Positions 1 through 64,000 of a stretch of 64,000 nt of DNA are shown piece by piece. The stretch comes from Lacipirellulaceae bacterium (lineage in GTDB: Bacteria; Planctomycetota; Planctomycetia; Pirellulales; Lacipirellulaceae), in the NCBI GenBank assembly GCA_040218535.1, contig JAVJRG010000008.1:230320-294319 (forward strand), written 5' to 3'. The notes under the pieces are model-generated. The model did not search any database. It had not been told where the DNA came from and saw only the letters and a program-made list of their open reading frames with translations. The first letter of the stretch is position 1. Every line of letters begins with the position of its first letter. A program made the position numbers and the translations under genes.

Positions 1-1
1 C

Positions 2-826
2 CATGGCCCACTGGGCCGACCGCAGTATGGGACGTCGGTTTCTTCAAGAAATTCGCGTCGAAACATGGGCCATCACATGCACGTTCCTGCCGATATGCCG
101 GAGCCAAACTACACCCGCGAAAGCTATCAACGTTACCTCAAGAAATACCTGCGTTGTGTGAAGGGAGTGGATGACAACATCGGTCGGCTGCTCGCCTATC
201 TTGAAGAGACGGGCGAACTCGACAACACGATTATCATCTACACCGCAGACCAAGGCTTCATGCTTGGCGAGCACGATTACATCGATAAACGCTGGGCTTA
301 CGATGAGTGCCTGAGGATGCCCTTTGTGATTCGTTACCCAAAGCGTTTTGCGGCAGGCACGGTGAATGAAGAGATGATCAACAATGTCGACTTCGCCCCC
401 ACGCTGCTCGAACTGGCCGGAGCCACCGAAATGCCCAGCGGATTCGAAGGCCGTAGTTTTGTCGCCAACTTGGAGGGTAACTCACCAGAAGATTGGCCGA
501 AGGCGACCTACTATCGTTATTGGATGAATATGACGCATCACGACAATCCGGCGCATTACGCGATCCGCACGAAGGATCACAAGCTGATCATCTTTTATGG
601 TTTAGCCTTAGACTCAAAAGGTGCTTTGGACGAGGTCATCGAACCCTACTGGGAACTCTACGATCTGAAAAAAGACCCGCAGGAAATGAACAACGTCGTC
701 GCCGATCCTGCGTATGCAGAGACGCTCGTCCAGCTAAAGAAACAGCTTGATGAGTTGAAAAAACAAGTCGGCGACACGGACCAGAAGTACCCCGAACTTT
801 ACGAAGCCATCAAGAAAGCCGGATAG
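2..826 (+). CDS. Sulfatase, C-terminal part (gene starts before the window)
   Basis: The reading frame is open from the window edge, so the N-terminal half with the formylglycine-modified Cys motif lies outside. What is seen matches the C-terminal half of type I sulfatases: a TADQGFMLGEHD metal-site segment followed by DKRWAYDECLRMPF, then the usual strand-rich end with YELYDLKKDPQEMNN and a charged C-terminus. Family members hydrolyse sulfate esters, often on algal polysaccharides, usually in the periplasm. The first internal Met is at 65, but the frame upstream of it has no stop and the match seems to continue. A secreted beta-galactosidase follows, consistent with a role in sulfated glycan breakdown; the substrate is unknown. 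Confidence 0.9.
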   Translation, partial: HGPLGRPQYGTSVSSRNSRRNMGHHMHVPADMPEPNYTRESYQRYLKKYLRCVKGVDDNIGRLLAYLEETGELDNTIIIYTADQGFMLGEHDYIDKRWAYDECLRMPFVIRYPKRFAAGTVNEEMINNVDFAPTLLELAGATEMPSGFEGRSFVANLEGNSPEDWPKATYYRYWMNMTHHDNPAHYAIRTKDHKLIIFYGLALDSKGALDEVIEPYWELYDLKKDPQEMNNVVADPAYAETLVQLKKQLDELKKQVGDTDQKYPELYEAIKKAG

Positions 827-861
827 AAGTCAAAAACATTTGAAGAGAGACACTTTCTATT

Positions 862-974
862 GGGCCACTGATGACACGGATTTCACAGAGATGACTGCCG
901 GCTACGCCTCGTTCCTGGGCATGCCCTAAGCATCAATCCGAATTTAATCCGTGTCATTCGTGAAATCAGTGGCC
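862..974. repeat. Palindromic intergenic repeat, CACGGATTTCAC family
   Basis: The gap between the sulfatase and lacZ-like genes holds GGCCACTGATGACACGG on the left and CCGTGTCATTCG with CAGTGGCC on the right, an imperfect inverted repeat. Related copies are at 22711-22858, 56658-56691, 57858-57917 and 59167-59196. Confidence 0.75.
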
Positions 975-982
975 AAAACTAA

Positions 983-4222
<3,240 letters not shown>

Positions 4223-4269
4223 GCGAAGCTTATTGGGTTGAGTCCAGGAACAGAGTTTTGAGAGGCCCT

Positions 4270-5136
4270 ATGAGTCTGCGCAGCTTTCCTATGTTGGTAA
4301 TGCTTCTACTCGCTTGCGACTTCGCAACGAGTAGCCAGCAGGTTTACGCGATCACTGTTGGAGAACTCGCGGATTTCAACAGCGGCACTGACGGCTGGGA
4401 GCACGGTCAAGGCGCGTGGCCGATTCTGTCAGGTGGCCAACTGGGTGCTTCGGATAACTTTCTTTCGATTCAGGCCAGTTCGGGGCTTAACCCGATCCGT
4501 TTCATCTCGCTGAATCGCACAAGCGAGTGGACCGGAGACTACACGGCAGCTGGTGTCACCGACTTGCAGTTCGACATCCTCAACGAATCGGGCACGACCC
4601 TCGAGATTCGTTTCTCAGTGAACGGCCCAGGCGGGTTATTCTCAACCACCACCAGTGCTTCGATTCCTTCCAGCAGTCGATGGCAGAACGCCAGCGTCTC
4701 TTTCGACCCGAATAACTTTTCGCCTGTCTCGGGAAGGTCCGGACCCTCGGGAACCAATATCGAGGCGACTTTGGGCAATGTCTCGGAACTTCGAATCCTC
4801 CACAACGCAAACCCGTCTTGGACTGGCCAGGCAGCGCAACTAACGGCCGGTTTCGATAACATCGAAGCCCTCGGTGCCGCTTTCGACCCGGCGGATTTCG
4901 ATCAGAACGGTTTCGTCGATGGAGATGACTTGGCTGACTGGCAAACTGCTTACGGTAGCGATCCAGGTGCCGACGCCAATGGCGATGGCCTCACCGACGG
5001 TGACGACTTCATCATCTGGCAGCAGAACTTCGCCCCCGAGCCACCCATGCTACAAGCCGTTCCCGAACCTGCGAGCCTGGCACTGGTTTTAGCCGTTCCG
5101 GTTGCATGTTTCGCATATCGACGCCCAAGACACTAG
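4270..5136 (+). CDS. PEP-CTERM protein with dockerin-like EF-hand repeats
   Basis: A secreted protein of about 288 aa. The ATG at 4270 is preferred over the TTG at 4258 because GAGAGG lies four bases before it and a signal peptide follows directly. The central beta-rich domain (GELADF...GW.HGQG.WP...SGGQ) is shared with the next gene. Residues near 205-255 carry two calcium-loop motifs (DQNGFVDGDD and DANGDGLTDGDD) like type I dockerin. The end is VPEPASLAL, a hydrophobic helix and an Arg-rich tail, the PEP-CTERM sorting signal recognised by exosortase. No exosortase is in the window. Function unknown; a surface or matrix role is inferred. Confidence 0.85.
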   Translation: MSLRSFPMLVMLLLACDFATSSQQVYAITVGELADFNSGTDGWEHGQGAWPILSGGQLGASDNFLSIQASSGLNPIRFISLNRTSEWTGDYTAAGVTDLQFDILNESGTTLEIRFSVNGPGGLFSTTTSASIPSSSRWQNASVSFDPNNFSPVSGRSGPSGTNIEATLGNVSELRILHNANPSWTGQAAQLTAGFDNIEALGAAFDPADFDQNGFVDGDDLADWQTAYGSDPGADANGDGLTDGDDFIIWQQNFAPEPPMLQAVPEPASLALVLAVPVACFAYRRPRH

Positions 5137-5176
5137 AATAGATAGACAATATTACTTGTTCAGAGGAGTATTATCG

Positions 5177-5833
5177 ATGAACCGCGTTTGCAGCACGTTA
5201 CTGACTTTAGTAACTCTCTCCGCATTTGTTTTTTCTTACGCTCCGCAAGCTCAAGCCATCGTCAAAGGCGAACTGGCTGACTTCACAGGTGGCAACAACG
5301 GTTGGCGGCACGGTCAGGGTAGCTGGCCGCTCCTCTCAGGTGGTCAGGACGGACCAACCGATGATTTTCTCTCGATCCAATCTCAAGGCGGGGGCGGTGC
5401 TTTAAGCCGGATGATCGCGTTAAACACCAGCCCTGAGTGGACTGGCGATTTTACAGCTGCGGGTATCTCAACGGTGAACGTCGATGTTCTCAATGAAAAT
5501 GGTCAGGCACTCGATGTCCGCTTCTCTGTCGATGGCGGCGGTGGCCGCTTTGCGACGAACAGCATTTCGGTCCCTTCTAGTAGCGAGTGGCAGTCGCTCT
5601 CCTTCTCTTTCGATCCCTCAAACTTTCAATCCGCAGGCGGAGGCAACATTGCTGACACGCTCAGCAGTGTGTTTGAGATTCGGGTGCTCCACAATCCATC
5701 CGCTTCGTGGCTTGGTGCTCCCATCAACGCAACCCTGGGTGTCGATAACATTCTGGCAATCCCCGAACCTTCCAGCCTAGCGATATTTACTCTTGCCGGC
5801 TTGAGCGTCACGGCTGTTCGCCGCAGACGCTAG
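5177..5833 (+). CDS. PEP-CTERM protein, paralogue of the preceding gene
   Basis: A 218-aa secreted protein. The start at 5177 is chosen because GAGGAG lies just upstream and a signal peptide (MNRVCSTLLTLVTLSAF...AQA) follows; an earlier in-frame ATG at 5102 overlaps the previous gene. The body is clearly homologous to the neighbour (GELADF, GW.HGQG.WP, SGGQ, FLSIQ, SPEWTGDFTAAGI), indicating tandem duplication. It ends with IPEPSSLAIF, a hydrophobic stretch and RRRR, a PEP-CTERM signal. Unlike the neighbour it lacks the dockerin-like calcium repeats. Confidence 0.85.
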   Translation: MNRVCSTLLTLVTLSAFVFSYAPQAQAIVKGELADFTGGNNGWRHGQGSWPLLSGGQDGPTDDFLSIQSQGGGGALSRMIALNTSPEWTGDFTAAGISTVNVDVLNENGQALDVRFSVDGGGGRFATNSISVPSSSEWQSLSFSFDPSNFQSAGGGNIADTLSSVFEIRVLHNPSASWLGAPINATLGVDNILAIPEPSSLAIFTLAGLSVTAVRRRR

Positions 5834-5856
5834 TTCCTAGTCCTTGGGTAGCATCG

Positions 5857-6600
5857 GTGCGAACGACTCTCCTCCTGCTCTTCGGGGTGCTGGTGAGCCC
5901 GCAGGCATGGGCTGTCGTTTGGCGCGCTGACTTGAACGATCCACCTGCGGAACAAACCGGCCACTTCAGGTCTGCTGGTCGACTGAGCTACACACCGCTG
6001 CAAGTGTTTGGCGGCAGTTGCGTCTGGATTAAGGAACGTTGGGTTTTGACCGCCCGCCATGCCGTGGCAGCTTGGAAGCCCGCGGCACTGACGGTCGATT
6101 TCCCCGGCTCGGGCAAGCAACGTTACGACGTGAAGTCGATCTACTTGCCGCTCGACAAGCAAGTGGATCTTGCGATCATCGAGCTTTCCGACGTACCCGA
6201 GTTGGATAAACCGCTGCCGTTGCTCAAGGAGAAACTGACCAAAGATCAACAGATCAAGTTTGGCGGCTATGGTCTCTTTGGACCTGCAGGTACGAAGCAG
6301 GGACTCAATCGATTTCACTGGGGCGAGAACGAAATCGATTCTGCGAACGGTAAGATCGCCCGCTTCTCGCTCAGCAAACCTCCTGCCGGCTTACCGAATG
6401 AGGCAACCGTGGCATTTTTCGATAGCGGAAGCCCCGTATTCTGCGAAGTCGAAGGGAAGCCACACTTGGCGGGCATTATCATCAGAGCAACAGGAGCCGG
6501 CGCGCCCAACTACGGCGACCAAGCCACACTCACTTGCCTGTTTGAACACGTCGAGTGGATTCGTGACGTAACAGCGGAAGAAAAAAAGTCTGATCGTTGA
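5857..6600 (+). CDS. Trypsin-like serine protease (S1 fold), secreted
   Basis: A 247-aa protein starting at GTG, with a signal peptide ending near AWA. The chymotrypsin-fold triad can be placed: His68 in LTARHAV, Asp104 in VDLAIIEL and Ser190 in DSGSP. The position corresponding to Gly193 of the oxyanion hole (GDSGGP in most members) is Phe here (FDSGSP), so catalytic efficiency is uncertain. It follows the PEP-CTERM pair with a 23-base gap on the same strand and may be cotranscribed. The substrate is unknown. Confidence 0.75.
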   Translation: MRTTLLLLFGVLVSPQAWAVVWRADLNDPPAEQTGHFRSAGRLSYTPLQVFGGSCVWIKERWVLTARHAVAAWKPAALTVDFPGSGKQRYDVKSIYLPLDKQVDLAIIELSDVPELDKPLPLLKEKLTKDQQIKFGGYGLFGPAGTKQGLNRFHWGENEIDSANGKIARFSLSKPPAGLPNEATVAFFDSGSPVFCEVEGKPHLAGIIIRATGAGAPNYGDQATLTCLFEHVEWIRDVTAEEKKSDR

Positions 6601-6601
6601 C

Positions 6602-6650
6602 CGAGTTCGAACTCGTTTCAACAAGCTGACAGCCGAAAGCTGACAGCTCC
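6602..6650. repeat. Palindromes in a convergent gene gap
   Basis: A perfect 14-base palindrome, CGAGTTCGAACTCG, is followed by AAGCTGACAGCCGAAAGCTGACAGCTCC. The second part belongs to the AGCTGACAGC family also seen at 27555-27629 and 56507-56540. The position between convergent genes fits a bidirectional terminator, but no clear T-tract is present. Confidence 0.6.
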
Positions 6651-8000
6651 CTACTCGATCTCAAACGGCACGCTCGCCTGACCAATCTTATTGCTGAGCC
6701 CATCAGTAATGATGAGCTGCATCTCATAAGTCCCCGCATAGATGCGCATCGGCAGCGGGATCGTATACTGCATGTGGAAGTCACGACGGCGGTTCTGGCA
6801 GAGATCTTCGATGTCAGGGAACTGCCCACCGTCGACGCGTTGCCCCGCCTTATCGACGATCTGGTAACTCGTTGTCAGGAGCGTGCGATATCCTTCTTCG
6901 GTCGAGTCGCTACGATAGTTGGCAACTTCTGCATAAAGCGTAACCTGTCCGCCCGGCTTAAAGCGGGCCTTTTCCACGGTCTTATATTCGCCAAAGCCAT
7001 CGACCCGACTCGCAAAAGTCATGTTGCGAACTTGTAGCGTAGCCAGTTCCGCCAATTGACCACGCGCTGCATCGAGGTGAACTAAGGCAGCAGCCGCCCG
7101 CGATTTGCTATCCTTGTGCGATTTCTGATCTAGAAAAGTAGAAATCGCATAAAGCTGCTTCGCCCAGTAGTCCTGCTGGGCGGGTGAAGCGCCTGGGATT
7201 GGCTGTAGCGCAGCCTCCTGATTACCGGCCAAGAGTTGAAGCGTGCGGAGACGCAAGTGCTCGTGGACTTCGTCGACGGTGCGTGGCGAGGGAGCGACTG
7301 AAGCTTCGAGCTTCGCGATCGAACTCTTAAGTTGCTCCTCCCAACTTGCATTACTGTTTGCTGTAGGGAGCCCCGCTTCGACATGCGTCACAACTTGAAC
7401 CTGATTATCGATTGCAGACGCGACCGAAGAAGGTGGCGGGGGAAGGTGCAGACTCTTTGTTGTACGACTGGCAGCACGTGATTCAAAGTTCTCGCGTGCT
7501 GCACTGCTGGCGATCTGCATCGCAGGCACGCCGTTCGGAGCCGTCGCCTCGTCACTTCTACGCCGCGACGCTTGTCGGCTTCGCGACCCGTGGGCAATCA
7601 TTTCTTCTGGCGAGCTGTGTTGAGCCTTCTTCATTTCCCGCTCAGCCAATTGTTGCCGATAGGCAAGAGCGGTTCGGAACTGATCAACAACCAGAGCGTA
7701 ATGCTCTGGCTTGGTCTCCTTGAGGTCAGCCATCAGTTGCTGTTGGGCGGATGGATCGATGGCTCCTATCTCTTGCAACTCGTCCAACACCCCGGAAAGC
7801 GCTGCTTTTTCGTCTAGGGGACGGTCTTCCGAAAAAGCAGGCTCCACGAACGTTTGCGGTTTCGCATCGGTGGCGTCGCCCACATGGGTGTAATTGAGGT
7901 CGTCGATCTCATCCACGGCTGACCAGGGCATCGCGCAGCCCCCGACCGTGGCAAGAAGCATTAGGCAGAAAGGTAGCGAGAGGCGAAACATAAGCCGCAT
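6651..8000 (-). CDS. Predicted lipoprotein of unknown function
   Basis: A 449-aa protein with an N-terminal hydrophobic segment and lipobox ending in TVGGC (Cys22), so it is probably lipid-anchored. The middle (about 60-280) is Gln/Ala/Ser-rich and probably helical or disordered. The last ~150 residues look like a compact beta domain with FKPGGQVTLYAEVANY and YAGTYEMQLIITDGLSN, resembling Ig-like envelope domains common in planctomycete proteins. No catalytic motif was recognised. It is transcribed towards the protease gene; the next gene upstream on this strand is holA. Confidence 0.7.
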   Translation of the reverse strand: MRLMFRLSLPFCLMLLATVGGCAMPWSAVDEIDDLNYTHVGDATDAKPQTFVEPAFSEDRPLDEKAALSGVLDELQEIGAIDPSAQQQLMADLKETKPEHYALVVDQFRTALAYRQQLAEREMKKAQHSSPEEMIAHGSRSRQASRRRSDEATAPNGVPAMQIASSAARENFESRAASRTTKSLHLPPPPSSVASAIDNQVQVVTHVEAGLPTANSNASWEEQLKSSIAKLEASVAPSPRTVDEVHEHLRLRTLQLLAGNQEAALQPIPGASPAQQDYWAKQLYAISTFLDQKSHKDSKSRAAAALVHLDAARGQLAELATLQVRNMTFASRVDGFGEYKTVEKARFKPGGQVTLYAEVANYRSDSTEEGYRTLLTTSYQIVDKAGQRVDGGQFPDIEDLCQNRRRDFHMQYTIPLPMRIYAGTYEMQLIITDGLSNKIGQASVPFEIE

Positions 8001-8105
8001 AGCCGGGCGAGAATCGAACGGTAAATCGGAAGGAAAGTACCGAATCCCACGGCAAGCAACAAGTTCGATGGAGGAGTGCTAGACGGAAGTGCTAGCAAAT
8101 ATTGA

Positions 8106-8126
8106 GCCGGCGAGCTTGCTCGGCGC
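8106..8126. repeat. Short palindromic repeat, CGAGCTTGCTCG family
   Basis: GCCGGCGAGCTTGCTCGGCGC folds into a short hairpin. Close copies occur at 26564-26584 and 36523-36543. Confidence 0.6.
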
Positions 8127-8143
8127 TCGCCACGGAAAGCAAG

Positions 8144-9226
8144 CTAGCGAGACTGCTGAGCCAGACGCACAATCAGCGTTTCTAGAACTCGGCGTGCGCG
8201 GTCTTTCGTCGAGTTGTAACCTTTGAGACCTAAATCGGCCTCTAGTAGCCAATCGTAAAGTTGCCGGGCCCGATCACGCCCAATTTGACGCATCTGGCGT
8301 TCCATGTCGCCCAGCTTAAACTTGGGCGCTCCGGCTCGCTCGAGCGACTGTCGGAGCGAGCCCTTCCGCCCACGCTGCTCGTCTTGCTCGAAGACTCGCA
8401 CCGCCATCGCGAAACGCCGTAAAGTTGAAGCCATTTGCGGCAACAGGGCATGGGGTTCCTCTCCCGCTGAAAGCAGCCGGTCGAGCTGCTCCAAAGCACT
8501 TACCGCGTTGCCGTCGGCAGCTGCATCGATCATGTCCCAGGTTTTACGTGTCCGCCAGCCGCCCACGTGTTCACGCACGAGCTTGCCGTCAATAGTTCCA
8601 CCCCCATTCCCAGAAGCGTCGCCCGCAAGCAACGAAAGCCTGGCGACTTCTTGGAAAACAATTCCCGCGACAGGCTCAAGTTGTTCCAAGAGAGCATCCG
8701 CGCCGCTACGATCAAGCGTGCAATCAAACTGATGCTTCGCGGAGTGTTCAAGCCACTTCTTAAGTTGCCCAATAAACTCTGTCAGCTCGCGCCCCTTATC
8801 GGGTGTCTGGCAGCGTACCGTCAGGCCCGCCTCCGCCACGGCTTTCGCCAGCCGAGTATTTCCAGGCCAAGATGCGCACTCCAAGATCAGCACGGCTGAG
8901 TCGGCTGGCTTGGCAACATAGTCTTCCAACTCACCACGGTACCGTTTTACAAACGGGTCCGCGTCTTCGACCACCACGACTCTTTGGTCAGCTCCAAACA
9001 ACGAGAGTTCTCGCAACGCATCCAACACATCACGCAGTTCACAGTAACGGCCTTCGAAAGTTTCGACGGAATCTTGAGCGTCGAGCGCTTCGATGAGAGC
9101 GAGTCGCGCTTCATGCTGCAGGAACCCATCATCACCGGCCAGCACGCAAACCGGCGTGAAACTACTTGCTGAGGGATGAATCAGCAGTTCGAGGGCAGAG
9201 CAATTATTCGCCGACTTTTTAGCCAT
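8144..9226 (-). CDS. holA: DNA polymerase III subunit delta
   Basis: A 360-aa protein of normal length for HolA. This clamp-loader subunit opens the beta sliding clamp. It has the three-domain plan: an N-terminal AAA-like module starting VCVLAGDDGFLQHEA, a middle helical domain with SGGGTIDG...VREHVGGWRTRKTWDMIDAA, and a C-terminal collar domain with MERQMRQIGRDRARQLYDWLLEADLGLKGY. The Walker A motif is degenerate, as is normal for delta. Recognition rests on these segments and the overall length. Confidence 0.88.
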   Translation of the reverse strand: MAKKSANNCSALELLIHPSASSFTPVCVLAGDDGFLQHEARLALIEALDAQDSVETFEGRYCELRDVLDALRELSLFGADQRVVVVEDADPFVKRYRGELEDYVAKPADSAVLILECASWPGNTRLAKAVAEAGLTVRCQTPDKGRELTEFIGQLKKWLEHSAKHQFDCTLDRSGADALLEQLEPVAGIVFQEVARLSLLAGDASGNGGGTIDGKLVREHVGGWRTRKTWDMIDAAADGNAVSALEQLDRLLSAGEEPHALLPQMASTLRRFAMAVRVFEQDEQRGRKGSLRQSLERAGAPKFKLGDMERQMRQIGRDRARQLYDWLLEADLGLKGYNSTKDRARRVLETLIVRLAQQSR

Positions 9227-9450
9227 GATGCTAGCGATTCTAACATTGGCGAATCCCCAGAGTTAGGGCTTCAGCGAATCACTTCCTACGCGATTGAGAG
9301 TGTGAGAAACGACCGATTTCCGTGGGAATTCTTCTCCAGCCGACGAATCGCCGCTATACTCCGCTTGCGGCTTGCGGCCGCGAATGCTGGGGTTGGTCGA
9401 CTTCGGCCTCATCTATTTCATATTCATGATCCAACGGGGAGGATCTACTG

Positions 9451-12400
9451 ATGAATATCTTTGCACGGTACTGGGGCGTCGGGACTTTTCTACTAGCCCT
9501 ATCTCTCGGCAACGCCGCAGTCGCAGCGGAACTCGATGCTACTTTTAACGGTGCCGTTGTCGCGGACCCCTCCAGCTACGACAACGCCGGGAACTGGGAC
9601 ATCAACCAGGTGCCAGTTAACGACGTGACTGACCAGTTTAACGTGATCATTCCAACCGGCTTCGATGTCGACTTCGATGTTGATCCCGCTTCAGAGGTCA
9701 ACGATCTAACGCTCGCCGCGGGCGCTTCGTTGACGGTTCCCGGTGGTCATAGTCTGACGGTGCTCGATGATGCCGAAATCGGCGGTACCCTTTCCGCTGA
9801 TTCAACGGCCGCAGTCTTTGCTGCAACAGGAGCTGGGGCCGCTTTCGCTCCCGGCGGTGCGCAGTTGTTCACCAGCGGTGGGGGGACAATTGAAATTGCC
9901 GCCACGAGTTTTCTCAACACGACACTGGGCGGCAACGCGACGCAGTTCTCTGCGGATGGTGCGGGAACACTTTTGGATTTGTCCTCACTGCAGACCTACA
10001 CCGAGAGTACCAACTCAGGTGGAACCCGTACGATCTCAGCCACCAATAACGGATTGATCGACCTCTCCAACGTTGGGACCTTCACTAAGAACTTCGGCGG
10101 CACGGTCGGCTTGCGTGTAGCTAGCGGCGGCAATATCAATCTATCGGCACTCTCCACGTTAACGGGAAATGTCCGTCTGGATGTCGACAACCCGAACTAC
10201 TCACTACCCAGTCTCACTACTGCCAGCGGCCTAACCGTTGACCTTTCCAATGGGAGCACCTTCACGGCCAACAACGCGGTCGACTATACGAGCGGCGCGG
10301 TCACCTTCGATGGCGACAATGCGGGCTCGTTCACGGCCACATCCCTGACTAATTTCAGCAGCAGTCTGGCGAGCCTGACAGTCGGGCAGAATTTGAACGT
10401 TGCTCCTAGCGGTCTGACCAGCATCGATAGTTCCCGCTTGATGGTGCGTGGCGGCAAGCTGTTCGGAACCAACGAAGTTGCCGCCACAAGCTTCTCGAAC
10501 GATACCTTGGGTGGCAACAGCGTACAGTTCTCCGCCGACGGAGCGGGAACGCTATTGGACCTCTCCTCCCTGTTGAGTTACACAGAAAACACCAACTCGG
10601 GTGGGACGCGTACCACGACCGCGACCAACAATGCGGTAATCGATCTCTCGAATGTGGGAACAATTACAAAGAATGCGGGTGGAACGGTTGCCTTTCAAGT
10701 AGCCAGTGGTGGGGACATCGATCTTAATGCTCTCACTACCATTACCTCCAGTTCCTTCGGAGCCGTCCGCTTCGACGTCGATAACCCTGTCTATGCACTG
10801 CCCAATCTCACGGCAGCGAGTCAAACAACGATTGATCTGGCTAACGGAAGTACCTTTACGGCCAACACGCTGGTGGACTTTACTGGCGGAGCGGTCGTCT
10901 TCGATGGTGATGCGGCAGGTACCTTCACAGCTATGTCCCTAACAAACTTTAATGGCAGCACGGCGAGTCTGACGGTCGGACAAAACCTGAGCGTCGCCCC
11001 AGGGGGACTGACCACAATCGATGGTTCCCGCTTCATGCTACGGGGCGGAAAACAGTTCGGTGCCACGGAAGTCACCGCTACGACCTTCAATAACACCACC
11101 TTGGGTGGTAACAACGTACAGTTGTCTGCCGATGGCGCCGGGACATTATTGGACCTCTCCTCCCTGTTGAGCTACACAGAGAGTATCAACTCGGGAGGCA
11201 CGCGGACCGTCGCGGCCACGAACAACGGCGTAATCGACCTCTCCAACGTCGGGACGATCACTAAGAACGCGGGAGGGACGATAGGCTTCCAAGTCGCCAG
11301 TGGAGGGAACATCGATCTCAGTTCTCTGACGGACATTACCGGTGGAACGTTCGGCAGCGTACGCTTTGACATTGATAACGCTTCTTATGCACTCGCCAAC
11401 CTAATGACCGTGAATCGGACCACGGTTGACTTGGCCAATGGAAGTATGTTCACTGCCAACGCCATGACTGACTTTACCAATGGGTCCGTCACTTTCGAGG
11501 GAGATAATCCGGGAACCTTTCAAGCGGCCGCACTCACGAACTTCAGTGGTAGTTCAGTTTCGCTTGCGCCTGGGCAAAACTTGAACGTTAACGCTGCCGG
11601 TCTCTCCAACATCGATAGTGCAAGCCTATCAGTTCGTGGCGGAAAGCAGTTCGGCGCGACAGAGGTCACCGCGACAACGTTTACCAACTCGGGGCAGGGC
11701 GGAAATAGTACTCAGTTCGCCGCTGACGGGGCGGGTTCACGGCTCGATCTCTCGTCCTTGCAAAGCTACACCGAAAACGTCAACTCGGGCGGCACACGCA
11801 TGGTCATGGCTACCAACAACGGGGTGATTGATTTCTCGAATGTGGGGACCGTTACCAAAGAATTTGGCGGTGCAGTCCGCTTTCAAGTGGAATCGGGTGG
11901 CCGTATTGATTTTGGCGCGCTCAACACCACCGGCAATGTCACCTACGCTGCCGATGGTCCTCAGTCGAGCATCGCCGTTTCAGGAACAATCAATCTTTCG
12001 CTGCAGAGTTCGCTCACATTAACCGATGGAGCGACTCTTGAAGTCGGCAAGGACTTGCTGTTTGCCGCGACCAACGAGTCACAAGTCGACCTCGACGCAG
12101 GCATCGTGGAAGTCGTCAGCGCACAGGCCACTTTCCTGGAAGTAGGTGGTGACGATCTGGGGGTTGGCGGAACCGCAACTGACAACTTCGGCATTGGCCG
12201 TCTCGTGATTGGAGAAACAGGCGCGCCGACCATGACTTTCCTCACCGATTTGATCGACAACGGCAATCGCACCTCGGGAAAAGAGGCACTCTACTTGCCA
12301 GGCTTCGGCGGCCCCGATGGCCTGGAACTGATTGATGGCTCCATGCTTATCCTCGGCGACATCAATGCGTATGCCTTGGTAGGTGGAGTGATGACCCACC

Positions 12401-12732
12401 TGAATGCGTTGATTCCCTCAGGCAGCAACACGGTCGCCTTCAGCGGCGGCTCAATTGCCAATACCTTCCCGGCGGATTTCGATCTTGATGCCGATGTCGA
12501 CGCCGACGACCTAGCCATCTGGCAAGCCAACTATGGCACACTCACCGGCGCGTCATTCGAGGACGGCGATGCCGACAAAGATGGCGACGTTGATGGGACT
12601 GATTTCATGTTATGGCAGCGGTTCCACACAGGTGACTTGTCGAGTCGTATCGCTAATGTTGCGGTCCCCGAGCCCTCGGCAGTCTTTCTCTTCCTAGGGC
12701 TTTTGCCCATCTACCTGCGGAGGCAGAGGTAG
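9451..12732 (+). CDS. Large repetitive PEP-CTERM protein with dockerin-like domain
   Basis: A 1093-aa secreted protein. GGGGAGGA lies a few bases before the ATG and a signal peptide ends near VAA. Residues ~160-940 hold four copies of a ~195-aa unit, each with a DGAGTLLDLSSL, SGGTRT, NNGVIDLSNVGT and VRGGKQFG segment; the period in DNA is about 582-594 bases. Short beta-strand repeats of this type suggest a right-handed beta-solenoid. Near 1010-1060 are calcium-loop motifs (DLDADVDADD, DADKDGDVDGTD), followed by VPEPSAVFLF and an RRQR tail, the exosortase sorting signal. A surface or adhesin-like role is inferred. Confidence 0.88.
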   Translation: MNIFARYWGVGTFLLALSLGNAAVAAELDATFNGAVVADPSSYDNAGNWDINQVPVNDVTDQFNVIIPTGFDVDFDVDPASEVNDLTLAAGASLTVPGGHSLTVLDDAEIGGTLSADSTAAVFAATGAGAAFAPGGAQLFTSGGGTIEIAATSFLNTTLGGNATQFSADGAGTLLDLSSLQTYTESTNSGGTRTISATNNGLIDLSNVGTFTKNFGGTVGLRVASGGNINLSALSTLTGNVRLDVDNPNYSLPSLTTASGLTVDLSNGSTFTANNAVDYTSGAVTFDGDNAGSFTATSLTNFSSSLASLTVGQNLNVAPSGLTSIDSSRLMVRGGKLFGTNEVAATSFSNDTLGGNSVQFSADGAGTLLDLSSLLSYTENTNSGGTRTTTATNNAVIDLSNVGTITKNAGGTVAFQVASGGDIDLNALTTITSSSFGAVRFDVDNPVYALPNLTAASQTTIDLANGSTFTANTLVDFTGGAVVFDGDAAGTFTAMSLTNFNGSTASLTVGQNLSVAPGGLTTIDGSRFMLRGGKQFGATEVTATTFNNTTLGGNNVQLSADGAGTLLDLSSLLSYTESINSGGTRTVAATNNGVIDLSNVGTITKNAGGTIGFQVASGGNIDLSSLTDITGGTFGSVRFDIDNASYALANLMTVNRTTVDLANGSMFTANAMTDFTNGSVTFEGDNPGTFQAAALTNFSGSSVSLAPGQNLNVNAAGLSNIDSASLSVRGGKQFGATEVTATTFTNSGQGGNSTQFAADGAGSRLDLSSLQSYTENVNSGGTRMVMATNNGVIDFSNVGTVTKEFGGAVRFQVESGGRIDFGALNTTGNVTYAADGPQSSIAVSGTINLSLQSSLTLTDGATLEVGKDLLFAATNESQVDLDAGIVEVVSAQATFLEVGGDDLGVGGTATDNFGIGRLVIGETGAPTMTFLTDLIDNGNRTSGKEALYLPGFGGPDGLELIDGSMLILGDINAYALVGGVMTHLNALIPSGSNTVAFSGGSIANTFPADFDLDADVDADDLAIWQANYGTLTGASFEDGDADKDGDVDGTDFMLWQRFHTGDLSSRIANVAVPEPSAVFLFLGLLPIYLRRQR

Positions 12733-12930
12733 TCGTTACTTCCTGGGAAAGATTGTCTGAGCCTCGACTCCTTCCCAGCGTTGAAATCGCGGGGATTCTT
12801 TGCGTTTCTGTTGCCAGACTGCTATCCTAACCCAAACCCGTGGCTCTTCAGTTCTTTCCGCGGAATACTCATCAAAACGAACTTGTGAAACTCCGACTCA
12901 TTCGGAGCACAAACGTGGGAGGTTGCACCC

Positions 12931-13518
12931 GTGCCCAAGATTGCTTGTCCTGGCTGTAAGAAGCAGTACCAATTACCCGACACTGCCGTGGGGAAGACGG
13001 CTACCTGTAAGAAGTGCGGCAAGAAGTTCCGCATCGGCAAACCGAAGCCAAAGCAACCCGTTCTCGCGTCTCAGCAGGCAGTCGCCGCCAAAGCGAAGTC
13101 ACCTGCGAAACCGGAAGCCAAACCGGTCGCGAAATCCCCAGCACCCGTAGCAGCGGACGCGAGTGATTCATTCTGGGACGATACGTTAACTAGCGAGGCC
13201 AGCTCACTTGCCGCAACTTCCGCTGTTGCACCTGCGGTTCCAGCGGCATCGGGAGGATTCTCAACGCGGAGCACCGCTGCGCTTCCGCCGAGCAAAGCCA
13301 AGCCCGACAAAAAGAAAAAGAAGAAAAAGAAAAAAGTCGTCTGGGGATTCGACTGGGGCAAAGCGGCGTTAGGCGCTGGGACGCTGATCGTCGGCGGCGG
13401 GCTGACCTACTTCAGTTGGACCGCCAGAGGTCGTATCTCAAGGGGTTCCGCCGGATTGGCAATCGGTGGGCTATTCTTGATGCTCAACGGTCTCATGGGC
13501 GAAGAAGGCATCTGGTAG
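12931..13518 (+). CDS. Zinc-ribbon (MJ0042-type) membrane protein
   Basis: A 195-aa protein starting at GTG. The N-terminus (residues 1-36) is a zinc ribbon with CPGCKKQY and CKKCGKKF, typical of the MJ0042 family domain. Then follows a long Ala/Pro/Lys/Ser-rich linker ending in a run of lysines (about residues 125-135), and a C-terminal pair of hydrophobic segments (LGAGTLIVGGGLTYF and GSAGLAIGGLFLMLNGLMG) that could form two membrane helices. The role is unknown; similar proteins are widespread in planctomycetes. Confidence 0.75.
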   Translation: MPKIACPGCKKQYQLPDTAVGKTATCKKCGKKFRIGKPKPKQPVLASQQAVAAKAKSPAKPEAKPVAKSPAPVAADASDSFWDDTLTSEASSLAATSAVAPAVPAASGGFSTRSTAALPPSKAKPDKKKKKKKKKVVWGFDWGKAALGAGTLIVGGGLTYFSWTARGRISRGSAGLAIGGLFLMLNGLMGEEGIW

Positions 13519-13532
13519 CCGATCTTCAATAT

Positions 13533-14267
13533 CTACCGAACGCTGTAGAGATAATCATGGTGCGACATTTGTTCGACGATTTCGTAACGGTCGGAGAGGA
13601 AGTCGTTGACCTCATCAAAGTAGGTTGCCTCGACAAGAATGTACTTGGGCTGATAACGCTCCAGGTTCAAGCCTTTTAGCACAGGCAGTTCGTAGCCTTC
13701 GACGTCGAGGGAAAAAAAGTCAATCCTAGGGAGCGGGCTCTCGCTCTCTGCGGACATGGCGTCGAGGATCGATTCCAAAGTCCGCGCTGGAACTTGCACG
13801 GACTTGGTTTGTTCAAGCTGCTGAACGGCGACGCCTTTCTCCAAGTGCTCCTGCTGCTCATCTTGGGTCTTTCGAGCGCCTTCAACAAGAGACATGAGAT
13901 TCGCACAGTGAATCTCAATCGTCGGATCAGGAAAGTCTGGGGCCACCAATCCGCAATGCTCCACACGCGAACGCTTTCGCTCTTTCAAGCATGCTTCATA
14001 AAGTTCTGGTACGGCTTCTATTAGCAAGCCTCGCCATCCCAGCATTTTTTCTAGGTAGTACGTGTTGCTCTGCGTGTAGCCATCATTCCCGCCCGCTTCA
14101 ATAAAGAATCCGTCCTTAAAATCGAGATACTTGGCCAGCTTATCATCCAGGTTATTCAAGGAAGGCCGCGAGTACTTGGCATTGCCCATTGCCTCGAAGA
14201 GCCGCCGGCGGAAAAGTTTGGTTGGCCTGCGCGAAGAAAGCGTATGCCGATCGAAAAGCGTATTCAT
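13533..14267 (-). CDS. FkbM family methyltransferase
   Basis: A 244-aa SAM-dependent methyltransferase. The SAM-binding loop is FIEAGGNDGYTQSNT (about 54-68) with the following acidic strand GLLIEAVPE, and the family C-terminal motif IDFFSLDVEGYELPVLKGL is near 180-200. FkbM enzymes methylate hydroxyl groups of sugars or secondary metabolites. No glycosyltransferases or polyketide genes are nearby, so the substrate is open. It is convergent with the zinc-ribbon gene, with only 14 bases between them. Confidence 0.85.
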   Translation of the reverse strand: MNTLFDRHTLSSRRPTKLFRRRLFEAMGNAKYSRPSLNNLDDKLAKYLDFKDGFFIEAGGNDGYTQSNTYYLEKMLGWRGLLIEAVPELYEACLKERKRSRVEHCGLVAPDFPDPTIEIHCANLMSLVEGARKTQDEQQEHLEKGVAVQQLEQTKSVQVPARTLESILDAMSAESESPLPRIDFFSLDVEGYELPVLKGLNLERYQPKYILVEATYFDEVNDFLSDRYEIVEQMSHHDYLYSVR

Positions 14268-14338
14268 GTGCTTGCTCTTGAGGCGAGATGGTCGTTCGAA
14301 AGCAAGCTAGCGGGGAAGCGATTCTCAAGCAAGATCAG

Positions 14339-16309
14339 CTACTGGCGGGCCCCTTGGACCCCCTCCATTGCAGTTTCATCTCGCAAGCGGCGGTTTCTCG
14401 ATGGCTGGGGTCGAACCGTGGGCACTGGCTCGAATGATCGAGGGTTTCCAGGGTTGGAAATCGACCGAACGCCTCGCAACCGCCCCGCAGGCTGCGGCCT
14501 GTTGAGCACCACTGGCGAGGGAGTTTGAGCGGCAGTCACATTGCCGGCGGTGTCACGTACTTCCACTTTGAGATAGAAACGGTCGGGCACATGCCGCTCA
14601 ATCCGCCATGCGTACTGGCCACTATTCTCTAATCCGGTCGCCACCGTGGACCACGGACCATCGGGATTGGAACTGTAGAAGAGTCCGATGGGGCGTCGCT
14701 CAAGGTTGGTATCCGCTGCCGCCCACTGAATCAGCAGGTTGTCTGCCAGGGGACCACGACCGATCTCCGCGGAAACGAGCTCAGCCGTCGGGGCATGGAG
14801 ATCGACGCGGACGGTCATTTCGGGGGAATCTCCTGCTCGTGGTATCGGAGCAGCGGCGCCGTTCGCGCCGTCGACGAGAATCTTCAGACCAAACGTCCCT
14901 GAGCCCGGCACCGTCACACGGATCGGGCTGCGGTTATCGTCGTCTACCGCATAGTTGTTCCAAGTCTGCCCGCCGTCGCGTGTGCCCCAGATCTCCACAC
15001 GCGAGACTCCCCAGCGTCCGACCGTCTCCAAGTCGTACTCGACGTCGAAAGTTCGCGAACTGACGAGCATCGCCGGCAAATTACTAAGTTCAGCCGGCGA
15101 AAGCCAGCCGCCATCTTCGACGATTGGATTAGCTTCCATTTGGTGACGATAAGGTGCCGGAGTCAGCTCGTCACGAGGAACATCCTGAGGATCGACGGCA
15201 CTCCGATTAAACCGATCGTTCACCAGCAAGGCCGGAGCCCCATCACGTTCTCCACCGGCTTGCGTCTTCGCCGTACGAGCTTCCATAAAAGGGTTCACTT
15301 GCTCGTTGGGACTGCCCGTATAAGCGTTCTGAAAAGGTGGCGCCCCTTCAGTATCGAATCGCGATCGCTCATTCGCAGGAACACGCACTGTCGGTAAGGG
15401 TTTGTGATCGCGTGGTTGGTTCAGCGCGGGCCATTCAAGATCAGGAGCTCGATTGCCGCGACTTTGCGAAATTCGATCTCCTGTTTGAGCTTCGCCCAGA
15501 GAAGGTCCACTTCCTTGGAAAGGATCAGTGATGTCGCCTCGACGATCAGGCTCATAGTCCGCTGGTGAGGGAGCACGCATTGGCTCAGGATTATTGAAAC
15601 GGAACGCGGAGGCCTCTTCGGCTTGAGCAGCCGCGTTTGCAAAGACTTGGTTGCCTGCCTTGTCAGCGACAACAGCTCGAACTTTAAGGCTCTCCGACTC
15701 ACTCTCGAATCTCGCTCGGCCCATGAGGCGATCGTCCTGAGTCACATCAGCGGCTGGCAGTTGAAGTGGCCGCCAAGTGCCATTGTCCATTTGTAACTCG
15801 ATGCGTAACGAATCCGCTTTTAAGTTTGCGTCACGGGCTGAGTAGCGAAGCATCGCCTGTCGGCCATCGTGCGTAAACGCAAGTTTCAGTTGTGGTTTCT
15901 CCGTATCGACGATCAAACGAATCTGCGGTTTGATCTCACCCGACGGCCAAGCGTTACCACGTCGATCAACCATCTGCACAGCAAACCAGTACTGACCGTC
16001 GGCAGGGCAGTGATAACTAAAACCCCGCAAGTTGGCTTCTGCTTCTTGAAGCGTCACCCATTGGTTCGTTGAGTTCCGCGACATCAGAAGTCGCACTTGT
16101 TCAACCTCGCTCGCCAACGGGTCGTTTGGATTCACCTGATACGGTAGTAAGAAGATGCGCTTTGCCAGATAAGTTGGCTGCAATTCAGGAGGCTCAATAG
16201 GAAAGCGTGCTGCCCAGCAAGGCGGAGAGGTCGCCAAGATGATTGCTACGATCGCGCACGTTCCTCGCACAGAGGGCGAGTTCAGCAGCGTTCGTCGTAG
16301 TAAATTCAT
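14339..16309 (-). CDS. Secreted multi-domain protein of unknown function
   Basis: A 656-aa protein with a signal peptide (hydrophobic residues ~17-33, CWAARF). It contains several beta-sandwich-like segments with repeated phrases such as YWFAVQMVDRRGN, VRAVVADKAGN and YLKVEVRDTAGN, typical of fibronectin/Ig-like domains that follow one another. The stretch ~230-390 is low-complexity and charged. The central part has VEYDLETVGRWGVSRVEIWGTRDGGQTW, a segment often seen in planctomycete secreted proteins. No enzyme motif was found; an envelope or matrix role is inferred. Confidence 0.7.
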   Translation of the reverse strand: MNLLRRTLLNSPSVRGTCAIVAIILATSPPCWAARFPIEPPELQPTYLAKRIFLLPYQVNPNDPLASEVEQVRLLMSRNSTNQWVTLQEAEANLRGFSYHCPADGQYWFAVQMVDRRGNAWPSGEIKPQIRLIVDTEKPQLKLAFTHDGRQAMLRYSARDANLKADSLRIELQMDNGTWRPLQLPAADVTQDDRLMGRARFESESESLKVRAVVADKAGNQVFANAAAQAEEASAFRFNNPEPMRAPSPADYEPDRRGDITDPFQGSGPSLGEAQTGDRISQSRGNRAPDLEWPALNQPRDHKPLPTVRVPANERSRFDTEGAPPFQNAYTGSPNEQVNPFMEARTAKTQAGGERDGAPALLVNDRFNRSAVDPQDVPRDELTPAPYRHQMEANPIVEDGGWLSPAELSNLPAMLVSSRTFDVEYDLETVGRWGVSRVEIWGTRDGGQTWNNYAVDDDNRSPIRVTVPGSGTFGLKILVDGANGAAAPIPRAGDSPEMTVRVDLHAPTAELVSAEIGRGPLADNLLIQWAAADTNLERRPIGLFYSSNPDGPWSTVATGLENSGQYAWRIERHVPDRFYLKVEVRDTAGNVTAAQTPSPVVLNRPQPAGRLRGVRSISNPGNPRSFEPVPTVRPQPSRNRRLRDETAMEGVQGARQ

Positions 16310-16679
16310 GACAGTGTTGGGGCTCGCTCCAGTTTTGTTATCTCGTGGAATCAGTCTGAGCCATTCCGTCTGTAGCCGCAGTGCTACGCACAGCCGGACG
16401 GTGACGGATTGAGGTGGACTTCTCGCGCATTGTCCACGGTTTCTGGACCTATCGCTCTCTATCGGAGCTTCCCAATCATCGCTTCCAGTGATAATCCGCT
16501 AGTCCGTCAACTCGACCACCCTGGTTAAACCTTGACGACTGAGGGACTTATGTCGCTGCCGTAGGCGTTGTCGATTAGGCACACTCGTCTGGACTGTTTT
16601 TTCAGGGCGGTCAATAATGAGTACTGCGGCGGTGCTAATCGTGGGGCAGGGCACTTGATGAGAGAACAGGGAAACAACC
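16310..16679. other. Gene-free stretch
   Basis: About 370 bases between the divergent secreted-protein and SHOCT-like genes. It should hold both promoters, but I could not place a convincing -35/-10 pair. No repeat family or structured RNA was recognised. Confidence 0.4.
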
Positions 16680-16940
16680 GTGTCATTGAATGAAGTTGCC
16701 GGAGGCCTGGTACGCTCGCTGCTTTGGTTTGCTGTCATTTTTGCCCTGGTCGCGGTTGCGATCCAAGTTGCCAAGAAATTCCGTGGTCGCAGCTCGGAAG
16801 AAGAAGCGTTCGACTCCAGCGAAGCGATGACGAACTTTCGCGACTTGCATGCACGTGGGGGCTTGAGTGACGAGGAATACCAGCACATCAAGAAGAAACT
16901 TGCTAGCGAGGTACGTAGCTCGCTGAATAAAGATGCGTGA
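16680..16940 (+). CDS. Small membrane protein with SHOCT-like end
   Basis: An 86-aa protein beginning at GTG. Residues ~10-30 are one hydrophobic helix (LLWFAVIFALVAVAIQVA). The C-terminal half, FRDLHARGGLSDEEYQHIKKKLASEV, has the pattern of the SHOCT domain (short C-terminal domain: Gly-Leu-[ST]-x-E-E-[YF]), which is thought to mediate oligomerisation. Function unknown. Confidence 0.65.
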   Translation: MSLNEVAGGLVRSLLWFAVIFALVAVAIQVAKKFRGRSSEEEAFDSSEAMTNFRDLHARGGLSDEEYQHIKKKLASEVRSSLNKDA

Positions 16941-17420
16941 CCTGTCAGGCTGTCAAACTCTAACTTCCATAACACTTGAGACAATGTCGGCACTTACGAC
17001 GGTGCCATCGCTTAACCCGGTCCAACTGCCTAAGACCACGTATGCCAGCAGAACCGCCTGACGCGGTTGTTCAACACCACCAAACAGAGGTGATGGCCAC
17101 AAACGCTAGCGTCGATGACACACCTTGAACAAGAGATTTATCGCGGAACGAATCCGATTCGAACGGGTTTCGCTTCCCGTGCGTAACAAACACCACCATG
17201 AAACGCTCAACCAATTGAGCAGCTCGAGCTAGACGCGACATGGACGATTCGGTCTAGCCCACAAAGTTTACCAGAGAGCAAAACTCGCGAGTGCGTTCCT
17301 CCCCCGCCGGCGAGATTGACTGACGGCAACTCCTTCGAGCAACACGAATCTACGAAGATCCGCGACTGACGCTGGGACGGCGATGACCCAGCGACACCGC
17401 ACATGACGAAGGAGCAGATT
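16941..17420. other. Gene-free clpX leader with tRNA-like arms on the minus strand
   Basis: About 480 bases without a gene. On the minus strand near 17130-17220 are a D-arm-like sequence GCTCAATTGGTTGAGC and a T-arm-like CCCGTTCGAATCGG, but a matching acceptor stem and a proper five-pair anticodon stem are missing. This is either a decayed tRNA or an unrelated structured region. The remainder should include the clpX promoter, which I could not place. Confidence 0.3.
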
Positions 17421-18701
<1,281 letters not shown>

Positions 18702-18813
18702 TCACCAACCGCAAACGGAGTAGAACCATCGAAGGAGCGAGTGACGTTCAAGCCATCTGGCAGTGGCCTCTGGCCTAACCAGTGTGGACTCTCAAGTCAC
18801 AATTCGCCAAGTG

Positions 18814-18857
18814 AAAACGGGCCCCTGGGATGTATTTCCCAAGGGTCCGTTTTTTTG
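18814..18857 (+). terminator. Rho-independent terminator after clpX
   Basis: AACGGGCCCCTGGGA pairs with TTCCCAAGGGTCCGTT, followed by a run of seven T. The stem is long with one small bulge; it lies about 110 bases after the clpX stop. Confidence 0.85.
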
Positions 18858-18877
18858 TGCGAGCTCGCAGTCCCATC

Positions 18878-18903
18878 TAGCCCGCGAGCTACGCCTCGCG
18901 CGG
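18878..18903. repeat. Palindromic repeat, TAGCCCGCGAG family
   Basis: TAGCCCGCGAGCTACGCC then TCGCGCGG forms a hairpin. A near copy is at 44806-44831 just inside the accA side of the mobile element. Confidence 0.6.
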
Positions 18904-18925
18904 AGAGACCCAGTACAATCTACGT

Positions 18926-19864
18926 ATGCAAACTATCAGCATACCCACCAACGGCCACTACGACCTTGAGTCCACCTTCTACCTCCTCTCAATGGGCACC
19001 GCCGATCCGTGCCTGCAGCGTGACTCGCCGACGCAGCTTCGCTACACGCTTCACACTCCAGCCGGCCCCGCAGGAGTGAAGGTTCATCACGAGAGCGAAG
19101 AACTTCAAGTCACAACTTTCGGTGATGGTGCCGAGTGGCTCATCCCACATCTGCCCAACATGTTCGGCGTGAACTACCAACCGCCAACCATCGACGCGCC
19201 GCCCAAGCTCGCCCGTATTGCCAAAGAATACGAAGGCATGCGAATAGTCCGGCTACCAGCCATCTCCACACGCTTGGTGCAAATTATCTTGCAGCAACTC
19301 GTCAGCTTCCGCGACGCTTGCCACAGTTGGCGAAAGCTTGTCCACAAGTATGGCAAACCGGTCCCCAACGAACCCGACCTCTACTTCCCGCCTTCGCCAG
19401 ATGTTCTCAATAAGCTGGTCTCCCACCAATTTATCGAGTGCGGCGCGCTCCCCAGACTCGGCCAAACGGTCGTTGAGTGTATGAAGAGAGCGGGGCGGAT
19501 TGAAAAGCTGTGGAACGCTGGCACCGACGATGATCAAGAAGCAGGCGACGCCGCCAATCGCACCTGCGAGTTACTGGATAAACTCTCCGGCATCGGTCCC
19601 TGGACGGTCGGCTTCCTCCGCGGCGCTGGCCTCGGCGATGCCGACGCCGTCATCCCCGGCGATTACAGCCATCCCAGCCAAGTCGCCCACTTCTTCGGAG
19701 CCAGCGAAGAACAGGCTCGCCAAGCCGACGATGCAAAGATGCTCGAACTTCTCGAACCCTACCGCCCGCATCGTTTCTACGCGTTGTCGCTCATTATCAA
19801 GGGCTCACCAAGGTTGCCCCGTCGCGGGCCGAAGCGGCGGAGTATTCGCGAGCGGTTTCGGTAG
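18926..19864 (+). CDS. DNA-3-methyladenine glycosylase II-like (HhH-GPD)
   Basis: A 312-aa protein of the AlkA/OGG1-like helix-hairpin-helix superfamily, which removes alkylated bases in base-excision repair. The helix-hairpin-helix is LSGIGPWTVGFLRG (about 225-238), followed after ~15 residues by AVIPGDYSHP, where the Asp is the expected catalytic residue. The N-terminal domain is AlkA-like beta. The Lys typical of bifunctional OGG/Nth lyases is not at the HhH, so it is probably monofunctional. The exact lesion is not known. Confidence 0.8.
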   Translation: MQTISIPTNGHYDLESTFYLLSMGTADPCLQRDSPTQLRYTLHTPAGPAGVKVHHESEELQVTTFGDGAEWLIPHLPNMFGVNYQPPTIDAPPKLARIAKEYEGMRIVRLPAISTRLVQIILQQLVSFRDACHSWRKLVHKYGKPVPNEPDLYFPPSPDVLNKLVSHQFIECGALPRLGQTVVECMKRAGRIEKLWNAGTDDDQEAGDAANRTCELLDKLSGIGPWTVGFLRGAGLGDADAVIPGDYSHPSQVAHFFGASEEQARQADDAKMLELLEPYRPHRFYALSLIIKGSPRLPRRGPKRRSIRERFR

Positions 19865-19882
19865 TTCAGGCCATAGTTGCCT

Positions 19883-20296
19883 TCAATAAGTCGCAATGAC
19901 TAAACGACTCAAAGCAAAGAAAGTCCAGAACACCAGAACACCCAACGCGGCTAAAATAGTCATAAAATTAACGAAGGCTTTTGAACGTTGGTAGCTGCAT
20001 AAAATGCAGATGGTCGAAGCATACAATCCGATAATCGCTGCAAGCAGTATTGCGATGCGAAGCTGTTCAAATGGCAGCTGATTCACTAGAATTTCCTTGC
20101 CGCTTAAGAGATCAAGCATGAGCAGCAATGACAGTCCGATCAGCGAAAAAGCTGTGGCATAGCGTGACAGTAGTAGGGTTGCTTTATGCCTTTTATTGGG
20201 TTTTTCGTCTACGCGATCATCTTTGCTCCTGAACCAATCAACTGCCCAGAGTGTTCCAAGAAGCAGTACACCGGGCAGCCAAATTATGGCAGTCAT
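19883..20296 (-). CDS. Small integral membrane protein of unknown function
   Basis: About 137 aa if translation starts at the ATG at 20296; longer starts up to 20371 are possible. Four hydrophobic segments are visible (AIIWLPGVLLLGTLWAV, FSLIGLSLLLMLDLL, IAILLAAIIGLYASTICIL, FMTILAALGVLVFWTFF). Base composition is visibly more AT-rich than the neighbours. It is convergent with the glycosylase gene. I do not recognise a family. Confidence 0.5.
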   Translation of the reverse strand: MTAIIWLPGVLLLGTLWAVDWFRSKDDRVDEKPNKRHKATLLLSRYATAFSLIGLSLLLMLDLLSGKEILVNQLPFEQLRIAILLAAIIGLYASTICILCSYQRSKAFVNFMTILAALGVLVFWTFFALSRLVIATY

Positions 20297-20471
20297 AGCG
20301 AAATAATTCCCTAGCAGGCAATTACCGGGCAGTTGCATTGATAAGTCGCTTCGTAGTCGATCTAGGAGCACTGGAGTTTTACAGAATCGATTAGTGGAAA
20401 CACCATTTCGACTTAGTTCAGATCTTCAAAACTCTGTGGCCTCCGCGTTTCTGCGCGAGACCTTCCCGCTA

Positions 20472-21461
20472 TCAAGGCAATTGAGCCACCTGCCCATCCG
20501 CCTTCGCCCCCAGATACTGGAACAACTGGTGGTCAATGTCTTCGTTCAGAAATCTCACGGCGTTATCACCCATCATGATGTTGACGCCGTCGGGGTGCAG
20601 GCTCTTGAAGCCTTGTGACATGTTCCAATTCTCGCGACTACGGCAACCATTGCCCGGCTCATCGCCATGTTCGCAAGTGTTGTAGTTGATCGGGACCAGC
20701 GTCGTCAGGTAGCCTTGTCCGCTAATCGTCCACAGCCAACCATGGGCGGCGTGGCCGTTGCAGTAGGCACGTGTCTCGCTGAAGAAAACTGTGTTTGAGA
20801 GGCCGTCCGTCACTTCGCGGAAGCGAGAATAGACACTGTCGTGACGATGGAATGGGCCGGCAAAGTTGTGGGGGTCGTCGTTGTCGTGGTGCGGGGCGAG
20901 CGCGTATTCATTCCAATCTTCGTACTCGGAGCAGGAAAAGCGATCCTCACGATTGATCATCGCCGTGGGGCCTTTACTCGCGACGTAGTTGCTCACGGGG
21001 AATTCATAACCGGATGTTGGGCCTTCGCCCTGAGTCGTCGGGCAAATAAATCCGGGGACCGGAGTCGTGGCGATCAGTGTGCCGTCGGGGTACTCCTGAT
21101 AGTCCACGTCCTTGGTGCGATCGACGGCGTCGTACACGTTTTGTAGTTCGAGGTAGGGCAGCAGGAACAACAGCGTGTTGCCGCGCTGGTAGCCGTCCTC
21201 TCCATGTGCCCAGATCGCACCACGAGGAAGTCGTTGTTCGCGATCATGAAACTGATGCACGGCAATGCCAAGCTGTCGTAAGCGACTGGAGCACTGGGCT
21301 CGCCTCGCCGCCTCACGCGCCGCTTGCACCGCAGGTAAAAGTAACGCAACCAGAACGCCGATAATGGCTACCACTACCAACAGCTCAACGATGGTGAAGC
21401 CTTGCGGAGCAACGTTATTTCTGGAGTCTTCTCGATCAGCGATTGAACGATCATTACCCAT
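20472..21461 (-). CDS. DUF1559 domain protein with type IV pilin-like N-terminus
   Basis: A 329-aa protein of a family hugely expanded in planctomycetes. The prepilin cleavage/methylation motif is GFTIVELLVVVAIIGVLVALL (about 21-41), followed by the long N-terminal helix AVQAAREAARRAQC. The C-terminus carries the family His-x-Asp-Gly pattern, SLHPDGVNIMMGDNAVRFL. These proteins are thought to be exported pseudopilins. Here the prepilin motif is preceded by about 20 residues, a normal leader length for the family. Confidence 0.92.
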   Translation of the reverse strand: MGNDRSIADREDSRNNVAPQGFTIVELLVVVAIIGVLVALLLPAVQAAREAARRAQCSSRLRQLGIAVHQFHDREQRLPRGAIWAHGEDGYQRGNTLLFLLPYLELQNVYDAVDRTKDVDYQEYPDGTLIATTPVPGFICPTTQGEGPTSGYEFPVSNYVASKGPTAMINREDRFSCSEYEDWNEYALAPHHDNDDPHNFAGPFHRHDSVYSRFREVTDGLSNTVFFSETRAYCNGHAAHGWLWTISGQGYLTTLVPINYNTCEHGDEPGNGCRSRENWNMSQGFKSLHPDGVNIMMGDNAVRFLNEDIDHQLFQYLGAKADGQVAQLP

Positions 21462-21544
21462 GAAGGAAGTATATCACCGCAGTCTTCTCCGCCGCAAATC
21501 CGAGCGGAAGGCGATGGTCTCTTCGGGAATCCGTGGCAACAAGC

Positions 21545-22654
21545 TCAGACCAACTCTTTCAAAACAGATAACCCTCGCTCCAAAGTTTCTTCACTCGCCG
21601 CGTAAGAGATTCGAAAGTGCGTGTCACGTTCACTAAAGATACCGCCGGGGATGATGAGCAGCTCGTTCTCGATGGCCCGCCGCACGAACTCCTCACCGGT
21701 TTCATTCGATGGCACTTTGGGGAACACATAGAAAGCCCCACCAGTCGGGTTCACTTCGTAGCCCGCATCGCGGAGACCGCTCACGACAAAGTCACGTCGC
21801 TTAGCGTACTCTGCCGCTTGTTCGCTCATATCAACGTCTAATGCGGCAAGCATCGCGTGTTGTAACGCGTGCGGTGCACAGACAAAGGTGTACTGCTGGA
21901 TCATCGTCATCTTGTCGATAATTGCCGAGGGACCGTGCACCCAGCCCAGCCGCCAGCCGGTCACGCCGTAGGTTTTGCTGAACCCGTCGACGACAATTGT
22001 TTGCTCGTTGTGAACGGCCGGGGAGGGCAGGACACCGTCATAGCAGAACTGACGATAGATCTCGTCGGAGAGCAAGGCGATGTTCTGCTCGGCAGCCAGT
22101 TCCGCGATCGCCTTCACTTCCTCTTCGCTCGCGACGACTCCCGTTGGATTTGCCGGGCTGTTCAACAGGATCAGCTTTGTCTTCGGTGTGATCGCAGCAG
22201 CGACCTTCTCGACGTCGACGCGAAAGTCGGGATAGGTATCCACCATCACCGCCTTGCCGCCGACCATGCCGACGAGAGCCGGATACATGACAAAGTAAGG
22301 ATCGAAGCAAACCACTTCGTCGCCGGGGTCGATCATCGCCATCATCGTCAGCACCAACGCGCCGCTGGTGCCTGAAGTGACCAACACGCGGCGATCCTCG
22401 TGCTGGTACTGTTTATCTACTCGCGCCTGCAACGCTTCCCGCAGCGGCGGAATCCCTTGCGTCAGGCTGTAGCCGTTCTTGTCACTACAAATCGCCTCGC
22501 AAGCGGCTTCTTTGATCTGCTGTGGCACAGGAAAGTCCGGCTGCCCGATCGACAGATTGATCGGATTCTCCATCTTTGCCGCCAAGTCAAAAACCTTGCG
22601 GATGCCAGAGCTATCAAAGTGAGCAGTGCGTTCTGCTAGCCAGGGATGCGACAT
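21545..22654 (-). CDS. PLP-dependent aminotransferase, class I/II (aspartate aminotransferase-like)
   Basis: A 369-aa fold type I aminotransferase of AspC/AAT-like type. The PLP lysine is K227 in VDGFSKTYGVTGWRLGW; the glycine-rich/PLP contact TSGTSGALVL, the NPTG motif SPANPTG (about 166-172) and LSDEIY are present. It transfers an amino group between an amino acid and a 2-oxo acid; substrate (aspartate, aromatic, or other) cannot be decided. The EamA gene lies upstream on the same strand. Confidence 0.88.
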   Translation of the reverse strand: MSHPWLAERTAHFDSSGIRKVFDLAAKMENPINLSIGQPDFPVPQQIKEAACEAICSDKNGYSLTQGIPPLREALQARVDKQYQHEDRRVLVTSGTSGALVLTMMAMIDPGDEVVCFDPYFVMYPALVGMVGGKAVMVDTYPDFRVDVEKVAAAITPKTKLILLNSPANPTGVVASEEEVKAIAELAAEQNIALLSDEIYRQFCYDGVLPSPAVHNEQTIVVDGFSKTYGVTGWRLGWVHGPSAIIDKMTMIQQYTFVCAPHALQHAMLAALDVDMSEQAAEYAKRRDFVVSGLRDAGYEVNPTGGAFYVFPKVPSNETGEEFVRRAIENELLIIPGGIFSERDTHFRISYAASEETLERGLSVLKELV

Positions 22655-22710
22655 CGACTTTTCTTATCTGATGAAAGTTCTGTTGCGTGTTCAATTAGAG
22701 GCCTGTGTTT

Positions 22711-22858
22711 TGGACACGGATTTCACGGATGCCACGGATTGCCTTGAAGTCGATTGACGTAAGACTTCGAATTGAAATAACGAACCAATTCAGACAGGCG
22801 TCTGCTTTTCTAACTTATCTGTGAAATCCGTGTCCCGACTTGTCGGGATGTCCAAAAC
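22711..22858. repeat. Palindromic repeat overlapping the EamA 3' end
   Basis: GGACACGGATTTCACGGAT on the left and CTGTGAAATCCGTGTCC on the right form an inverted repeat. The right arm and the next palindrome (CCCGACTTGTCGGG) lie inside the EamA reading frame and encode its last residues. Confidence 0.75.
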
Positions 22859-23752
22859 TTTGGCTTGAATCTTCTTAGAGTTTGGCCATTGTACCAAAGC
22901 CACCATCGCGAGCGTTCCCACCACACCGACAATTTCTGCCGTGGTGAGTTTCTCTTGGTCGATGCCGCCCCAGACCAGAGCCATCATCGGCACAACGTAA
23001 GTGACCATGCCTGCGAAGAGAGGCCCTTCTTTCTTCACCAGATGCACGAACATCAGCACCGCCACGCCCGTGCCTAGCATGCTCAAGATCGCCATCGATC
23101 CCCAAGCCAACGCAACTTGCTTGGGTTCTTCGGGGCCGCTGAGCCCGAGTTGCTGTAGTAGTCCGGGAGCAAGCTGCACCACAACAAGAACGACTGCTGC
23201 CATGATTAACATCGCAAGCGTCAACGGTGCCGCGGGCAGGTGGTCGAGCTTCCATTTGATGTAGGTATTGCCCACTGCGTACGTCAACGGCACCGAGAGT
23301 GCCATGATCAACAACGGCGTCGAAATCCCCCGCTGCTGTCCGTCAGCGACAATCAGTCCCATGAACGCCAGCCCTCCAAGCACGCCAACCAATTGCCGCA
23401 TTGACGGATGCGTGCCAAGCATCGGTACCGAAACGAGAATCGTCGCGATCGGTACCAAGGTAACCATCAAGCCAAAGTAAGCATGCTCACCCGCTTGGGC
23501 CATCACGTAAGGTTGAAGTGTGAATGGCAACGCATTGGCCAAGATGGCCACGACGCCTAGATGAAACCAATCCCACCGCGTCAGTGATACCCACTGTTTC
23601 TTTAGGACGCAGTAAAGCCCAACAACAAGTGAGCCACCAACGAGCCGCCCTAACCCCACACCGATTGGCCCAATCGCCAACAGAGCGCGGTCCATCAGGA
23701 TAAAGCTAGCGCCCCATACAAGGCAGATGAAGAGAAAGAAGAAGTAGGACAC
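22790..23752 (-). CDS. EamA/DMT-family transporter
   Basis: A 320-aa integral membrane protein starting at GTG with ten predicted hydrophobic helices in two homologous halves, the EamA (DUF6) plan. Family members export or import metabolites such as amino acids; the substrate is unknown. The N-terminal FLFICLVWGASFILMDRAL is typical of the first helix. The last ~20 residues (from about DIPTSRDTDF) are encoded by the dispersed repeat at 22711-22858, so the native C-terminus was probably shorter or different. Confidence 0.85.
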   Translation of the reverse strand: MSYFFFLFICLVWGASFILMDRALLAIGPIGVGLGRLVGGSLVVGLYCVLKKQWVSLTRWDWFHLGVVAILANALPFTLQPYVMAQAGEHAYFGLMVTLVPIATILVSVPMLGTHPSMRQLVGVLGGLAFMGLIVADGQQRGISTPLLIMALSVPLTYAVGNTYIKWKLDHLPAAPLTLAMLIMAAVVLVVVQLAPGLLQQLGLSGPEEPKQVALAWGSMAILSMLGTGVAVLMFVHLVKKEGPLFAGMVTYVVPMMALVWGGIDQEKLTTAEIVGVVGTLAMVALVQWPNSKKIQAKVLDIPTSRDTDFTDKLEKQTPV

Positions 23753-24014
23753 GTGGCGAATGGATGGCAGGCAAGAAGGGTGGGAAAAATCCAGTGCGGG
23801 ACGGAAACCATAGGTAGGACAACTATCCTACCGTGAAGTTCACAGAGCCTTACACCCTAATTCTCTTGGGTAGGCTCCGAAACCCGATCGTCGGCGTCTC
23901 TTGACTAACTCATGTGGCCCGCGGCACAGGAGCTCCACCTGGACAGTGCGAGCTATCACAGTTCATACTGGCGGTTTATCACCATATTATCTTATCTCCC
24001 AGCGAGCTCTTACT

Positions 24015-25214
24015 ATGTCCACAACCGCAATCGATGTCGAAGTTCTCAAGAGTGAAGTTCGCGCAGCGTTGATTAACCAAAAATCATTTGCTTGCCCCAT
24101 TGCGATGCGGGTCGCTTGGCATTCGGCGGGCACCTACGATCACACCGATGGCACCGGTGGCACGCAGGGAGCCACGATGCGGTTTGAGCCGCAAAGCGAA
24201 GATGAAGCCAATGCCGGGTTGCACATCGTCCGTGACATGCTGCATTTGGTGAAGAAGAAATACCCCCAGGTTTCGATGGCCGATCTGTGGGCGTTCGCCG
24301 GGTGTGCGGCCATCGAATTCATGGGCGGGCCGATGCCTCCCTTCAAGTTTGGCCGCAGCGACGATGATGACAATAAGAACTGCCCCCCGAACGGTCGCCT
24401 GCCTGACGCTTCACAAGGTGCGGACCATCTGCGTGAAGTCTTTGGACGGATGGGCTTCAACGATCAAGAGGTTGTCGCTCTCTCGGGCGGTCACACAGTG
24501 GGGCGTTGCCATGAAGTCCGCAGCGGCTACGACGGCGCTTGGACTCAGAATCCTTTAAACTTCGACAACGAGTACTTCCGCAACCTGCTCGAGATTGAGT
24601 GGAAACCCAAGGATTGGGACGGCAAGTTCCAATACACTGACCCCACCGACACACTCGTGATGTTGCCCACTGACATCGCACTGATTGAAGACCCTGAGTT
24701 CCGCAAGCATGTCGAACGATACGCCGCCGACGAGCAGCTTTTCTTCAACGAGTTCTCCACCGCCTACGGCAAATTGATGATGCTCGGTTGTCCCGAAGAA
24801 TGCGATCCCTTCCAAGAGGCCGCCGAATCGTCTGAAGGGGATAAGGTCAGCGACAAATTCCGCGACTACGCCATGCACGGCAGCCTCGGCCTGATGAAAC
24901 GGCTCGCCCCTGATGCCGACGTACACCAAGCGGAAGAAAGCTCAGGCCGTACCGCTTTGCATAAAGCAGCATTCTGGGGCCACATCGAAGCGGTTCGCTA
25001 TCTCGTGGACGAACTGAAGCTGGATGTCGACGCCCAAGACCAACTAGGCGACACACCGCTGCACGATGCGGCACGGTTCGGTCACCTTGAAGTCACAAAG
25101 ATTCTGCTTGCCGCCGGACCGACGCTAGAGCTACAAAACGCAGCCGGTCTAACGGCACTCAATCTGGCTGTTGAGTATGAGAAGGACGAGGTTGCCGAGG
25201 CGATTCGCGGATAA
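24015..25214 (+). CDS. Ascorbate-peroxidase-like haem peroxidase fused to ankyrin repeats
   Basis: A 399-aa protein from the ATG at 24015 (a longer frame begins at 23901 but has no homology). Residues ~1-260 are a class I haem peroxidase: the distal site R32, W35 and H36 in MRVAWHSAGTY, proximal H160 in LSGGHTVGRCH, and the conserved LPTDIALIEDPEFRKHVE. Residues ~290-390 hold about three ankyrin repeats (GRTALHKAAFWGHIEAVRYL, GDTPLHDAARFGHLEVTKIL, GLTALNLAVEYEKDEV). Class I peroxidases reduce H2O2; bacterial APX-like examples are less common than KatG. No signal peptide is seen, so it is probably cytoplasmic. The ankyrins may tether it to a partner. Confidence 0.88.
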   Translation: MSTTAIDVEVLKSEVRAALINQKSFACPIAMRVAWHSAGTYDHTDGTGGTQGATMRFEPQSEDEANAGLHIVRDMLHLVKKKYPQVSMADLWAFAGCAAIEFMGGPMPPFKFGRSDDDDNKNCPPNGRLPDASQGADHLREVFGRMGFNDQEVVALSGGHTVGRCHEVRSGYDGAWTQNPLNFDNEYFRNLLEIEWKPKDWDGKFQYTDPTDTLVMLPTDIALIEDPEFRKHVERYAADEQLFFNEFSTAYGKLMMLGCPEECDPFQEAAESSEGDKVSDKFRDYAMHGSLGLMKRLAPDADVHQAEESSGRTALHKAAFWGHIEAVRYLVDELKLDVDAQDQLGDTPLHDAARFGHLEVTKILLAAGPTLELQNAAGLTALNLAVEYEKDEVAEAIRG

Positions 25215-25227
25215 TCTTAGCTTACAG

Positions 25228-26544
25228 CTACCGCACGCGGCACGTGAACTGAATCACGCCACCTTCGCCGGGTTCGAGTGGCTCGACGATTTCCCAGCGC
25301 ACCACCAGCGAGCCTTGTTCGTTGGGGCTGGTCTTGAAGTCGGCGTCGACGGTCGATTTCTGGCTCCCCTCCACGTACTCTAAGCGAGTCGTCAGGTTAT
25401 CCACAATCGTCACGTTACCCATCACACGGTCGCCGATGTTGTCGAACCGCAGGGTGAACTCAACTTCGTCACCCGGCATCGCATGGTCGGTCGAAGCGAG
25501 CTTGATAAGCCGCAAACGTGGGCTATTCGGTTCGTCGAGTTGATAGATGACCCCCGGCTGGCGGATGCCGACTTCGGCATGGGCAACGACGCTGCCAATG
25601 GCGACCTGTGCCGCCTGATTGCCGGTCCAAGTAATGGCAGCCAGCGAGTGCTTCCCGATGGCAGGCAACTGAGCTTGGCTCACCTCGCCCGTTGAAACGA
25701 CTTGGATATCAGCGTACGGTAGCAAACGCCCAAGAACTTGGCCGACGCGACGTACTCGCTCGGTCGCACGGGCTCGATCACGCTCTTTCAGCAAACTTGG
25801 CGGCTCGTTCAGACGATCGATTGTTGGTTCTGTCTGGTTGAGCGAAATAAGCGCTCCCTGGTTCTCCGCAGCCAGTAGTGGCGGCAGATCGCGGATCGCA
25901 CCCGCTGGTGCATCAACACGAGCCGCTTCTCGGAGATCGATCACACGACGAATCGCTCCAAATCTTGGTGCGTAGATGCAAACCTGGTTACTCGGAGTCA
26001 CGACGGTGCGACCGTCGACCGTATCGTAGTGGGCGATCGTATCCTCTTGCTCCAGCCCCAAGATTTTCCAGTCGGCTTGCACACCTACGGGATTGCCTTG
26101 GTCGCCGCCGTCGCAAAGGTACTCATCATGCGGGCCGAGGGCTCCATCGTCCGTCCGGCAACCTTGGCAACCGTAACTCTGACTCTTGCGGCAGCAAGCA
26201 CACCCGGTGTCGACAGGGCAGTCAGCAATCGGTGCGGACGCAGAAGCAAGTTGCGCCGGCGTGAGCGAAGTGGGAAGTCGTCTAGGAGGAGTGAACCCCT
26301 GGCTTGCGCCAGGGGCTAGTTTCGTGTTGGCACTTGTGCTAATTGTTGGCGCTTTCTCATCTCTCTGCGTTTCCTCAACCCCTAGCCCCCAGCGCAAGCT
26401 GGGGGTTGAATCTTCAGCCAACGCCTCACCCAAATCAGGACTTTGCCCGCGAACAGTGAGGCCCTCAGTTTGCAACGCCGATTTGCATGAACACATCATC
26501 AGTGTCGCAATTGCAATGGCCGTGTATCGCAACCAAGTGGGCAT
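25228..26544 (-). CDS. DUF11-domain lipoprotein (planctomycete envelope protein)
   Basis: A 438-aa protein with a short N-terminal hydrophobic segment ending in MMCSCK, a plausible lipobox. A cysteine-rich patch (CPVDTGCACCRK...GCQGC, about 117-137) precedes the EYLCDGGD region common in planctomycete homologues. The C-terminal ~100 residues are a DUF11-type conserved repeat (PGDEVEFTLRFDNIGDRVMGNVTIVDNL and YVEGS), an Ig-like fold of secreted proteins. Two dispersed palindromes lie inside the frame at 26294-26409 and encode PSLRWGLGV and LAPGASQGF. It heads a minus-strand region with two paralogous genes upstream. Confidence 0.78.
   Translation of the reverse strand: MPTWLRYTAIAIATLMMCSCKSALQTEGLTVRGQSPDLGEALAEDSTPSLRWGLGVEETQRDEKAPTISTSANTKLAPGASQGFTPPRRLPTSLTPAQLASASAPIADCPVDTGCACCRKSQSYGCQGCRTDDGALGPHDEYLCDGGDQGNPVGVQADWKILGLEQEDTIAHYDTVDGRTVVTPSNQVCIYAPRFGAIRRVIDLREAARVDAPAGAIRDLPPLLAAENQGALISLNQTEPTIDRLNEPPSLLKERDRARATERVRRVGQVLGRLLPYADIQVVSTGEVSQAQLPAIGKHSLAAITWTGNQAAQVAIGSVVAHAEVGIRQPGVIYQLDEPNSPRLRLIKLASTDHAMPGDEVEFTLRFDNIGDRVMGNVTIVDNLTTRLEYVEGSQKSTVDADFKTSPNEQGSLVVRWEIVEPLEPGEGGVIQFTCRVR
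26294..26409. repeat. Palindromic repeats inside the DUF11 gene
   Basis: AACCCCTGGCTTGCGCCAGG and CCCCCAGCGCAAGCTGGGGG are two related palindromes 55 bases apart, inside the coding frame without disrupting it. Confidence 0.7.
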
Positions 26545-26563
26545 GGTGTTCTCGTCGTTGTTA

Positions 26564-26584
26564 GCCGTCGAGCTTGCTCGACGC
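26564..26584. repeat. Short palindromic repeat, CGAGCTTGCTCG family
   Basis: GCCGTCGAGCTTGCTCGACGC, in the gap between two envelope genes. A second palindrome, GTCGCCGGGACGGCGAC, lies at 26631-26647. Confidence 0.6.
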
Positions 26585-26649
26585 GAACGCTATTACGTGT
26601 GAAGGAGTTTTTCGTTGAAACAAACTTCGCGTCGCCGGGACGGCGACGG

Positions 26650-27480
26650 CTAACGTTGCTCGATTGTATTGATCGGTGCTTGATTCGCGCCGCCGCGTTC
26701 CAAACCACTGTTTTCCAAACCATGGCCCCAAGCGTTGTAAACCAAAGGCTGCGGCGCGTTGTACTCGAACGAAGGATCGTACCCGCCGCTGATCGGCTTT
26801 CGTCCGCCGATTCTTAAAATCGCAATCGGACGCCCCATCGCTTTCGCAGCCAACAGCAAGTCCTCGCCGGGGCGAGCTTCTAACCAACGGGTACCGCGTT
26901 CTGGCTTTTCTTGAATGGGAACCGCCGTGTGAGGGTCCTCAACGTAGATTACCCGAGTGACAAATTTCCCCGTCGCTGCCAATTCCAACTCCTCGGCCGT
27001 CAAATCTACGGGCACGGGGAATTTCAACGCCTTCCCTCTCGGGGGATGTAAACGATCGACGAGTTCGATCGTTGGGAATAGAGCAACCTCTTCGCCCGGC
27101 TGTGCACCTTCCGAGGGTTTCACCCCCGAGACGCGGAAGCGATAAACCGGGCCAATCTGCAGTCCCACTTTTAGGCGTTCAACAAACTCCTGGCTGGAAC
27201 TGCCAACAGCCGGCGAGATTCGCACTCCCTTAGGGGCGCGAATCTCCACCGGCTGGCAGTATCCCTGAACCGCTCCGCCGCGTGCCAATCGTTGGCGGCC
27301 AATCGCTCCCGGAGGCAACGCACTGGAATGCAACCAGTGGCCCGCCGTCGGTTGTGCGGCGACGCAAGGCGACCCGCACAACACAAACAGCAGTGCTGCC
27401 TTTAGCAGTTTGCCATCGATCAGCTTCGATACGCTAAGCAATAGCGAGTCAAAGCAGCGGCACGCACGGAACAAGTTCAT
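26650..27480 (-). CDS. Secreted protein of unknown function, paralogue of the upstream gene
   Basis: A 276-aa protein with an N-terminal hydrophobic region ending near CVAAQ. The region ~90-170 shares a pattern with the upstream gene at 27631-28983: a YRFRV/YRLKL strand, LFPTIELVDR/LYPTVEVAPV, F-P-V-P-V-D-L-T-A-E-E-L-E, and GKFVTRVIYVEDP/GNFVTKVIYLPDP, then ILRIGGR/IVRIGNL. Both therefore belong to one family. I do not know the function; a cell-envelope role is inferred from the signal and neighbours. Confidence 0.7.
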   Translation of the reverse strand: MNLFRACRCFDSLLLSVSKLIDGKLLKAALLFVLCGSPCVAAQPTAGHWLHSSALPPGAIGRQRLARGGAVQGYCQPVEIRAPKGVRISPAVGSSSQEFVERLKVGLQIGPVYRFRVSGVKPSEGAQPGEEVALFPTIELVDRLHPPRGKALKFPVPVDLTAEELELAATGKFVTRVIYVEDPHTAVPIQEKPERGTRWLEARPGEDLLLAAKAMGRPIAILRIGGRKPISGGYDPSFEYNAPQPLVYNAWGHGLENSGLERGGANQAPINTIEQR

Positions 27481-27554
27481 AGGATTAAGGATTTCGACTT
27501 ATTCGATTTGGGGAAACGATCGGTAGATCGAACCGCAAACCTTCTCAACGGTTT

Positions 27555-27629
27555 GGCTGTCAGCTATCGGCTATTAGCTCTCAGCTTTTTTGGTGAAGCC
27601 GATAGCCAACAGCCGACAGCCAATAGCCG
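27555..27629. repeat. Palindromic repeat, AGCTGTCAGC/GGCTATCGGC family
   Basis: GGCTGTCAGCTATCGGCTA is followed by TAGCCAACAGCCGACAGCC; the two halves pair imperfectly. It fills most of the gap between two paralogous envelope genes. Confidence 0.65.
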
Positions 27630-27630
27630 T

Positions 27631-28983
27631 TTATTGACAATCCACTTCGCAGTCTTCAGCCTTGCGTGCTTCACGCTTCGCTTTCAATGCTTGGAAGGCA
27701 CTTGGAATTGCTGGAGCGACGGTACCACCACGCAGGCGAGTTCCCGCACGGTTGTTCTCGTCGATGCGAACGTGGTTCACAGGACGCGGATAGCTCATGC
27801 CAGGACGCTGCTTCACGGTGATCTTCATCTTGTGAACCGGCGGCGGCATCAGCACCTTGGTCTTGTTCTTCATCGTGTGCGAAGTCAGGCCGGCTTGGTG
27901 ACCGAGCGGAATGTGCGGAGGACCAGGCAGTCCGATCGGCGTTCCCACGTGAGGCATTCCGTACTGAGGAACGTTCACGCCGGAGATCATGTGTGGAGGC
28001 ACAGCCATCGGTCCAACTCCCGCGGGGTTCATCCCTTGGGGGCCATTGGGTCCAGGGCTCAATTGGCAACCACCGCCGGGACAACCTTCGGCGTACTGAG
28101 CCGGTTGAATCCCGCCACCCATCATGCCGCGAGCGGCTTGCAGGTCGAGGTTACCGATTCGCACGATCGCCAGGATCGAACCACGACGGTCTGCCTCGTC
28201 GATCGGATCGACACCCGGATCAAGTCGCGTGCTGACCAGCGTCTCGACGCCAGCGAGTGCGAGCTCTTGGAATTCAGGATCCGGTAGGTAGATCACCTTC
28301 GTGACAAAGTTGCCGCTCAACACTTGGTCAAGATCTTCGTCAGTGAACTGAATGGGTATTGGTGCGTGAGCTAGGTATGCATCAGTACGCGGCGTGACGG
28401 GAGCCACTTCCACGGTTGGATACAGTTCAACACCCGGACGCTCAGGCAAGTTCGCCAATTTCAGACGATAAAGTCCGCCCTGGTAAAAATTCTGACGCCC
28501 AGGCATCACCAATGGAGCTGAGTCGAACATGCAGTTCCCACTGATGTCCCAGGAGACTTCGCCCCCTTCGACACCGAGGAATGCCAACTGCGAAGTCGCT
28601 GGAGCACCCATGCCGCCCGCTCCGCCCAAACCGCATTGCGGCCCGCTCATGCATTGAGCCTGTTGAACGTTGCCATCTTGGCTGTAGCTGGCTTGCTGGA
28701 TGCCGCTGGGACCGCCACCAGGACCGCACATCGCGGGTCCACCAGGGCCCATCATCCCAGGTCCACCGCCCATCGCCGCAGCCCGCATCATCGAGCTGCT
28801 AGCAGGCATGCCACCGGCAGGGCCGATCACGCCAGGACCGGGGCCGCCGACACCGGGGCCAGGTTCCATAAGCCGTTGTGAAGGCGGCAGGTTATGGGCG
28901 ACACGCCCGCCTCCACCCATGCAGCCAACGGTCGACGCGAGGGCGACCAGGCAAAGTAATTTCGAGGCCAAGTTGATTCTCAT
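27631..28983 (-). CDS. Gly/Pro/Met-rich lipoprotein, paralogue of the downstream gene
   Basis: A 450-aa protein if translation starts at the ATG at 28983, which has AGGGGGAA five bases before it and gives a clean lipoprotein signal (CLVALASTVGCMGGGG). The longer frame to 29250 is less likely. Residues ~25-125 are very rich in Gly, Pro and Met and include PGPGVGGPGPGV and GGPGMMGPGG, so this part is disordered. The middle shares the family domain with the 26650 gene. The C-terminus has basic segments (VHKMKITVKQRPGMSY). Probably an outer envelope or matrix protein. Confidence 0.72.
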   Translation of the reverse strand: MRINLASKLLCLVALASTVGCMGGGGRVAHNLPPSQRLMEPGPGVGGPGPGVIGPAGGMPASSSMMRAAAMGGGPGMMGPGGPAMCGPGGGPSGIQQASYSQDGNVQQAQCMSGPQCGLGGAGGMGAPATSQLAFLGVEGGEVSWDISGNCMFDSAPLVMPGRQNFYQGGLYRLKLANLPERPGVELYPTVEVAPVTPRTDAYLAHAPIPIQFTDEDLDQVLSGNFVTKVIYLPDPEFQELALAGVETLVSTRLDPGVDPIDEADRRGSILAIVRIGNLDLQAARGMMGGGIQPAQYAEGCPGGGCQLSPGPNGPQGMNPAGVGPMAVPPHMISGVNVPQYGMPHVGTPIGLPGPPHIPLGHQAGLTSHTMKNKTKVLMPPPVHKMKITVKQRPGMSYPRPVNHVRIDENNRAGTRLRGGTVAPAIPSAFQALKAKREARKAEDCEVDCQ

Positions 28984-29280
28984 AACGTTCCCCCTGAACA
29001 TGGTGGCGTCGCGAGTGGCGCTCGGCCTGCTCGCAACGCAGGAACCGCCCGCCGCCGACGCGACTTGCGTTTCCCTGAAAGCGTCTATTGAATTTCGTTT
29101 CTGACTGCTAGCACTTAAGCCCAGTGGCGTGGACTCCGGCAGCAGACTCTCACTAGAATCCGCCCGCACACGACCTCCACGAAGGTGGGGACAACGCGCG
29201 GCTCTTCCGAAAGTATTTGGTCGGTAAGATGCGGCCCGAATCTTTGGCAAAACCGGTAAAACCGGCAGAGGAAGACCATC

Positions 29281-30276
29281 TTGCGCCGTTTGACAACCGC
29301 CATCCTAGGAATCGCGTTCGTCGTTGGCGGGCTCTACGCCTTCCGATTGGCCAACCCGCAGAAGCCGCTCGCGGCTAAGCCGGAAGCGGAAGTCGCCCCT
29401 GTCGTGCAAGAGATTGTCTCATCCGGCGACGGCAACCGCTTCGTCATCCAGACCCTCGAAACCGTCGAAGACACGATGAACCTCGTCGCCAAAGTCCGGC
29501 AGCGGGTGCAAATTGGCGAGAGCGAACTGACCGGTACCGGCGAGTACTGGCAACAAGCCAAAGGAAACCTCCGCCGAACGCGTTGGTCCGTGCAGACGTT
29601 GGTGGCAGAAGGGCAGGGAAGTTACTTGCAGGTCTTCGATGGTCAAACCCTGTGGACTGATCTTCATCTCCCCAGCAAGCATGAAGTCACCAAGCTGAAC
29701 CTGACAGACCTTCGCCGCCAACTCGCCGCCAGCAGCGCCGCAACCACGGGGGGGATCAGCCGTACGATTCAGAACTTGATTCTCACCCACCGCGGCGGAC
29801 TGACCCAGTTGCTCGATGAACTGGTCCAACGCTTCGACTTCGACCAACCACAACCAATGTGGTGGGGCGACCAAAGCGTCTATGCCCTGATCGGCCACTG
29901 GAAACCGGGCCAAGTGGCCAAGCTCTGGCCCGACTTAAAACCAACCGACCCGTGGCCTGAAGCGTTGCCCCATCACGTGCTGCTGATGGTCGGCAAAACC
30001 GATCTGCTTCCCTACCTCATCGAATACCGCAGCGGTTCCGACGCGACGCTCGCGAAAGCCAAGAACGCCTTCGACATGGCCCCGTCGCCACTAACGCGGT
30101 ACGAATTCTTCGACGTGCAAATCGCGCAAACAATCGACCCGCGGTTGAAGCTGTTCGTCTACGAAGACAGTGACGCGAGGGCGGTGGACGTGACCGATCA
30201 GGTGTTCGAACGCTTGGTGCCACCGAAGGCGGAGCCGCAATCTACTGTTGCCACACATCTGCAATCGCAGAGATAA
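29281..30276 (+). CDS. Signal-anchored protein of unknown function
   Basis: A 331-aa protein starting at TTG. The first ~25 residues form a hydrophobic anchor (LTTAILGIAFVVGGLYAF). The body contains a pattern like LolA/LolB-type barrels: VRQRVQIGESELTGTGEYWQQ, SYLQVFDGQTLWTDLHL and a late LPYLIEYRSG segment. This is a weak resemblance and no lipoprotein-carrier claim is made. Diverges from the Gly-rich lipoprotein gene; the gap of ~297 bases probably holds both promoters. Confidence 0.6.
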   Translation: MRRLTTAILGIAFVVGGLYAFRLANPQKPLAAKPEAEVAPVVQEIVSSGDGNRFVIQTLETVEDTMNLVAKVRQRVQIGESELTGTGEYWQQAKGNLRRTRWSVQTLVAEGQGSYLQVFDGQTLWTDLHLPSKHEVTKLNLTDLRRQLAASSAATTGGISRTIQNLILTHRGGLTQLLDELVQRFDFDQPQPMWWGDQSVYALIGHWKPGQVAKLWPDLKPTDPWPEALPHHVLLMVGKTDLLPYLIEYRSGSDATLAKAKNAFDMAPSPLTRYEFFDVQIAQTIDPRLKLFVYEDSDARAVDVTDQVFERLVPPKAEPQSTVATHLQSQR

Positions 30277-30297
30277 CCGGCGCGAGCCAAGACTCTA

Positions 30298-30967
30298 TAC
30301 GGCGAAGCCGTTGCGCCCTACAGCCCAGGGTTGAAGCGGCGCCAGCCGCGACTACCCTGGGAATATGAACGGTTTCATGATGTGATTTAACCCAACGGGT
30401 TTACGCCCATGCCGCAATCGCTCGCCAACGTCGCCATCCATCTGGTCTTCTCAACCAAAGACCGCCAACCCTTCCTGGCCGACGAGCAACTCCGCGATGC
30501 AATGCACCGCCAACTCGGCGGAGCATCCAAAACCCTCTCCTGTTCGCCAATGATCGTTGGAGGCGTTGAGGATCATGTCCATCTGCTCGCGCGACTCGAT
30601 CGCACGATCACAATCGCCGAGTGGGTGAAGGAACTGAAACGTGTGACCTCGCTGTGGATCAAAGAGAACTATCCACAGCAAGCAGGTTTTCAATGGCAAT
30701 CCGGATATGGCGCGTTTTCGGTGAGCCAGTCAGAAACCCCACGAGTGAAGCGATATATCGAGAACCAAGAGGAGCATCACCGGGAGCGCGATTTCAAAAC
30801 GGAGTTTCGTTTGTTGCTCGAGCGCCATGAGGTGCCGTATGATGAACGCTACGTTTGGGACTGACGTAACGCCGTTGGCGTAGGATTGGTGATGGGATTG
30901 TTTCCCAGGGTAGCCCCGGCTGGCGCCGGAACAACCCTGGGCTGAAAGACGCAACGGCTTCGCCGTA
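30298..30967. mobile_element. RAYT transposase with inverted flanking REP-like modules
   Basis: The transposase gene at 30409-30864 lies between two inverted ~66-base modules. TACGGCGAAGCCGTTGCG (30298-30315) is the exact reverse complement of CGCAACGGCTTCGCCGTA (30950-30967), and CAGCCCAGGGTTG (30321) of CAACCCTGGGCTG (30932). A related module without a transposase is at 48707-48760. This is the architecture of REP-associated tyrosine transposase loci. Confidence 0.85.
30409..30864 (+). CDS. REP-associated tyrosine transposase (IS200-like, Y1)
   Basis: A 151-aa IS200/IS605 Y1 family protein. The HUH motif is in EDHVHLLARL and the catalytic Tyr is most likely in RVKRYIENQEEHH. The C-terminal ERHEVPYDERYVWD matches the usual end of this family. 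These enzymes cut and rejoin single-stranded DNA at hairpins and are linked to REP spread. No TnpB or other accessory gene is near. It sits between a LolA-like gene and a small membrane protein gene. Confidence 0.9.
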   Translation: MPQSLANVAIHLVFSTKDRQPFLADEQLRDAMHRQLGGASKTLSCSPMIVGGVEDHVHLLARLDRTITIAEWVKELKRVTSLWIKENYPQQAGFQWQSGYGAFSVSQSETPRVKRYIENQEEHHRERDFKTEFRLLLERHEVPYDERYVWD

Positions 30968-31018
30968 AATGGAATTCCGTTCAGTGTGTTTAGCGCAGGT
31001 TTTTTCGGCGAATCTGAT

Positions 31019-31312
31019 ATGACTGAGCGAGAACCCAGTAACGCAGATAAGTTGATGCATGCGATGGCATCCGCTGGGGTCATCACGGCCCCCTTGTATC
31101 TACTCGCACGCTACGAATCGCCTCTATTACCCCTTTTGGCTTTCGTAGGAATGTGGGGCGGTTGGAGTGGAACTCTAGCTGAAGCATACTGCCTAGTACG
31201 GACTCGCAATAAACGTTTCGTCTTACCACTCTGCATTGGAATCATCGGTAGCCTTTTTTGGGCGTGGGCAGTGTACGACATTAGCGTCTTGCGTTACTCG
31301 CAGCGTGATTAG
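31019..31312 (+). CDS. Small membrane protein of unknown function
   Basis: About 97 aa from the ATG at 31019. Three hydrophobic segments follow a polar N-terminus (ASAGVITAPLYLLA, LLPLLAFVGMWGGWSGTL, FVLPLCIGIIGSLFWAWAVY). The gene is AT-richer than its neighbours and lies just after the RAYT element. No family recognised. Confidence 0.5.
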   Translation: MTEREPSNADKLMHAMASAGVITAPLYLLARYESPLLPLLAFVGMWGGWSGTLAEAYCLVRTRNKRFVLPLCIGIIGSLFWAWAVYDISVLRYSQRD

Positions 31313-31354
31313 TAGTTGCCTCAGCCACTGAAGCTTAAATGCTGCTCACATGTC

Positions 31355-31969
31355 TCAAACCAAGTGCAACCCCGAGTTCAGCGTCGCCACCCGCAACTTC
31401 CCCTCTCGCCGGCGAATCACGTTCACACCGCAGTTGCTTTGCAAAATATCCCGCCCACGATGCGGCTCGCGACCTAGCAATGTTGCAAGGTAGCAGCGGT
31501 TGACCACGCTGTGGGCGACCACGGCGAACAGTTCGCCCGCGTGGCGATCGTACAGAGCGTTGAGCGTTGTGCTAATGCGCTCATAGACTTGCGTGAACGT
31601 CTCGCCGCCTGGGTAGCCGACTTCGCCGTCGGTGTTGACGAAGCGGTCGTACTCCTCGGGTTGCTCCGCTTGAATCTGCTGCCAAGTGAGCCCCTCCCAG
31701 CGACCGACATGCACTTCGGCAAGCTCTTCGATGACTTCCACCGCGACGCTATGTGGTTTCGCAATCGCCGCGGCAGTTTCCTGAGCACGTTTCAAAGGGC
31801 TGCAATACACCGCTTTGATTGGATGCTCGGCAAGCGTGTGAGCGGTCCGCTCCGCTTGCAATTTCCCTAATTCAGAAAGCGGATGATCAACGCCACGGCC
31901 TTGAAGTATTCCAGCTTGATTAGCTTCGGTGGCCCCGTGACGGATGAGGTAGAGCAAGGTGTCGGGCAT
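31355..31969 (-). CDS. Histidine phosphatase family protein
   Basis: A 204-aa protein of the phosphoglycerate-mutase-like (2-His phosphatase) superfamily. The N-terminal RHG motif is R10-H11-G12, with the second His in FAVVAHSVVNR; both are intact. The segment VYCSPLKRAQETA is also characteristic. Substrates of such proteins vary widely (phosphosugars, alpha-ribazole phosphate and others), so none is assigned. It lies downstream of pdxA on the same strand. Confidence 0.85.
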   Translation of the reverse strand: MPDTLLYLIRHGATEANQAGILQGRGVDHPLSELGKLQAERTAHTLAEHPIKAVYCSPLKRAQETAAAIAKPHSVAVEVIEELAEVHVGRWEGLTWQQIQAEQPEEYDRFVNTDGEVGYPGGETFTQVYERISTTLNALYDRHAGELFAVVAHSVVNRCYLATLLGREPHRGRDILQSNCGVNVIRRREGKLRVATLNSGLHLV

Positions 31970-32022
31970 GGTGTGGTCGGCTGGAAAGTGATTATTGGAA
32001 TTAGTTTCGAAAGCGGAATTCG

Positions 32023-32088
32023 TAACCCGAAGCGTAAGCGAGGGGCCACACGGGTACAGACTCTCCCTCGCTTACGCTTCGGGTTGCG
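32023..32088. repeat. AACCCGAAGCGTAAGCGAGG palindromic repeat
   Basis: A ~21-base arm and its inverse flank a ~23-base loop, forming a long hairpin. The right arm covers the pdxA stop codon. A second copy is at 63285-63349. Confidence 0.85.
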
Positions 32089-33178
32089 ATTGATGGGCCG
32101 CTTCCACCCGAAACCCCCGCCGCGACAGTTCCGCCGCAGCCTTGATCGCCGCGACCATGCCCGTCGACTCTGCCGGAGTTGAAGACCACGCCTTGTCGTA
32201 CGCCGTGCCGTGGGCGACGCTCGTCCGAACGATCGGCAACCCGAGCGTGATGTTCACCGCGCGATGCATGCCTAGCAGCTTCAACGCGATGTGGCCCTGA
32301 TCGTGATACATCGCCACAACGCCATCGAACTCGCCCTCGGTGGCGCGAATCAACAGCGTGTCGGCAGGGTAGGGGCCTTGAGCATCGATGCCCGCTGCTT
32401 GAGCGAGTACCACACCCGGCGTGATGACCGTCGATTCTTCATCGCCAAACAGACCCGATTCGCCGGCGTGCGGATTGAGAGCGAGTACGCCAATCCGCGG
32501 TCGCTCAATCCCAAAGCCTTGTTGAAAAACGGCGCTGGCTAATTGGCACTTCGCGGCAATCAGTTCGGGCGTGAGTTGATCGAATACATCGCGCAAAGCG
32601 CAGTGCAACGTCGTGTGAACGACCCCTAAGCCGGCTCTCGAAACTTTGCCTTGCTTCGTAAGTTCGTCTGGCGGCAGGTAGAGCATCATGGCAAAGTCGT
32701 CGACGCCGCAGAGTTCAGCGAGCAACTCGGTATGCCCTGGGTACCAATGCCCCGCCGCGTGCAGCCCGGCCTTGCTCAGTGGTGCGGTCACCAGCCCGTC
32801 GAACTCCCCGGCCAGCGAGCCTCGTGCCGCCCGCACAACCGCCTGATAAGCCGCCTCGCCCGCCCGCGCATCAACGACTCCAGTCGGTGAATCCAGGACA
32901 GCATCATCGCCCACATCAAGGCAAGGCAGATGAGTCAGATCGTCCATGTCCGTGACGGCTGATGCTAGAGCTGCGGTTGAATCCACTTCAACGACACTTA
33001 GTTCACAGCCCACATGCTCAACCGCCCGCCGCATGATCTCCGGATGCCCCAACACCACCAGCCGTGCCGTTTCATGCACTTTGGCATCGGCCCAAGCTCG
33101 CACGATCACCTCAGGACCCACCCCACCGGGGTCGCCCATCGTAATGGCCAGCAGCGGTTTGGTGTCAACGCTAACCAT
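32072..33178 (-). CDS. pdxA: 4-hydroxythreonine-4-phosphate dehydrogenase
   Basis: A 368-aa protein of usual PdxA length. It oxidises 4-phosphohydroxy-L-threonine in pyridoxal phosphate synthesis. Family marks are ITMGDPGGVGPEVI near the N-terminus, the metal/substrate His in YPGHTELLAELCG, ALNPHAGESGLFGDEE, and MYHDQGHIALKLL. The last residues (HQSQPEA) and the stop codon lie within the repeat at 32023-32088: the stop is the TAA of GCGTAAGCGAGG read on the minus strand. Confidence 0.93.
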   Translation of the reverse strand: MVSVDTKPLLAITMGDPGGVGPEVIVRAWADAKVHETARLVVLGHPEIMRRAVEHVGCELSVVEVDSTAALASAVTDMDDLTHLPCLDVGDDAVLDSPTGVVDARAGEAAYQAVVRAARGSLAGEFDGLVTAPLSKAGLHAAGHWYPGHTELLAELCGVDDFAMMLYLPPDELTKQGKVSRAGLGVVHTTLHCALRDVFDQLTPELIAAKCQLASAVFQQGFGIERPRIGVLALNPHAGESGLFGDEESTVITPGVVLAQAAGIDAQGPYPADTLLIRATEGEFDGVVAMYHDQGHIALKLLGMHRAVNITLGLPIVRTSVAHGTAYDKAWSSTPAESTGMVAAIKAAAELSRRGFRVEAAHQSQPEA

Positions 33179-33346
33179 ATTCCAAACCTTGTAGGGAAAT
33201 CTGCCGAGTCATTAGCCGTAACGCTTGCGGTTTAGCCGCCTCCAACGATTCTATTCCACCAACCCCACGAAACAACGCCCTGACGAATCGATCACTGGCA
33301 AGCTACAATAAGCTGCTTCGGCATCGGTAATTGCGACAAACGTACC

Positions 33347-33898
33347 ATGGCAAGAATTTTCACCACCCTCGCGACACTCTCCTTGGGACTCGTGGCCACG
33401 GCTATGATCCTCGGGCTCGCGGTCGGCGACCTCTACAACAGCCCAAGTGACAGCGACCTCCGTTGGAAGAGCGTTCACCTGCTCACCGGTGTGGCTGCGG
33501 CTCTGGCCGTGGTGTTGGTCGAGAGCATCGTCGTCACCTACTTCATTGGTACCAGTCGTTGGTGTAAAGAAGTCACGGAGACGTACTCACTCGACGCGAC
33601 CTCATTGCGGCAAAGCACGCAGCTCAAACGGAAGACCTTCCCGCTTTGTCTCGTGGGAATGTTGACCGTTGTGGGCGTTGCCGCGTTGGGAGCCCGCAGC
33701 GATCCGGGCACCATTCTCGACAACACCGCATGGTGGGCGAACGTGCACCTCGTCGGAGCCTTCGCCGGGATTTGCCTGATTGGTTGGACCTACTACCGTG
33801 CCTGGCTCAACATCAACGCCAACCAGCAGGTAATCGATAACCTCGTCGCCCAGGTTCAAGGAATCCGCGCCGCTCGCGGCTTAGCCGCTGCGGAATAG
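33347..33898 (+). CDS. Membrane protein of unknown function, four helices
   Basis: A 183-aa protein with an N-terminal hydrophobic helix (LATLSLGLVATAMILGLAV) and further membrane segments at about 45-65, 105-120 and 132-150. VHLLTGVAAALAVVLVESIVVTYFIGTSRW and WCKEVTETY lie between the first helices, and the tail is basic. Planctomycete genomes often carry similar proteins; no function is known to me. Confidence 0.65.
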   Translation: MARIFTTLATLSLGLVATAMILGLAVGDLYNSPSDSDLRWKSVHLLTGVAAALAVVLVESIVVTYFIGTSRWCKEVTETYSLDATSLRQSTQLKRKTFPLCLVGMLTVVGVAALGARSDPGTILDNTAWWANVHLVGAFAGICLIGWTYYRAWLNINANQQVIDNLVAQVQGIRAARGLAAAE

Positions 33899-34212
33899 GC
33901 TGCCGAGGAATGAGCCGCCGATGATTCAGCCGGAGGGGTTTCTCCCACCGAGGGCCTTACCGCAAGAGCCTAGGATTCATTAGAATCTGCCCGTAGATTG
34001 TGTGGCCGATGGGGCGAGCCCTCGTCCGCACAATCGTTAGAATCCGCTGTTTTCTTGTCGTTTGGGCCCCCGGAACGCCCTGACAATGCGGAGCGAGTAA
34101 CTATACTAGAGCTACAACCGGGCTAAATTAGCCTAATCGCCCATTTAGCCAAACGACTCAGTTAGCCAAACTGCTTCCCCACTCTTTTGACGACGCATCC
34201 AGGTTCTTGCCC
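33899..34212. other. Gene-free stretch
   Basis: About 314 bases. There is a series of short TTAGCC / GCTAAATTAGCC motifs at 34120-34175, but no stable hairpin with a T-tract. No gene or repeat family was recognised. Confidence 0.4.
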
Positions 34213-34395
34213 ATGTCCAAAGCTATGACGATCTTGGGGATGGTCGTCGCGGGGCTTCTCCTCGTGGTGTTTATCATGGACCTGGCCCTGGGGATTCCTT
34301 TCCAAGGGGCCAACATGAAGATGAGCATCGGTGCGATTCTCGCCTCGCTGATGCTCGGCTACGCTAGCTGGGATGCCTTCCGCGAGATTCGCTGA
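34213..34395 (+). CDS. Small two-helix membrane protein
   Basis: A 60-aa protein from the ATG at 34213 (a TTG at 34207 is in frame). It has two hydrophobic segments (ILGMVVAGLLLVVFIMDLAL and AILASLMLGYASW). Many planctomycetes have small proteins of this size and shape; function unknown. Confidence 0.6.
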   Translation: MSKAMTILGMVVAGLLLVVFIMDLALGIPFQGANMKMSIGAILASLMLGYASWDAFREIR

Positions 34396-34406
34396 GCTAC
34401 CAAGAA

Positions 34407-35111
34407 CTACGCTGCCCGCAGAATCGACTTCTGCGGTCGCACCGCGGTCCGCTCAGCATGAATCGCGGCGAGTTCGCTCAGGGTGGCGACTCTGACGCCG
34501 TTCTGTTGAGCCCAGGCCAGCTTCGTCAGCAGTCGATCAACTTGTCGACCTCCTTGCGAGGAGGCGGCCATTTTCTCGAGGTCGATCTTCACCACGGCGG
34601 AACCTTCAGACTGCAAATCCTTGAGCTTGCGAGCACTGTTTGGCTTGAAGAGTCGAGGCCATTTCGCAGTAGCTGGCAGTTCCAAACCGGGAGAAAACTT
34701 CCAGAGCCCCGGCCCGGCTTGTCGTGGGCCATTTGCCGCGGAATCTTCCACCAAAGCAGCGGAGATATCCGTCTGGTTGGAGAGACTCACGCACCGCCTT
34801 AACTGCGATTCGTTCGCCAATACGCTACTAAACTCGGTCGTGTTGGTCTTGATCAGCTCAAGGCGTTTCGAAACCTGCTCGACATCTCCTACGGTGGCGA
34901 TATCGATCGCAATTTCACGTTGTTCTGGTCTGATTTGCTCTACGAGACGAAGCTGACCCACGCCGGTGATCCCCCAAGTTGCACACAATCGATCGCTAGC
35001 CATACGCTTCGCTAGTCGAGTCACAGCCGAGTTGTCGCTGGTTCGCCCGAGCTTCACAACCAAAGCGATGGTCGACTGGGAATCTGCACTCTTTTGAAGG
35101 GACTTACTCAC
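34407..35111 (-). CDS. Protein of unknown function, possibly related to polysaccharide deacetylase-type barrels
   Basis: A 234-aa soluble protein. The alternation of strands and helices (IALVVKLGRTSDN, CATWGITGVGQL, EIAIDIATVGDVEQVSKRLELIKT, GVRVATLSELAAIHAE) suggests an alpha/beta barrel. Its C-terminal phrase resembles the end of NodB-like deacetylases, but the catalytic Asp-Asp and His-x-x-x-His motifs are not visible, so the link is weak. It lies convergent with the small membrane gene at 34213. Confidence 0.5.
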   Translation of the reverse strand: MSKSLQKSADSQSTIALVVKLGRTSDNSAVTRLAKRMASDRLCATWGITGVGQLRLVEQIRPEQREIAIDIATVGDVEQVSKRLELIKTNTTEFSSVLANESQLRRCVSLSNQTDISAALVEDSAANGPRQAGPGLWKFSPGLELPATAKWPRLFKPNSARKLKDLQSEGSAVVKIDLEKMAASSQGGRQVDRLLTKLAWAQQNGVRVATLSELAAIHAERTAVRPQKSILRAA

Positions 35112-35270
35112 AGGCGCGATCTCCTCAGGAGGTGAAGCTCACTCGCATGCTGCGGCCAGCACTATCCGCATCATCGGACGCTAGCCGACAAGCGCTCGAA
35201 GCAATCCCCGGGACGTGGGTTCGGCCAAGGCTGGTTGAGTTTGCGGGGTAGGGCGACCTTTCTGGCGATT

Positions 35271-35373
35271 ACAGGCAGCTTCAGACTTCAGATTTCGGGC
35301 TTCAGGTCTTGTAAGTTGTCCGCAACTGTCCTGAAGTCCGAAGCCTGAGGCCTGAAGTCCCGTCTGCCCCTGA
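35271..35373. repeat. Palindromic repeat, CTTCAGRCTTCAGG family
   Basis: CAGGCAGCTTCAGACTTCAG and GGGCTTCAGGTCTTG on the left face CCTGAAGTCCGAAGCCTGAG and CCTGAAGTCCCGTCTGCCC on the right. This imperfect inverted repeat lies in the gap before the YheT-like gene. Confidence 0.65.
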
Positions 35374-35434
35374 TTCCCGTTTCTTGCTAAGATCAAAACT
35401 GGTCCAGCAAGATGCCCACCCCCCACGCACCGTC

Positions 35435-36523
35435 ATGAGCCATTCTTCAATCGATTGGAGCTTCGAGCCCACCAAGCTGCTCCCGGGTGGGCATTTGCAG
35501 ACGGTGATCGGCATCAACTGGCCGCACGACTATGCCCCCCACGCGGCAAAGCTTCACACCGTGCCGACGGTTGATCCGGTGGGCCGCTTCGACGACGAGC
35601 AGATCGCCCTGCACGAAGACCGTCCGGACAACTGGGAATCAGGCGAACCGATCGTTCTCCTCATACATGGCTTAGCCGGCTGCCACGAAAGCACCTACAT
35701 GCGGCGCACGGCTGAGAAGCTGGCCGATCGGGGCTACAACACCTTCCGCATGGACATGCGAGGCTGCGGGGCAGGGGAGGGCATCGCCCGTTTGCCTGCC
35801 CATTGTGGCCGCGGCGAAGATGTCCGTGCCGCGCTGGAATACCTTGCGGAAATCTATCCCGAGTCGCCCGTGCAGGTCGTTGGGTTTTCGCTCGGCGGAA
35901 CGATCACGCTGAACATGCTGGGCGACCATGCCATGAACGGCTTCGCGGGTCAGCCCATCGGCAACTACCAAAGGGGCTTGGCCGTTTGCCCTCCAATCGA
36001 TCTGTTCAATGTTGAACGACGTTTCGATGCGCTGGGAGGTCGAGCTTATGATCGTTTCTTCGTGAAGCTTCTTTGGAAGCAAATCGAAAAGCGTTGGCAT
36101 CTGTTCCCCGAAGAAGCTCCCCAACCCTTTCCGCGACGTCCGCGTCGTTTACGCACGATCGACGAAATGGTCGTCGCCCCCGGCGGCGGCTTCGAAAACG
36201 CCGACGCCTACTACGCGGCAACCCAACCCGGCCCGAAGCTCAAAGCGATTGACCAGCCGATCACCATCATCGCCGCCGCCGACGATCCGGTTGTCCCCAC
36301 GAAGCCACTCTTGGATTACGAGAAAAGCGACGCGATCGAAACGATCGTCATCCCCAAGGGTGGGCATTTAGGTTTCGTTGCAAAAAAGGGCCGCGATCCT
36401 GACCGCCGTTGGCTCGACTGGCGGATTGTCGATTGGGTTGAGGCTGGCAAGTTTGTAGTTCCGCCTTCAGGCGGCAACCAGAGCCAACGCAATCAGTCCG
36501 AGAAAGCCGCAGCAAGCGTTTAG
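35435..36523 (+). CDS. Alpha/beta hydrolase of the YheT type
   Basis: A 362-aa protein starting at 35435 (an in-frame ATG at 35384 lies within repeats). The family start FEPTKLLPGGHLQTVIG, the oxyanion region LLIHGLAGCHESTYMRR, the nucleophile elbow GFSLGGT, and the late Asp/His segments AADDPVVPT and IPKGGHLGF all match COG0429 hydrolases. Their natural substrate is not well established. The last ~20 residues, from about FVVPPSGGNQ, are encoded by the palindromic repeat at 36458-36478 and following sequence, so the original C-terminus was probably near WVEAGK. Confidence 0.88.
   Translation: MSHSSIDWSFEPTKLLPGGHLQTVIGINWPHDYAPHAAKLHTVPTVDPVGRFDDEQIALHEDRPDNWESGEPIVLLIHGLAGCHESTYMRRTAEKLADRGYNTFRMDMRGCGAGEGIARLPAHCGRGEDVRAALEYLAEIYPESPVQVVGFSLGGTITLNMLGDHAMNGFAGQPIGNYQRGLAVCPPIDLFNVERRFDALGGRAYDRFFVKLLWKQIEKRWHLFPEEAPQPFPRRPRRLRTIDEMVVAPGGGFENADAYYAATQPGPKLKAIDQPITIIAAADDPVVPTKPLLDYEKSDAIETIVIPKGGHLGFVAKKGRDPDRRWLDWRIVDWVEAGKFVVPPSGGNQSQRNQSEKAAASV
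36458..36478. repeat. GTTCCGCCTTCAGGCGGCAAC palindrome in YheT-like gene
   Basis: A palindrome inside the 3' end of the YheT-like gene. Two related arms occur at 59080-59164. Confidence 0.7.
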
Positions 36524-36543
36524 CCGCCGAGCTTGCTCGGCGC
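36523..36543. repeat. Short palindromic repeat, CGAGCTTGCTCG family
   Basis: GCCGCCGAGCTTGCTCGGCGC directly after the YheT-like stop; same family as 8106-8126 and 26564-26584. Confidence 0.6.
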
Positions 36544-36562
36544 TTGGATTGAGAGTTTCCTG

Positions 36563-37177
36563 ATGGACTATCTCGCTTTCTTTGAGCTGCTCGAAAAACA
36601 AGTTCACAGTGATGTGTCGATCCAAAAGTGGATCGAGAACATTATTAGTTTCTGCTCCTCGGATAATCCCCACGACGACTGGAATCAACTTGCAAGTTTG
36701 GACTACCAGGAGACTGAAGAACTCGACATAGGGATTCGCGAGCTTTTTAAGAATGATCCTCCAGCTGATACGACCGCTGGATTGTGGTTTGGAATATTCA
36801 ATCCCGTCGATGACAATGATCAGACAGTCGCTGACTTTTACGTTAGTGGTTCTGATCGTTTCGATCCCGATCCAGAAGACAATAGTTGGGCTGTGGGACC
36901 AACATGGTGGCCCGAGAATCGCTATGCCAACTCTGCGATTCTCTCTGAAATCTATCGCATCGCTTACGCAGAAGATGGCCTTGAAAACGACGCAGAGTAC
37001 CCGCTATGTCTCGCGTACACTTGTTTGGTTGTTCGCGACTTGCTGAATCAAAACTCCGATCAAGTCTGCGCATGTTCGAAACAGCAGATGGGAGTTGCTG
37101 TGGGTTTTGACAGCGGCGATTTTCTACTTCTGGGGAAGCTTACACATCAAGGTATTGCGAAGATTGATGGTCCATAG
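36563..37177 (+). CDS. Protein of unknown function, AT-rich
   Basis: A 204-aa acidic, Trp/Tyr-rich soluble protein from the ATG at 36563 (TTTCCTG gives no strong ribosome site, so a start at 36533 cannot be excluded). The base composition is visibly lower in GC than its neighbours, suggesting recent acquisition. Several segments (DDWNQLASLDYQETEELDIGI, ENRYANSAILSEIYRIAY) recall SUKH-like or other immunity-type folds only vaguely. It overlaps the convergent ZIP gene by 38 bases. Confidence 0.55.
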   Translation: MDYLAFFELLEKQVHSDVSIQKWIENIISFCSSDNPHDDWNQLASLDYQETEELDIGIRELFKNDPPADTTAGLWFGIFNPVDDNDQTVADFYVSGSDRFDPDPEDNSWAVGPTWWPENRYANSAILSEIYRIAYAEDGLENDAEYPLCLAYTCLVVRDLLNQNSDQVCACSKQQMGVAVGFDSGDFLLLGKLTHQGIAKIDGP

Positions 37178-38090
37178 CGTTCTCAGAAGCCTCTGCATCG
37201 TGCCGATGCACCAGCTCCTCAAGCTTCCCAATCCCCATCGCCAGCGCTAGCCCGACCAACAGCGCCGCGGAGAGCTTCCCGCGGTCGTGGTCGTGGAATT
37301 GCAACTCGGGGAGCAGGTCGCTCATGGAGATACACAAGAAAGTCCCCGCGGAAAAAGCCAACGCGTACGCCAGGGCAGGGGAGCTATTAGTTCCTATCGA
37401 ATTCTCCCCAACGCTTGCCCCGTAGACAGCAGATTCGTCGCCGCCGGCAAGCCCGAAATAAAACAGCGCGACGCCCACGGGAATCGCCAGCGAGAATAAC
37501 CCATTTACAAGTGACTGAGCCCCTTTCGACCAACCCCCTTTGCTCATCAGCATCGCAATTGTCATCGAGTCGAACGGCTTGTGCAGCAGGATGACAAGGA
37601 AGGTCCCCAGCCCAGCCAGGGCAAAGTCGTCGTGCTTATGGAAAACACTCGCCGCCAAAGCGACACCGGCGATCACGCTATGCAGTGTCAGGCCCAGGGC
37701 GGCACCGCTCCAGGTTAGATCGTGCCCGTGATGGTCGTGCGTGGTGCAATGGGGATGATCATCGTGTTCGTGCAGTTCTCCTTCGGCATCACTCTCAACA
37801 TCGTGATGATGAAAGCAGAAAAACCGCTCGATGAAAAACATCGTCAACCAGCCACCCAGCACCCAAAGGACAATCGTCTGCCTTGAGCCCGCCACGCCGT
37901 CAAGTTCTTCCAACGCGTGAGGCAGCATATGCAAGAGGCCCACGCCCAACATCACGCCTGCGACCAGACTTACTGCGATCTGCATCCTCGTGTGGGTCAG
38001 CCGAATCCACTGCGGAATCAGTCCACCAGCGATCGAAGCGAACAGAATCGCCGTGCAGTAGTAGGTGAGGGGAATGAGTGGATCGGTCAT
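37140..38090 (-). CDS. ZIP family metal transporter
   Basis: A 316-aa membrane protein of ZIP type, which moves Zn2+ or other divalent metals into the cytoplasm. Between helices 3 and 4 there is a His-rich loop (CFHHHD, HEHDDHPH, HDHHGHD). Helix 4 has LHSVIAGVALAAS and helix 5 has LVILLHKPFDSMT, replacing the HE-x-P-H-E motif of many members with HK-x-F. The C-terminus has SDLLPELQFHDHDRGK. Its metal is not predictable from this. Confidence 0.82.
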   Translation of the reverse strand: MTDPLIPLTYYCTAILFASIAGGLIPQWIRLTHTRMQIAVSLVAGVMLGVGLLHMLPHALEELDGVAGSRQTIVLWVLGGWLTMFFIERFFCFHHHDVESDAEGELHEHDDHPHCTTHDHHGHDLTWSGAALGLTLHSVIAGVALAASVFHKHDDFALAGLGTFLVILLHKPFDSMTIAMLMSKGGWSKGAQSLVNGLFSLAIPVGVALFYFGLAGGDESAVYGASVGENSIGTNSSPALAYALAFSAGTFLCISMSDLLPELQFHDHDRGKLSAALLVGLALAMGIGKLEELVHRHDAEASENAMDHQSSQYLDV

Positions 38091-38100
38091 CAGTCGTGTC

Positions 38101-38424
38101 TCAACCTAAATCCTCTGGCTCGAGGCTACTCTCGTAAGCACTGCGAATGGCCAGCACTCGGACCACGTTCTCATTGACCGAATAGAACACCCGGTAGGGC
38201 AGATGATTCCAATCGAACCGCATTTCACGCAGCTTCAATGAAGCGAGTTGCGATTCGGCAATAGCTCCCCATTTCAAAGCATTGCGATCGAGACGATAAA
38301 TCTTGCCAATTGTCTTCTCATACCAATCGACCGCGTCATGCTCAGTTCGTGTCTCGGCTAGAAACTGGTAGCAGCGTTCGAGATCCTCGAAGGCTCGATC
38401 TTGAATAATGACCTTGAACTTCAT
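38101..38424 (-). CDS. Type II toxin, RelE/ParE family
   Basis: A 107-aa RelE/ParE-like toxin: N-terminal FKVIIQDRAFEDLERCYQFL, central FDWNHLPYRVFYSV and C-terminal RVLAIRSAYES. Such toxins act on mRNA/ribosomes or gyrase. The gene overlaps the antitoxin by four bases (ATGA), the usual antitoxin-first layout. Confidence 0.85.
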   Translation of the reverse strand: MKFKVIIQDRAFEDLERCYQFLAETRTEHDAVDWYEKTIGKIYRLDRNALKWGAIAESQLASLKLREMRFDWNHLPYRVFYSVNENVVRVLAIRSAYESSLEPEDLG

Positions 38425-38663
38425 GCTCGTTCTCGTCGTGGAATCCCGTACTTCTTACGAAAACGAGCATCGGCTTCTTCAACAGTCATGCCTTCGCCAC
38501 GCTCCGCCTGGGCGAGCCCTTCGCGGACTGCAGCCAAGGTTTCTTCACGCTCACGCAGTTGGGCGACGGCCTCATCCAGTAAGGCTTGTTCGCTGGGGAA
38601 TGTCCCAGCACTTAGTGCCTGTTCAATGAATTGCTGATTGTCGGGAGAAAAGGCCAGAGACAT
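38421..38663 (-). CDS. Antitoxin of the RelE/ParE pair
   Basis: An 80-aa protein; the N-terminal SPDNQQFIEQALSAGTFPSEQALLDEAV is a ParD/CopG-like ribbon-helix-helix region, and the C-terminal EEADARFRKKYGIPRRERA probably wraps the toxin. It precedes the toxin with translational overlap and probably represses the operon. Confidence 0.8.
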   Translation of the reverse strand: MSLAFSPDNQQFIEQALSAGTFPSEQALLDEAVAQLREREETLAAVREGLAQAERGEGMTVEEADARFRKKYGIPRRERA

Positions 38664-38744
38664 AATGAAACTCCAAGGAACGTCACCGAGTGCGACTCGC
38701 TATCACCCTAAGTATACTCCGCTAATTAAGCTTCTACCACAACC

Positions 38745-39182
38745 ATGCGAGCCGTCATCCAACGCGTCAGCCGAGCAAGCGTCACCGTCGAGGGTGAACT
38801 CACGGGCCAAATCCAACGCGGCCTGCTCGTTCTCTTGGGCGTGGCCCCGGACGATGACGAGGCGAAAGCGCGTTGGCTCGTTGACAAGATCACCGGCCTA
38901 CGAATCTTTCCCGACGAAGAAGGAAAGATGAACCGCTCGCTCGCCGACATCCAGGGTTCTCTCTTAGTCGTCAGCCAATTCACCCTCTACGGCGACTGCC
39001 GCAAGGGCCGCCGCCCCAGCTTCGTCGATGCCGCTCCACCTGAGCTAGCGGAACAACTTTACGAGAAGTTTGTCGAGATCGCACAAGGGCAGGGCACCCA
39101 CGTCGAAACGGGCCGCTTCCGAGCCGACATGCAAGTCGAATTGATTAACGACGGGCCAGTGACGCTTATTCTCGAAGCCTAG
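38745..39182 (+). CDS. dtd: D-aminoacyl-tRNA deacylase
   Basis: A 145-aa protein of normal length. It frees tRNA from D-amino acids and from glycine mischarged on tRNA-Ala. [17 protein letters not shown] at the start, the catalytic SQFTLYGD motif and the cross-subunit NDGPVTLIL motif near the C-terminus are all present. Confidence 0.95.
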
Positions 39183-39204
39183 TTTGCTCGCACTTCATTT
39201 TTTG

Positions 39205-39431
39205 AACCACAGAGGGCACGGAGAACACGGAGGTCCGGTAGAGTCCGGCTCAGAGGTTCTCGCGTTCTCTTAGTTGAGACTTGCTCTCGAGTTCTATGGA
39301 ATTGAGGACAAGAATTCTTTGACTTTTCCGAAACCAAATGTCTCTTGGATAGAGCCAGCTAACCTTGGAATTATCGAAGTATAGAAGATGCCTCCAACAA
39401 TCCTCCGTGCTCTCCGTGTCCTCTGTGGTTA
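39205..39431. repeat. AACCACAGAGGGCACGGAG inverted element, copy 1
   Basis: AACCACAGAGGGCACGGAG...ACACGGAGG at the left end and CCTCCGTGCTCTCCGTGTCCTCTGTGGTT at the right end bracket about 170 bases of non-coding DNA. Copies 2 and 3 are at 45852-46073 and 50087-50265. Confidence 0.8.
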
Positions 39432-39454
39432 ATCAAAAAGAAGCTTGAGTAACC

Positions 39455-40336
39455 TTAATCAAACCACCGCTTGAACACACGTTTTGCCGTGTCGTAGATC
39501 GTCCGGTCGCGCCGGATCTCGGGCGGCTGCTCAGAGAGCGGGATCGGATCGCCGTTCTCGTCGACAGGTCTTTCGTAGGGCTTATCAGTTGGTGTCGTTG
39601 GCAAGCCATTGATGACAATCGCTTCACCCGCGTTGGGATCGCCGCGGAGTTGATCACGCCAAGCGCGATGATCCACGACCACGGGTGAGAGATTTCCGTA
39701 CTCTTCCATAATCGCCGGCTCGCTCAAAATCAGCACGCCTACTAGGGCGAGTTTACCATAGGTGGAAAAATTCGCCCACCAATCTTTGCCCCACAGTTTG
39801 AGCGCCGTGCCGAAAGACTTCTTGAATCGCCACCTGCCGCGCGACCACTCGATGGAGTTTAACTCATCCATCAGCAGGTGCGAGAGCGAGCCAATCATAA
39901 CTCCACCCGCTTTGAAGTAGCGCAGTTGCAAGTTTTCGGAGCCAGAAACAAGAAACGCAATCCCCGTGAAAATAAGCACGGCTGGAATGCTGTGCCACAT
40001 GCCCCGGTGAACCGTATAGCGCGCAATCAAACGCGTTAACGCGAAGCGCACAAACAGATAGGTCATGCCGCCGGCCAGCACGATTTGTTCGTAGTTGAGG
40101 CCCAGGTCTTGAAACCGATCCATCATGAGCATTGGAACGACGGCGGCGGAGAAGCCCATCGTCTCGCGGAGCGGAATGCCCGAGTCGCTATCAATGTCGG
40201 GAAGCATCCCCGCCACGCCACACAAACCACCTGCCACGAGTGCGGACTCGACAGGCAAACCTTTCAGCGCACCGACACCCGTGTAGCCGATGCCGAGCAC
40301 GGTACTGACGGTCACGTGAGTGCGAAAGTTGGCCAT
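39455..40336 (-). CDS. Metal-dependent hydrolase, membrane-bound (YdjM-like)
   Basis: A 293-aa protein of the YdjM/LexA-binding inner-membrane family. It starts MANFRTHVTVS, has LPDIDSDSGIP (metal-ligand Asp pair) at about 45-55, a segment TVHRGMWHSIP with conserved His, and LSHLLMDELN near 150; together these fit a metal site on membrane helices. Its physiological substrate is unknown. The C-terminal ~80 residues are a hydrophilic tail. Confidence 0.78.
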   Translation of the reverse strand: MANFRTHVTVSTVLGIGYTGVGALKGLPVESALVAGGLCGVAGMLPDIDSDSGIPLRETMGFSAAVVPMLMMDRFQDLGLNYEQIVLAGGMTYLFVRFALTRLIARYTVHRGMWHSIPAVLIFTGIAFLVSGSENLQLRYFKAGGVMIGSLSHLLMDELNSIEWSRGRWRFKKSFGTALKLWGKDWWANFSTYGKLALVGVLILSEPAIMEEYGNLSPVVVDHRAWRDQLRGDPNAGEAIVINGLPTTPTDKPYERPVDENGDPIPLSEQPPEIRRDRTIYDTAKRVFKRWFD

Positions 40337-40365
40337 GGTGATTGATGGTCAAGGTTTTTCATCAT

Positions 40366-40482
40366 GTCATTCCGACCGAGCTTCCAGCGACCGAGGAATC
40401 CGGATCGAATGTGTGTTCGTTCACAACCCCAACGAGATTGTGAACCAGATTCCTCGGTCGGCGAGCCTCCCGTCGGAATGAC
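40366..40482. repeat. GTCATTCCGAC inverted element, copy 1
   Basis: GTCATTCCGACCGAGC and CGAGGAATCCGG face ATTCCTCGGTCGGCGAG and GTCGGAATGAC. Copy 2 is at 54650-54758. Each begins and ends with the same 11-base arm. Confidence 0.8.
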
Positions 40483-40700
40483 AGAGTCGCGAACACTATC
40501 AAACCCCCCTCCTCGTCGCCAAGGCAAACCGCAGCTAGCTTTGCTAGCATCTTGTTAGCGACGCGTCGTGCAAGCACCCTCGGCGAAATGCGTTTGTTCT
40601 GTGCTAGCACGATTGCCCTTCGCCCACGTTTCCAGCAGCGATATACTTCCGCCTTGGTGTCGCTGGACACTGAAAACTGAACACTGAAAACTAGATCAAA

Positions 40701-41453
40701 ATGCAAACCTACGACATCCTGATGCTGGTCGTCCTCGGAGCCGCCACGCTGTTCGGTTTCTGGAAAGGCCTCGCCTGGCAAATTGCCTCGGTCGCTTCAT
40801 TGGTGGTGAGCTACTTCGCGGCACTTAAATTTGCTGATCAATTGGCCCCTAAAATCAGCCAACATGCTCCCTGGAACAAGTTCCTGGCGATGCTGATCAT
40901 CTACGCGGCAACGTCCTTTGTGATCTGGATGTTATTCCGCATGGTCGCCGGGGCGATCGACCGGGTGCAACTCCGAGAATTCGACCGCCAGATGGGGGCT
41001 CTTGTCGGCTTCGGCAAGGGGATCCTGTTCTGCATCGCGATCACCTTCTTCGCCGTCACCCTACTCAGCGAGGAGCAAAAGCAGCGGATCATCGCCAGTA
41101 AATCGGGCGTGATGATCGTGAAATTTCTGGACAAAGCCGATTCCATCGTCCCGCCGGAGATCCACGATATCGTCGGTCCAACCATCGCGCGGGTGGAACA
41201 GCGGCTCGACCCGAATTACCAGTCTCCGCACGCCGGAGAGTTAGAAGCGGTCGGCAGGCTATGGCAAGCCACCCAACAACAACGCAACCAGCAGCAGGGC
41301 AGCAGCAACTGGCCACCCAGCCAGCCGCCAAGCAACTATCAACCGTCGGGCAATCAGCCCGCCGCAAATCCATGGCAAACCCAGCCGCAACAACCACCGC
41401 CGTCGAGCGACAATCGAACCCGCGCATGGCCCGCATCGACTAGCGGAAGTTGA
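40701..41453 (+). CDS. CvpA family membrane protein
   Basis: A 250-aa protein with four hydrophobic segments in the first ~165 residues, the CvpA plan (ILMLVVLGAATLFGFWKGLAWQIA, AMLIIYAATSFVIWMLFRMV, FGKGILFCIAITFFAVTLL). In other bacteria CvpA is linked to colicin V production, stress and biofilm. The C-terminal ~80 residues are a Gln/Pro-rich disordered tail (PSQPPSNYQPSGNQP). The left direct repeat of the integrated element starts 93 bases after the stop. Confidence 0.82.
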   Translation: MQTYDILMLVVLGAATLFGFWKGLAWQIASVASLVVSYFAALKFADQLAPKISQHAPWNKFLAMLIIYAATSFVIWMLFRMVAGAIDRVQLREFDRQMGALVGFGKGILFCIAITFFAVTLLSEEQKQRIIASKSGVMIVKFLDKADSIVPPEIHDIVGPTIARVEQRLDPNYQSPHAGELEAVGRLWQATQQQRNQQQGSSNWPPSQPPSNYQPSGNQPAANPWQTQPQQPPPSSDNRTRAWPASTSGS

Positions 41454-41545
41454 TGAACACAAGCACGACGCGTAACTGAGCGAAAGCGTGTGCAGAAGCG
41501 GCAGGGCCCTCAAACCGCGGGAAAAACCACCCCAAAACGAACATA

Positions 41546-41564
41546 ACAACGATTATCGGACGTT
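41546..41564. repeat. Left attachment-like direct repeat
   Basis: ACAACGATTATCGGACGTT, identical to 44750-44768. The sequence is an imperfect palindrome (AACG...CGTT). Confidence 0.75.
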
Positions 41565-41789
41565 AGGTATGGAGCTAACGACTCAATATGCGTTGCTTGA
41601 AGTGTTTTAACCTCGTAGAATAACGACTGTTGTCGTTGCTTCAGAGGCAGTCCTTACGATGACCACGGCTCGGGATGTTGTCGCATCGCCGGGCCACTTT
41701 TCTAGGTGCATCCTTGCGTCGGTCACTCACTCATTTTCTAGCCCTCGTCAGAGGCTCCCGAGGGTGGAGAGCTTTGATCGTTGTCGCGA
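41565..41789. other. Gene-free left end of the integrated element
   Basis: No gene recognised on the minus strand. CCCTCG (41742-41747) and CGAGGG (41759-41764) make a hairpin just past the last gene; it may be a terminator or part of an origin. A plus-strand frame at 41659-42042 is antisense to the 116-aa gene and was not accepted. Confidence 0.4.
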
Positions 41790-42095
41790 TCAGTTTGGAT
41801 TCTTGTCGTTGACGCCGTCGGTGTCAATAAGACTTTGCATTTCTTCGTCTTCTGCTAAGGCCTCTTGGCCTTCTTCGAAGAGTTGTTCCATGAGGTGTAG
41901 GCACGACATTTCGAGCCATTCTCGTTCTCGGCTGTACGTGATTTGGAGAATCAGATCGGCGGACTCTTGTTTCGTTCGGTTGTTAAGCTTCATGTCGCGT
42001 TGGAGGAACTCATTCATTTCAGGAGTGAATCTGAACTCCTGAGCGAACTCGAATTGATGCATGTAAGCGACTTCGACTACGTCATCTGGGACCAT
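41790..42095 (-). CDS. Element protein of unknown function (acidic)
   Basis: About 101 aa from the ATG at 42095, or 116 aa from 42140. The sequence is acidic and helical (EFAQEFRFTPEMNEFLQRDM, LLEQLFEEGQEALAEDEEMQ-like). It overlaps the preceding ribbon-helix-helix gene by 14 bases if the later start is used. No family recognised. Confidence 0.6.
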   Translation of the reverse strand: MVPDDVVEVAYMHQFEFAQEFRFTPEMNEFLQRDMKLNNRTKQESADLILQITYSREREWLEMSCLHLMEQLFEEGQEALAEDEEMQSLIDTDGVNDKNPN

Positions 42096-42438
42096 TGCGT
42101 TCTCGCTTTCGTTTAAGGGCGTCCCGGACACGGCGTTCAATCAGCTTTCGCAGCCACACTCTCTCCTCATCGAGTGATGCCGACACGATGACATCCACGA
42201 GATGAGCTCGTGACATTGCGAGTGCTTCTGCGAGTCGGTCGATCGATTCAAGAGTCTCTCGATCGAAGCGGACCTTCACGCTGTGTCGCGGGACGTACCC
42301 GTCTTTACGGTGTGGTGTTATTTTGCGTTTGATGGTTTTTCGACCGTCTTGAGGATGAGTTTCAACGCCCCTTTGACTGTTTCGAACTCGCCGCCCAAGA
42401 GAGCCGCTTGCCCCTTGAGTTGCTGAAGCGTTGACCAC
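42082..42438 (-). CDS. Ribbon-helix-helix-like DNA-binding protein
   Basis: The frame runs from an ATG at 42438, but the conserved part begins VKVRFDRETLESIDRLAEAL and ends RRVRDALKRKRERNGPR, so a GTG start at 42279 (65 aa) is also possible. The core V-x-V-R-F-D then two helices matches CopG/Arc-type regulators. The first half of the long version overlaps the OB-fold gene in another frame and looks random. Probably a transcription or copy-number regulator. Confidence 0.6.
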   Translation of the reverse strand: MVNASATQGASGSLGRRVRNSQRGVETHPQDGRKTIKRKITPHRKDGYVPRHSVKVRFDRETLESIDRLAEALAMSRAHLVDVIVSASLDEERVWLRKLIERRVRDALKRKRERNGPR

Positions 42439-42587
42439 TGGGCTTGATCTTCACACGTGATCTCGTGCGTTGATCCAAGGGTTTGTACTTTGGCAAGGTA
42501 ACCTCTCCAGTCTGGGTTCTTGGGCGACTTGAGTTCGCGTGTCTCTGAGACTACGCCGTGGATTCGCCATCCGGCTGAATAATTCAT
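42318..42587 (-). CDS. Small protein with possible OB fold (candidate ssDNA-binding)
   Basis: An 89-aa protein with a strong ribosome site (AAAGGAGAAC) before the ATG. Predicted strands WRIHGVVSET, WRGYLAKVQTLG, STHEITCED and GALKLILKTVE with a short helix between (STLQQLKGQAALLGG) fit the size and pattern of phage ssDNA-binding proteins such as G5P. This is a fold guess, not a family match. Confidence 0.55.
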   Translation of the reverse strand: MNYSAGWRIHGVVSETRELKSPKNPDWRGYLAKVQTLGSTHEITCEDQAQWSTLQQLKGQAALLGGEFETVKGALKLILKTVEKPSNAK

Positions 42588-42597
42588 TGTTCTCCTT

Positions 42598-42744
42598 TCA
42601 CATCGTGAGCTTGTGCAACATCAACGCTGTTGCTGAAAGCATTTGGTAAGGTAAGTCGGCAACTACGGCCCATGCCCAGAAGATCGAGGCAACCATAGCT
42701 CCTAAAAGTGCATTCAGTAAATCATCTATCGGTGGTTGGTTCAT
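42598..42744 (-). CDS. Small membrane protein, 48 aa
   Basis: Too short for most gene calls. CGAGGACAA precedes the ATG at 42744. One hydrophobic segment (LLNALLGAMVASIFWAWAVV) is followed by a short tail. Its stop lies 10 bases before the next ATG, next to that gene's ribosome site. Size and layout recall small coat or membrane proteins of filamentous phages; function unknown. Confidence 0.55.
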   Translation of the reverse strand: MNQPPIDDLLNALLGAMVASIFWAWAVVADLPYQMLSATALMLHKLTM

Positions 42745-42762
42745 TTGTCCTCGTTAGGTTGG

Positions 42763-42918
42763 TTATTCGTTAGAGTCCTCTGTTGAGTACTTGGATTCTT
42801 CGTCTGTTTCATCTCTCGCATTGGCCATTACTGTCGCAACGGCTCCTATGAGGCATGCTAAGACAGCTCCTGTTGCAAGACACAACTCAGCGGCATGCCA
42901 GATTGCTTCCTTGTTCAT
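42763..42918 (-). CDS. Small membrane protein, 51 aa
   Basis: Starts with the ATG at 42918, which overlaps the stop of the 26-aa frame (ATGA). Residues ~9-32 are hydrophobic (ELCLATGAVLACLIGAVATV) and the C-terminus is strongly acidic (DETDEESKYSTEDSNE). No family recognised. Confidence 0.55.
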   Translation of the reverse strand: MNKEAIWHAAELCLATGAVLACLIGAVATVMANARDETDEESKYSTEDSNE

Positions 42919-42995
42919 GACTCAATCACTCTTGCGTGGTTTTGTGCGACTACGTCGCCGTGTTCTTTTGCGTTCACGCAGACGAGGGTGCTCAT
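42915..42995 (-). CDS. Possible 26-aa peptide
   Basis: Starts at the ATG at 42995, 19 bases after the sigma-like stop, and ends in an ATGA overlap with the 51-aa gene. The tight fit argues that it is translated, if only to couple the next gene. Confidence 0.35.
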   Translation of the reverse strand: MSTLVCVNAKEHGDVVAQNHARVIES

Positions 42996-43014
42996 TGCCG
43001 CCCCTCGACCCTGG

Positions 43015-43698
43015 CTAGCCTCTCCTCCTGTTCTTTCGGGGCTGACCTCTCTCAAGTGGTTGCCTGCCTTGCAAGCCTGTTGTCGTGCCGAACACTTTTC
43101 GACGAAGAGAATCTCTCGTTCGGATGTAAGCCTTGTGCCCTGCCCTTCGCTCCAATGGCTTGTTGAACTTGTCTGCGTATCGCTTGCCGAGTTCTTCGAA
43201 GGCGAGCGTTCGCTCGCTGCTTTGCTGGTCTGGTCGCCAATAGCCTTCGGCTATGAGTTCTGCAAGCGTGTCAAGGATGAACTGCTTCTCCTCGGGGAGC
43301 GTAGATGCCTCTTTCCAGAGTCGGTCCCACAGCCAATCCCGGTACTCTTCGGCCCAGTTATCCATTGGCTGACACACGGTGCCCTTATCTAGTCGGACGC
43401 CGGCTTCTGGGTCTGCTGATGAGATCCCTACGTTGCCTGCCACACGACGACGACGAAACGTCGTACTCTGGAGCCTGATGCAACCTGCCAGATAAGCAGC
43501 AGTCTCATTTTCGTTTGCTCCCTTGCGATACTTCCCTGCTATCATGTGTTCACCTACGAGAAGCATCACGTCCTGCCAGGCATCGTCCTCCAGACCGTAT
43601 TGGGTCAACCAATGCGTCGTCCTTCGGTGTGCGACACCACGGAACACCTGATTCAACCACGTGAGCTCCTGTTGCTCTTCCTGAGTCAGCTTACGCAT
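43015..43698 (-). CDS. Sigma-70-like (ECF-type) protein of the element
   Basis: A 227-aa protein from the ATG at 43698, which has GGAGGGGG before it; the frame is open to 43749. The segment YGLEDDAWQDVML then YLAGCIRLQSTTFRRRRV matches sigma region 2 (promoter -10 recognition), and LPEEKQFILDTL...LAFEELGKRY then RTRDSLRRKVF matches region 4 with its helix-turn-helix. It overlaps the rep gene by 13 bases. A sigma factor on so small a replicon is unusual. Confidence 0.65.
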   Translation of the reverse strand: MRKLTQEEQQELTWLNQVFRGVAHRRTTHWLTQYGLEDDAWQDVMLLVGEHMIAGKYRKGANENETAAYLAGCIRLQSTTFRRRRVAGNVGISSADPEAGVRLDKGTVCQPMDNWAEEYRDWLWDRLWKEASTLPEEKQFILDTLAELIAEGYWRPDQQSSERTLAFEELGKRYADKFNKPLERRAGHKAYIRTRDSLRRKVFGTTTGLQGRQPLERGQPRKNRRRG

Positions 43699-44657
43699 GT
43701 TGCCCCCTCCATCATGTATTCGTGGAACCATCGCGGCATGACTTCCCAAGGTGCGTCAGGATTTCCGGTTCCTTTCAAGTTAAGGGCGGCTTCGCCGCCG
43801 CGGGCTCCGCCCGCTCGCTGGGAGGCCGCTCGCGGGACGTTTCCCACGTCGTCGAGAGCCTCCTGAATTGCCTGATTAACGCGGTACCACTGCCAACCTC
43901 GATGCTTCCTGACCGGCGTTGCTCCTTTCGCTAGCAGGTCGGTCATGACTTCAACCGGATGAGCGTCAATAACTTTTTTTCGTTGGCCTTCTTGGGTGCT
44001 GTAGAGCATGAGCGTCTTTGGTCGCTGTGCGAGCTTCACTCCGAGAGGCACGTAGCTTCCTTCGATCTTCTGGTTACCCCAGTCTGGGCCGTAATCGTCG
44101 TACGGGTCATACTCCTTCGGCTTTGCGGGCTTGGTGTCTTTCCAAAAGCCAGGGGAGACCCGTACGACTTTCACGCTACGCGGTCGCTCTAAGAGGAGGA
44201 ACGAAGGCATCGGTTTTCCGTCCTTCGTTAGATACTTGCACGTGTAGAACACTCGCTTCTTTGTGATCTTCTTGATCTTGACGAAGCCGTGTGACCAGAT
44301 TCGTGCACATTCTTTCGCGTCAATGAAATCGACGTCGAGTAGAATAATGTGCCAATGGACGTATCCGTCCTGCTGGAACTCCATCTTACAGAACCACTTG
44401 CCTTTGAGACTCACACCTAGAAAGCGTGAGAGCCTTCGCATGAACAACGCTACGTGTTGTTCCTCACTCTGTGTGCGATACAGGTCGACCGCATCCTTAT
44501 ACGGTGTGCGGTCGTAAGTCAGTGTTAAAAAGAGGCCTCGTTTGCCGATGCAGTGACGCCAAAGTCTTTGAGCGACTTTGAAGCCCACCAATCCTGAGCA
44601 CCGTGGGTCAAGCCATGAGTCAGAGGTCTTCTCGCGTACGGCAACAAACATGGTCAC
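43686..44657 (-). CDS. Rolling-circle replication initiator (HUH Rep, two-tyrosine)
   Basis: A 323-aa protein. Motif I is FLTLTYD (43-49). The HUH motif is H101-W-H103 in YVHWHIILLD. The tyrosine motif is Y138-T-C-K-Y142 in FYTCKYLTK, close to the YVAKYVNK of phiX174 gpA and to Microviridae Rep. It would nick the double-strand origin and start rolling-circle synthesis. The ~C-terminal third carries GC-rich palindromes encoding RAASQRAGGARGGEAAL. The gene starts next to two hairpins (44654-44677, 44691-44711). Confidence 0.85.
   Translation of the reverse strand: MTMFVAVREKTSDSWLDPRCSGLVGFKVAQRLWRHCIGKRGLFLTLTYDRTPYKDAVDLYRTQSEEQHVALFMRRLSRFLGVSLKGKWFCKMEFQQDGYVHWHIILLDVDFIDAKECARIWSHGFVKIKKITKKRVFYTCKYLTKDGKPMPSFLLLERPRSVKVVRVSPGFWKDTKPAKPKEYDPYDDYGPDWGNQKIEGSYVPLGVKLAQRPKTLMLYSTQEGQRKKVIDAHPVEVMTDLLAKGATPVRKHRGWQWYRVNQAIQEALDDVGNVPRAASQRAGGARGGEAALNLKGTGNPDAPWEVMPRWFHEYMMEGATCVS
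43785..43814. repeat. Tandem GC palindromes inside rep
   Basis: GGCGGCTTCGCCGCC and GCGGGCTCCGCCCGC follow each other directly in the 3' part of rep. They may be coding accident, a terminator or part of the origin. Confidence 0.6.
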
Positions 44658-44713
44658 ACCTTCCGTGAAAGGTGTGAGCCGAGCCCACTTCTTGTGAGCT
44701 CAACTCACAAGTG
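44654..44713. promoter_or_regulatory. Paired hairpins upstream of rep (candidate origin or operator)
   Basis: TCACACCTT (44654-44662) pairs with AAGGTGTGA (44669-44677), across the rep start, and CTTGTGAG (44691-44698) pairs with CTCACAAG (44704-44711). Both lie between the rep start and the right direct repeat. A double-strand origin or Rep/regulator binding site is inferred. Confidence 0.5.
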
Positions 44714-44749
44714 ACCTGCCCTATTGTGGAACTCGTAGCGACACACTCC

Positions 44750-44768
44750 ACAACGATTATCGGACGTT
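44750..44768. repeat. Right attachment-like direct repeat
   Basis: ACAACGATTATCGGACGTT, identical to 41546-41564. Confidence 0.75.
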
Positions 44769-44805
44769 GGTGGTAGAGCCCTGTCTGCAATGTAGCTACA
44801 TCAAC

Positions 44806-44831
44806 TAGCCCGCGAGCCACGTCTCGCGCGG
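44806..44831. repeat. Palindromic repeat, TAGCCCGCGAG family
   Basis: TAGCCCGCGAGCCACGTC then TCGCGCGG; near copy of 18878-18903. It lies between the element and accA. Confidence 0.6.
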
Positions 44832-44849
44832 CGCGCTTACAAGAGATTC

Positions 44850-45833
44850 TCAACCCTCAGAAGCCTCCAGCGACTCTTCCAAAAACTGTCCCATCTGGCG
44901 GTACTTTTCATACCGGCCATCAAGCAGTTCCTGGGTCGGCAGCTCCTGGAGTTCGCGGAGCGTTTTCAAGAGATACATCTTCATCCGGCTGGCCATTTGA
45001 TACGGATCGCGGTGGGCCGCGCCGAGCGGCTCTTCGATCACGTCGTCGACGATGCCAAGCTCACGAAGATGATTTGAGGTGATCTTCAAAGCCCCAGCCG
45101 CCTGCGGCGCGTAGTCGTGGCTCTTCCACAGAATGCCGGCACAACCCTCAGGACTAATCACGGAGTAATAAGCGTACTCCAGCACGGCAATCCGGTCGCC
45201 AACGCCGATGCCCAGCGCGCCGCCGGAGCCTCCTTCGCCAATCACGATGCAAATGATCGGTACGGGAAGTTGCGACATCGCGAGCATGCTCTCCGCAATC
45301 ACCTGGGCTTGGCCCCGTTCCTCGGCGCCAATTCCTGGGTAAGCGCCCGGCGTATCAATCATCGTGACGATTGGCAGCCCGTACTTCGCGGCCAGCTCCA
45401 TTTTCTCCATCGCCTTGCGATAGCCTTCAGGGTGCGCACAGCCAAAGAAACACTCGGTCCGTTCCTTGGTCGTCTTCCCTTTTTGATGCCCGACGAGCAT
45501 TAGCTTGATGCCATCAAGCTTCGCAAAACCGGTCCGCAGCGCTCGATCGTCGCCATAAAACTTATCGCCGTGGAGCTCGACAAACTCGTCAAAGACCATC
45601 TCGATGTAATCGGTAAGCTGCGGCCGATCCGGATGCCGCGCGACGCGGACCGTCTCCCAAGGGTCGAGCCCGCTGTAGATGTCCTTCACGGTTTCGTTGA
45701 GCGTCTTCCGCTGCGCACGGATCTGCTCGCGCACCTCCGCCGTCTTGGGATCCATCGCTTCAAGCTTGCGGATCTTGTCTTCGATTTCGGTGATGCGTTT
45801 TTCAAACGGTAGACTTAAAGCAGTTGTTGACAT
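44850..45833 (-). CDS. accA: Acetyl-CoA carboxylase carboxyltransferase subunit alpha
   Basis: A 327-aa protein of usual AccA length. It transfers carboxyl from carboxybiotin to acetyl-CoA, the first step of fatty acid synthesis, together with AccD. Motifs: N-terminal helical LPFEKRITEIEDKI, RHPDRPQLTDYIEMVFDEFVELHGD, GHQKGKTTKER, DTPGAYPGIGAEERGQAQ and GEGGSGGALGIGVGD. All are well conserved. accD is not in the window. Confidence 0.95.
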   Translation of the reverse strand: MSTTALSLPFEKRITEIEDKIRKLEAMDPKTAEVREQIRAQRKTLNETVKDIYSGLDPWETVRVARHPDRPQLTDYIEMVFDEFVELHGDKFYGDDRALRTGFAKLDGIKLMLVGHQKGKTTKERTECFFGCAHPEGYRKAMEKMELAAKYGLPIVTMIDTPGAYPGIGAEERGQAQVIAESMLAMSQLPVPIICIVIGEGGSGGALGIGVGDRIAVLEYAYYSVISPEGCAGILWKSHDYAPQAAGALKITSNHLRELGIVDDVIEEPLGAAHRDPYQMASRMKMYLLKTLRELQELPTQELLDGRYEKYRQMGQFLEESLEASEG

Positions 45834-45851
45834 AACTCAGCTTCTTTTTTG

Positions 45852-46073
45852 AACCACAGAGGGCACGGAGTACACGGAGGTGCGTGTTCTAGTGCTGCGC
45901 CGAATGGTATTTGAAATGTGCTTGGTTGTTTTCTTTTTGAGTAATTGTTTGAGCAAACGATAGTCGTATTGCAACTAGTAGTTTCAGCAATGAGTACGCC
46001 GTTCCAATAGCAACTCCATGAACGACCTAACCCATCAATCCAAACTCCGTGTCCTCCGTGCTCTCCGTGGTTA
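45852..46073. repeat. AACCACAGAGGGCACGGAG inverted element, copy 2
   Basis: AACCACAGAGGGCACGGAG and ACACGGAGG at the left, CTCCGTGTCCTCCGTGC and CTCTCCGTGGTT at the right; same plan as 39205-39431. It fills the accA-kinase gap. Confidence 0.8.
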
Positions 46074-46078
46074 ATTAC

Positions 46079-46975
46079 CTAACGTTCGCTGCTGTTTAGA
46101 TCATCGGACTCTTCTTCCGGCACCGGCTTCTTCGGTTTGATGTGGAAACATCGCCCCGCTTTCAATTCCCGGCGGAAGAGTTTCAGATCTTCGGGTCGGT
46201 CCTCGGGCTTCTTGGCGAGCATCCGATGCACGAGCTGAGCAAACTCCGGCTGGATGTTCTTTTGCAGCATCGTCAAGTCACTCGGTTTGCTATTCAAATG
46301 TTTGTTAAGTAACTCTTGCGGGCTCGTTGCTGTGAACGGCATTTTCCCGCTCATCATTTCGTAGACCATCACGCCAAAGCTGTAGACGTCCGTCCGTTCG
46401 TCGCACAGCTTTCCGCGGATTTGTTCCGGGGCCATGTAGCTGTAGGTGCCCTGCACGGTCGACTTGCCGCCGAACATCTTACCCAGGCCCTTAGGGATCT
46501 TCATTGCCAGGTTGAAGTCGATCAGCCGGACTTCGTTCTCTTCGTTGACGAGGTAATTATCCGGCTTGATATCGCGGTGCACCCACCCTGACTCGTGCAT
46601 CGCATCGAGTGCCGCGGCAGCGTTATCGAGAATCGCTTCCAGTCTCCAGTGAAGATTCTCAAGGCCACCTTGAATCTGCTGTTTGACGTTGGGCGTTTTG
46701 AACAGCTCCATCACCAAGTAGGTGCCGTCCTTTTTCGAAGTGCCGAAGTCGTGGGTCTTGATGATGCCCGGGTGGTCGAGCTGCTTGCCTACGTTGAACT
46801 CATGCTTAAGCTCTGCCGCGGGGCCCTTCGTATGCCGATCCCCCGGTGGCAACCACTTCATGGCAAACTGACGATTCTCCGCCACGGGACGCACCGCCCA
46901 AATCTCAAACAAGGCCCCCGCCCTGATGAGATGGTACATGCGGTACGGGCCAACAAATTCGCGTCCGGAAGACAT
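46079..46975 (-). CDS. Serine/threonine protein kinase with atypical DFG and glycine loop
   Basis: A 298-aa single-domain Hanks-type kinase. Lys40 (FAMKWL), catalytic-loop HRDIKPDN with Asp135, and the APE motif (MAPEQIRG) are present. The metal-binding motif is DFN (D153-F-N155) rather than DFG, and the glycine-rich loop is replaced by LIRAGALFEIW. No membrane helix or sensor domain is seen, so it is probably cytoplasmic. Activity is plausible as the Asp is retained, but not certain. Confidence 0.85.
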   Translation of the reverse strand: MSSGREFVGPYRMYHLIRAGALFEIWAVRPVAENRQFAMKWLPPGDRHTKGPAAELKHEFNVGKQLDHPGIIKTHDFGTSKKDGTYLVMELFKTPNVKQQIQGGLENLHWRLEAILDNAAAALDAMHESGWVHRDIKPDNYLVNEENEVRLIDFNLAMKIPKGLGKMFGGKSTVQGTYSYMAPEQIRGKLCDERTDVYSFGVMVYEMMSGKMPFTATSPQELLNKHLNSKPSDLTMLQKNIQPEFAQLVHRMLAKKPEDRPEDLKLFRRELKAGRCFHIKPKKPVPEEESDDLNSSER

Positions 46976-47049
46976 AAAGGGTGATCGGTAGTGCTAAGGA
47001 TGGAATCAGTCCCACTAGTTTAATCGTCACAGGCAGACTTACCAACCGG

Positions 47050-47135
47050 GAATGACCAATGACCAAGTTCAAATGACCAATGCACGTTTGCCATCCGCAT
47101 GCGATTGGTCATTTAGGCTTGGTCATTGGTCATTC
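47050..47135. repeat. GAATGACCAATGACCAAG perfect inverted repeat
   Basis: The 18-base arm at 47050-47067 is the exact inverse of 47118-47135. The right arm covers the MscS stop codon (47123-47125). Confidence 0.8.
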
Positions 47136-48565
47136 TGCTCACTCCCCTGCCCTTCTTCACCATCCAGCAACTCCGTCCCCGCTTCCAGATCTCGCGATTG
47201 CTTCGCCTGTTCTTTGATCGTTTCCGCTTCGCTGTGCAAGCCGCCTTCGGCTTCGCTCGTGTCGCTGGCGTCGGCTGGAGTTGGTTTTGGTTTGGTTTCT
47301 TCGCGGGCGGATCGCTTTTCTTGCTCGCTGAGCATCTGAATCGGCACGGCTTTGGGGAAGATGATCTCGCGGGCCTCGTCCGGCATCGTAAGCCCCGCTT
47401 CCTCGAATGCCGCCTTCACCTTGCGAATGACTGCGGAGCGGACTTTCAGACCGTCGTATTCCTCGGTGTCAACCCAGAACCAGAGTTTAAGATTCACTGT
47501 CGAAGCACCTAAACTGTCGACTAAGACGGAAGGCTCTGGTTTCTCTAGCACCGCGGAATGGCTTTTGATGGCGTTCACGGCAACCTCTTGCGCCTCAGCT
47601 ACGTGGTCGCCATAGTCGATGCCAACGATGATCTCGAATCGAGAGTTCCGATTGGCCGTGAAGTTATGGACCACGCTCTTATAAATAATCGAATTCGGGA
47701 TATGGACGTGGTTCCCGTCGAACGTCATCAACAAAGTTCCCCGCGTGGTCACGTTTTGGACGACGCCGGTGTTGCCATCGACTTCAATCACATCGCCCGG
47801 CATGAAAGGCCGCTGCAAGCTAATGAGCAGACTGGCGAGGAAGTTCTCTGCGATGTCGCGAAATGCAATACCGATAATCAAACCCAGCAATCCGGTGCCG
47901 CCGAGTACCGTGGCAGCCAGACGCGTGAGCCCCGCAATCCTCAGCACCAAGTAGATGCCGACCAGGTAAACGAGAATCGTAAAGATGCGCACCAATAGTT
48001 GACGCAGTATCGTATTGCTGACACGCTTGTTGAAAAAACCGCTGGCGAGAAAACGCATGGCCTTGGCCGCATACCAAGTAAGTATGAGCAGAACCAACGT
48101 GACCAAAACCATTGGCGTCGATTGCACGAGGTCGCGGGCCAAGGTCTTTAGTTGCAGTTGCGCGCCGGAAAAATCCCAGATGCTCGGCTTGACGATCTCG
48201 ATATTGTTGACCGTCATCACGACGTCTTGCGTGTGATTGGCCAAATCGGTCGCCTTCTGCCGATGCTCCTCCCGCTTGGTCCGCCCGGTGAGAAACACGA
48301 CGCCCTCGTCGACTCGCACGTCGATCTCTTGGAACAAACCGGAAGCCTCAAGAATCCGTTTCAGCCGCCCAGCAATGTCCCGATCCTCAGCCTCGGGGTT
48401 CACGTCGACCTGATCAGCCACCTCGGGCTCAATCTCGGCCTTCTCAACGGCTTCTTCAGCCGTTTTGGGGGCATCTTCTTGGGCGAAAGAGTGGTTGCTA
48501 AATGTTAATGCCAGAAAGGTCCAGAACCATAGAAGATGAGCGCCTCGTCCGCGAAATTCCTGCAT
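47123..48565 (-). CDS. MscS-family mechanosensitive channel with N-terminal BON domain
   Basis: A 480-aa protein. A signal peptide (to FAQ) precedes a BON-like domain (about 60-125: LEASGLFQEIDVRVDEGVVFLTGRT). Then come three or four membrane helices and the MscS core: the pore-lining TM3 LGGTGLLGLIIGIAFRDIAENF and the beta domain FMPGDVIEVDGNTGVVQNV. The C-terminal ~60 residues are acidic and disordered. MscS channels open on membrane tension; BON may bind membrane or protein outside. Its last residues (QNDQ) and stop are encoded by the 47050-47135 repeat. Confidence 0.85.
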   Translation of the reverse strand: MQEFRGRGAHLLWFWTFLALTFSNHSFAQEDAPKTAEEAVEKAEIEPEVADQVDVNPEAEDRDIAGRLKRILEASGLFQEIDVRVDEGVVFLTGRTKREEHRQKATDLANHTQDVVMTVNNIEIVKPSIWDFSGAQLQLKTLARDLVQSTPMVLVTLVLLILTWYAAKAMRFLASGFFNKRVSNTILRQLLVRIFTILVYLVGIYLVLRIAGLTRLAATVLGGTGLLGLIIGIAFRDIAENFLASLLISLQRPFMPGDVIEVDGNTGVVQNVTTRGTLLMTFDGNHVHIPNSIIYKSVVHNFTANRNSRFEIIVGIDYGDHVAEAQEVAVNAIKSHSAVLEKPEPSVLVDSLGASTVNLKLWFWVDTEEYDGLKVRSAVIRKVKAAFEEAGLTMPDEAREIIFPKAVPIQMLSEQEKRSAREETKPKPTPADASDTSEAEGGLHSEAETIKEQAKQSRDLEAGTELLDGEEGQGSEQNDQ

Positions 48566-48706
48566 AGGTGTACTCCCCTGCCCTTTCGATCGTCGACTTC
48601 AGAAACTGTGCGAGACGAATGACTAGTATGGTGGGAAGTTGGGATTTCGTGAAGCGTGCCGATAGACACAAGTAGCCCAACAATACCGCGAAGCGGTTAC
48701 ATCCCA

Positions 48707-48760
48707 TAGCCCAGGGTTAGTCGATAACGAGCCCCAGCGAGTTTCGACTTACCCTGGGGA
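48707..48760. repeat. CCCAGGGT REP-like module without transposase
   Basis: TAGCCCAGGGTTAG and CTTACCCTGGGGA flank a short loop with CCCCAGCGAG. Related to the modules that flank the RAYT gene at 30409-30864. Confidence 0.65.
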
Positions 48761-48851
48761 AAGAGAGCCCAACAAAAATCGGCCGAGCAACAAGCCTGGG
48801 GTACCGAAAAGCGTTACCGAGGTCGAAACGAGAGCGGATTGCTTCTGCTTG

Positions 48852-49217
48852 CTACGCGGTTGGAGGATCCCATTCTTCCCACCGTTTCTCGCCACTCCGC
48901 GTTCGCAAGAACCAATAGTCATTAATAGCAGATTCCAAATCATCTGGAACAAAGCCTGGCTCTCCTGAGGGAACAAGGCAAGATTCCTCTTCGGAATATT
49001 GGTAAACATCAACATGCCCCAGTGAAGCCAGTATTTTCAGAACCTGTATGACATCTTCATTACGGAAACCATCTGGGCAGAACTCACTCCAACCGATGGA
49101 GCCACTTGAATCGTTGAGAAGATTGATTACGGAATTGATTTGCTCAATGTCGTATTGAAGCACATCAAGAACGAACATGGGCATGTGGGCTTGTAGCATG
49201 TGTTTCATGGCCTGCAC
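48852..49217 (-). CDS. Protein of unknown function, AT-rich
   Basis: A 121-aa acidic protein; starts at 49217, 49208 or later Met codons are all possible. Segments such as LLNDSSGSIGWSEFCPDGFRN and VIQVLKILASLGHVDVYQY suggest a compact winged-helix-like or small alpha/beta fold. Composition is AT-richer than the flanks, like the genes at 36563 and 19883. No family recognised. Confidence 0.5.
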   Translation of the reverse strand: MQAMKHMLQAHMPMFVLDVLQYDIEQINSVINLLNDSSGSIGWSEFCPDGFRNEDVIQVLKILASLGHVDVYQYSEEESCLVPSGEPGFVPDDLESAINDYWFLRTRSGEKRWEEWDPPTA

Positions 49218-49260
49218 TCCAACTCGTTACTCTGCGTCTCCGCCTCTCCGAGCGAAACCT

Positions 49261-50076
49261 TCAATACCCCACCTCCACCAACGTCAACCCATGCGCCGGC
49301 GCTGTCTGCCCCGCTTCTCTTCGATCTTTCGCGAACAGCATCTCCTGCATCCACTCCACGGGCTTCCGCCCTGCCCCGACGTGGACCAGCGACCCCGCGA
49401 TCGTGCGGACCATGTTGTAGAGGAACCCATCGCCGACGACGTCGATCGTGATGAGCGAGTCGAGTTCGTAGGGAGGCAGCGGCAACAAAGTGAAACCGCC
49501 CTGCCCTTTCTCAGTTGGAACGGCTAAGCCACAAGTGGCGCGCTGGACCTCCACAGAAAAAACCGTCCGCACCGTTGACTCTCGTGGCGAGCCGACCGAT
49601 TCGAGGCTTGCGAAGTCCTGCGTCCCCACGAGCGACTGCCCTGCCCTGTGCATCGCTTCAAGGTCCAACTGCTGCGGCACATGCCACGCGTTACGCCGCA
49701 GCGCCACCCCCGGGCGGCGGTCGTTGTGGATCGCGTAACGGTACCGTTTCCACTTCGCTTGGTGCTGGGCATGAAAGCCCTCGGGTGCAGCTTCCACGGA
49801 GACAACGCTCACATCCTCGGGCAGTTTCGCATTCAACCCGCCGAGGACGCGCTCAGCAGGGAGTTCGCTCGCGGTTTCCAACCCAACGACCTGCCCCATC
49901 GCATGCACGCCCGAGTCGGTCCGCCCACTGGCGGTCACGCGGACCGTCTCGCCAGAGATTTCCTGCCACGCTTCTTCGAACGCCCCCTGCACCGTCCGCC
50001 GACCGGGTTGCGATTGCCAACCACAGAAATCGGCGCCGTCGTAGGCGAGGGTAATTTTCCACCAAGCATTGGCCAC
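49261..50076 (-). CDS. truA: tRNA pseudouridine synthase A
   Basis: A 271-aa TruA protein of usual length; it converts U38-U40 of tRNA anticodon stems to pseudouridine. LAYDGADFCGWQSQP at the start, the catalytic Asp54 in ASGRTDSGVHAMGQV, and the late FLYNMVRTIAGSLVHVGAGR motif are all present. Confidence 0.95.
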   Translation of the reverse strand: MANAWWKITLAYDGADFCGWQSQPGRRTVQGAFEEAWQEISGETVRVTASGRTDSGVHAMGQVVGLETASELPAERVLGGLNAKLPEDVSVVSVEAAPEGFHAQHQAKWKRYRYAIHNDRRPGVALRRNAWHVPQQLDLEAMHRAGQSLVGTQDFASLESVGSPRESTVRTVFSVEVQRATCGLAVPTEKGQGGFTLLPLPPYELDSLITIDVVGDGFLYNMVRTIAGSLVHVGAGRKPVEWMQEMLFAKDRREAGQTAPAHGLTLVEVGY

Positions 50077-50086
50077 AATGTTTTTT

Positions 50087-50265
50087 AACCACAGAGAACA
50101 CGGAGAGTACGGAGGTTTATTGGACTCCGACAGCAGATGCTAAACCGCAACCGTTTCTCACGACGGCGAGAAAAATAATTAACTATCGCGAAGCATAGCG
50201 TTTAGAAGTACTCGCAAACGCTCAGAAGCAAGTGTTGCTCTCCGTGTCCTCTGTGCCTCCGTGGT
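50087..50265. repeat. AACCACAGAGAACACGGAG inverted element, copy 3
   Basis: AACCACAGAGAACACGGAG at the left faces CTCTCCGTGTCCTCTGTG and CCTCCGTGGT at the right. Same family as 39205 and 45852, somewhat shorter. Confidence 0.75.
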
Positions 50266-50270
50266 AGAAT

Positions 50271-51284
50271 CTAAACGCCAGCCGCTTCTTTCACGATCAA
50301 TTCCGCGATCTGCACCGCGTTGGTTGCCGCGCCCTTGCGGAGGTTATCGCTCACGCACCAGAAAGCCAAGCCGTTATCGCACGAGAGGTCCTCGCGAATC
50401 CGCCCGATGAACGTATCGTTCGAGCCGTCGCAATCCTGCGGCATCGGATACTTGCCGTTCTCCAGATCGTCGATTACTTGGATGCCTGGCGTGGCGGCGA
50501 AGAGTTCGCGGGCCTGTTCGACGGTGATCTTCTTTTCCGTCTCGACCAGAATGCTCTCGCTGTGGCAGTTGCTCACGGGGGCACGGACGCAGGTCGGGCA
50601 GACCTTGATCGAGTCGTCGCCGAAGATTTTCTGCGTCTCGTAGACCATCTTCATCTCTTCCGACGTATAACCCTGCTCCTTGTGCGAGCCGATCTGCGGA
50701 ATCAGGTTGAACGCAATTGGGTGAGCGAACGCTTCGTAGTCATAATCGTCACCCGAGAGGAAAGACTTCGAGCCTTCGATCAAGTCGCTCTGGCCCTTTA
50801 CCCCCGCGCCGCTGGTGGCTTGGTAGGTGCTGACGATCACACGCTTGATCTTGCCCGCGTCGTGCAGCGGCTTCATCGCCAAGACCATCTGCGTCGTCGA
50901 ACAGTTCGGGCTGGAGATAATCCCCTGATGATCGCGAATCGCTTCGGGGTTCACCTCAGGAACGATCAAAGGCACCTTCGGGTCCATCCGCCAGTAGCCG
51001 CTTTCGTCGACGACGATGCAATCGTGCGCGGTCGCCCAGGGGACGAACTCCTTGGCCGTCTCGTCCGGCGTACTGCCGATAGCAATATCAATCGGTCCGA
51101 AGGAGTCAGGCTTAAGTTCCTCGACCGTGTGCTCTTCCCCTTTGAAGGTGATCGTCGTGCCGGCACTTCGCGCGGAAGCAAGAAACGTGATTTTACGATG
51201 CGGAAAATCACGCTCTTCAAGAAGCTCACGGACGAGACGGCCCACCGCACCGGTGGCACCGACGATCGCAATCGAATCAAACAC
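50271..51284 (-). CDS. asd: Aspartate-semialdehyde dehydrogenase
   Basis: A 337-aa protein. The GTG at 51284 is preferred, since GAGGA lies seven bases before it and VFDSIAIVGATGAVG (Rossmann loop) follows; the longer frame to 51344 has no homology. It reduces aspartyl phosphate to aspartate semialdehyde on the way to lysine, methionine, threonine and the cell wall. The catalytic Cys is in SSPNCSTTQM; substrate contacts in VSTYQATSGAG and QIGSHKEQGYTSEE are typical. Confidence 0.95.
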   Translation of the reverse strand: MFDSIAIVGATGAVGRLVRELLEERDFPHRKITFLASARSAGTTITFKGEEHTVEELKPDSFGPIDIAIGSTPDETAKEFVPWATAHDCIVVDESGYWRMDPKVPLIVPEVNPEAIRDHQGIISSPNCSTTQMVLAMKPLHDAGKIKRVIVSTYQATSGAGVKGQSDLIEGSKSFLSGDDYDYEAFAHPIAFNLIPQIGSHKEQGYTSEEMKMVYETQKIFGDDSIKVCPTCVRAPVSNCHSESILVETEKKITVEQARELFAATPGIQVIDDLENGKYPMPQDCDGSNDTFIGRIREDLSCDNGLAFWCVSDNLRKGAATNAVQIAELIVKEAAGV

Positions 51285-51366
51285 AACAGGGTCCTCAGTA
51301 AGGGGAGTTGAACATGTGACAAGCCCGTTAGTGTACTTGGACACTTCGCTGGGGGCAATGTTCGCA

Positions 51367-51433
51367 GTAGCTCGGGCCCTGAGTCGCTGTGGAGGCTCAT
51401 TGCAGAGGACTCAGCCCTGGAGGGCCGAGCTAC
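51367..51433. repeat. GTAGCTCGG inverted repeat
   Basis: GTAGCTCGGGCCCTGAGTC on the left faces GACTCAGCCCTGGAGGGCC and CCGAGCTAC on the right. A single copy in this window, in the gap between asd and the sulfatase gene. Confidence 0.65.
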
Positions 51434-51452
51434 AAACCTCGGCATACCCTAC

Positions 51453-53228
51453 TTAGAGCTTTTCAATCGTCACGAAATACGCCCCTCGCTGTCCCTCATT
51501 GGCATCGGTAAGCCAAGTCTGCAGCAACGCCGGACCCTCGGGCAGTTCGATCTCAAACGAAACCGTCGTATCCTGCGGCTTAGTTCCTTTCTCCCACTGG
51601 TTCTCATCGATCTTGAGTCGAGCCTTCGCTGCACCCATCGGCTGCCGGTCGTCCCCCGGATGGCGAGCCAGCTCAACGCTGTAACGCCCGGCTTGCACGA
51701 CGTCGATCGCCCAAAAGCCGTTGATCTGCAGGGAGTCGTCGCTGAGTTGATCGGGTTGCCAGATCACGTAACCCTTCGTCGGATGCCAATCACGGACGGT
51801 CATAGTCAGCGGGTTTTCTTGATCAGACCCGACTTGAAAACGTGTGTAGTCAAGATCGTGGCCGAACACCTCGGGGACGTGTGCCGCATAGAGTCGCCCA
51901 AGCGACTCGACGAGGTCGGGGTACTCTGCTGCGACGTTCTTCTCTTGCCCCGGATCGCGTGGCATGAAATAGAGCTCGCCATTCACCATCCGCCATTGGT
52001 TGGTCATCACCGCATACTGTGGATGCCGACTTTTGCCGGTGGGTTTCAGTTCCAGCTCTGGTTCATCCGCCTGGAGCTGAACGAACATCGTGCGGTCAGG
52101 CCACTTCTCGTCGTGTTCTTTTGGATCGTCGCCCTGAAACAACGGGACAAGGCATTTGCCATCAAACGAAATCTCCGAGGGGAGTTCCAACTCACACAGT
52201 TCGACCAAGGTTGGCAACCAATCGCGGTGCGAAGTGAGTGTGTCGACCTTGAAGTCCTCCTTCAGCTTTCCAGGCCAGCGGGCGAAACACGCCACGCGGT
52301 GCCCGCCTTCGTAGACCGATCCCTTCACGCCTCGCATTCCCGCATTGAAGCCACTCTGCTTTTCATTCGGCTGCGGGCCTCCCACCGCTGTACCGTTGTC
52401 GCCCATGAAGATCACGATCGTATCCTTCTCAAGGTCTGACTCTTCCAAGAAAGACAACAGCCGTCCAAGGTTCTCGTCGAAGTTGTCGATCATGCCATAG
52501 AAGTTGGCTCTTTTCTCTGGGTGCCCCTGCTTTAAATGGGGGGCCGAATACTTCTTGGCAACGAGATGCGGTGAGTGCATGGCGTTGGTGGGCAAGTAGA
52601 CGAAGAACGGCTGGGTATTCTCACCTTCTTGAGTGTTACGGATGAACTTGATCGTCTCGTCAAAGAAAACGTCAGTGCAGTAGCCGTCGAACTCCTCCGC
52701 GACGCCGTTGCGAAAGTAAGTGTCGTCGAAGTAGTCGTTGCCGATTGGGTTGCCAATCTCATTAGCGCCACCCGCCCGATGGCAGACGACTTCATCAAAG
52801 CCACGGAAACGGGGTGCATAGGGCCACGTGTCTCCCAGATGCCATTTGCCGAACAGCGCCGTCCGATAGCCGGAGTGAGCAAACACTTCGGCCATCGTCA
52901 CTTCGTCAGGATTCAACAATTGCCGACCCTGTGTCACCGACCAAGCACCGACCCGTGTGCAATACCGCCCGGTAAGCAATGCGGCCCGTGTGGGCGTGCA
53001 GTAGGGGTCGACGTGATAGTTTTCCAGCCGGACACTTTGCCGAGCAAGTTGGTCGAGATGCGGCGTGTTGAGCCACGGATTACCGTGGCAACCCATATCA
53101 CCGTAGCCCTGATCGTCGGTGACAATCACGATGACATTTGGCTTGGCTAGGGCTTCTCTCTGCCCTTGCAAAAGTAAGGAGAGTCCGGTCAGGGCAATCA
53201 GGATAGTAGCAGTTTTCGTTCTACTCAT
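51453..53228 (-). CDS. Arylsulfatase-type sulfatase, secreted
   Basis: A 591-aa type I sulfatase. A signal peptide (TATILIALTGLSLLL) precedes the metal-binding DDQ (38-40). The formylglycine site is C77-T-P-T-R81 in YCTPTRAALLTGRY, so the Cys needs a maturase. Further marks are GKWHLG, HSPHLVAKK, GDNGTAVGG and the C-terminal beta domain. Substrate not predictable. Together with the sulfatase at 2-826 it shows a capacity to use sulfated compounds. Confidence 0.92.
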   Translation of the reverse strand: MSRTKTATILIALTGLSLLLQGQREALAKPNVIVIVTDDQGYGDMGCHGNPWLNTPHLDQLARQSVRLENYHVDPYCTPTRAALLTGRYCTRVGAWSVTQGRQLLNPDEVTMAEVFAHSGYRTALFGKWHLGDTWPYAPRFRGFDEVVCHRAGGANEIGNPIGNDYFDDTYFRNGVAEEFDGYCTDVFFDETIKFIRNTQEGENTQPFFVYLPTNAMHSPHLVAKKYSAPHLKQGHPEKRANFYGMIDNFDENLGRLLSFLEESDLEKDTIVIFMGDNGTAVGGPQPNEKQSGFNAGMRGVKGSVYEGGHRVACFARWPGKLKEDFKVDTLTSHRDWLPTLVELCELELPSEISFDGKCLVPLFQGDDPKEHDEKWPDRTMFVQLQADEPELELKPTGKSRHPQYAVMTNQWRMVNGELYFMPRDPGQEKNVAAEYPDLVESLGRLYAAHVPEVFGHDLDYTRFQVGSDQENPLTMTVRDWHPTKGYVIWQPDQLSDDSLQINGFWAIDVVQAGRYSVELARHPGDDRQPMGAAKARLKIDENQWEKGTKPQDTTVSFEIELPEGPALLQTWLTDANEGQRGAYFVTIEKL

Positions 53229-53858
53229 GGCTTGAGAAGGGACTCAAAGAAAAGAGAGTTCATTGGAAGTGAAGTTTTGCCTTTATATCAGAATGCTAAA
53301 CCAGCTACGAAAACTTTCGGCAAGAAATTGGCCACCTCATTTGCTAGAATAACCCCAGTTCGACGGCGGCTCGGGTGGGCGACAGCGGCGGACCGCCAAA
53401 GGCGAAGTTGTACGGCTTGAACAACTCACGCTCGTTCCGTTTAGCGACAGAGCGGCGTGTTTCCCGGGAGCCGGGTAACGACCCAAGTAGCGGTGATCGC
53501 GATCGCGGTTCCCCTGACTGACGACCAAGTGGCCCGAAGGATCGCCCACTTTTTCGAATGATGGGATCCCATCTTTTTCTGTCCGTAGTCCCGGAGGGAC
53601 TGAATAGTAATAGCCCCGGGATTCATCCCGGGGTTCGTGTGAGAAAGAAGGAGTCGACCGAGGGACGAGGCCGTTTGGCTCTGGAATGAAATCGAGGTCG
53701 AAATCAGCCACGGTCGATTTCGGCCTCGGCTAAGCCCCGCCGATCAGCAGACGTAACCCCTCGACCAACGATCAACAATGGAACCGTACTCCGGGATAAA
53801 TCCCGGGGCTAATAATGTATCGCCACTTCGTGGCAATCACGATTGAATACAAATCTCT
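53229..53858. other. Gene-poor gap rich in palindromes
   Basis: About 630 bases. It holds GTCCCGGAGGGAC (53588-53600), TAGCCCCGGGATTCATCCCG with CGGGGTTCGTG (53611-53639), CTCCGGGATAAATCCCGGGG (53789-53808) and CGCCACTTCGTGGCAATC (53822-53839). A 124-aa minus-strand frame at 53337-53711 runs through these palindromes and is not accepted as a gene. It likely contains the promoter of the following reductase gene. Confidence 0.7.
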
Positions 53859-54635
53859 ATGAACAATAAAGTCGCCCTCATCACCGGCGGGAGCCGCGGC
53901 ATCGGGCTAGGAATCTGTAACGCACTGGCCGCCGAAGGCTGGAACCTTGCCGTCAACGGCATGCGCGACGAAAGCGCCGTCGCTGAGCCACTGGCTGCGC
54001 TCCGCTCTCAAGGTATCGAAGTCCTCTACTGCCAAGGTAATGTCGCAGAGCCCGAAGATCGCACGTCGATGCTGGACAAAGTGCGTGAGCGATTCGGTCA
54101 GTTGAATCTGCTGGTGAACAACGCAGGAATTACTTCGCCCGGACGCAAGGATATTCTCGACGCCAGTGAGGAAGGCTTTGATCAGGTGATCGCAGTTAAT
54201 TTGAAGGGCCCTTACTTTCTCACGCAGCTTGCCGCCCGCTGGATGCTCGAGCAACGTGAAGCCGACGAGAGCTTCGCGGGAACGATTGTGAATATCTCTT
54301 CCGTCTCCGCAGAAATCCCGTCGCCCGATCGGGGCGACTATTGTATTTCTCGAGCCGGAACCTCCATGGCAACCAAGCTCTGGGCCCGCAAGCTCGGACC
54401 GCATGGCGTGAACGTCTATGAAATACGCCCTGGGGTAATCAAGACCGACATGACTGCCGTGGTCACCGAGAAGTACGACGCAATCATCGAAGAGGGCGTC
54501 ATCGCCCAACCCCGTTGGGGATTCCCCGAGGACGTTGGGAACGCCGTAGCCGTACTCGCCAGTGGCAAACTCAGCTACGCGACGGGCAACACGATCTATG
54601 TCGATGGGGGCCTAGAGCGACTGCGAACGCTATGA
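53859..54635 (+). CDS. Short-chain dehydrogenase/reductase (3-oxoacyl-ACP reductase-like) with YxxxR
   Basis: A 258-aa classical SDR. The cofactor motif is ALITGGSRGIGLG, followed by NNAG (87-90), Asn114, Ser148 and Tyr161. The active-site motif is Y161-C-I-S-R165, with Arg where Lys is nearly always found. The rest, RPGVIKTDMT and the C-terminal VDGG, is typical of FabG-like enzymes. Whether it is active or a special variant is not clear. It is not in a fatty acid gene cluster. Confidence 0.85.
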   Translation: MNNKVALITGGSRGIGLGICNALAAEGWNLAVNGMRDESAVAEPLAALRSQGIEVLYCQGNVAEPEDRTSMLDKVRERFGQLNLLVNNAGITSPGRKDILDASEEGFDQVIAVNLKGPYFLTQLAARWMLEQREADESFAGTIVNISSVSAEIPSPDRGDYCISRAGTSMATKLWARKLGPHGVNVYEIRPGVIKTDMTAVVTEKYDAIIEEGVIAQPRWGFPEDVGNAVAVLASGKLSYATGNTIYVDGGLERLRTL

Positions 54636-54649
54636 ACGCGCCCAATCGT

Positions 54650-54758
54650 GTCATTCCGACAGCCGTCTCAGCGGCGGAGGAATCCGGTTTGTACCCTAGT
54701 TGACTCGTCTTCAGTGCAAACCCGATTCCTCGGTCGGCGAGCCTCCCGTCGGAATGAC
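54650..54758. repeat. GTCATTCCGAC inverted element, copy 2
   Basis: Begins GTCATTCCGACAGCCG and ends CGTCGGAATGAC, with GGAATCCGG and ATTCCTCGGTCGGCGAGCC inside. Copy 1 is at 40366-40482. It separates convergent genes. Confidence 0.8.
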
Positions 54759-54760
54759 AA

Positions 54761-55216
54761 TTAGTTGAGCGTTTTCAGCAAAGCAACGCCACAATTGATC
54801 TCGCTCTGCAACCCCGCAACCACATCACGCTGGTAGCGACTCAAATCGAGCCGCTCCTCGCGCAGCTCTTTGAGACGCTGCTGCGCGGCGAGCGTCCGCA
54901 GTCGCCAGGTCTGCTCAGCGAAGTAGGCGGGAGAGTACTGGTTGAAGGTGCGAAACGGGCGGTAGTTTTCCACGCGATCAATCGACACGGCTAGTTCCGC
55001 TTCTGCCAAACGAATCGCTGCGTCGAGTTGCTTTACGAGCCGCGGGTACTGGATATAGCGAAACCGATGAAGCTGCTGTTCAGCGTTGCGAATCGCAGCC
55101 ACGGCCTGCTGTCGAGTGACAGCCGGGCTTTCCGACTTGGGCAACGCAGGAGGATGAGCCACCGCCACGGCCGCCACGCACAGAACCGAGAAGAGAAAAG
55201 GAATGACACGACACAT
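54761..55216 (-). CDS. Small secreted protein of unknown function
   Basis: About 151 aa from the ATG at 55216, which gives a clean signal peptide (VIPFLFSVLCVAAVAVA); the frame is open to 55267. The body is helical and charged (AAIRNAEQQLHRFRYIQYPRL, RRLRTLAAQQRLKELREERLDL), perhaps a coiled coil. No family recognised. Confidence 0.6.
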   Translation of the reverse strand: MCRVIPFLFSVLCVAAVAVAHPPALPKSESPAVTRQQAVAAIRNAEQQLHRFRYIQYPRLVKQLDAAIRLAEAELAVSIDRVENYRPFRTFNQYSPAYFAEQTWRLRTLAAQQRLKELREERLDLSRYQRDVVAGLQSEINCGVALLKTLN

Positions 55217-55331
55217 CGAAAGAACTCCGACTAATGGAAGGCAGAAGGACGCCCACACTTTCCACACTAATCACCAAGTTGGCCGATTGCGAATTTGCCA
55301 TGACAATCCGCACGGCCAGAACAACCTGAAC

Positions 55332-56501
55332 TCAAGAGAGCACGAGAAGATTGTCGCGGTGCACCACCGTGCGATAAGGACAATGGCCCAGAGTTGCCGC
55401 GATTTGCTCGGTCGATTGCCCGGCGATTCGAGTCAGGTCAGCCGCCGAGTAGTTTGTCAGTCCGCGTGCAAATTCGACCGAATTGGCATCGCACAGCGAG
55501 ATGACATCCCCTTTTTCGAACTCTCCTTCAACACACGTCACGCCGACCGCCAACAAACTGCGGCCCTGTTCGGCAAGGGCTCGAAACGCACCCGCGTCGA
55601 GATGAGCCTTTCCCTGTGGGGTGGCGGACCAGCCGATCCAACGCCGACGCGAATCGACCGTGCGACCTTCGGGAAGAAACAACGTGCCAACGTCCTCGCC
55701 TGCAAGAATCTCGGTAAGAACGTTCTCACGCCGGCCATTCGCAATCACCACGTTCTCACCAGCAGACACCACGATCCTCGCCGCCTGCAGCTTGCTTGTC
55801 ATTCCGCCCGTACTCAGTCCCCTACCCTGCCGACCCAGATCTTTTCCGTCATGGACAAGTCCCTCTTGAGCAGCTGCCAAATCGATCACGACGGACATAA
55901 CAGTCGTGCCGTCGTCAGACGGATTGCCATCATAAAGTCCGTCGATATCAGAAAGCAGAATCAGCAGCGGTGCCCGCAGCAAGTTGGTAACCAGCGCCGC
56001 CAAGCGGTCGTTATCGCCGAAGCTCAATTGCAACTCTTCAACGCTGACCGTGTCGTTCTCGTTGATGATCGGGATCGTGTTCGCTTCCAACAAAGCCAGC
56101 AAGGTATTGCGAACATTCAAATAACGCGACCGTTCATGCAGATCCTCAGCGGTCAACAGAACTTGGGCTGCGTTCAAACCATGCGGGATCAACGCACGGT
56201 TATACGCCTCGATCAAACCGCTCTGCCCAACCGCTGCTGCGGCTTGCAGCTTGGCCAGATCACTAGGCCTCTTCGTCCAACCCAGTCGACCCATGCCAGC
56301 GGCAACGGCTCCGCTGCTTACGAGCATAACCCGTTTGCCTGCGTGATGGAGCTTGGCCAGTTGCTCGGCGATCGCGGCAACACGCTCGTCATCCAATGTC
56401 CCAGCGCCGACCGAACCCGCAGCCCGCGTCAAAACGCGCGTGCCCACCTTCACGACAATCGTGTCGGCAGCGGTCATGATGTCTTGGCGAACGAGGTCCA
56501 T
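55332..56501 (-). CDS. proB: Glutamate 5-kinase
   Basis: A 389-aa protein: an amino-acid-kinase domain (about 1-260) followed by a PUA domain (about 290-385), the full-length ProB plan. It phosphorylates glutamate in proline synthesis. TIVVKVGTRVLT, VSSGAVAAGMGRLG, IINENDTVSVEEL, FGDNDRLAALV and GGMTSKLQAARI are the usual motifs. A long plus-strand open frame overlaps this gene and the next but is antisense noise. proA is not adjacent. Confidence 0.94.
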   Translation of the reverse strand: MDLVRQDIMTAADTIVVKVGTRVLTRAAGSVGAGTLDDERVAAIAEQLAKLHHAGKRVMLVSSGAVAAGMGRLGWTKRPSDLAKLQAAAAVGQSGLIEAYNRALIPHGLNAAQVLLTAEDLHERSRYLNVRNTLLALLEANTIPIINENDTVSVEELQLSFGDNDRLAALVTNLLRAPLLILLSDIDGLYDGNPSDDGTTVMSVVIDLAAAQEGLVHDGKDLGRQGRGLSTGGMTSKLQAARIVVSAGENVVIANGRRENVLTEILAGEDVGTLFLPEGRTVDSRRRWIGWSATPQGKAHLDAGAFRALAEQGRSLLAVGVTCVEGEFEKGDVISLCDANSVEFARGLTNYSAADLTRIAGQSTEQIAATLGHCPYRTVVHRDNLLVLS

Positions 56502-56506
56502 GGGAG

Positions 56507-56540
56507 AGCTGTCAGCTTTCAGCCGTCAGCTATCAGCTTG
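56507..56540. repeat. AGCTGTCAGC-family palindrome
   Basis: AGCTGTCAGCTTTCAGCCG then TCAGCTATCAGCTTG, just upstream of the proB start. Same family as 6619-6648 and 27555-27629. Confidence 0.6.
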
Positions 56541-56705
56541 TTGAGAGAGTGCAGCGACTTCGTGAACGATTCTGGGTTGCGCGTAGGGACGCATGAAACC
56601 ATTAGCATGATGCGCGTGGCTAAGAGAAGCAACGCCAAAGAGCAGAAGAATCAAAATCATCCGTGTGAATCGGTGTCATCCTTGGCCAAAACGTTGCGAC
56701 TTAAC

Positions 56706-57815
56706 CTACTCAGCCGGCGACGTGATCTTTGCCGCTTCCAGTTCCGGCCGTCGCGGTGCCAGTTTTCCGCTTCGCAAGTCGAACAGCAGGTCTTGCACGG
56801 TTTGCACATCGAGGCCGTACGACTCGGTTCTTCCCGAGCGAGCAATGTTCAGGCCCACCATCTCGCCGTCGAGATTCACCAACGGACCGCCGCACTGATT
56901 TGGGGCGAGTACCGTGTCGTGCTGAAAGGCGTTGGGGAAGCCAAACCGCCGCGTGCTCAACTTGCCGCCCAGCGAGTTCTGGAACTGGCTGCGGCTTTGT
57001 CTTACGCCGGAGAACCGGCCCGACAGTGTAGCCTCAACTTTCAGCGTTTCCGACTTGCGCTGCAGAGTGAGCGTGATTCGGTCGCCCGGGTTGAATTCTC
57101 TGACAGTGTCAATCAACTCGACACGTGTTCGCGTCGGTTGGCCGTTGATATGTGTTATGAGATCATCCTGCTTGACGCCGGCACGCTCGGCACCACTCTC
57201 AGGGAAGACGTAAACCACCAGCGGTCGATTCGCTTCGTCCAATTGGACGCCCAGAACGCCGGGTTGATGAGGGACTTCACGCCCCGGCACGCTAACGACG
57301 CCGACCGCTTCAGGATCGCGCGACATGCCGACCGTTGCGACAAACGAACCGACGGACGGTTTCTTTTCGGCGAAGCGAATTTCCTTGAGATTACTCGCTT
57401 CGATCTTCAGGAGCGCCAGGTCATGTTCACCACTGACGCCCACGATGTCAGCATCGTAGGTCTTACCGTTCTTCAAACGGCACGTAATGTCGCCACTCAG
57501 GGGACTTGCTTTGCTGAGTATCCAACCGTCGGCCCCGACAACGCAACCCAGAGCCACTTGCTTCCCATCAGAACGAACCCGTGCCGTGGATTCAGAAGCC
57601 CGCTTCACGACGTCACGAAATGCTGCCCTCACATGCGGACCGTCAGTCAACCGCCAACGCGGCACGAGCAACTGATCGAGCCCAAACGGCACGTCGCGTT
57701 CTTGCTCAATCGGAACAAAGCCCTGATCTGCCTCCTGCGCATGAGTCGCAGAGAGGCAAACACTCATGACACACACAGCAATTAAGAGTCGAGTAGTAAC
57801 AACTTGAGAATTCAC
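56706..57815 (-). CDS. HtrA-like protein with PDZ inserted and catalytic residues lost
   Basis: A 369-aa secreted protein (signal to AQE). It has the S1C fold pieces in an unusual order. The first part (about 65-180) has GWILSKASPL, where the catalytic His (expected in TNNHVV-like sequence) is Ser104, and HDLALLKI with Asp132. A PDZ-like domain follows (about 185-265: GVLGVQLDEANRPLV, GAERAGVKQDDLITHING). Only then comes the serine-loop half, LAPNQCGGPLVNLDGEMVGLN, where Ser is Cys308. So two triad residues are replaced and PDZ lies inside the fold. Probably a non-peptidase scaffold or chaperone. Confidence 0.75.
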   Translation of the reverse strand: MNSQVVTTRLLIAVCVMSVCLSATHAQEADQGFVPIEQERDVPFGLDQLLVPRWRLTDGPHVRAAFRDVVKRASESTARVRSDGKQVALGCVVGADGWILSKASPLSGDITCRLKNGKTYDADIVGVSGEHDLALLKIEASNLKEIRFAEKKPSVGSFVATVGMSRDPEAVGVVSVPGREVPHQPGVLGVQLDEANRPLVVYVFPESGAERAGVKQDDLITHINGQPTRTRVELIDTVREFNPGDRITLTLQRKSETLKVEATLSGRFSGVRQSRSQFQNSLGGKLSTRRFGFPNAFQHDTVLAPNQCGGPLVNLDGEMVGLNIARSGRTESYGLDVQTVQDLLFDLRSGKLAPRRPELEAAKITSPAE

Positions 57816-57857
57816 GTTTGTAATAACCTCAAAACTATCCCGATGTCGACGTTAGTC

Positions 57858-57917
57858 TTGAACACGGATTACACGGATGTAACTAAATCGGTGAAATCCG
57901 TGCGATCCGTGTTCAAA
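57858..57917. repeat. GAACACGGATTACACGG palindromic repeat
   Basis: TTGAACACGGATTACACGG and AAATCCGTGCGATCCGTG then TTCAAAG form an inverted repeat between the two protease-like genes. Same family as 862-974 and 22711-22858. Confidence 0.7.
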
Positions 57918-57944
57918 GATAAAGCTTGGCACTCTCAGTGATTT

Positions 57945-59060
57945 TCAATTCTTCCGCAACTCACCCGCAGTGATGACTTTCACCTCAACCGTTTTCTCAA
58001 CGCCGTCACGTTCATACGTTAGTTTCACTTTCTCTCCAGGCTCTTGAAAGAAAATGGTTCGCGATAATTCCTCGAACGAATCGATCGGTCGACCGTCAAT
58101 GGCCACGATCACGTCCCCATTCTTCACACCCGCGTTGGCTGCCGGCAGACCGGCAATCGCTCTCGTAATGACACAGCGTCCGTCGATCGTTCTTCCAGAA
58201 ACGCCAATCACTGGACGATCAGCGACCATTTCTTCGTTGATCTGTCCGCCCCAGACTTCACCGGCAAGTAGTCGATCCCAGGAGCTTTCAAATCCGGTGG
58301 TTGCTACATGAAAGTTATGTGTCACCCGTGGGCCAATGCTACTATGAATACCAACTAACTCGCCACGCATGTTGAACAGCGGTCCACCCGAGTCGCCTCC
58401 AACCAGCGTGCAGTCGGTGCAAACGACTTCCTCTTCGCGGAAGAGAACACGACCTAGGCGAACCGGAGGCGCCCGGCCTTCTACAAGTCCGCCCGGCTGA
58501 CCTGTTGTCACAACCCATTCTCCCGGAACCAGTTTCGTACCCTTGGCGATCGGCGTGTAAGGAAGATCACTCGGTGGGTTGTCCATCTGCACCATGCCTG
58601 CGTCGATGTCGTGATTCGCTCCGAGACTCTTGCCGGTAAAACGGCGACCATCGGGAAGAATAATGTTCACTTTGCGACTGGAGTCTCCGATGACATGCCC
58701 GGCAGTCAGGATGAGACCTTCAGGATTGACAATCACGCCGCTGCCCGCAGAACGCCCCAACTGCAGGGCGACGGTGGCAGGAAGGCTGTGCTTGACGACC
58801 CGTTGTAGCTGTCCCTCGATCCGGCGGAGGTCTGCCACGTTACGAGGATAACGCGACTTGAGAGTCTTCTCGGTTTCCGTTGATACGTCCAACGCTGCAT
58901 CGGAAAACTGAGCCTGGGAGCTTGCAGCGGCCAGCAGAACTGTCAGTAGAGATGCAGTGGCAATCAGTTGTGGGTAGCTAGTGTTTCTAATACCTGAACT
59001 CCTAAAACCTGTTCCTCGCGATGCCACTATTTTCGCATTATCACCCCACAACGGCAACAA
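57945..59060 (-). CDS. S1C-family trypsin-like protease with C-terminal PDZ (HtrA-like)
   Basis: A 371-aa protein; the N-terminal ~50 residues contain a hydrophobic export signal (LIATASLLTVLLAAASSQAQ). The triad is complete: His122 (LTAGHVI), Asp153 (HDIDAGM) and Ser224 (GGDSGGPLFN). A PDZ domain follows in the normal place (about 270-360: IGVSGRTIDGRCVITR, GVKNGDVIVAIDGRPIDSFEEL). It probably handles misfolded or surface proteins. The inactive-looking paralogue is its downstream neighbour on the same strand. Confidence 0.88.
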   Translation of the reverse strand: MLPLWGDNAKIVASRGTGFRSSGIRNTSYPQLIATASLLTVLLAAASSQAQFSDAALDVSTETEKTLKSRYPRNVADLRRIEGQLQRVVKHSLPATVALQLGRSAGSGVIVNPEGLILTAGHVIGDSSRKVNIILPDGRRFTGKSLGANHDIDAGMVQMDNPPSDLPYTPIAKGTKLVPGEWVVTTGQPGGLVEGRAPPVRLGRVLFREEEVVCTDCTLVGGDSGGPLFNMRGELVGIHSSIGPRVTHNFHVATTGFESSWDRLLAGEVWGGQINEEMVADRPVIGVSGRTIDGRCVITRAIAGLPAANAGVKNGDVIVAIDGRPIDSFEELSRTIFFQEPGEKVKLTYERDGVEKTVEVKVITAGELRKN

Positions 59061-59079
59061 AAGAGTTTGGCCACCCCCG

Positions 59080-59164
59080 TTTGTAGTTCCGCCTTTAGGC
59101 GGCTTTCTACGGATTATGAGAGACCATCCAAGCTTCTAAACCGCCCAAAGGCGGAATTACGAAC
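59080..59164. repeat. GTTCCGCCTTTAGGCGG inverted element
   Basis: GTTTGTAGTTCCGCC...TTAGGCGG and CCGCCCAAAGGCGG with TTACGAAC are inverted copies about 40 bases apart; related to the palindrome in the YheT-like gene. A CACGGATTTCAC-family arm (59167-59196) follows directly. Confidence 0.7.
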
Positions 59165-59251
59165 ATCGGTGAAATCCGTGTCATCCGTGGCCAAAAACTC
59201 TGGATTGCACTCCCTAGCGGCCTAGAATTCTGCTTTACTGTACAAACGCTA

Positions 59252-59279
59252 TTGACGATGTACGCCCGTATATTACGAT
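59252..59279 (+). promoter_or_regulatory. Candidate lexA promoter with palindromic operator
   Basis: TTGACG (59252-59257) and TACGAT (59274-59279) are 16 bases apart, about 90 bases before the lexA start. The palindrome CGTATATTACG (59267-59277; arms CGTA/TACG) lies between and over the -10. LexA genes are commonly autoregulated; the site is not similar to known E. coli or Bacillus boxes. Confidence 0.4.
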
Positions 59280-59367
59280 ATTGACAGTGAAAGCACCACA
59301 ATTTGTGGCCTTTCGGTTCTCCGCAGTATGATTCAACCCGTCCCCTTATCCCAAAGCAAGGACCGCG

Positions 59368-59970
59368 ATGAGCCTCGATCAACTAACCAAACGCCAACGC
59401 GAAGTTTACGAGTTCGTTCGCACCAAGATCCAAGGCCGCGGCTACGGGCCCACCGTGCGGGAGATCGGCGAGCAGTTCGGCATCAACTCACCCAACGGCG
59501 TGATGTGCCATCTCAAAGCGCTGGAAAAGAAGGGACTCATCACGCGCGAGCCAAACATGTCACGGGCGATTCAACTCACCGACGCGGGGCTCGCGGATCA
59601 AGGTATCCCGCTGGTCGGTTCAATTGCCGCGGGCAGTTTGACCGAAGCCATCGAAGACGCCGACCTGCTCGACTTCGAGGCGATGTTCCCCGCTAAGAAA
59701 AATCACTTTGCCTTACGCGTGAAAGGCGACTCAATGATCGAAGCGGCCATCGCCGACGGCGACATCGTTATCTGCAAAAAAGCACGCACCGCCCACAAGC
59801 ACGACATTGTGGTCGCAATGACCGACGAAGGCGAAGCGACGCTCAAGTATTGGATCCCCGAAGGTAACCGGATTCGTTTGCAGCCGGCGAACAGCTCGAT
59901 GGAGCCGATCTACGTGCGTGACGTGCAGGTGTTGGGGATTGTGACCGGGGTGGTGCGGAAGGTGGGGTAA
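59368..59970 (+). CDS. lexA: SOS repressor LexA
   Basis: A 200-aa LexA of normal length. The winged helix is at the N-terminus (LTKRQREVYEFV, PTVREIGEQFGI, GVMCHLKALEKKGLI). The self-cleavage site is Ala88-Gly89 (SIAAGS), with Ser122 (GDSMIEA) and Lys160 (EATLKYW) as the catalytic pair. It represses DNA-repair genes until RecA filaments trigger cleavage. recA and imuA/B genes are not in the window. Confidence 0.95.
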   Translation: MSLDQLTKRQREVYEFVRTKIQGRGYGPTVREIGEQFGINSPNGVMCHLKALEKKGLITREPNMSRAIQLTDAGLADQGIPLVGSIAAGSLTEAIEDADLLDFEAMFPAKKNHFALRVKGDSMIEAAIADGDIVICKKARTAHKHDIVVAMTDEGEATLKYWIPEGNRIRLQPANSSMEPIYVRDVQVLGIVTGVVRKVG

Positions 59971-59971
59971 T

Positions 59972-60092
59972 GTAGCCATATCGCTCCGCGATATGAATTG
60001 CGGCGATTGCGTAACATTAACCATCGCATAGCAACTACAACGATCTGACTGGTTTCATTGATCGCTTTCATCTCGCGGAGCGAGATGGCTAC
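59972..60092. repeat. Palindromes between lexA and the response regulator
   Basis: GTAGCCATATCGCTCCGCGATATG at 59972-59995 and CATCTCGCGGAGCGAGATGG with CTAC at 60069-60092 are two hairpins of the same kind, inverted, in the convergent gap. Confidence 0.7.
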
Positions 60093-61489
60093 TACGCCGA
60101 CTTCTCTAAACTCGTCGCTTGGTTGAGCTTATTGTAGAGCGTCTTCAAGCTCACGCCCAACTGTTCGGCGGCTTTCGGTTTGCTGCCGTCGTTGCGTTCG
60201 AGCGCCTCGTGGATGGCGAGCATTTCCAACTCGCGGAGGGTCATCACGCCGGGGCTTAGTTTTGCAGCGCCGGTTAGTTGGCGACTGTCGAAGCGTTGGG
60301 GGAGGTGTTCGGCGCGGATGGGGCCAGAGTCGCACAAGATCGTGGCGTGTTCGACGACGTTGGCCAATTCCCTGACGTTACCGGGCCAGACGTGACCAAG
60401 TAAGGCCTGAATCGCATCGTCGGCAATCTCACCGTCACTGCCCTGCCCCGCACCTCGATGTCTCGCGAGCAAATGCTTTGCTAAAGCCGGAACATCTTCC
60501 AGACGCTCTCGCAATGGCGGCAGATGAATCTCAAACGAATTGATGCGGTACATCAAGTCCTCGCGGAAGTCACCCGCTTCGACCATCTCGGGCAAGTTGC
60601 GATGGGTTGCACAAACAACGCGAACGTCAACGGTGATCGGTTTGTTCTCACCAACACGGCGAATTTCACGGCTTTCCAAGACGCGTAGTAGCTTTGCCTG
60701 CATGCTTTTGGGCAGCTCGCCGATTTCATCGAGGAATATCGTTCCGCCAGCGGCGACTTCAAACAGGCCGGTGCGATGATCGTCAGCTCCAGTAAAGGCG
60801 CCTTTGCGGTGACCGAAAAGCTCGCTTTCGATGAGCGTTTCAGGCAAAGCACCGCAATTGATGGCAACGAATGGTGCCTCGGCGCGCGGGCTTTGGTTGT
60901 GAACAGCGCGGGCGACAAGTTCTTTGCCGGTACCCGTCTCGCCGAGAACGAGAACAGTGGCGTCGCTGGGCGCAACTTTCTCGATAAGGATCTGAACCTT
61001 CATCATCGCTGGCGTCTTGCCGATGAGTGTCGAGGAGCCTTCGAGTCGTTTCACTTCGTGCTGTAACGCACGACATTTCTTATCGAGCGCGAGCTTTTCG
61101 CTAACGCGATCAAGCAACGCTTTGATTTCAACCAAACGACACGGCTTTGTTAGATAGTCGAACGCACCGTGGCGCAACGCGGCGATGGCGCTTTCGAGGG
61201 TACTCTTGCCGGTGAGGATCACCGCTTCGGTTTCTGGTGAGTTCTCTTTGCACTTGGCGATCACCCCGATGCCGTCGAGTCCTGGCATGTCGAGATCGAC
61301 AATGATGCAGTCGTAGGTGTTCTTCTCCAGCGCAGCAACCGCGGTCGTGCCGTCAGGGCAGACGGTAACTGTGTGGCCCAAGCGTGGCAGCTCTTGCTTC
61401 ATGAGCTCTTGCAGCGACTGCTCGTCGTCCGCGAAGAGTAAGCTCAAACCTTGCCCGTTGTTTTTATTGTTAGGCTGCTTGGCGGCCAT
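60092..61489 (-). CDS. Sigma54-dependent response regulator (NtrC family)
   Basis: A 465-aa protein with three domains. Receiver: phospho-acceptor Asp65 in IIVDLDMPGLDG, with the DDE pocket at 21-23. Central AAA+: Walker A GETGTGKELVARAVH and sigma54-contact loop GAFTGADD. C-terminal Fis-type HTH: EALERNDGSKPKAAEQLGVSLKTLYNKL. It activates sigma54 promoters when phosphorylated. Its start overlaps the kinase gene by 20 bases, so the two are translationally coupled. Confidence 0.94.
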   Translation of the reverse strand: MAAKQPNNKNNGQGLSLLFADDEQSLQELMKQELPRLGHTVTVCPDGTTAVAALEKNTYDCIIVDLDMPGLDGIGVIAKCKENSPETEAVILTGKSTLESAIAALRHGAFDYLTKPCRLVEIKALLDRVSEKLALDKKCRALQHEVKRLEGSSTLIGKTPAMMKVQILIEKVAPSDATVLVLGETGTGKELVARAVHNQSPRAEAPFVAINCGALPETLIESELFGHRKGAFTGADDHRTGLFEVAAGGTIFLDEIGELPKSMQAKLLRVLESREIRRVGENKPITVDVRVVCATHRNLPEMVEAGDFREDLMYRINSFEIHLPPLRERLEDVPALAKHLLARHRGAGQGSDGEIADDAIQALLGHVWPGNVRELANVVEHATILCDSGPIRAEHLPQRFDSRQLTGAAKLSPGVMTLRELEMLAIHEALERNDGSKPKAAEQLGVSLKTLYNKLNQATSLEKSA

Positions 61490-63164
61490 GGCCGTTCTCC
61501 TTGCTCGATTGATGAGCCGGTAAAGTCACTACGAAACGTGACCCGCGATCGGGTCCTTCACTGGCGGCTTCGATGGTGCCGCCGTGTTCTTCAACGATGC
61601 GATAAGTAATTGAGAGGCCGAGGCCGGTGCCCTGCCCTGTTCTTCTCCGCGTGAAGAATGGTTCGAACAGATGCTTACGGACTTCCTCGGTCATGCCGCA
61701 GCCGTTGTCTTCGACAATGATCTGTGTACCAGATCCCTTGCGTTGCACCATCACGCGGACGGTTCCGCCTGCGTCGACACTTTCGAGCGCGTTGGTGACA
61801 AGGTTGAGCGCGACTTGCTTGATTTCTTGCGCATTGATTTCCGCGATGACCGGCGGACCGTCAACGAGCTCAAGGTTTTTATCCTGATACTTGCCTAGGT
61901 GCTGCACCATTTCGATCACGCTGGCAGTCAGTTCGCGAAGGTCCGCGCCGTGATACTGCGAGTCACCCATGCGGGCGAAGTCGAGAAGTTTTTCGGTGAT
62001 TTGTTTACAGCGGAACGCTTCCCGCTGGATCATCTGCAAGTAGTTACGGGCGACTTGAACGTCTTCTGAGTGGGACTCATCAACACTCTCAAGCAAGTCA
62101 TCTAGTCGGCCTTCGAGCGATTCGCTACAGAGGGCAATCGAAGCCAAAGGGTTGTTGATCTCGTGCGAAACCCCGGCGGCCAAGAAGCCAACGCTGGCGA
62201 GCTGTTCACTGCGGACGACTTGGTTAGTGCGTTGGCGAACCTGATCATCAAGGTCTTCTTTGATCTCGCGGAAACGCGAAGTCATGTGATTCATCGAGGC
62301 GGCAAGCTCACCCATCTCGTCTTCGGTAGTGAGCTGGATCGTGTGATCGAACTGACCTGCTGCGACCTTGCGAGATCCGCTGACGAGTTGTCCGAAAGGC
62401 TTGGCAAACGACTGATAGAAGACTCGGAAGAATAATCCGAGTAGCCCAATCGCCAACACCGCGTTCACCCAGGCAATCACGATTGCCGTGCGATAGCGGG
62501 CTCGCACGTCGTTCACTAGGACGGCGAAACGGCGATGCAAGTGGCTGGGGAGTTCAACAACGAGCGAAGAAAGTTGATCCACCTCGTCGCGAAGTTTACC
62601 GATTTGTAGCTCGTCGAGCAGCCAGTCTTCCTTGAGTTCCTCGTCAAGATCGTTACCACTGAGGCGCTGAATCACTTCGTCGATACGTGCCAATGTTTCG
62701 CGTTCGTGACGATCGTCACCGAGGCGCGTTTCCGTGAATTGGCTATTACGATCGAGTTGGCGGCGATAGCGAGCTAACGATTCGGTCAACAATTCAAACT
62801 GATTGCGATACTGCTCACGCAGCCACTGGGCGTCCCAGGGGCAGTCGATGGCGTCTTTGATTTGTTCGGCGAGAACTTCGGCTTCTTCTTCATCAGGCAG
62901 AGAATACTCGTCGAGCAACGTGGCCACACCGCCCGGGAGTTCAAGCCGTTCCTTCGCTTGGCTAAGCGTAATGCGCAAATCACCAACGTGTTGGCGGACT
63001 TGGCTGGCCAGCGGCAACTCAGCCGAACGGGCGCGAATACTCCGCACCAGACCGCGGTAGGAGTACAGTCCGTAATACGCGCTGCCGAACAACGAGAGCA
63101 CAGTCACGAGCAAGAGCGCGAGACCGAGTTTCAGCTTCGTGCGAATGGGCCAATGCGAGGGCAC
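61470..63164 (-). CDS. Sensor histidine kinase, partner of the sigma54 regulator
   Basis: A 564-aa membrane kinase starting at GTG with GGAGGTCG just before it. A helix near residues 12-32, a long periplasmic sensor region (about 35-230, mostly helical and charged), a second helix (VNAVLAIGLLGLFFRVFYQSF) and a HAMP segment (KVAAGQFDHTIQL) follow. HisKA has the phospho-His in GVSHEINNPLASIAL; HATPase has DNGCGM and GTGLGLSITY. The signal is unknown. The regulator lies directly downstream. Confidence 0.93.
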   Translation of the reverse strand: MPSHWPIRTKLKLGLALLLVTVLSLFGSAYYGLYSYRGLVRSIRARSAELPLASQVRQHVGDLRITLSQAKERLELPGGVATLLDEYSLPDEEEAEVLAEQIKDAIDCPWDAQWLREQYRNQFELLTESLARYRRQLDRNSQFTETRLGDDRHERETLARIDEVIQRLSGNDLDEELKEDWLLDELQIGKLRDEVDQLSSLVVELPSHLHRRFAVLVNDVRARYRTAIVIAWVNAVLAIGLLGLFFRVFYQSFAKPFGQLVSGSRKVAAGQFDHTIQLTTEDEMGELAASMNHMTSRFREIKEDLDDQVRQRTNQVVRSEQLASVGFLAAGVSHEINNPLASIALCSESLEGRLDDLLESVDESHSEDVQVARNYLQMIQREAFRCKQITEKLLDFARMGDSQYHGADLRELTASVIEMVQHLGKYQDKNLELVDGPPVIAEINAQEIKQVALNLVTNALESVDAGGTVRVMVQRKGSGTQIIVEDNGCGMTEEVRKHLFEPFFTRRRTGQGTGLGLSITYRIVEEHGGTIEAASEGPDRGSRFVVTLPAHQSSKENGHGRQAA

Positions 63165-63284
63165 TTGCGACCTCCGTGTCGCTTGGTGAATCGTCGCTTG
63201 CTAGGAATTTACGGGGCGGGGAGTGTAGCAAGCGGTTTGAAAATATTGCAAGGACAGTTTTCGAATCGCTGAGGACACCGCTCA

Positions 63285-63349
63285 TAACCCGAAGCGTAAG
63301 CGAGGGAGGGTCGTGACGAGTACTCTCCCTCGCTTACGCTTCGGGTTAC
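63285..63349. repeat. AACCCGAAGCGTAAGCGAGG palindromic repeat, copy 2
   Basis: Arms TAACCCGAAGCGTAAGCGAG and CTCGCTTACGCTTCGGGTTA around a ~24-base loop; copy of 32023-32088. Confidence 0.85.
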
Positions 63350-63364
63350 GCAAGAAAGCGAAGC

Positions 63365-64000
63365 CTAGAATCGTATCACACGACGGATCAGCCAGACGCC
63401 CCACAATGCTAGCACGACGTTTCCGACCCAGACGACAACCGGCGGGACGTCACCCGATTTTGCTTCGCCAACGCTCCACATTAGCATCGGGTAGTAGATG
63501 AGCAGGATCGGCAAGAAGCAGGCGAAGAAGCTCCCCCAGAATTCACCGTGGCGACGGCGAATGGCCATGGGAGCACCGATCAGTGCGAAGCAAAGGCAAC
63601 TAAATCCCGTTGACCAACGGCGATAGGGTTCCAAGTTGAAACGGTTCAGCCGCCGCTCGGCATCCGCGACGCGATGCTTATTGCGACCCGTTTGACGTGC
63701 GGTGAGATTCTCGAAGTTGCCCGACAGCAAGGCGTAGCTGGTGACCGCCGCAAACTCTTCTTGAAACTGCTCGATTTGCACGACCTGGTGATCTTTGGCG
63801 GGTCCGATTTCGCTCAGTGCATGGTCTGAGGGGCTCTTGCTGGCACGATCGACGCCCGTGAATTGGCTAATCGGAAACGATTGCGTGAACCTTCCGGGGA
63901 GATCGACTTGCCAGTCATCACCAAACTCACCTTCGACGTTCCAGCCGGTAAAGCTAACGGTATCGTTTTCGATATCGACACTGAATTCACCCTCGTCGGC
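63365..64000 (-). CDS. LptF/LptG-type permease, C-terminal part (gene continues past the window)
   Basis: The frame is open from the right edge of the window (stop at 63365). What remains is about 211 aa: a periplasmic beta-jellyroll segment (FSVDIENDTVSFTGWNVE), then three membrane helices (GFSCLCFALIGAPMAI, GSFFACFLPILLIYYPMLM, VVWVGNVVLALWGVWLI). The layout fits LptF/G (YjgP/YjgQ), which extract LPS from the inner membrane. The N-terminal half is missing. Confidence 0.8.
   Translation of the reverse strand, partial: ADEGEFSVDIENDTVSFTGWNVEGEFGDDWQVDLPGRFTQSFPISQFTGVDRASKSPSDHALSEIGPAKDHQVVQIEQFQEEFAAVTSYALLSGNFENLTARQTGRNKHRVADAERRLNRFNLEPYRRWSTGFSCLCFALIGAPMAIRRRHGEFWGSFFACFLPILLIYYPMLMWSVGEAKSGDVPPVVVWVGNVVLALWGVWLIRRVIRF

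Follow-up and report, generated by a model that had tools for sequence, protein, structure and literature searches.

What role is left to a protein that has the fold of an HtrA protease, has lost catalytic residues, and carries its PDZ domain inside the protease domain? The question is raised by gene A, found at positions 56706–57815 of the window, the 64,000 nt stretch of the genome of a Lacipirellulaceae bacterium that was analyzed. The gene lies on the minus strand, as do all features of A and B described below, begins with a GTG codon according to the ORF listing, and specifies a protein of 369 aa, which was characterized by Pfam searches, AF2 modelling and fold comparison. As read from the sequence, residues 1–27 (57735–57815), ending in LSATHAQ, are likely to be a signal peptide.

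Trypsin and PDZ families were the only Pfam families matched in A. Trypsin_2 covers residues 90–322 in a single stretch, above its cut-off, and PDZ_2 falls inside it at residues 186–264 (57024–57260); both were also matched in all 33 members of alignment A2 (33/33). In NCBIfam, A scores far below the thresholds of the HtrA families (degP_htrA_DO, DegS and HhoA), reaching 95.9 bits at best where 416.2 are required. The first part of the trypsin-like fold, residues 60–180 (57276–57638; Pfam, alignment and AF2), comprises the N-terminal barrel and the first strands of the C-terminal barrel, and the second part, residues 285–345 (56781–56963; alignment, AF2 and fold comparison), holds the nucleophile loop and the C-terminal helix. 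When 79 canonical HtrA protease domains, taken from other contigs, were aligned with A by MAFFT, the PDZ domain of A fell wholly within a gap, and the AF2 model likewise shows it as an insertion, in loop L3. This model was built from A and 61 relatives (62 rows) and has a mean pLDDT of 83.7 and a pTM of 0.74; canonical HtrAs dominate the AF2 alignment and bias the model towards the geometry of HtrA, and A was modelled alone. An earlier model from two sequences was unusable (pLDDT 44). Residues 16–308 of the present model superpose on an HtrA protease domain alone with a Z-score of 26.2 and an rmsd of 1.9 Å over 180 aligned residues, and the top structural match is M. tuberculosis HtrA (Z 26.2). 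A profile of the A family matched solved HtrAs in separate pieces, which in the two alignments shown have the conventional chain order of N-part, C-part and PDZ. It is confirmed, then, that the HtrA/trypsin fold of A is complete and that a PDZ domain interrupts it. The preliminary description had placed a PDZ domain between the protease halves and proposed fold prediction as a check; the arrangement holds, the PDZ assignment stands through PDZ_2, and the HtrA protease fold was recovered.

The same MAFFT alignment locates the catalytic positions. Ser104 (codon 57504–57506) occupies a column that is His in 78/79 canonical domains, Asp132 (57420–57422) one that is Asp in 79/79, and Cys308 (56892–56894) one that is Ser in 79/79, exactly as had been read from the sequence beforehand. 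Judged by the features that define HtrA (S1C), the two-barrel trypsin-like fold is present in A, the His-Asp-Ser triad is absent (Ser104/Asp132/Cys308), and in place of one or two C-terminal PDZ domains there is one within the protease domain. Because two defining features fail, A is classed as an inactive homologue and is not filed as an HtrA peptidase.

Within the same order, 100 of 196 genomes contain a match to A (E ≤ 1e-10), and within the phylum 82 of 392 do (E ≤ 1e-20), the latter set being a draw from a larger group; about 11 of the 82 span the PDZ domain or the N-barrel only and were left uncounted. Viral contigs scanned for A with alignment A2 contained no relative, and the plasmids scanned gave one weak partial match. 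Exact peptide patterns run against genome contigs retrieved one relative (Bythopirellula) and one Clostridia HtrA; members beyond the phylum are possible. Residue counts were taken over 114 A domains. The His position is Ser in 103, Thr in 7, Asp in 4 and His in none (0/114), and loss of the His is a trait of the whole family; Asp132 is kept in 112/114. The Cys308 position is more variable (C in 99, M in 5, I in 3, V in 2, Q in 2, L and T in one each, and one gap), with 11 changes between Cys and not-Cys on the A tree when the gapped row is also counted. This Cys is common yet replaceable, mostly by residues unable to act as a nucleophile. Between A and the copy in a member of the same genus, pN is 0.14 and pS 0.76, with synonymous sites saturated, and A is under strong purifying selection, at a rate close to those of gene B and a ProB-like neighbor. 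In four of the B/A proteins (L160, L161, L162 and L165; 688–1143 aa, fused, with L162 overlapping), the A part seems to hold at least two PDZ repeats within the protease fold.

Directly upstream of A, 129 bases away and in the same orientation, lies gene B (57945–59060), which begins with a TTG codon. The preliminary description took it to be adjacent and active, and this is borne out by the ORF, Pfam and alignment: the triad H122/D153/S224 is intact, a PDZ domain occupies the C-terminal residues 283–362 (57975–58214; Pfam), and the triad is preserved across the B family (H122 in 101/104, D153 in 102/104, S224 in 103/104), all of which fits an HtrA-type protease. The motif around Asp223 is GDSGG; HtrAs usually have GNSGG. 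Following the Asp of the strand that precedes the nucleophile loop is Cys217 (58410–58412), a Cys in 73/104 members. A disulfide between Cys308 of A and Cys217 of B was considered and rejected, as the two positions do not covary (66/25/7/6, Fisher p 0.20). Elsewhere in the same genome there is a group of adjacent trypsin-like genes (G000:C5:1686756-1690599; L003, L172, L177 and L180), divergent from both A and B; in at least one of them the PDZ domain follows the protease. Many IMG/VR contigs labelled viral (L211, L306, L271, L240, L283 and others) also code for HtrA-type proteases that have a PDZ-like tail and keep the GNSGG motif intact, and these may be either phage genes or host carry-over.

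In HtrA proteases, activation passes from the PDZ domain to loop L3 and on to a neighboring subunit. This loop differs between A and B. Measured between the 'GIVS' Gly and the 'QTD' Asp, the L3 stretch has a median of 22 residues in canonical HtrAs (5–95%: 18–25), is 13 residues long in B with little variation (Gly203 to Asp216, 58413–58454, by alignment), and reaches 129 residues in A because the PDZ domain lies within it. The PDZ domain of A directly follows Arg179 (57279–57281), which by its order within the loop is equivalent to the sensor Arg of DegP (R187) and DegS (R178). In DegS, according to a review, Arg178 of L3 touches loop LD' of the neighboring subunit and relays the PDZ signal, and Ser183, Arg187 and Gln200 of DegP belong to the matching cluster (PMC11642142). 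Their counterparts in A, as assigned by alignment and by counting within what is a variable loop, are Ser175 (kept in 92/114), Arg179 (90/114) and Gln298 (84/114); the last of these is encoded with His299 at 56919–56924 and corresponds to DegP Q200 and DegS Q191. The activation-cluster residues are not kept in B, where both the positions within L3 and that of the Gln are variable.

The two genes are associated well beyond the window. In a first set of 50 separate A genes, B was directly upstream on the same strand in 47, with a spacing of −283 to +168 bases and several pairs overlapping by 4 bases. Where the two are unlinked, each A-positive genome tested (8/8) carries B elsewhere, at 332–414 bits, and a B match above 157 bits was found in 0/16 A-negative genomes tested. 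B and A are joined in one ORF at 41 loci (L139, a separate B, is excluded from these), and the label fused or separate changes 11 times on the A tree, at least three of the changes being forced by well supported branches; this is a quick tree with many weak branches. B has its own PDZ domain in 64/66 separate copies versus 18/41 fusions in which one was detected, counts to which no p-value is attached because the rows share ancestry. Five chains have three trypsin-like domains (L084, L090, L091, L164 and L166), always in the order dead, active (H-D-S), dead A-type. Since HtrAs work as trimers, these chains may be read as single-chain mixed trimers. The A part of L090 and L091 has apparently lost its PDZ domain.

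In the window, the neighbors of the pair are genes for LexA, a ProB-like kinase, a sigma-54 response regulator and a histidine kinase. Within 59368–63164, lexA is divergent from B, with the sigma-54 response regulator and histidine kinase genes nearby. The LexA, ProB-like and two-component genes accompany the pair only within its own family (including L037, L041, L042, L047 and L049), and B-A is the sole neighborhood conserved in all lineages. The unit is accordingly A plus B, and an assignment of function from the surrounding genes was discarded. Taken together, the genetic evidence makes it well supported that A and B act together, and the occurrence of the pair in other planctomycetes, proposed at the outset as a check, extends across the phylum as a conserved B-to-A arrangement. 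A and B each form one clade (SH-aLRT 99), and a clade uniting the two is not rejected (p-AU 0.73), so that the duplication suggested in the preliminary description is plausible, but it would be ancient, and the joint clade it implies is allowed rather than established. For the second half of that suggestion, conversion to a substrate-binding or regulatory partner, there is strong support from the gene pair, the fusions, the unlinked co-occurrence, and the near restriction of PDZ-less B to fusions.

The explanation we favor, with a probability of about 0.6, is that A and B make up a two-component envelope protease, in which B cuts and A, the dead HtrA-type subunit, senses or recruits. The nested PDZ domain in L3 of A would recognize peptide ends or substrates, and the binding event would be passed to a neighboring B subunit in a mixed oligomer along the route PDZ to L3 to LD' known from DegS and DegP; if there is no such relay, A would at least recruit substrate to B. 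In either case, B would do the cutting. We infer that A acts on B in trans by an allosteric mechanism that would activate B, that the two form a physical complex with the stoichiometry of a mixed trimer, that the PDZ domain binds peptides, and that there is export to the envelope. The PDZ domain of A would not be the sole sensor in the separate form, because there B keeps its own. A broader version, to which we give somewhat less than even odds, is that a hetero-oligomeric HtrA exists phylum-wide, its dead subunit with PDZ in L3 switching an active subunit with a short L3, and that the dead-active-dead chains show the assembly to be a mixed trimer in which one site is active.

The main rival dispenses with allostery: A would only tether substrate or act as a chaperone, handing misfolded or tagged proteins to B. 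It draws on the same evidence for association (gene pair, fusions and unlinked co-occurrence), and the conservation of Gly189 and Asp218 in the PDZ domain (113/114 each) would suit it equally, as would a dead groove that could still bind peptides. Tethering leaves unexplained, however, why the PDZ domain sits exactly in the sensor loop, why A has kept the Arg and Gln of the activation cluster, and why L3 of B is shortened, and we regard it as unlikely, if still worth weighing. A far less probable alternative is that A shares no more than a transcript with B and has been repurposed for an unrelated role, for example metal or redox binding by the Cys, His and Lys that are conserved in it. Conservation of His299 (104/114), Lys102 (111/114), Arg326 (105/114) and Arg329 (106/114) along with Cys308 is in keeping with this, and there is a precedent in MamO, a dead HtrA-type partner of the active MamE, which binds transition metals (PMC4794232). 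Against it, the one-chain fusions, the unlinked co-occurrence and the absence of the B PDZ domain from fusions point to joint action with B, and parts of the family do without Cys308. Least probable of all is that A works as a cysteine peptidase whose catalytic group has been rearranged, such as Cys308 with His299 or Lys102, an alternative raised in the preliminary description and now disfavored for the family as a whole: Cys can work in a trypsin-like fold, as in 3C-like proteases, and Cys308, His299, Lys102 and Asp132 are all common, but the usual His is missing from all 114 members, in 14 of them the Cys has given way to M, I, V, Q, L or T, His299 stays in 12/13 Cys-less rows with a readable B partner and so does not behave as part of a dyad, and from its place nine residues before the Cys, on the strand into the S1 region, it would not be expected to reach.

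If the two-component reading with a sensing or recruiting A is true, the pair would be of interest beyond this locus. In homo-oligomeric HtrAs, sensing and cutting are not cleanly separable; in A and B, evolution seems to have split the roles, giving the sensor with a built-in PDZ domain to A, and the active site with a short L3 to B. The fused and three-domain forms are natural single-chain constructs. Together they would offer a ready system for testing trans-allostery in HtrA proteases, and a role would be provided for a protein pair found in many Planctomycetota.

The open-licence literature searched gave no description of a dead HtrA with a nested PDZ domain. A survey of PDZ proteins records many in planctomycetes, and a search of its text gave no passage on a nested arrangement (PMC6411480). 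Among known systems, DegS, DegP and DegQ (HtrA, MEROPS S1C) share with A the protease fold, the PDZ type and the positions of the activation-cluster Arg and Gln, but they are homo-oligomers with an intact triad and a C-terminal PDZ domain, whereas A has its PDZ domain in L3 and a dead triad. Plant Deg5 and Deg8 resemble A and B in that they are a pair of HtrA paralogues sharing a compartment, and Deg5 is without a PDZ domain; unlike A and B, both keep the catalytic triad and the conventional domain order, and each has been crystallized alone (PMC3640471). The closest analogue is MamE/MamO of magnetotactic bacteria (PMC4794232). MamO retains His and Asp, with Thr in place of Ser, where A has Ser104/Asp132/Cys308; its TauE-like transporter domain is required to activate MamE, and from its description it has no nested PDZ domain; and contact between MamE and MamO was not detected, while B and A frequently share a chain. 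What the two systems share is the pairing of a dead HtrA-type protein with an active HtrA-type protease, and for MamE and MamO working together has been described: the triad of MamO is dispensable, yet MamO is needed for MamE-dependent proteolysis (PMC4794232).
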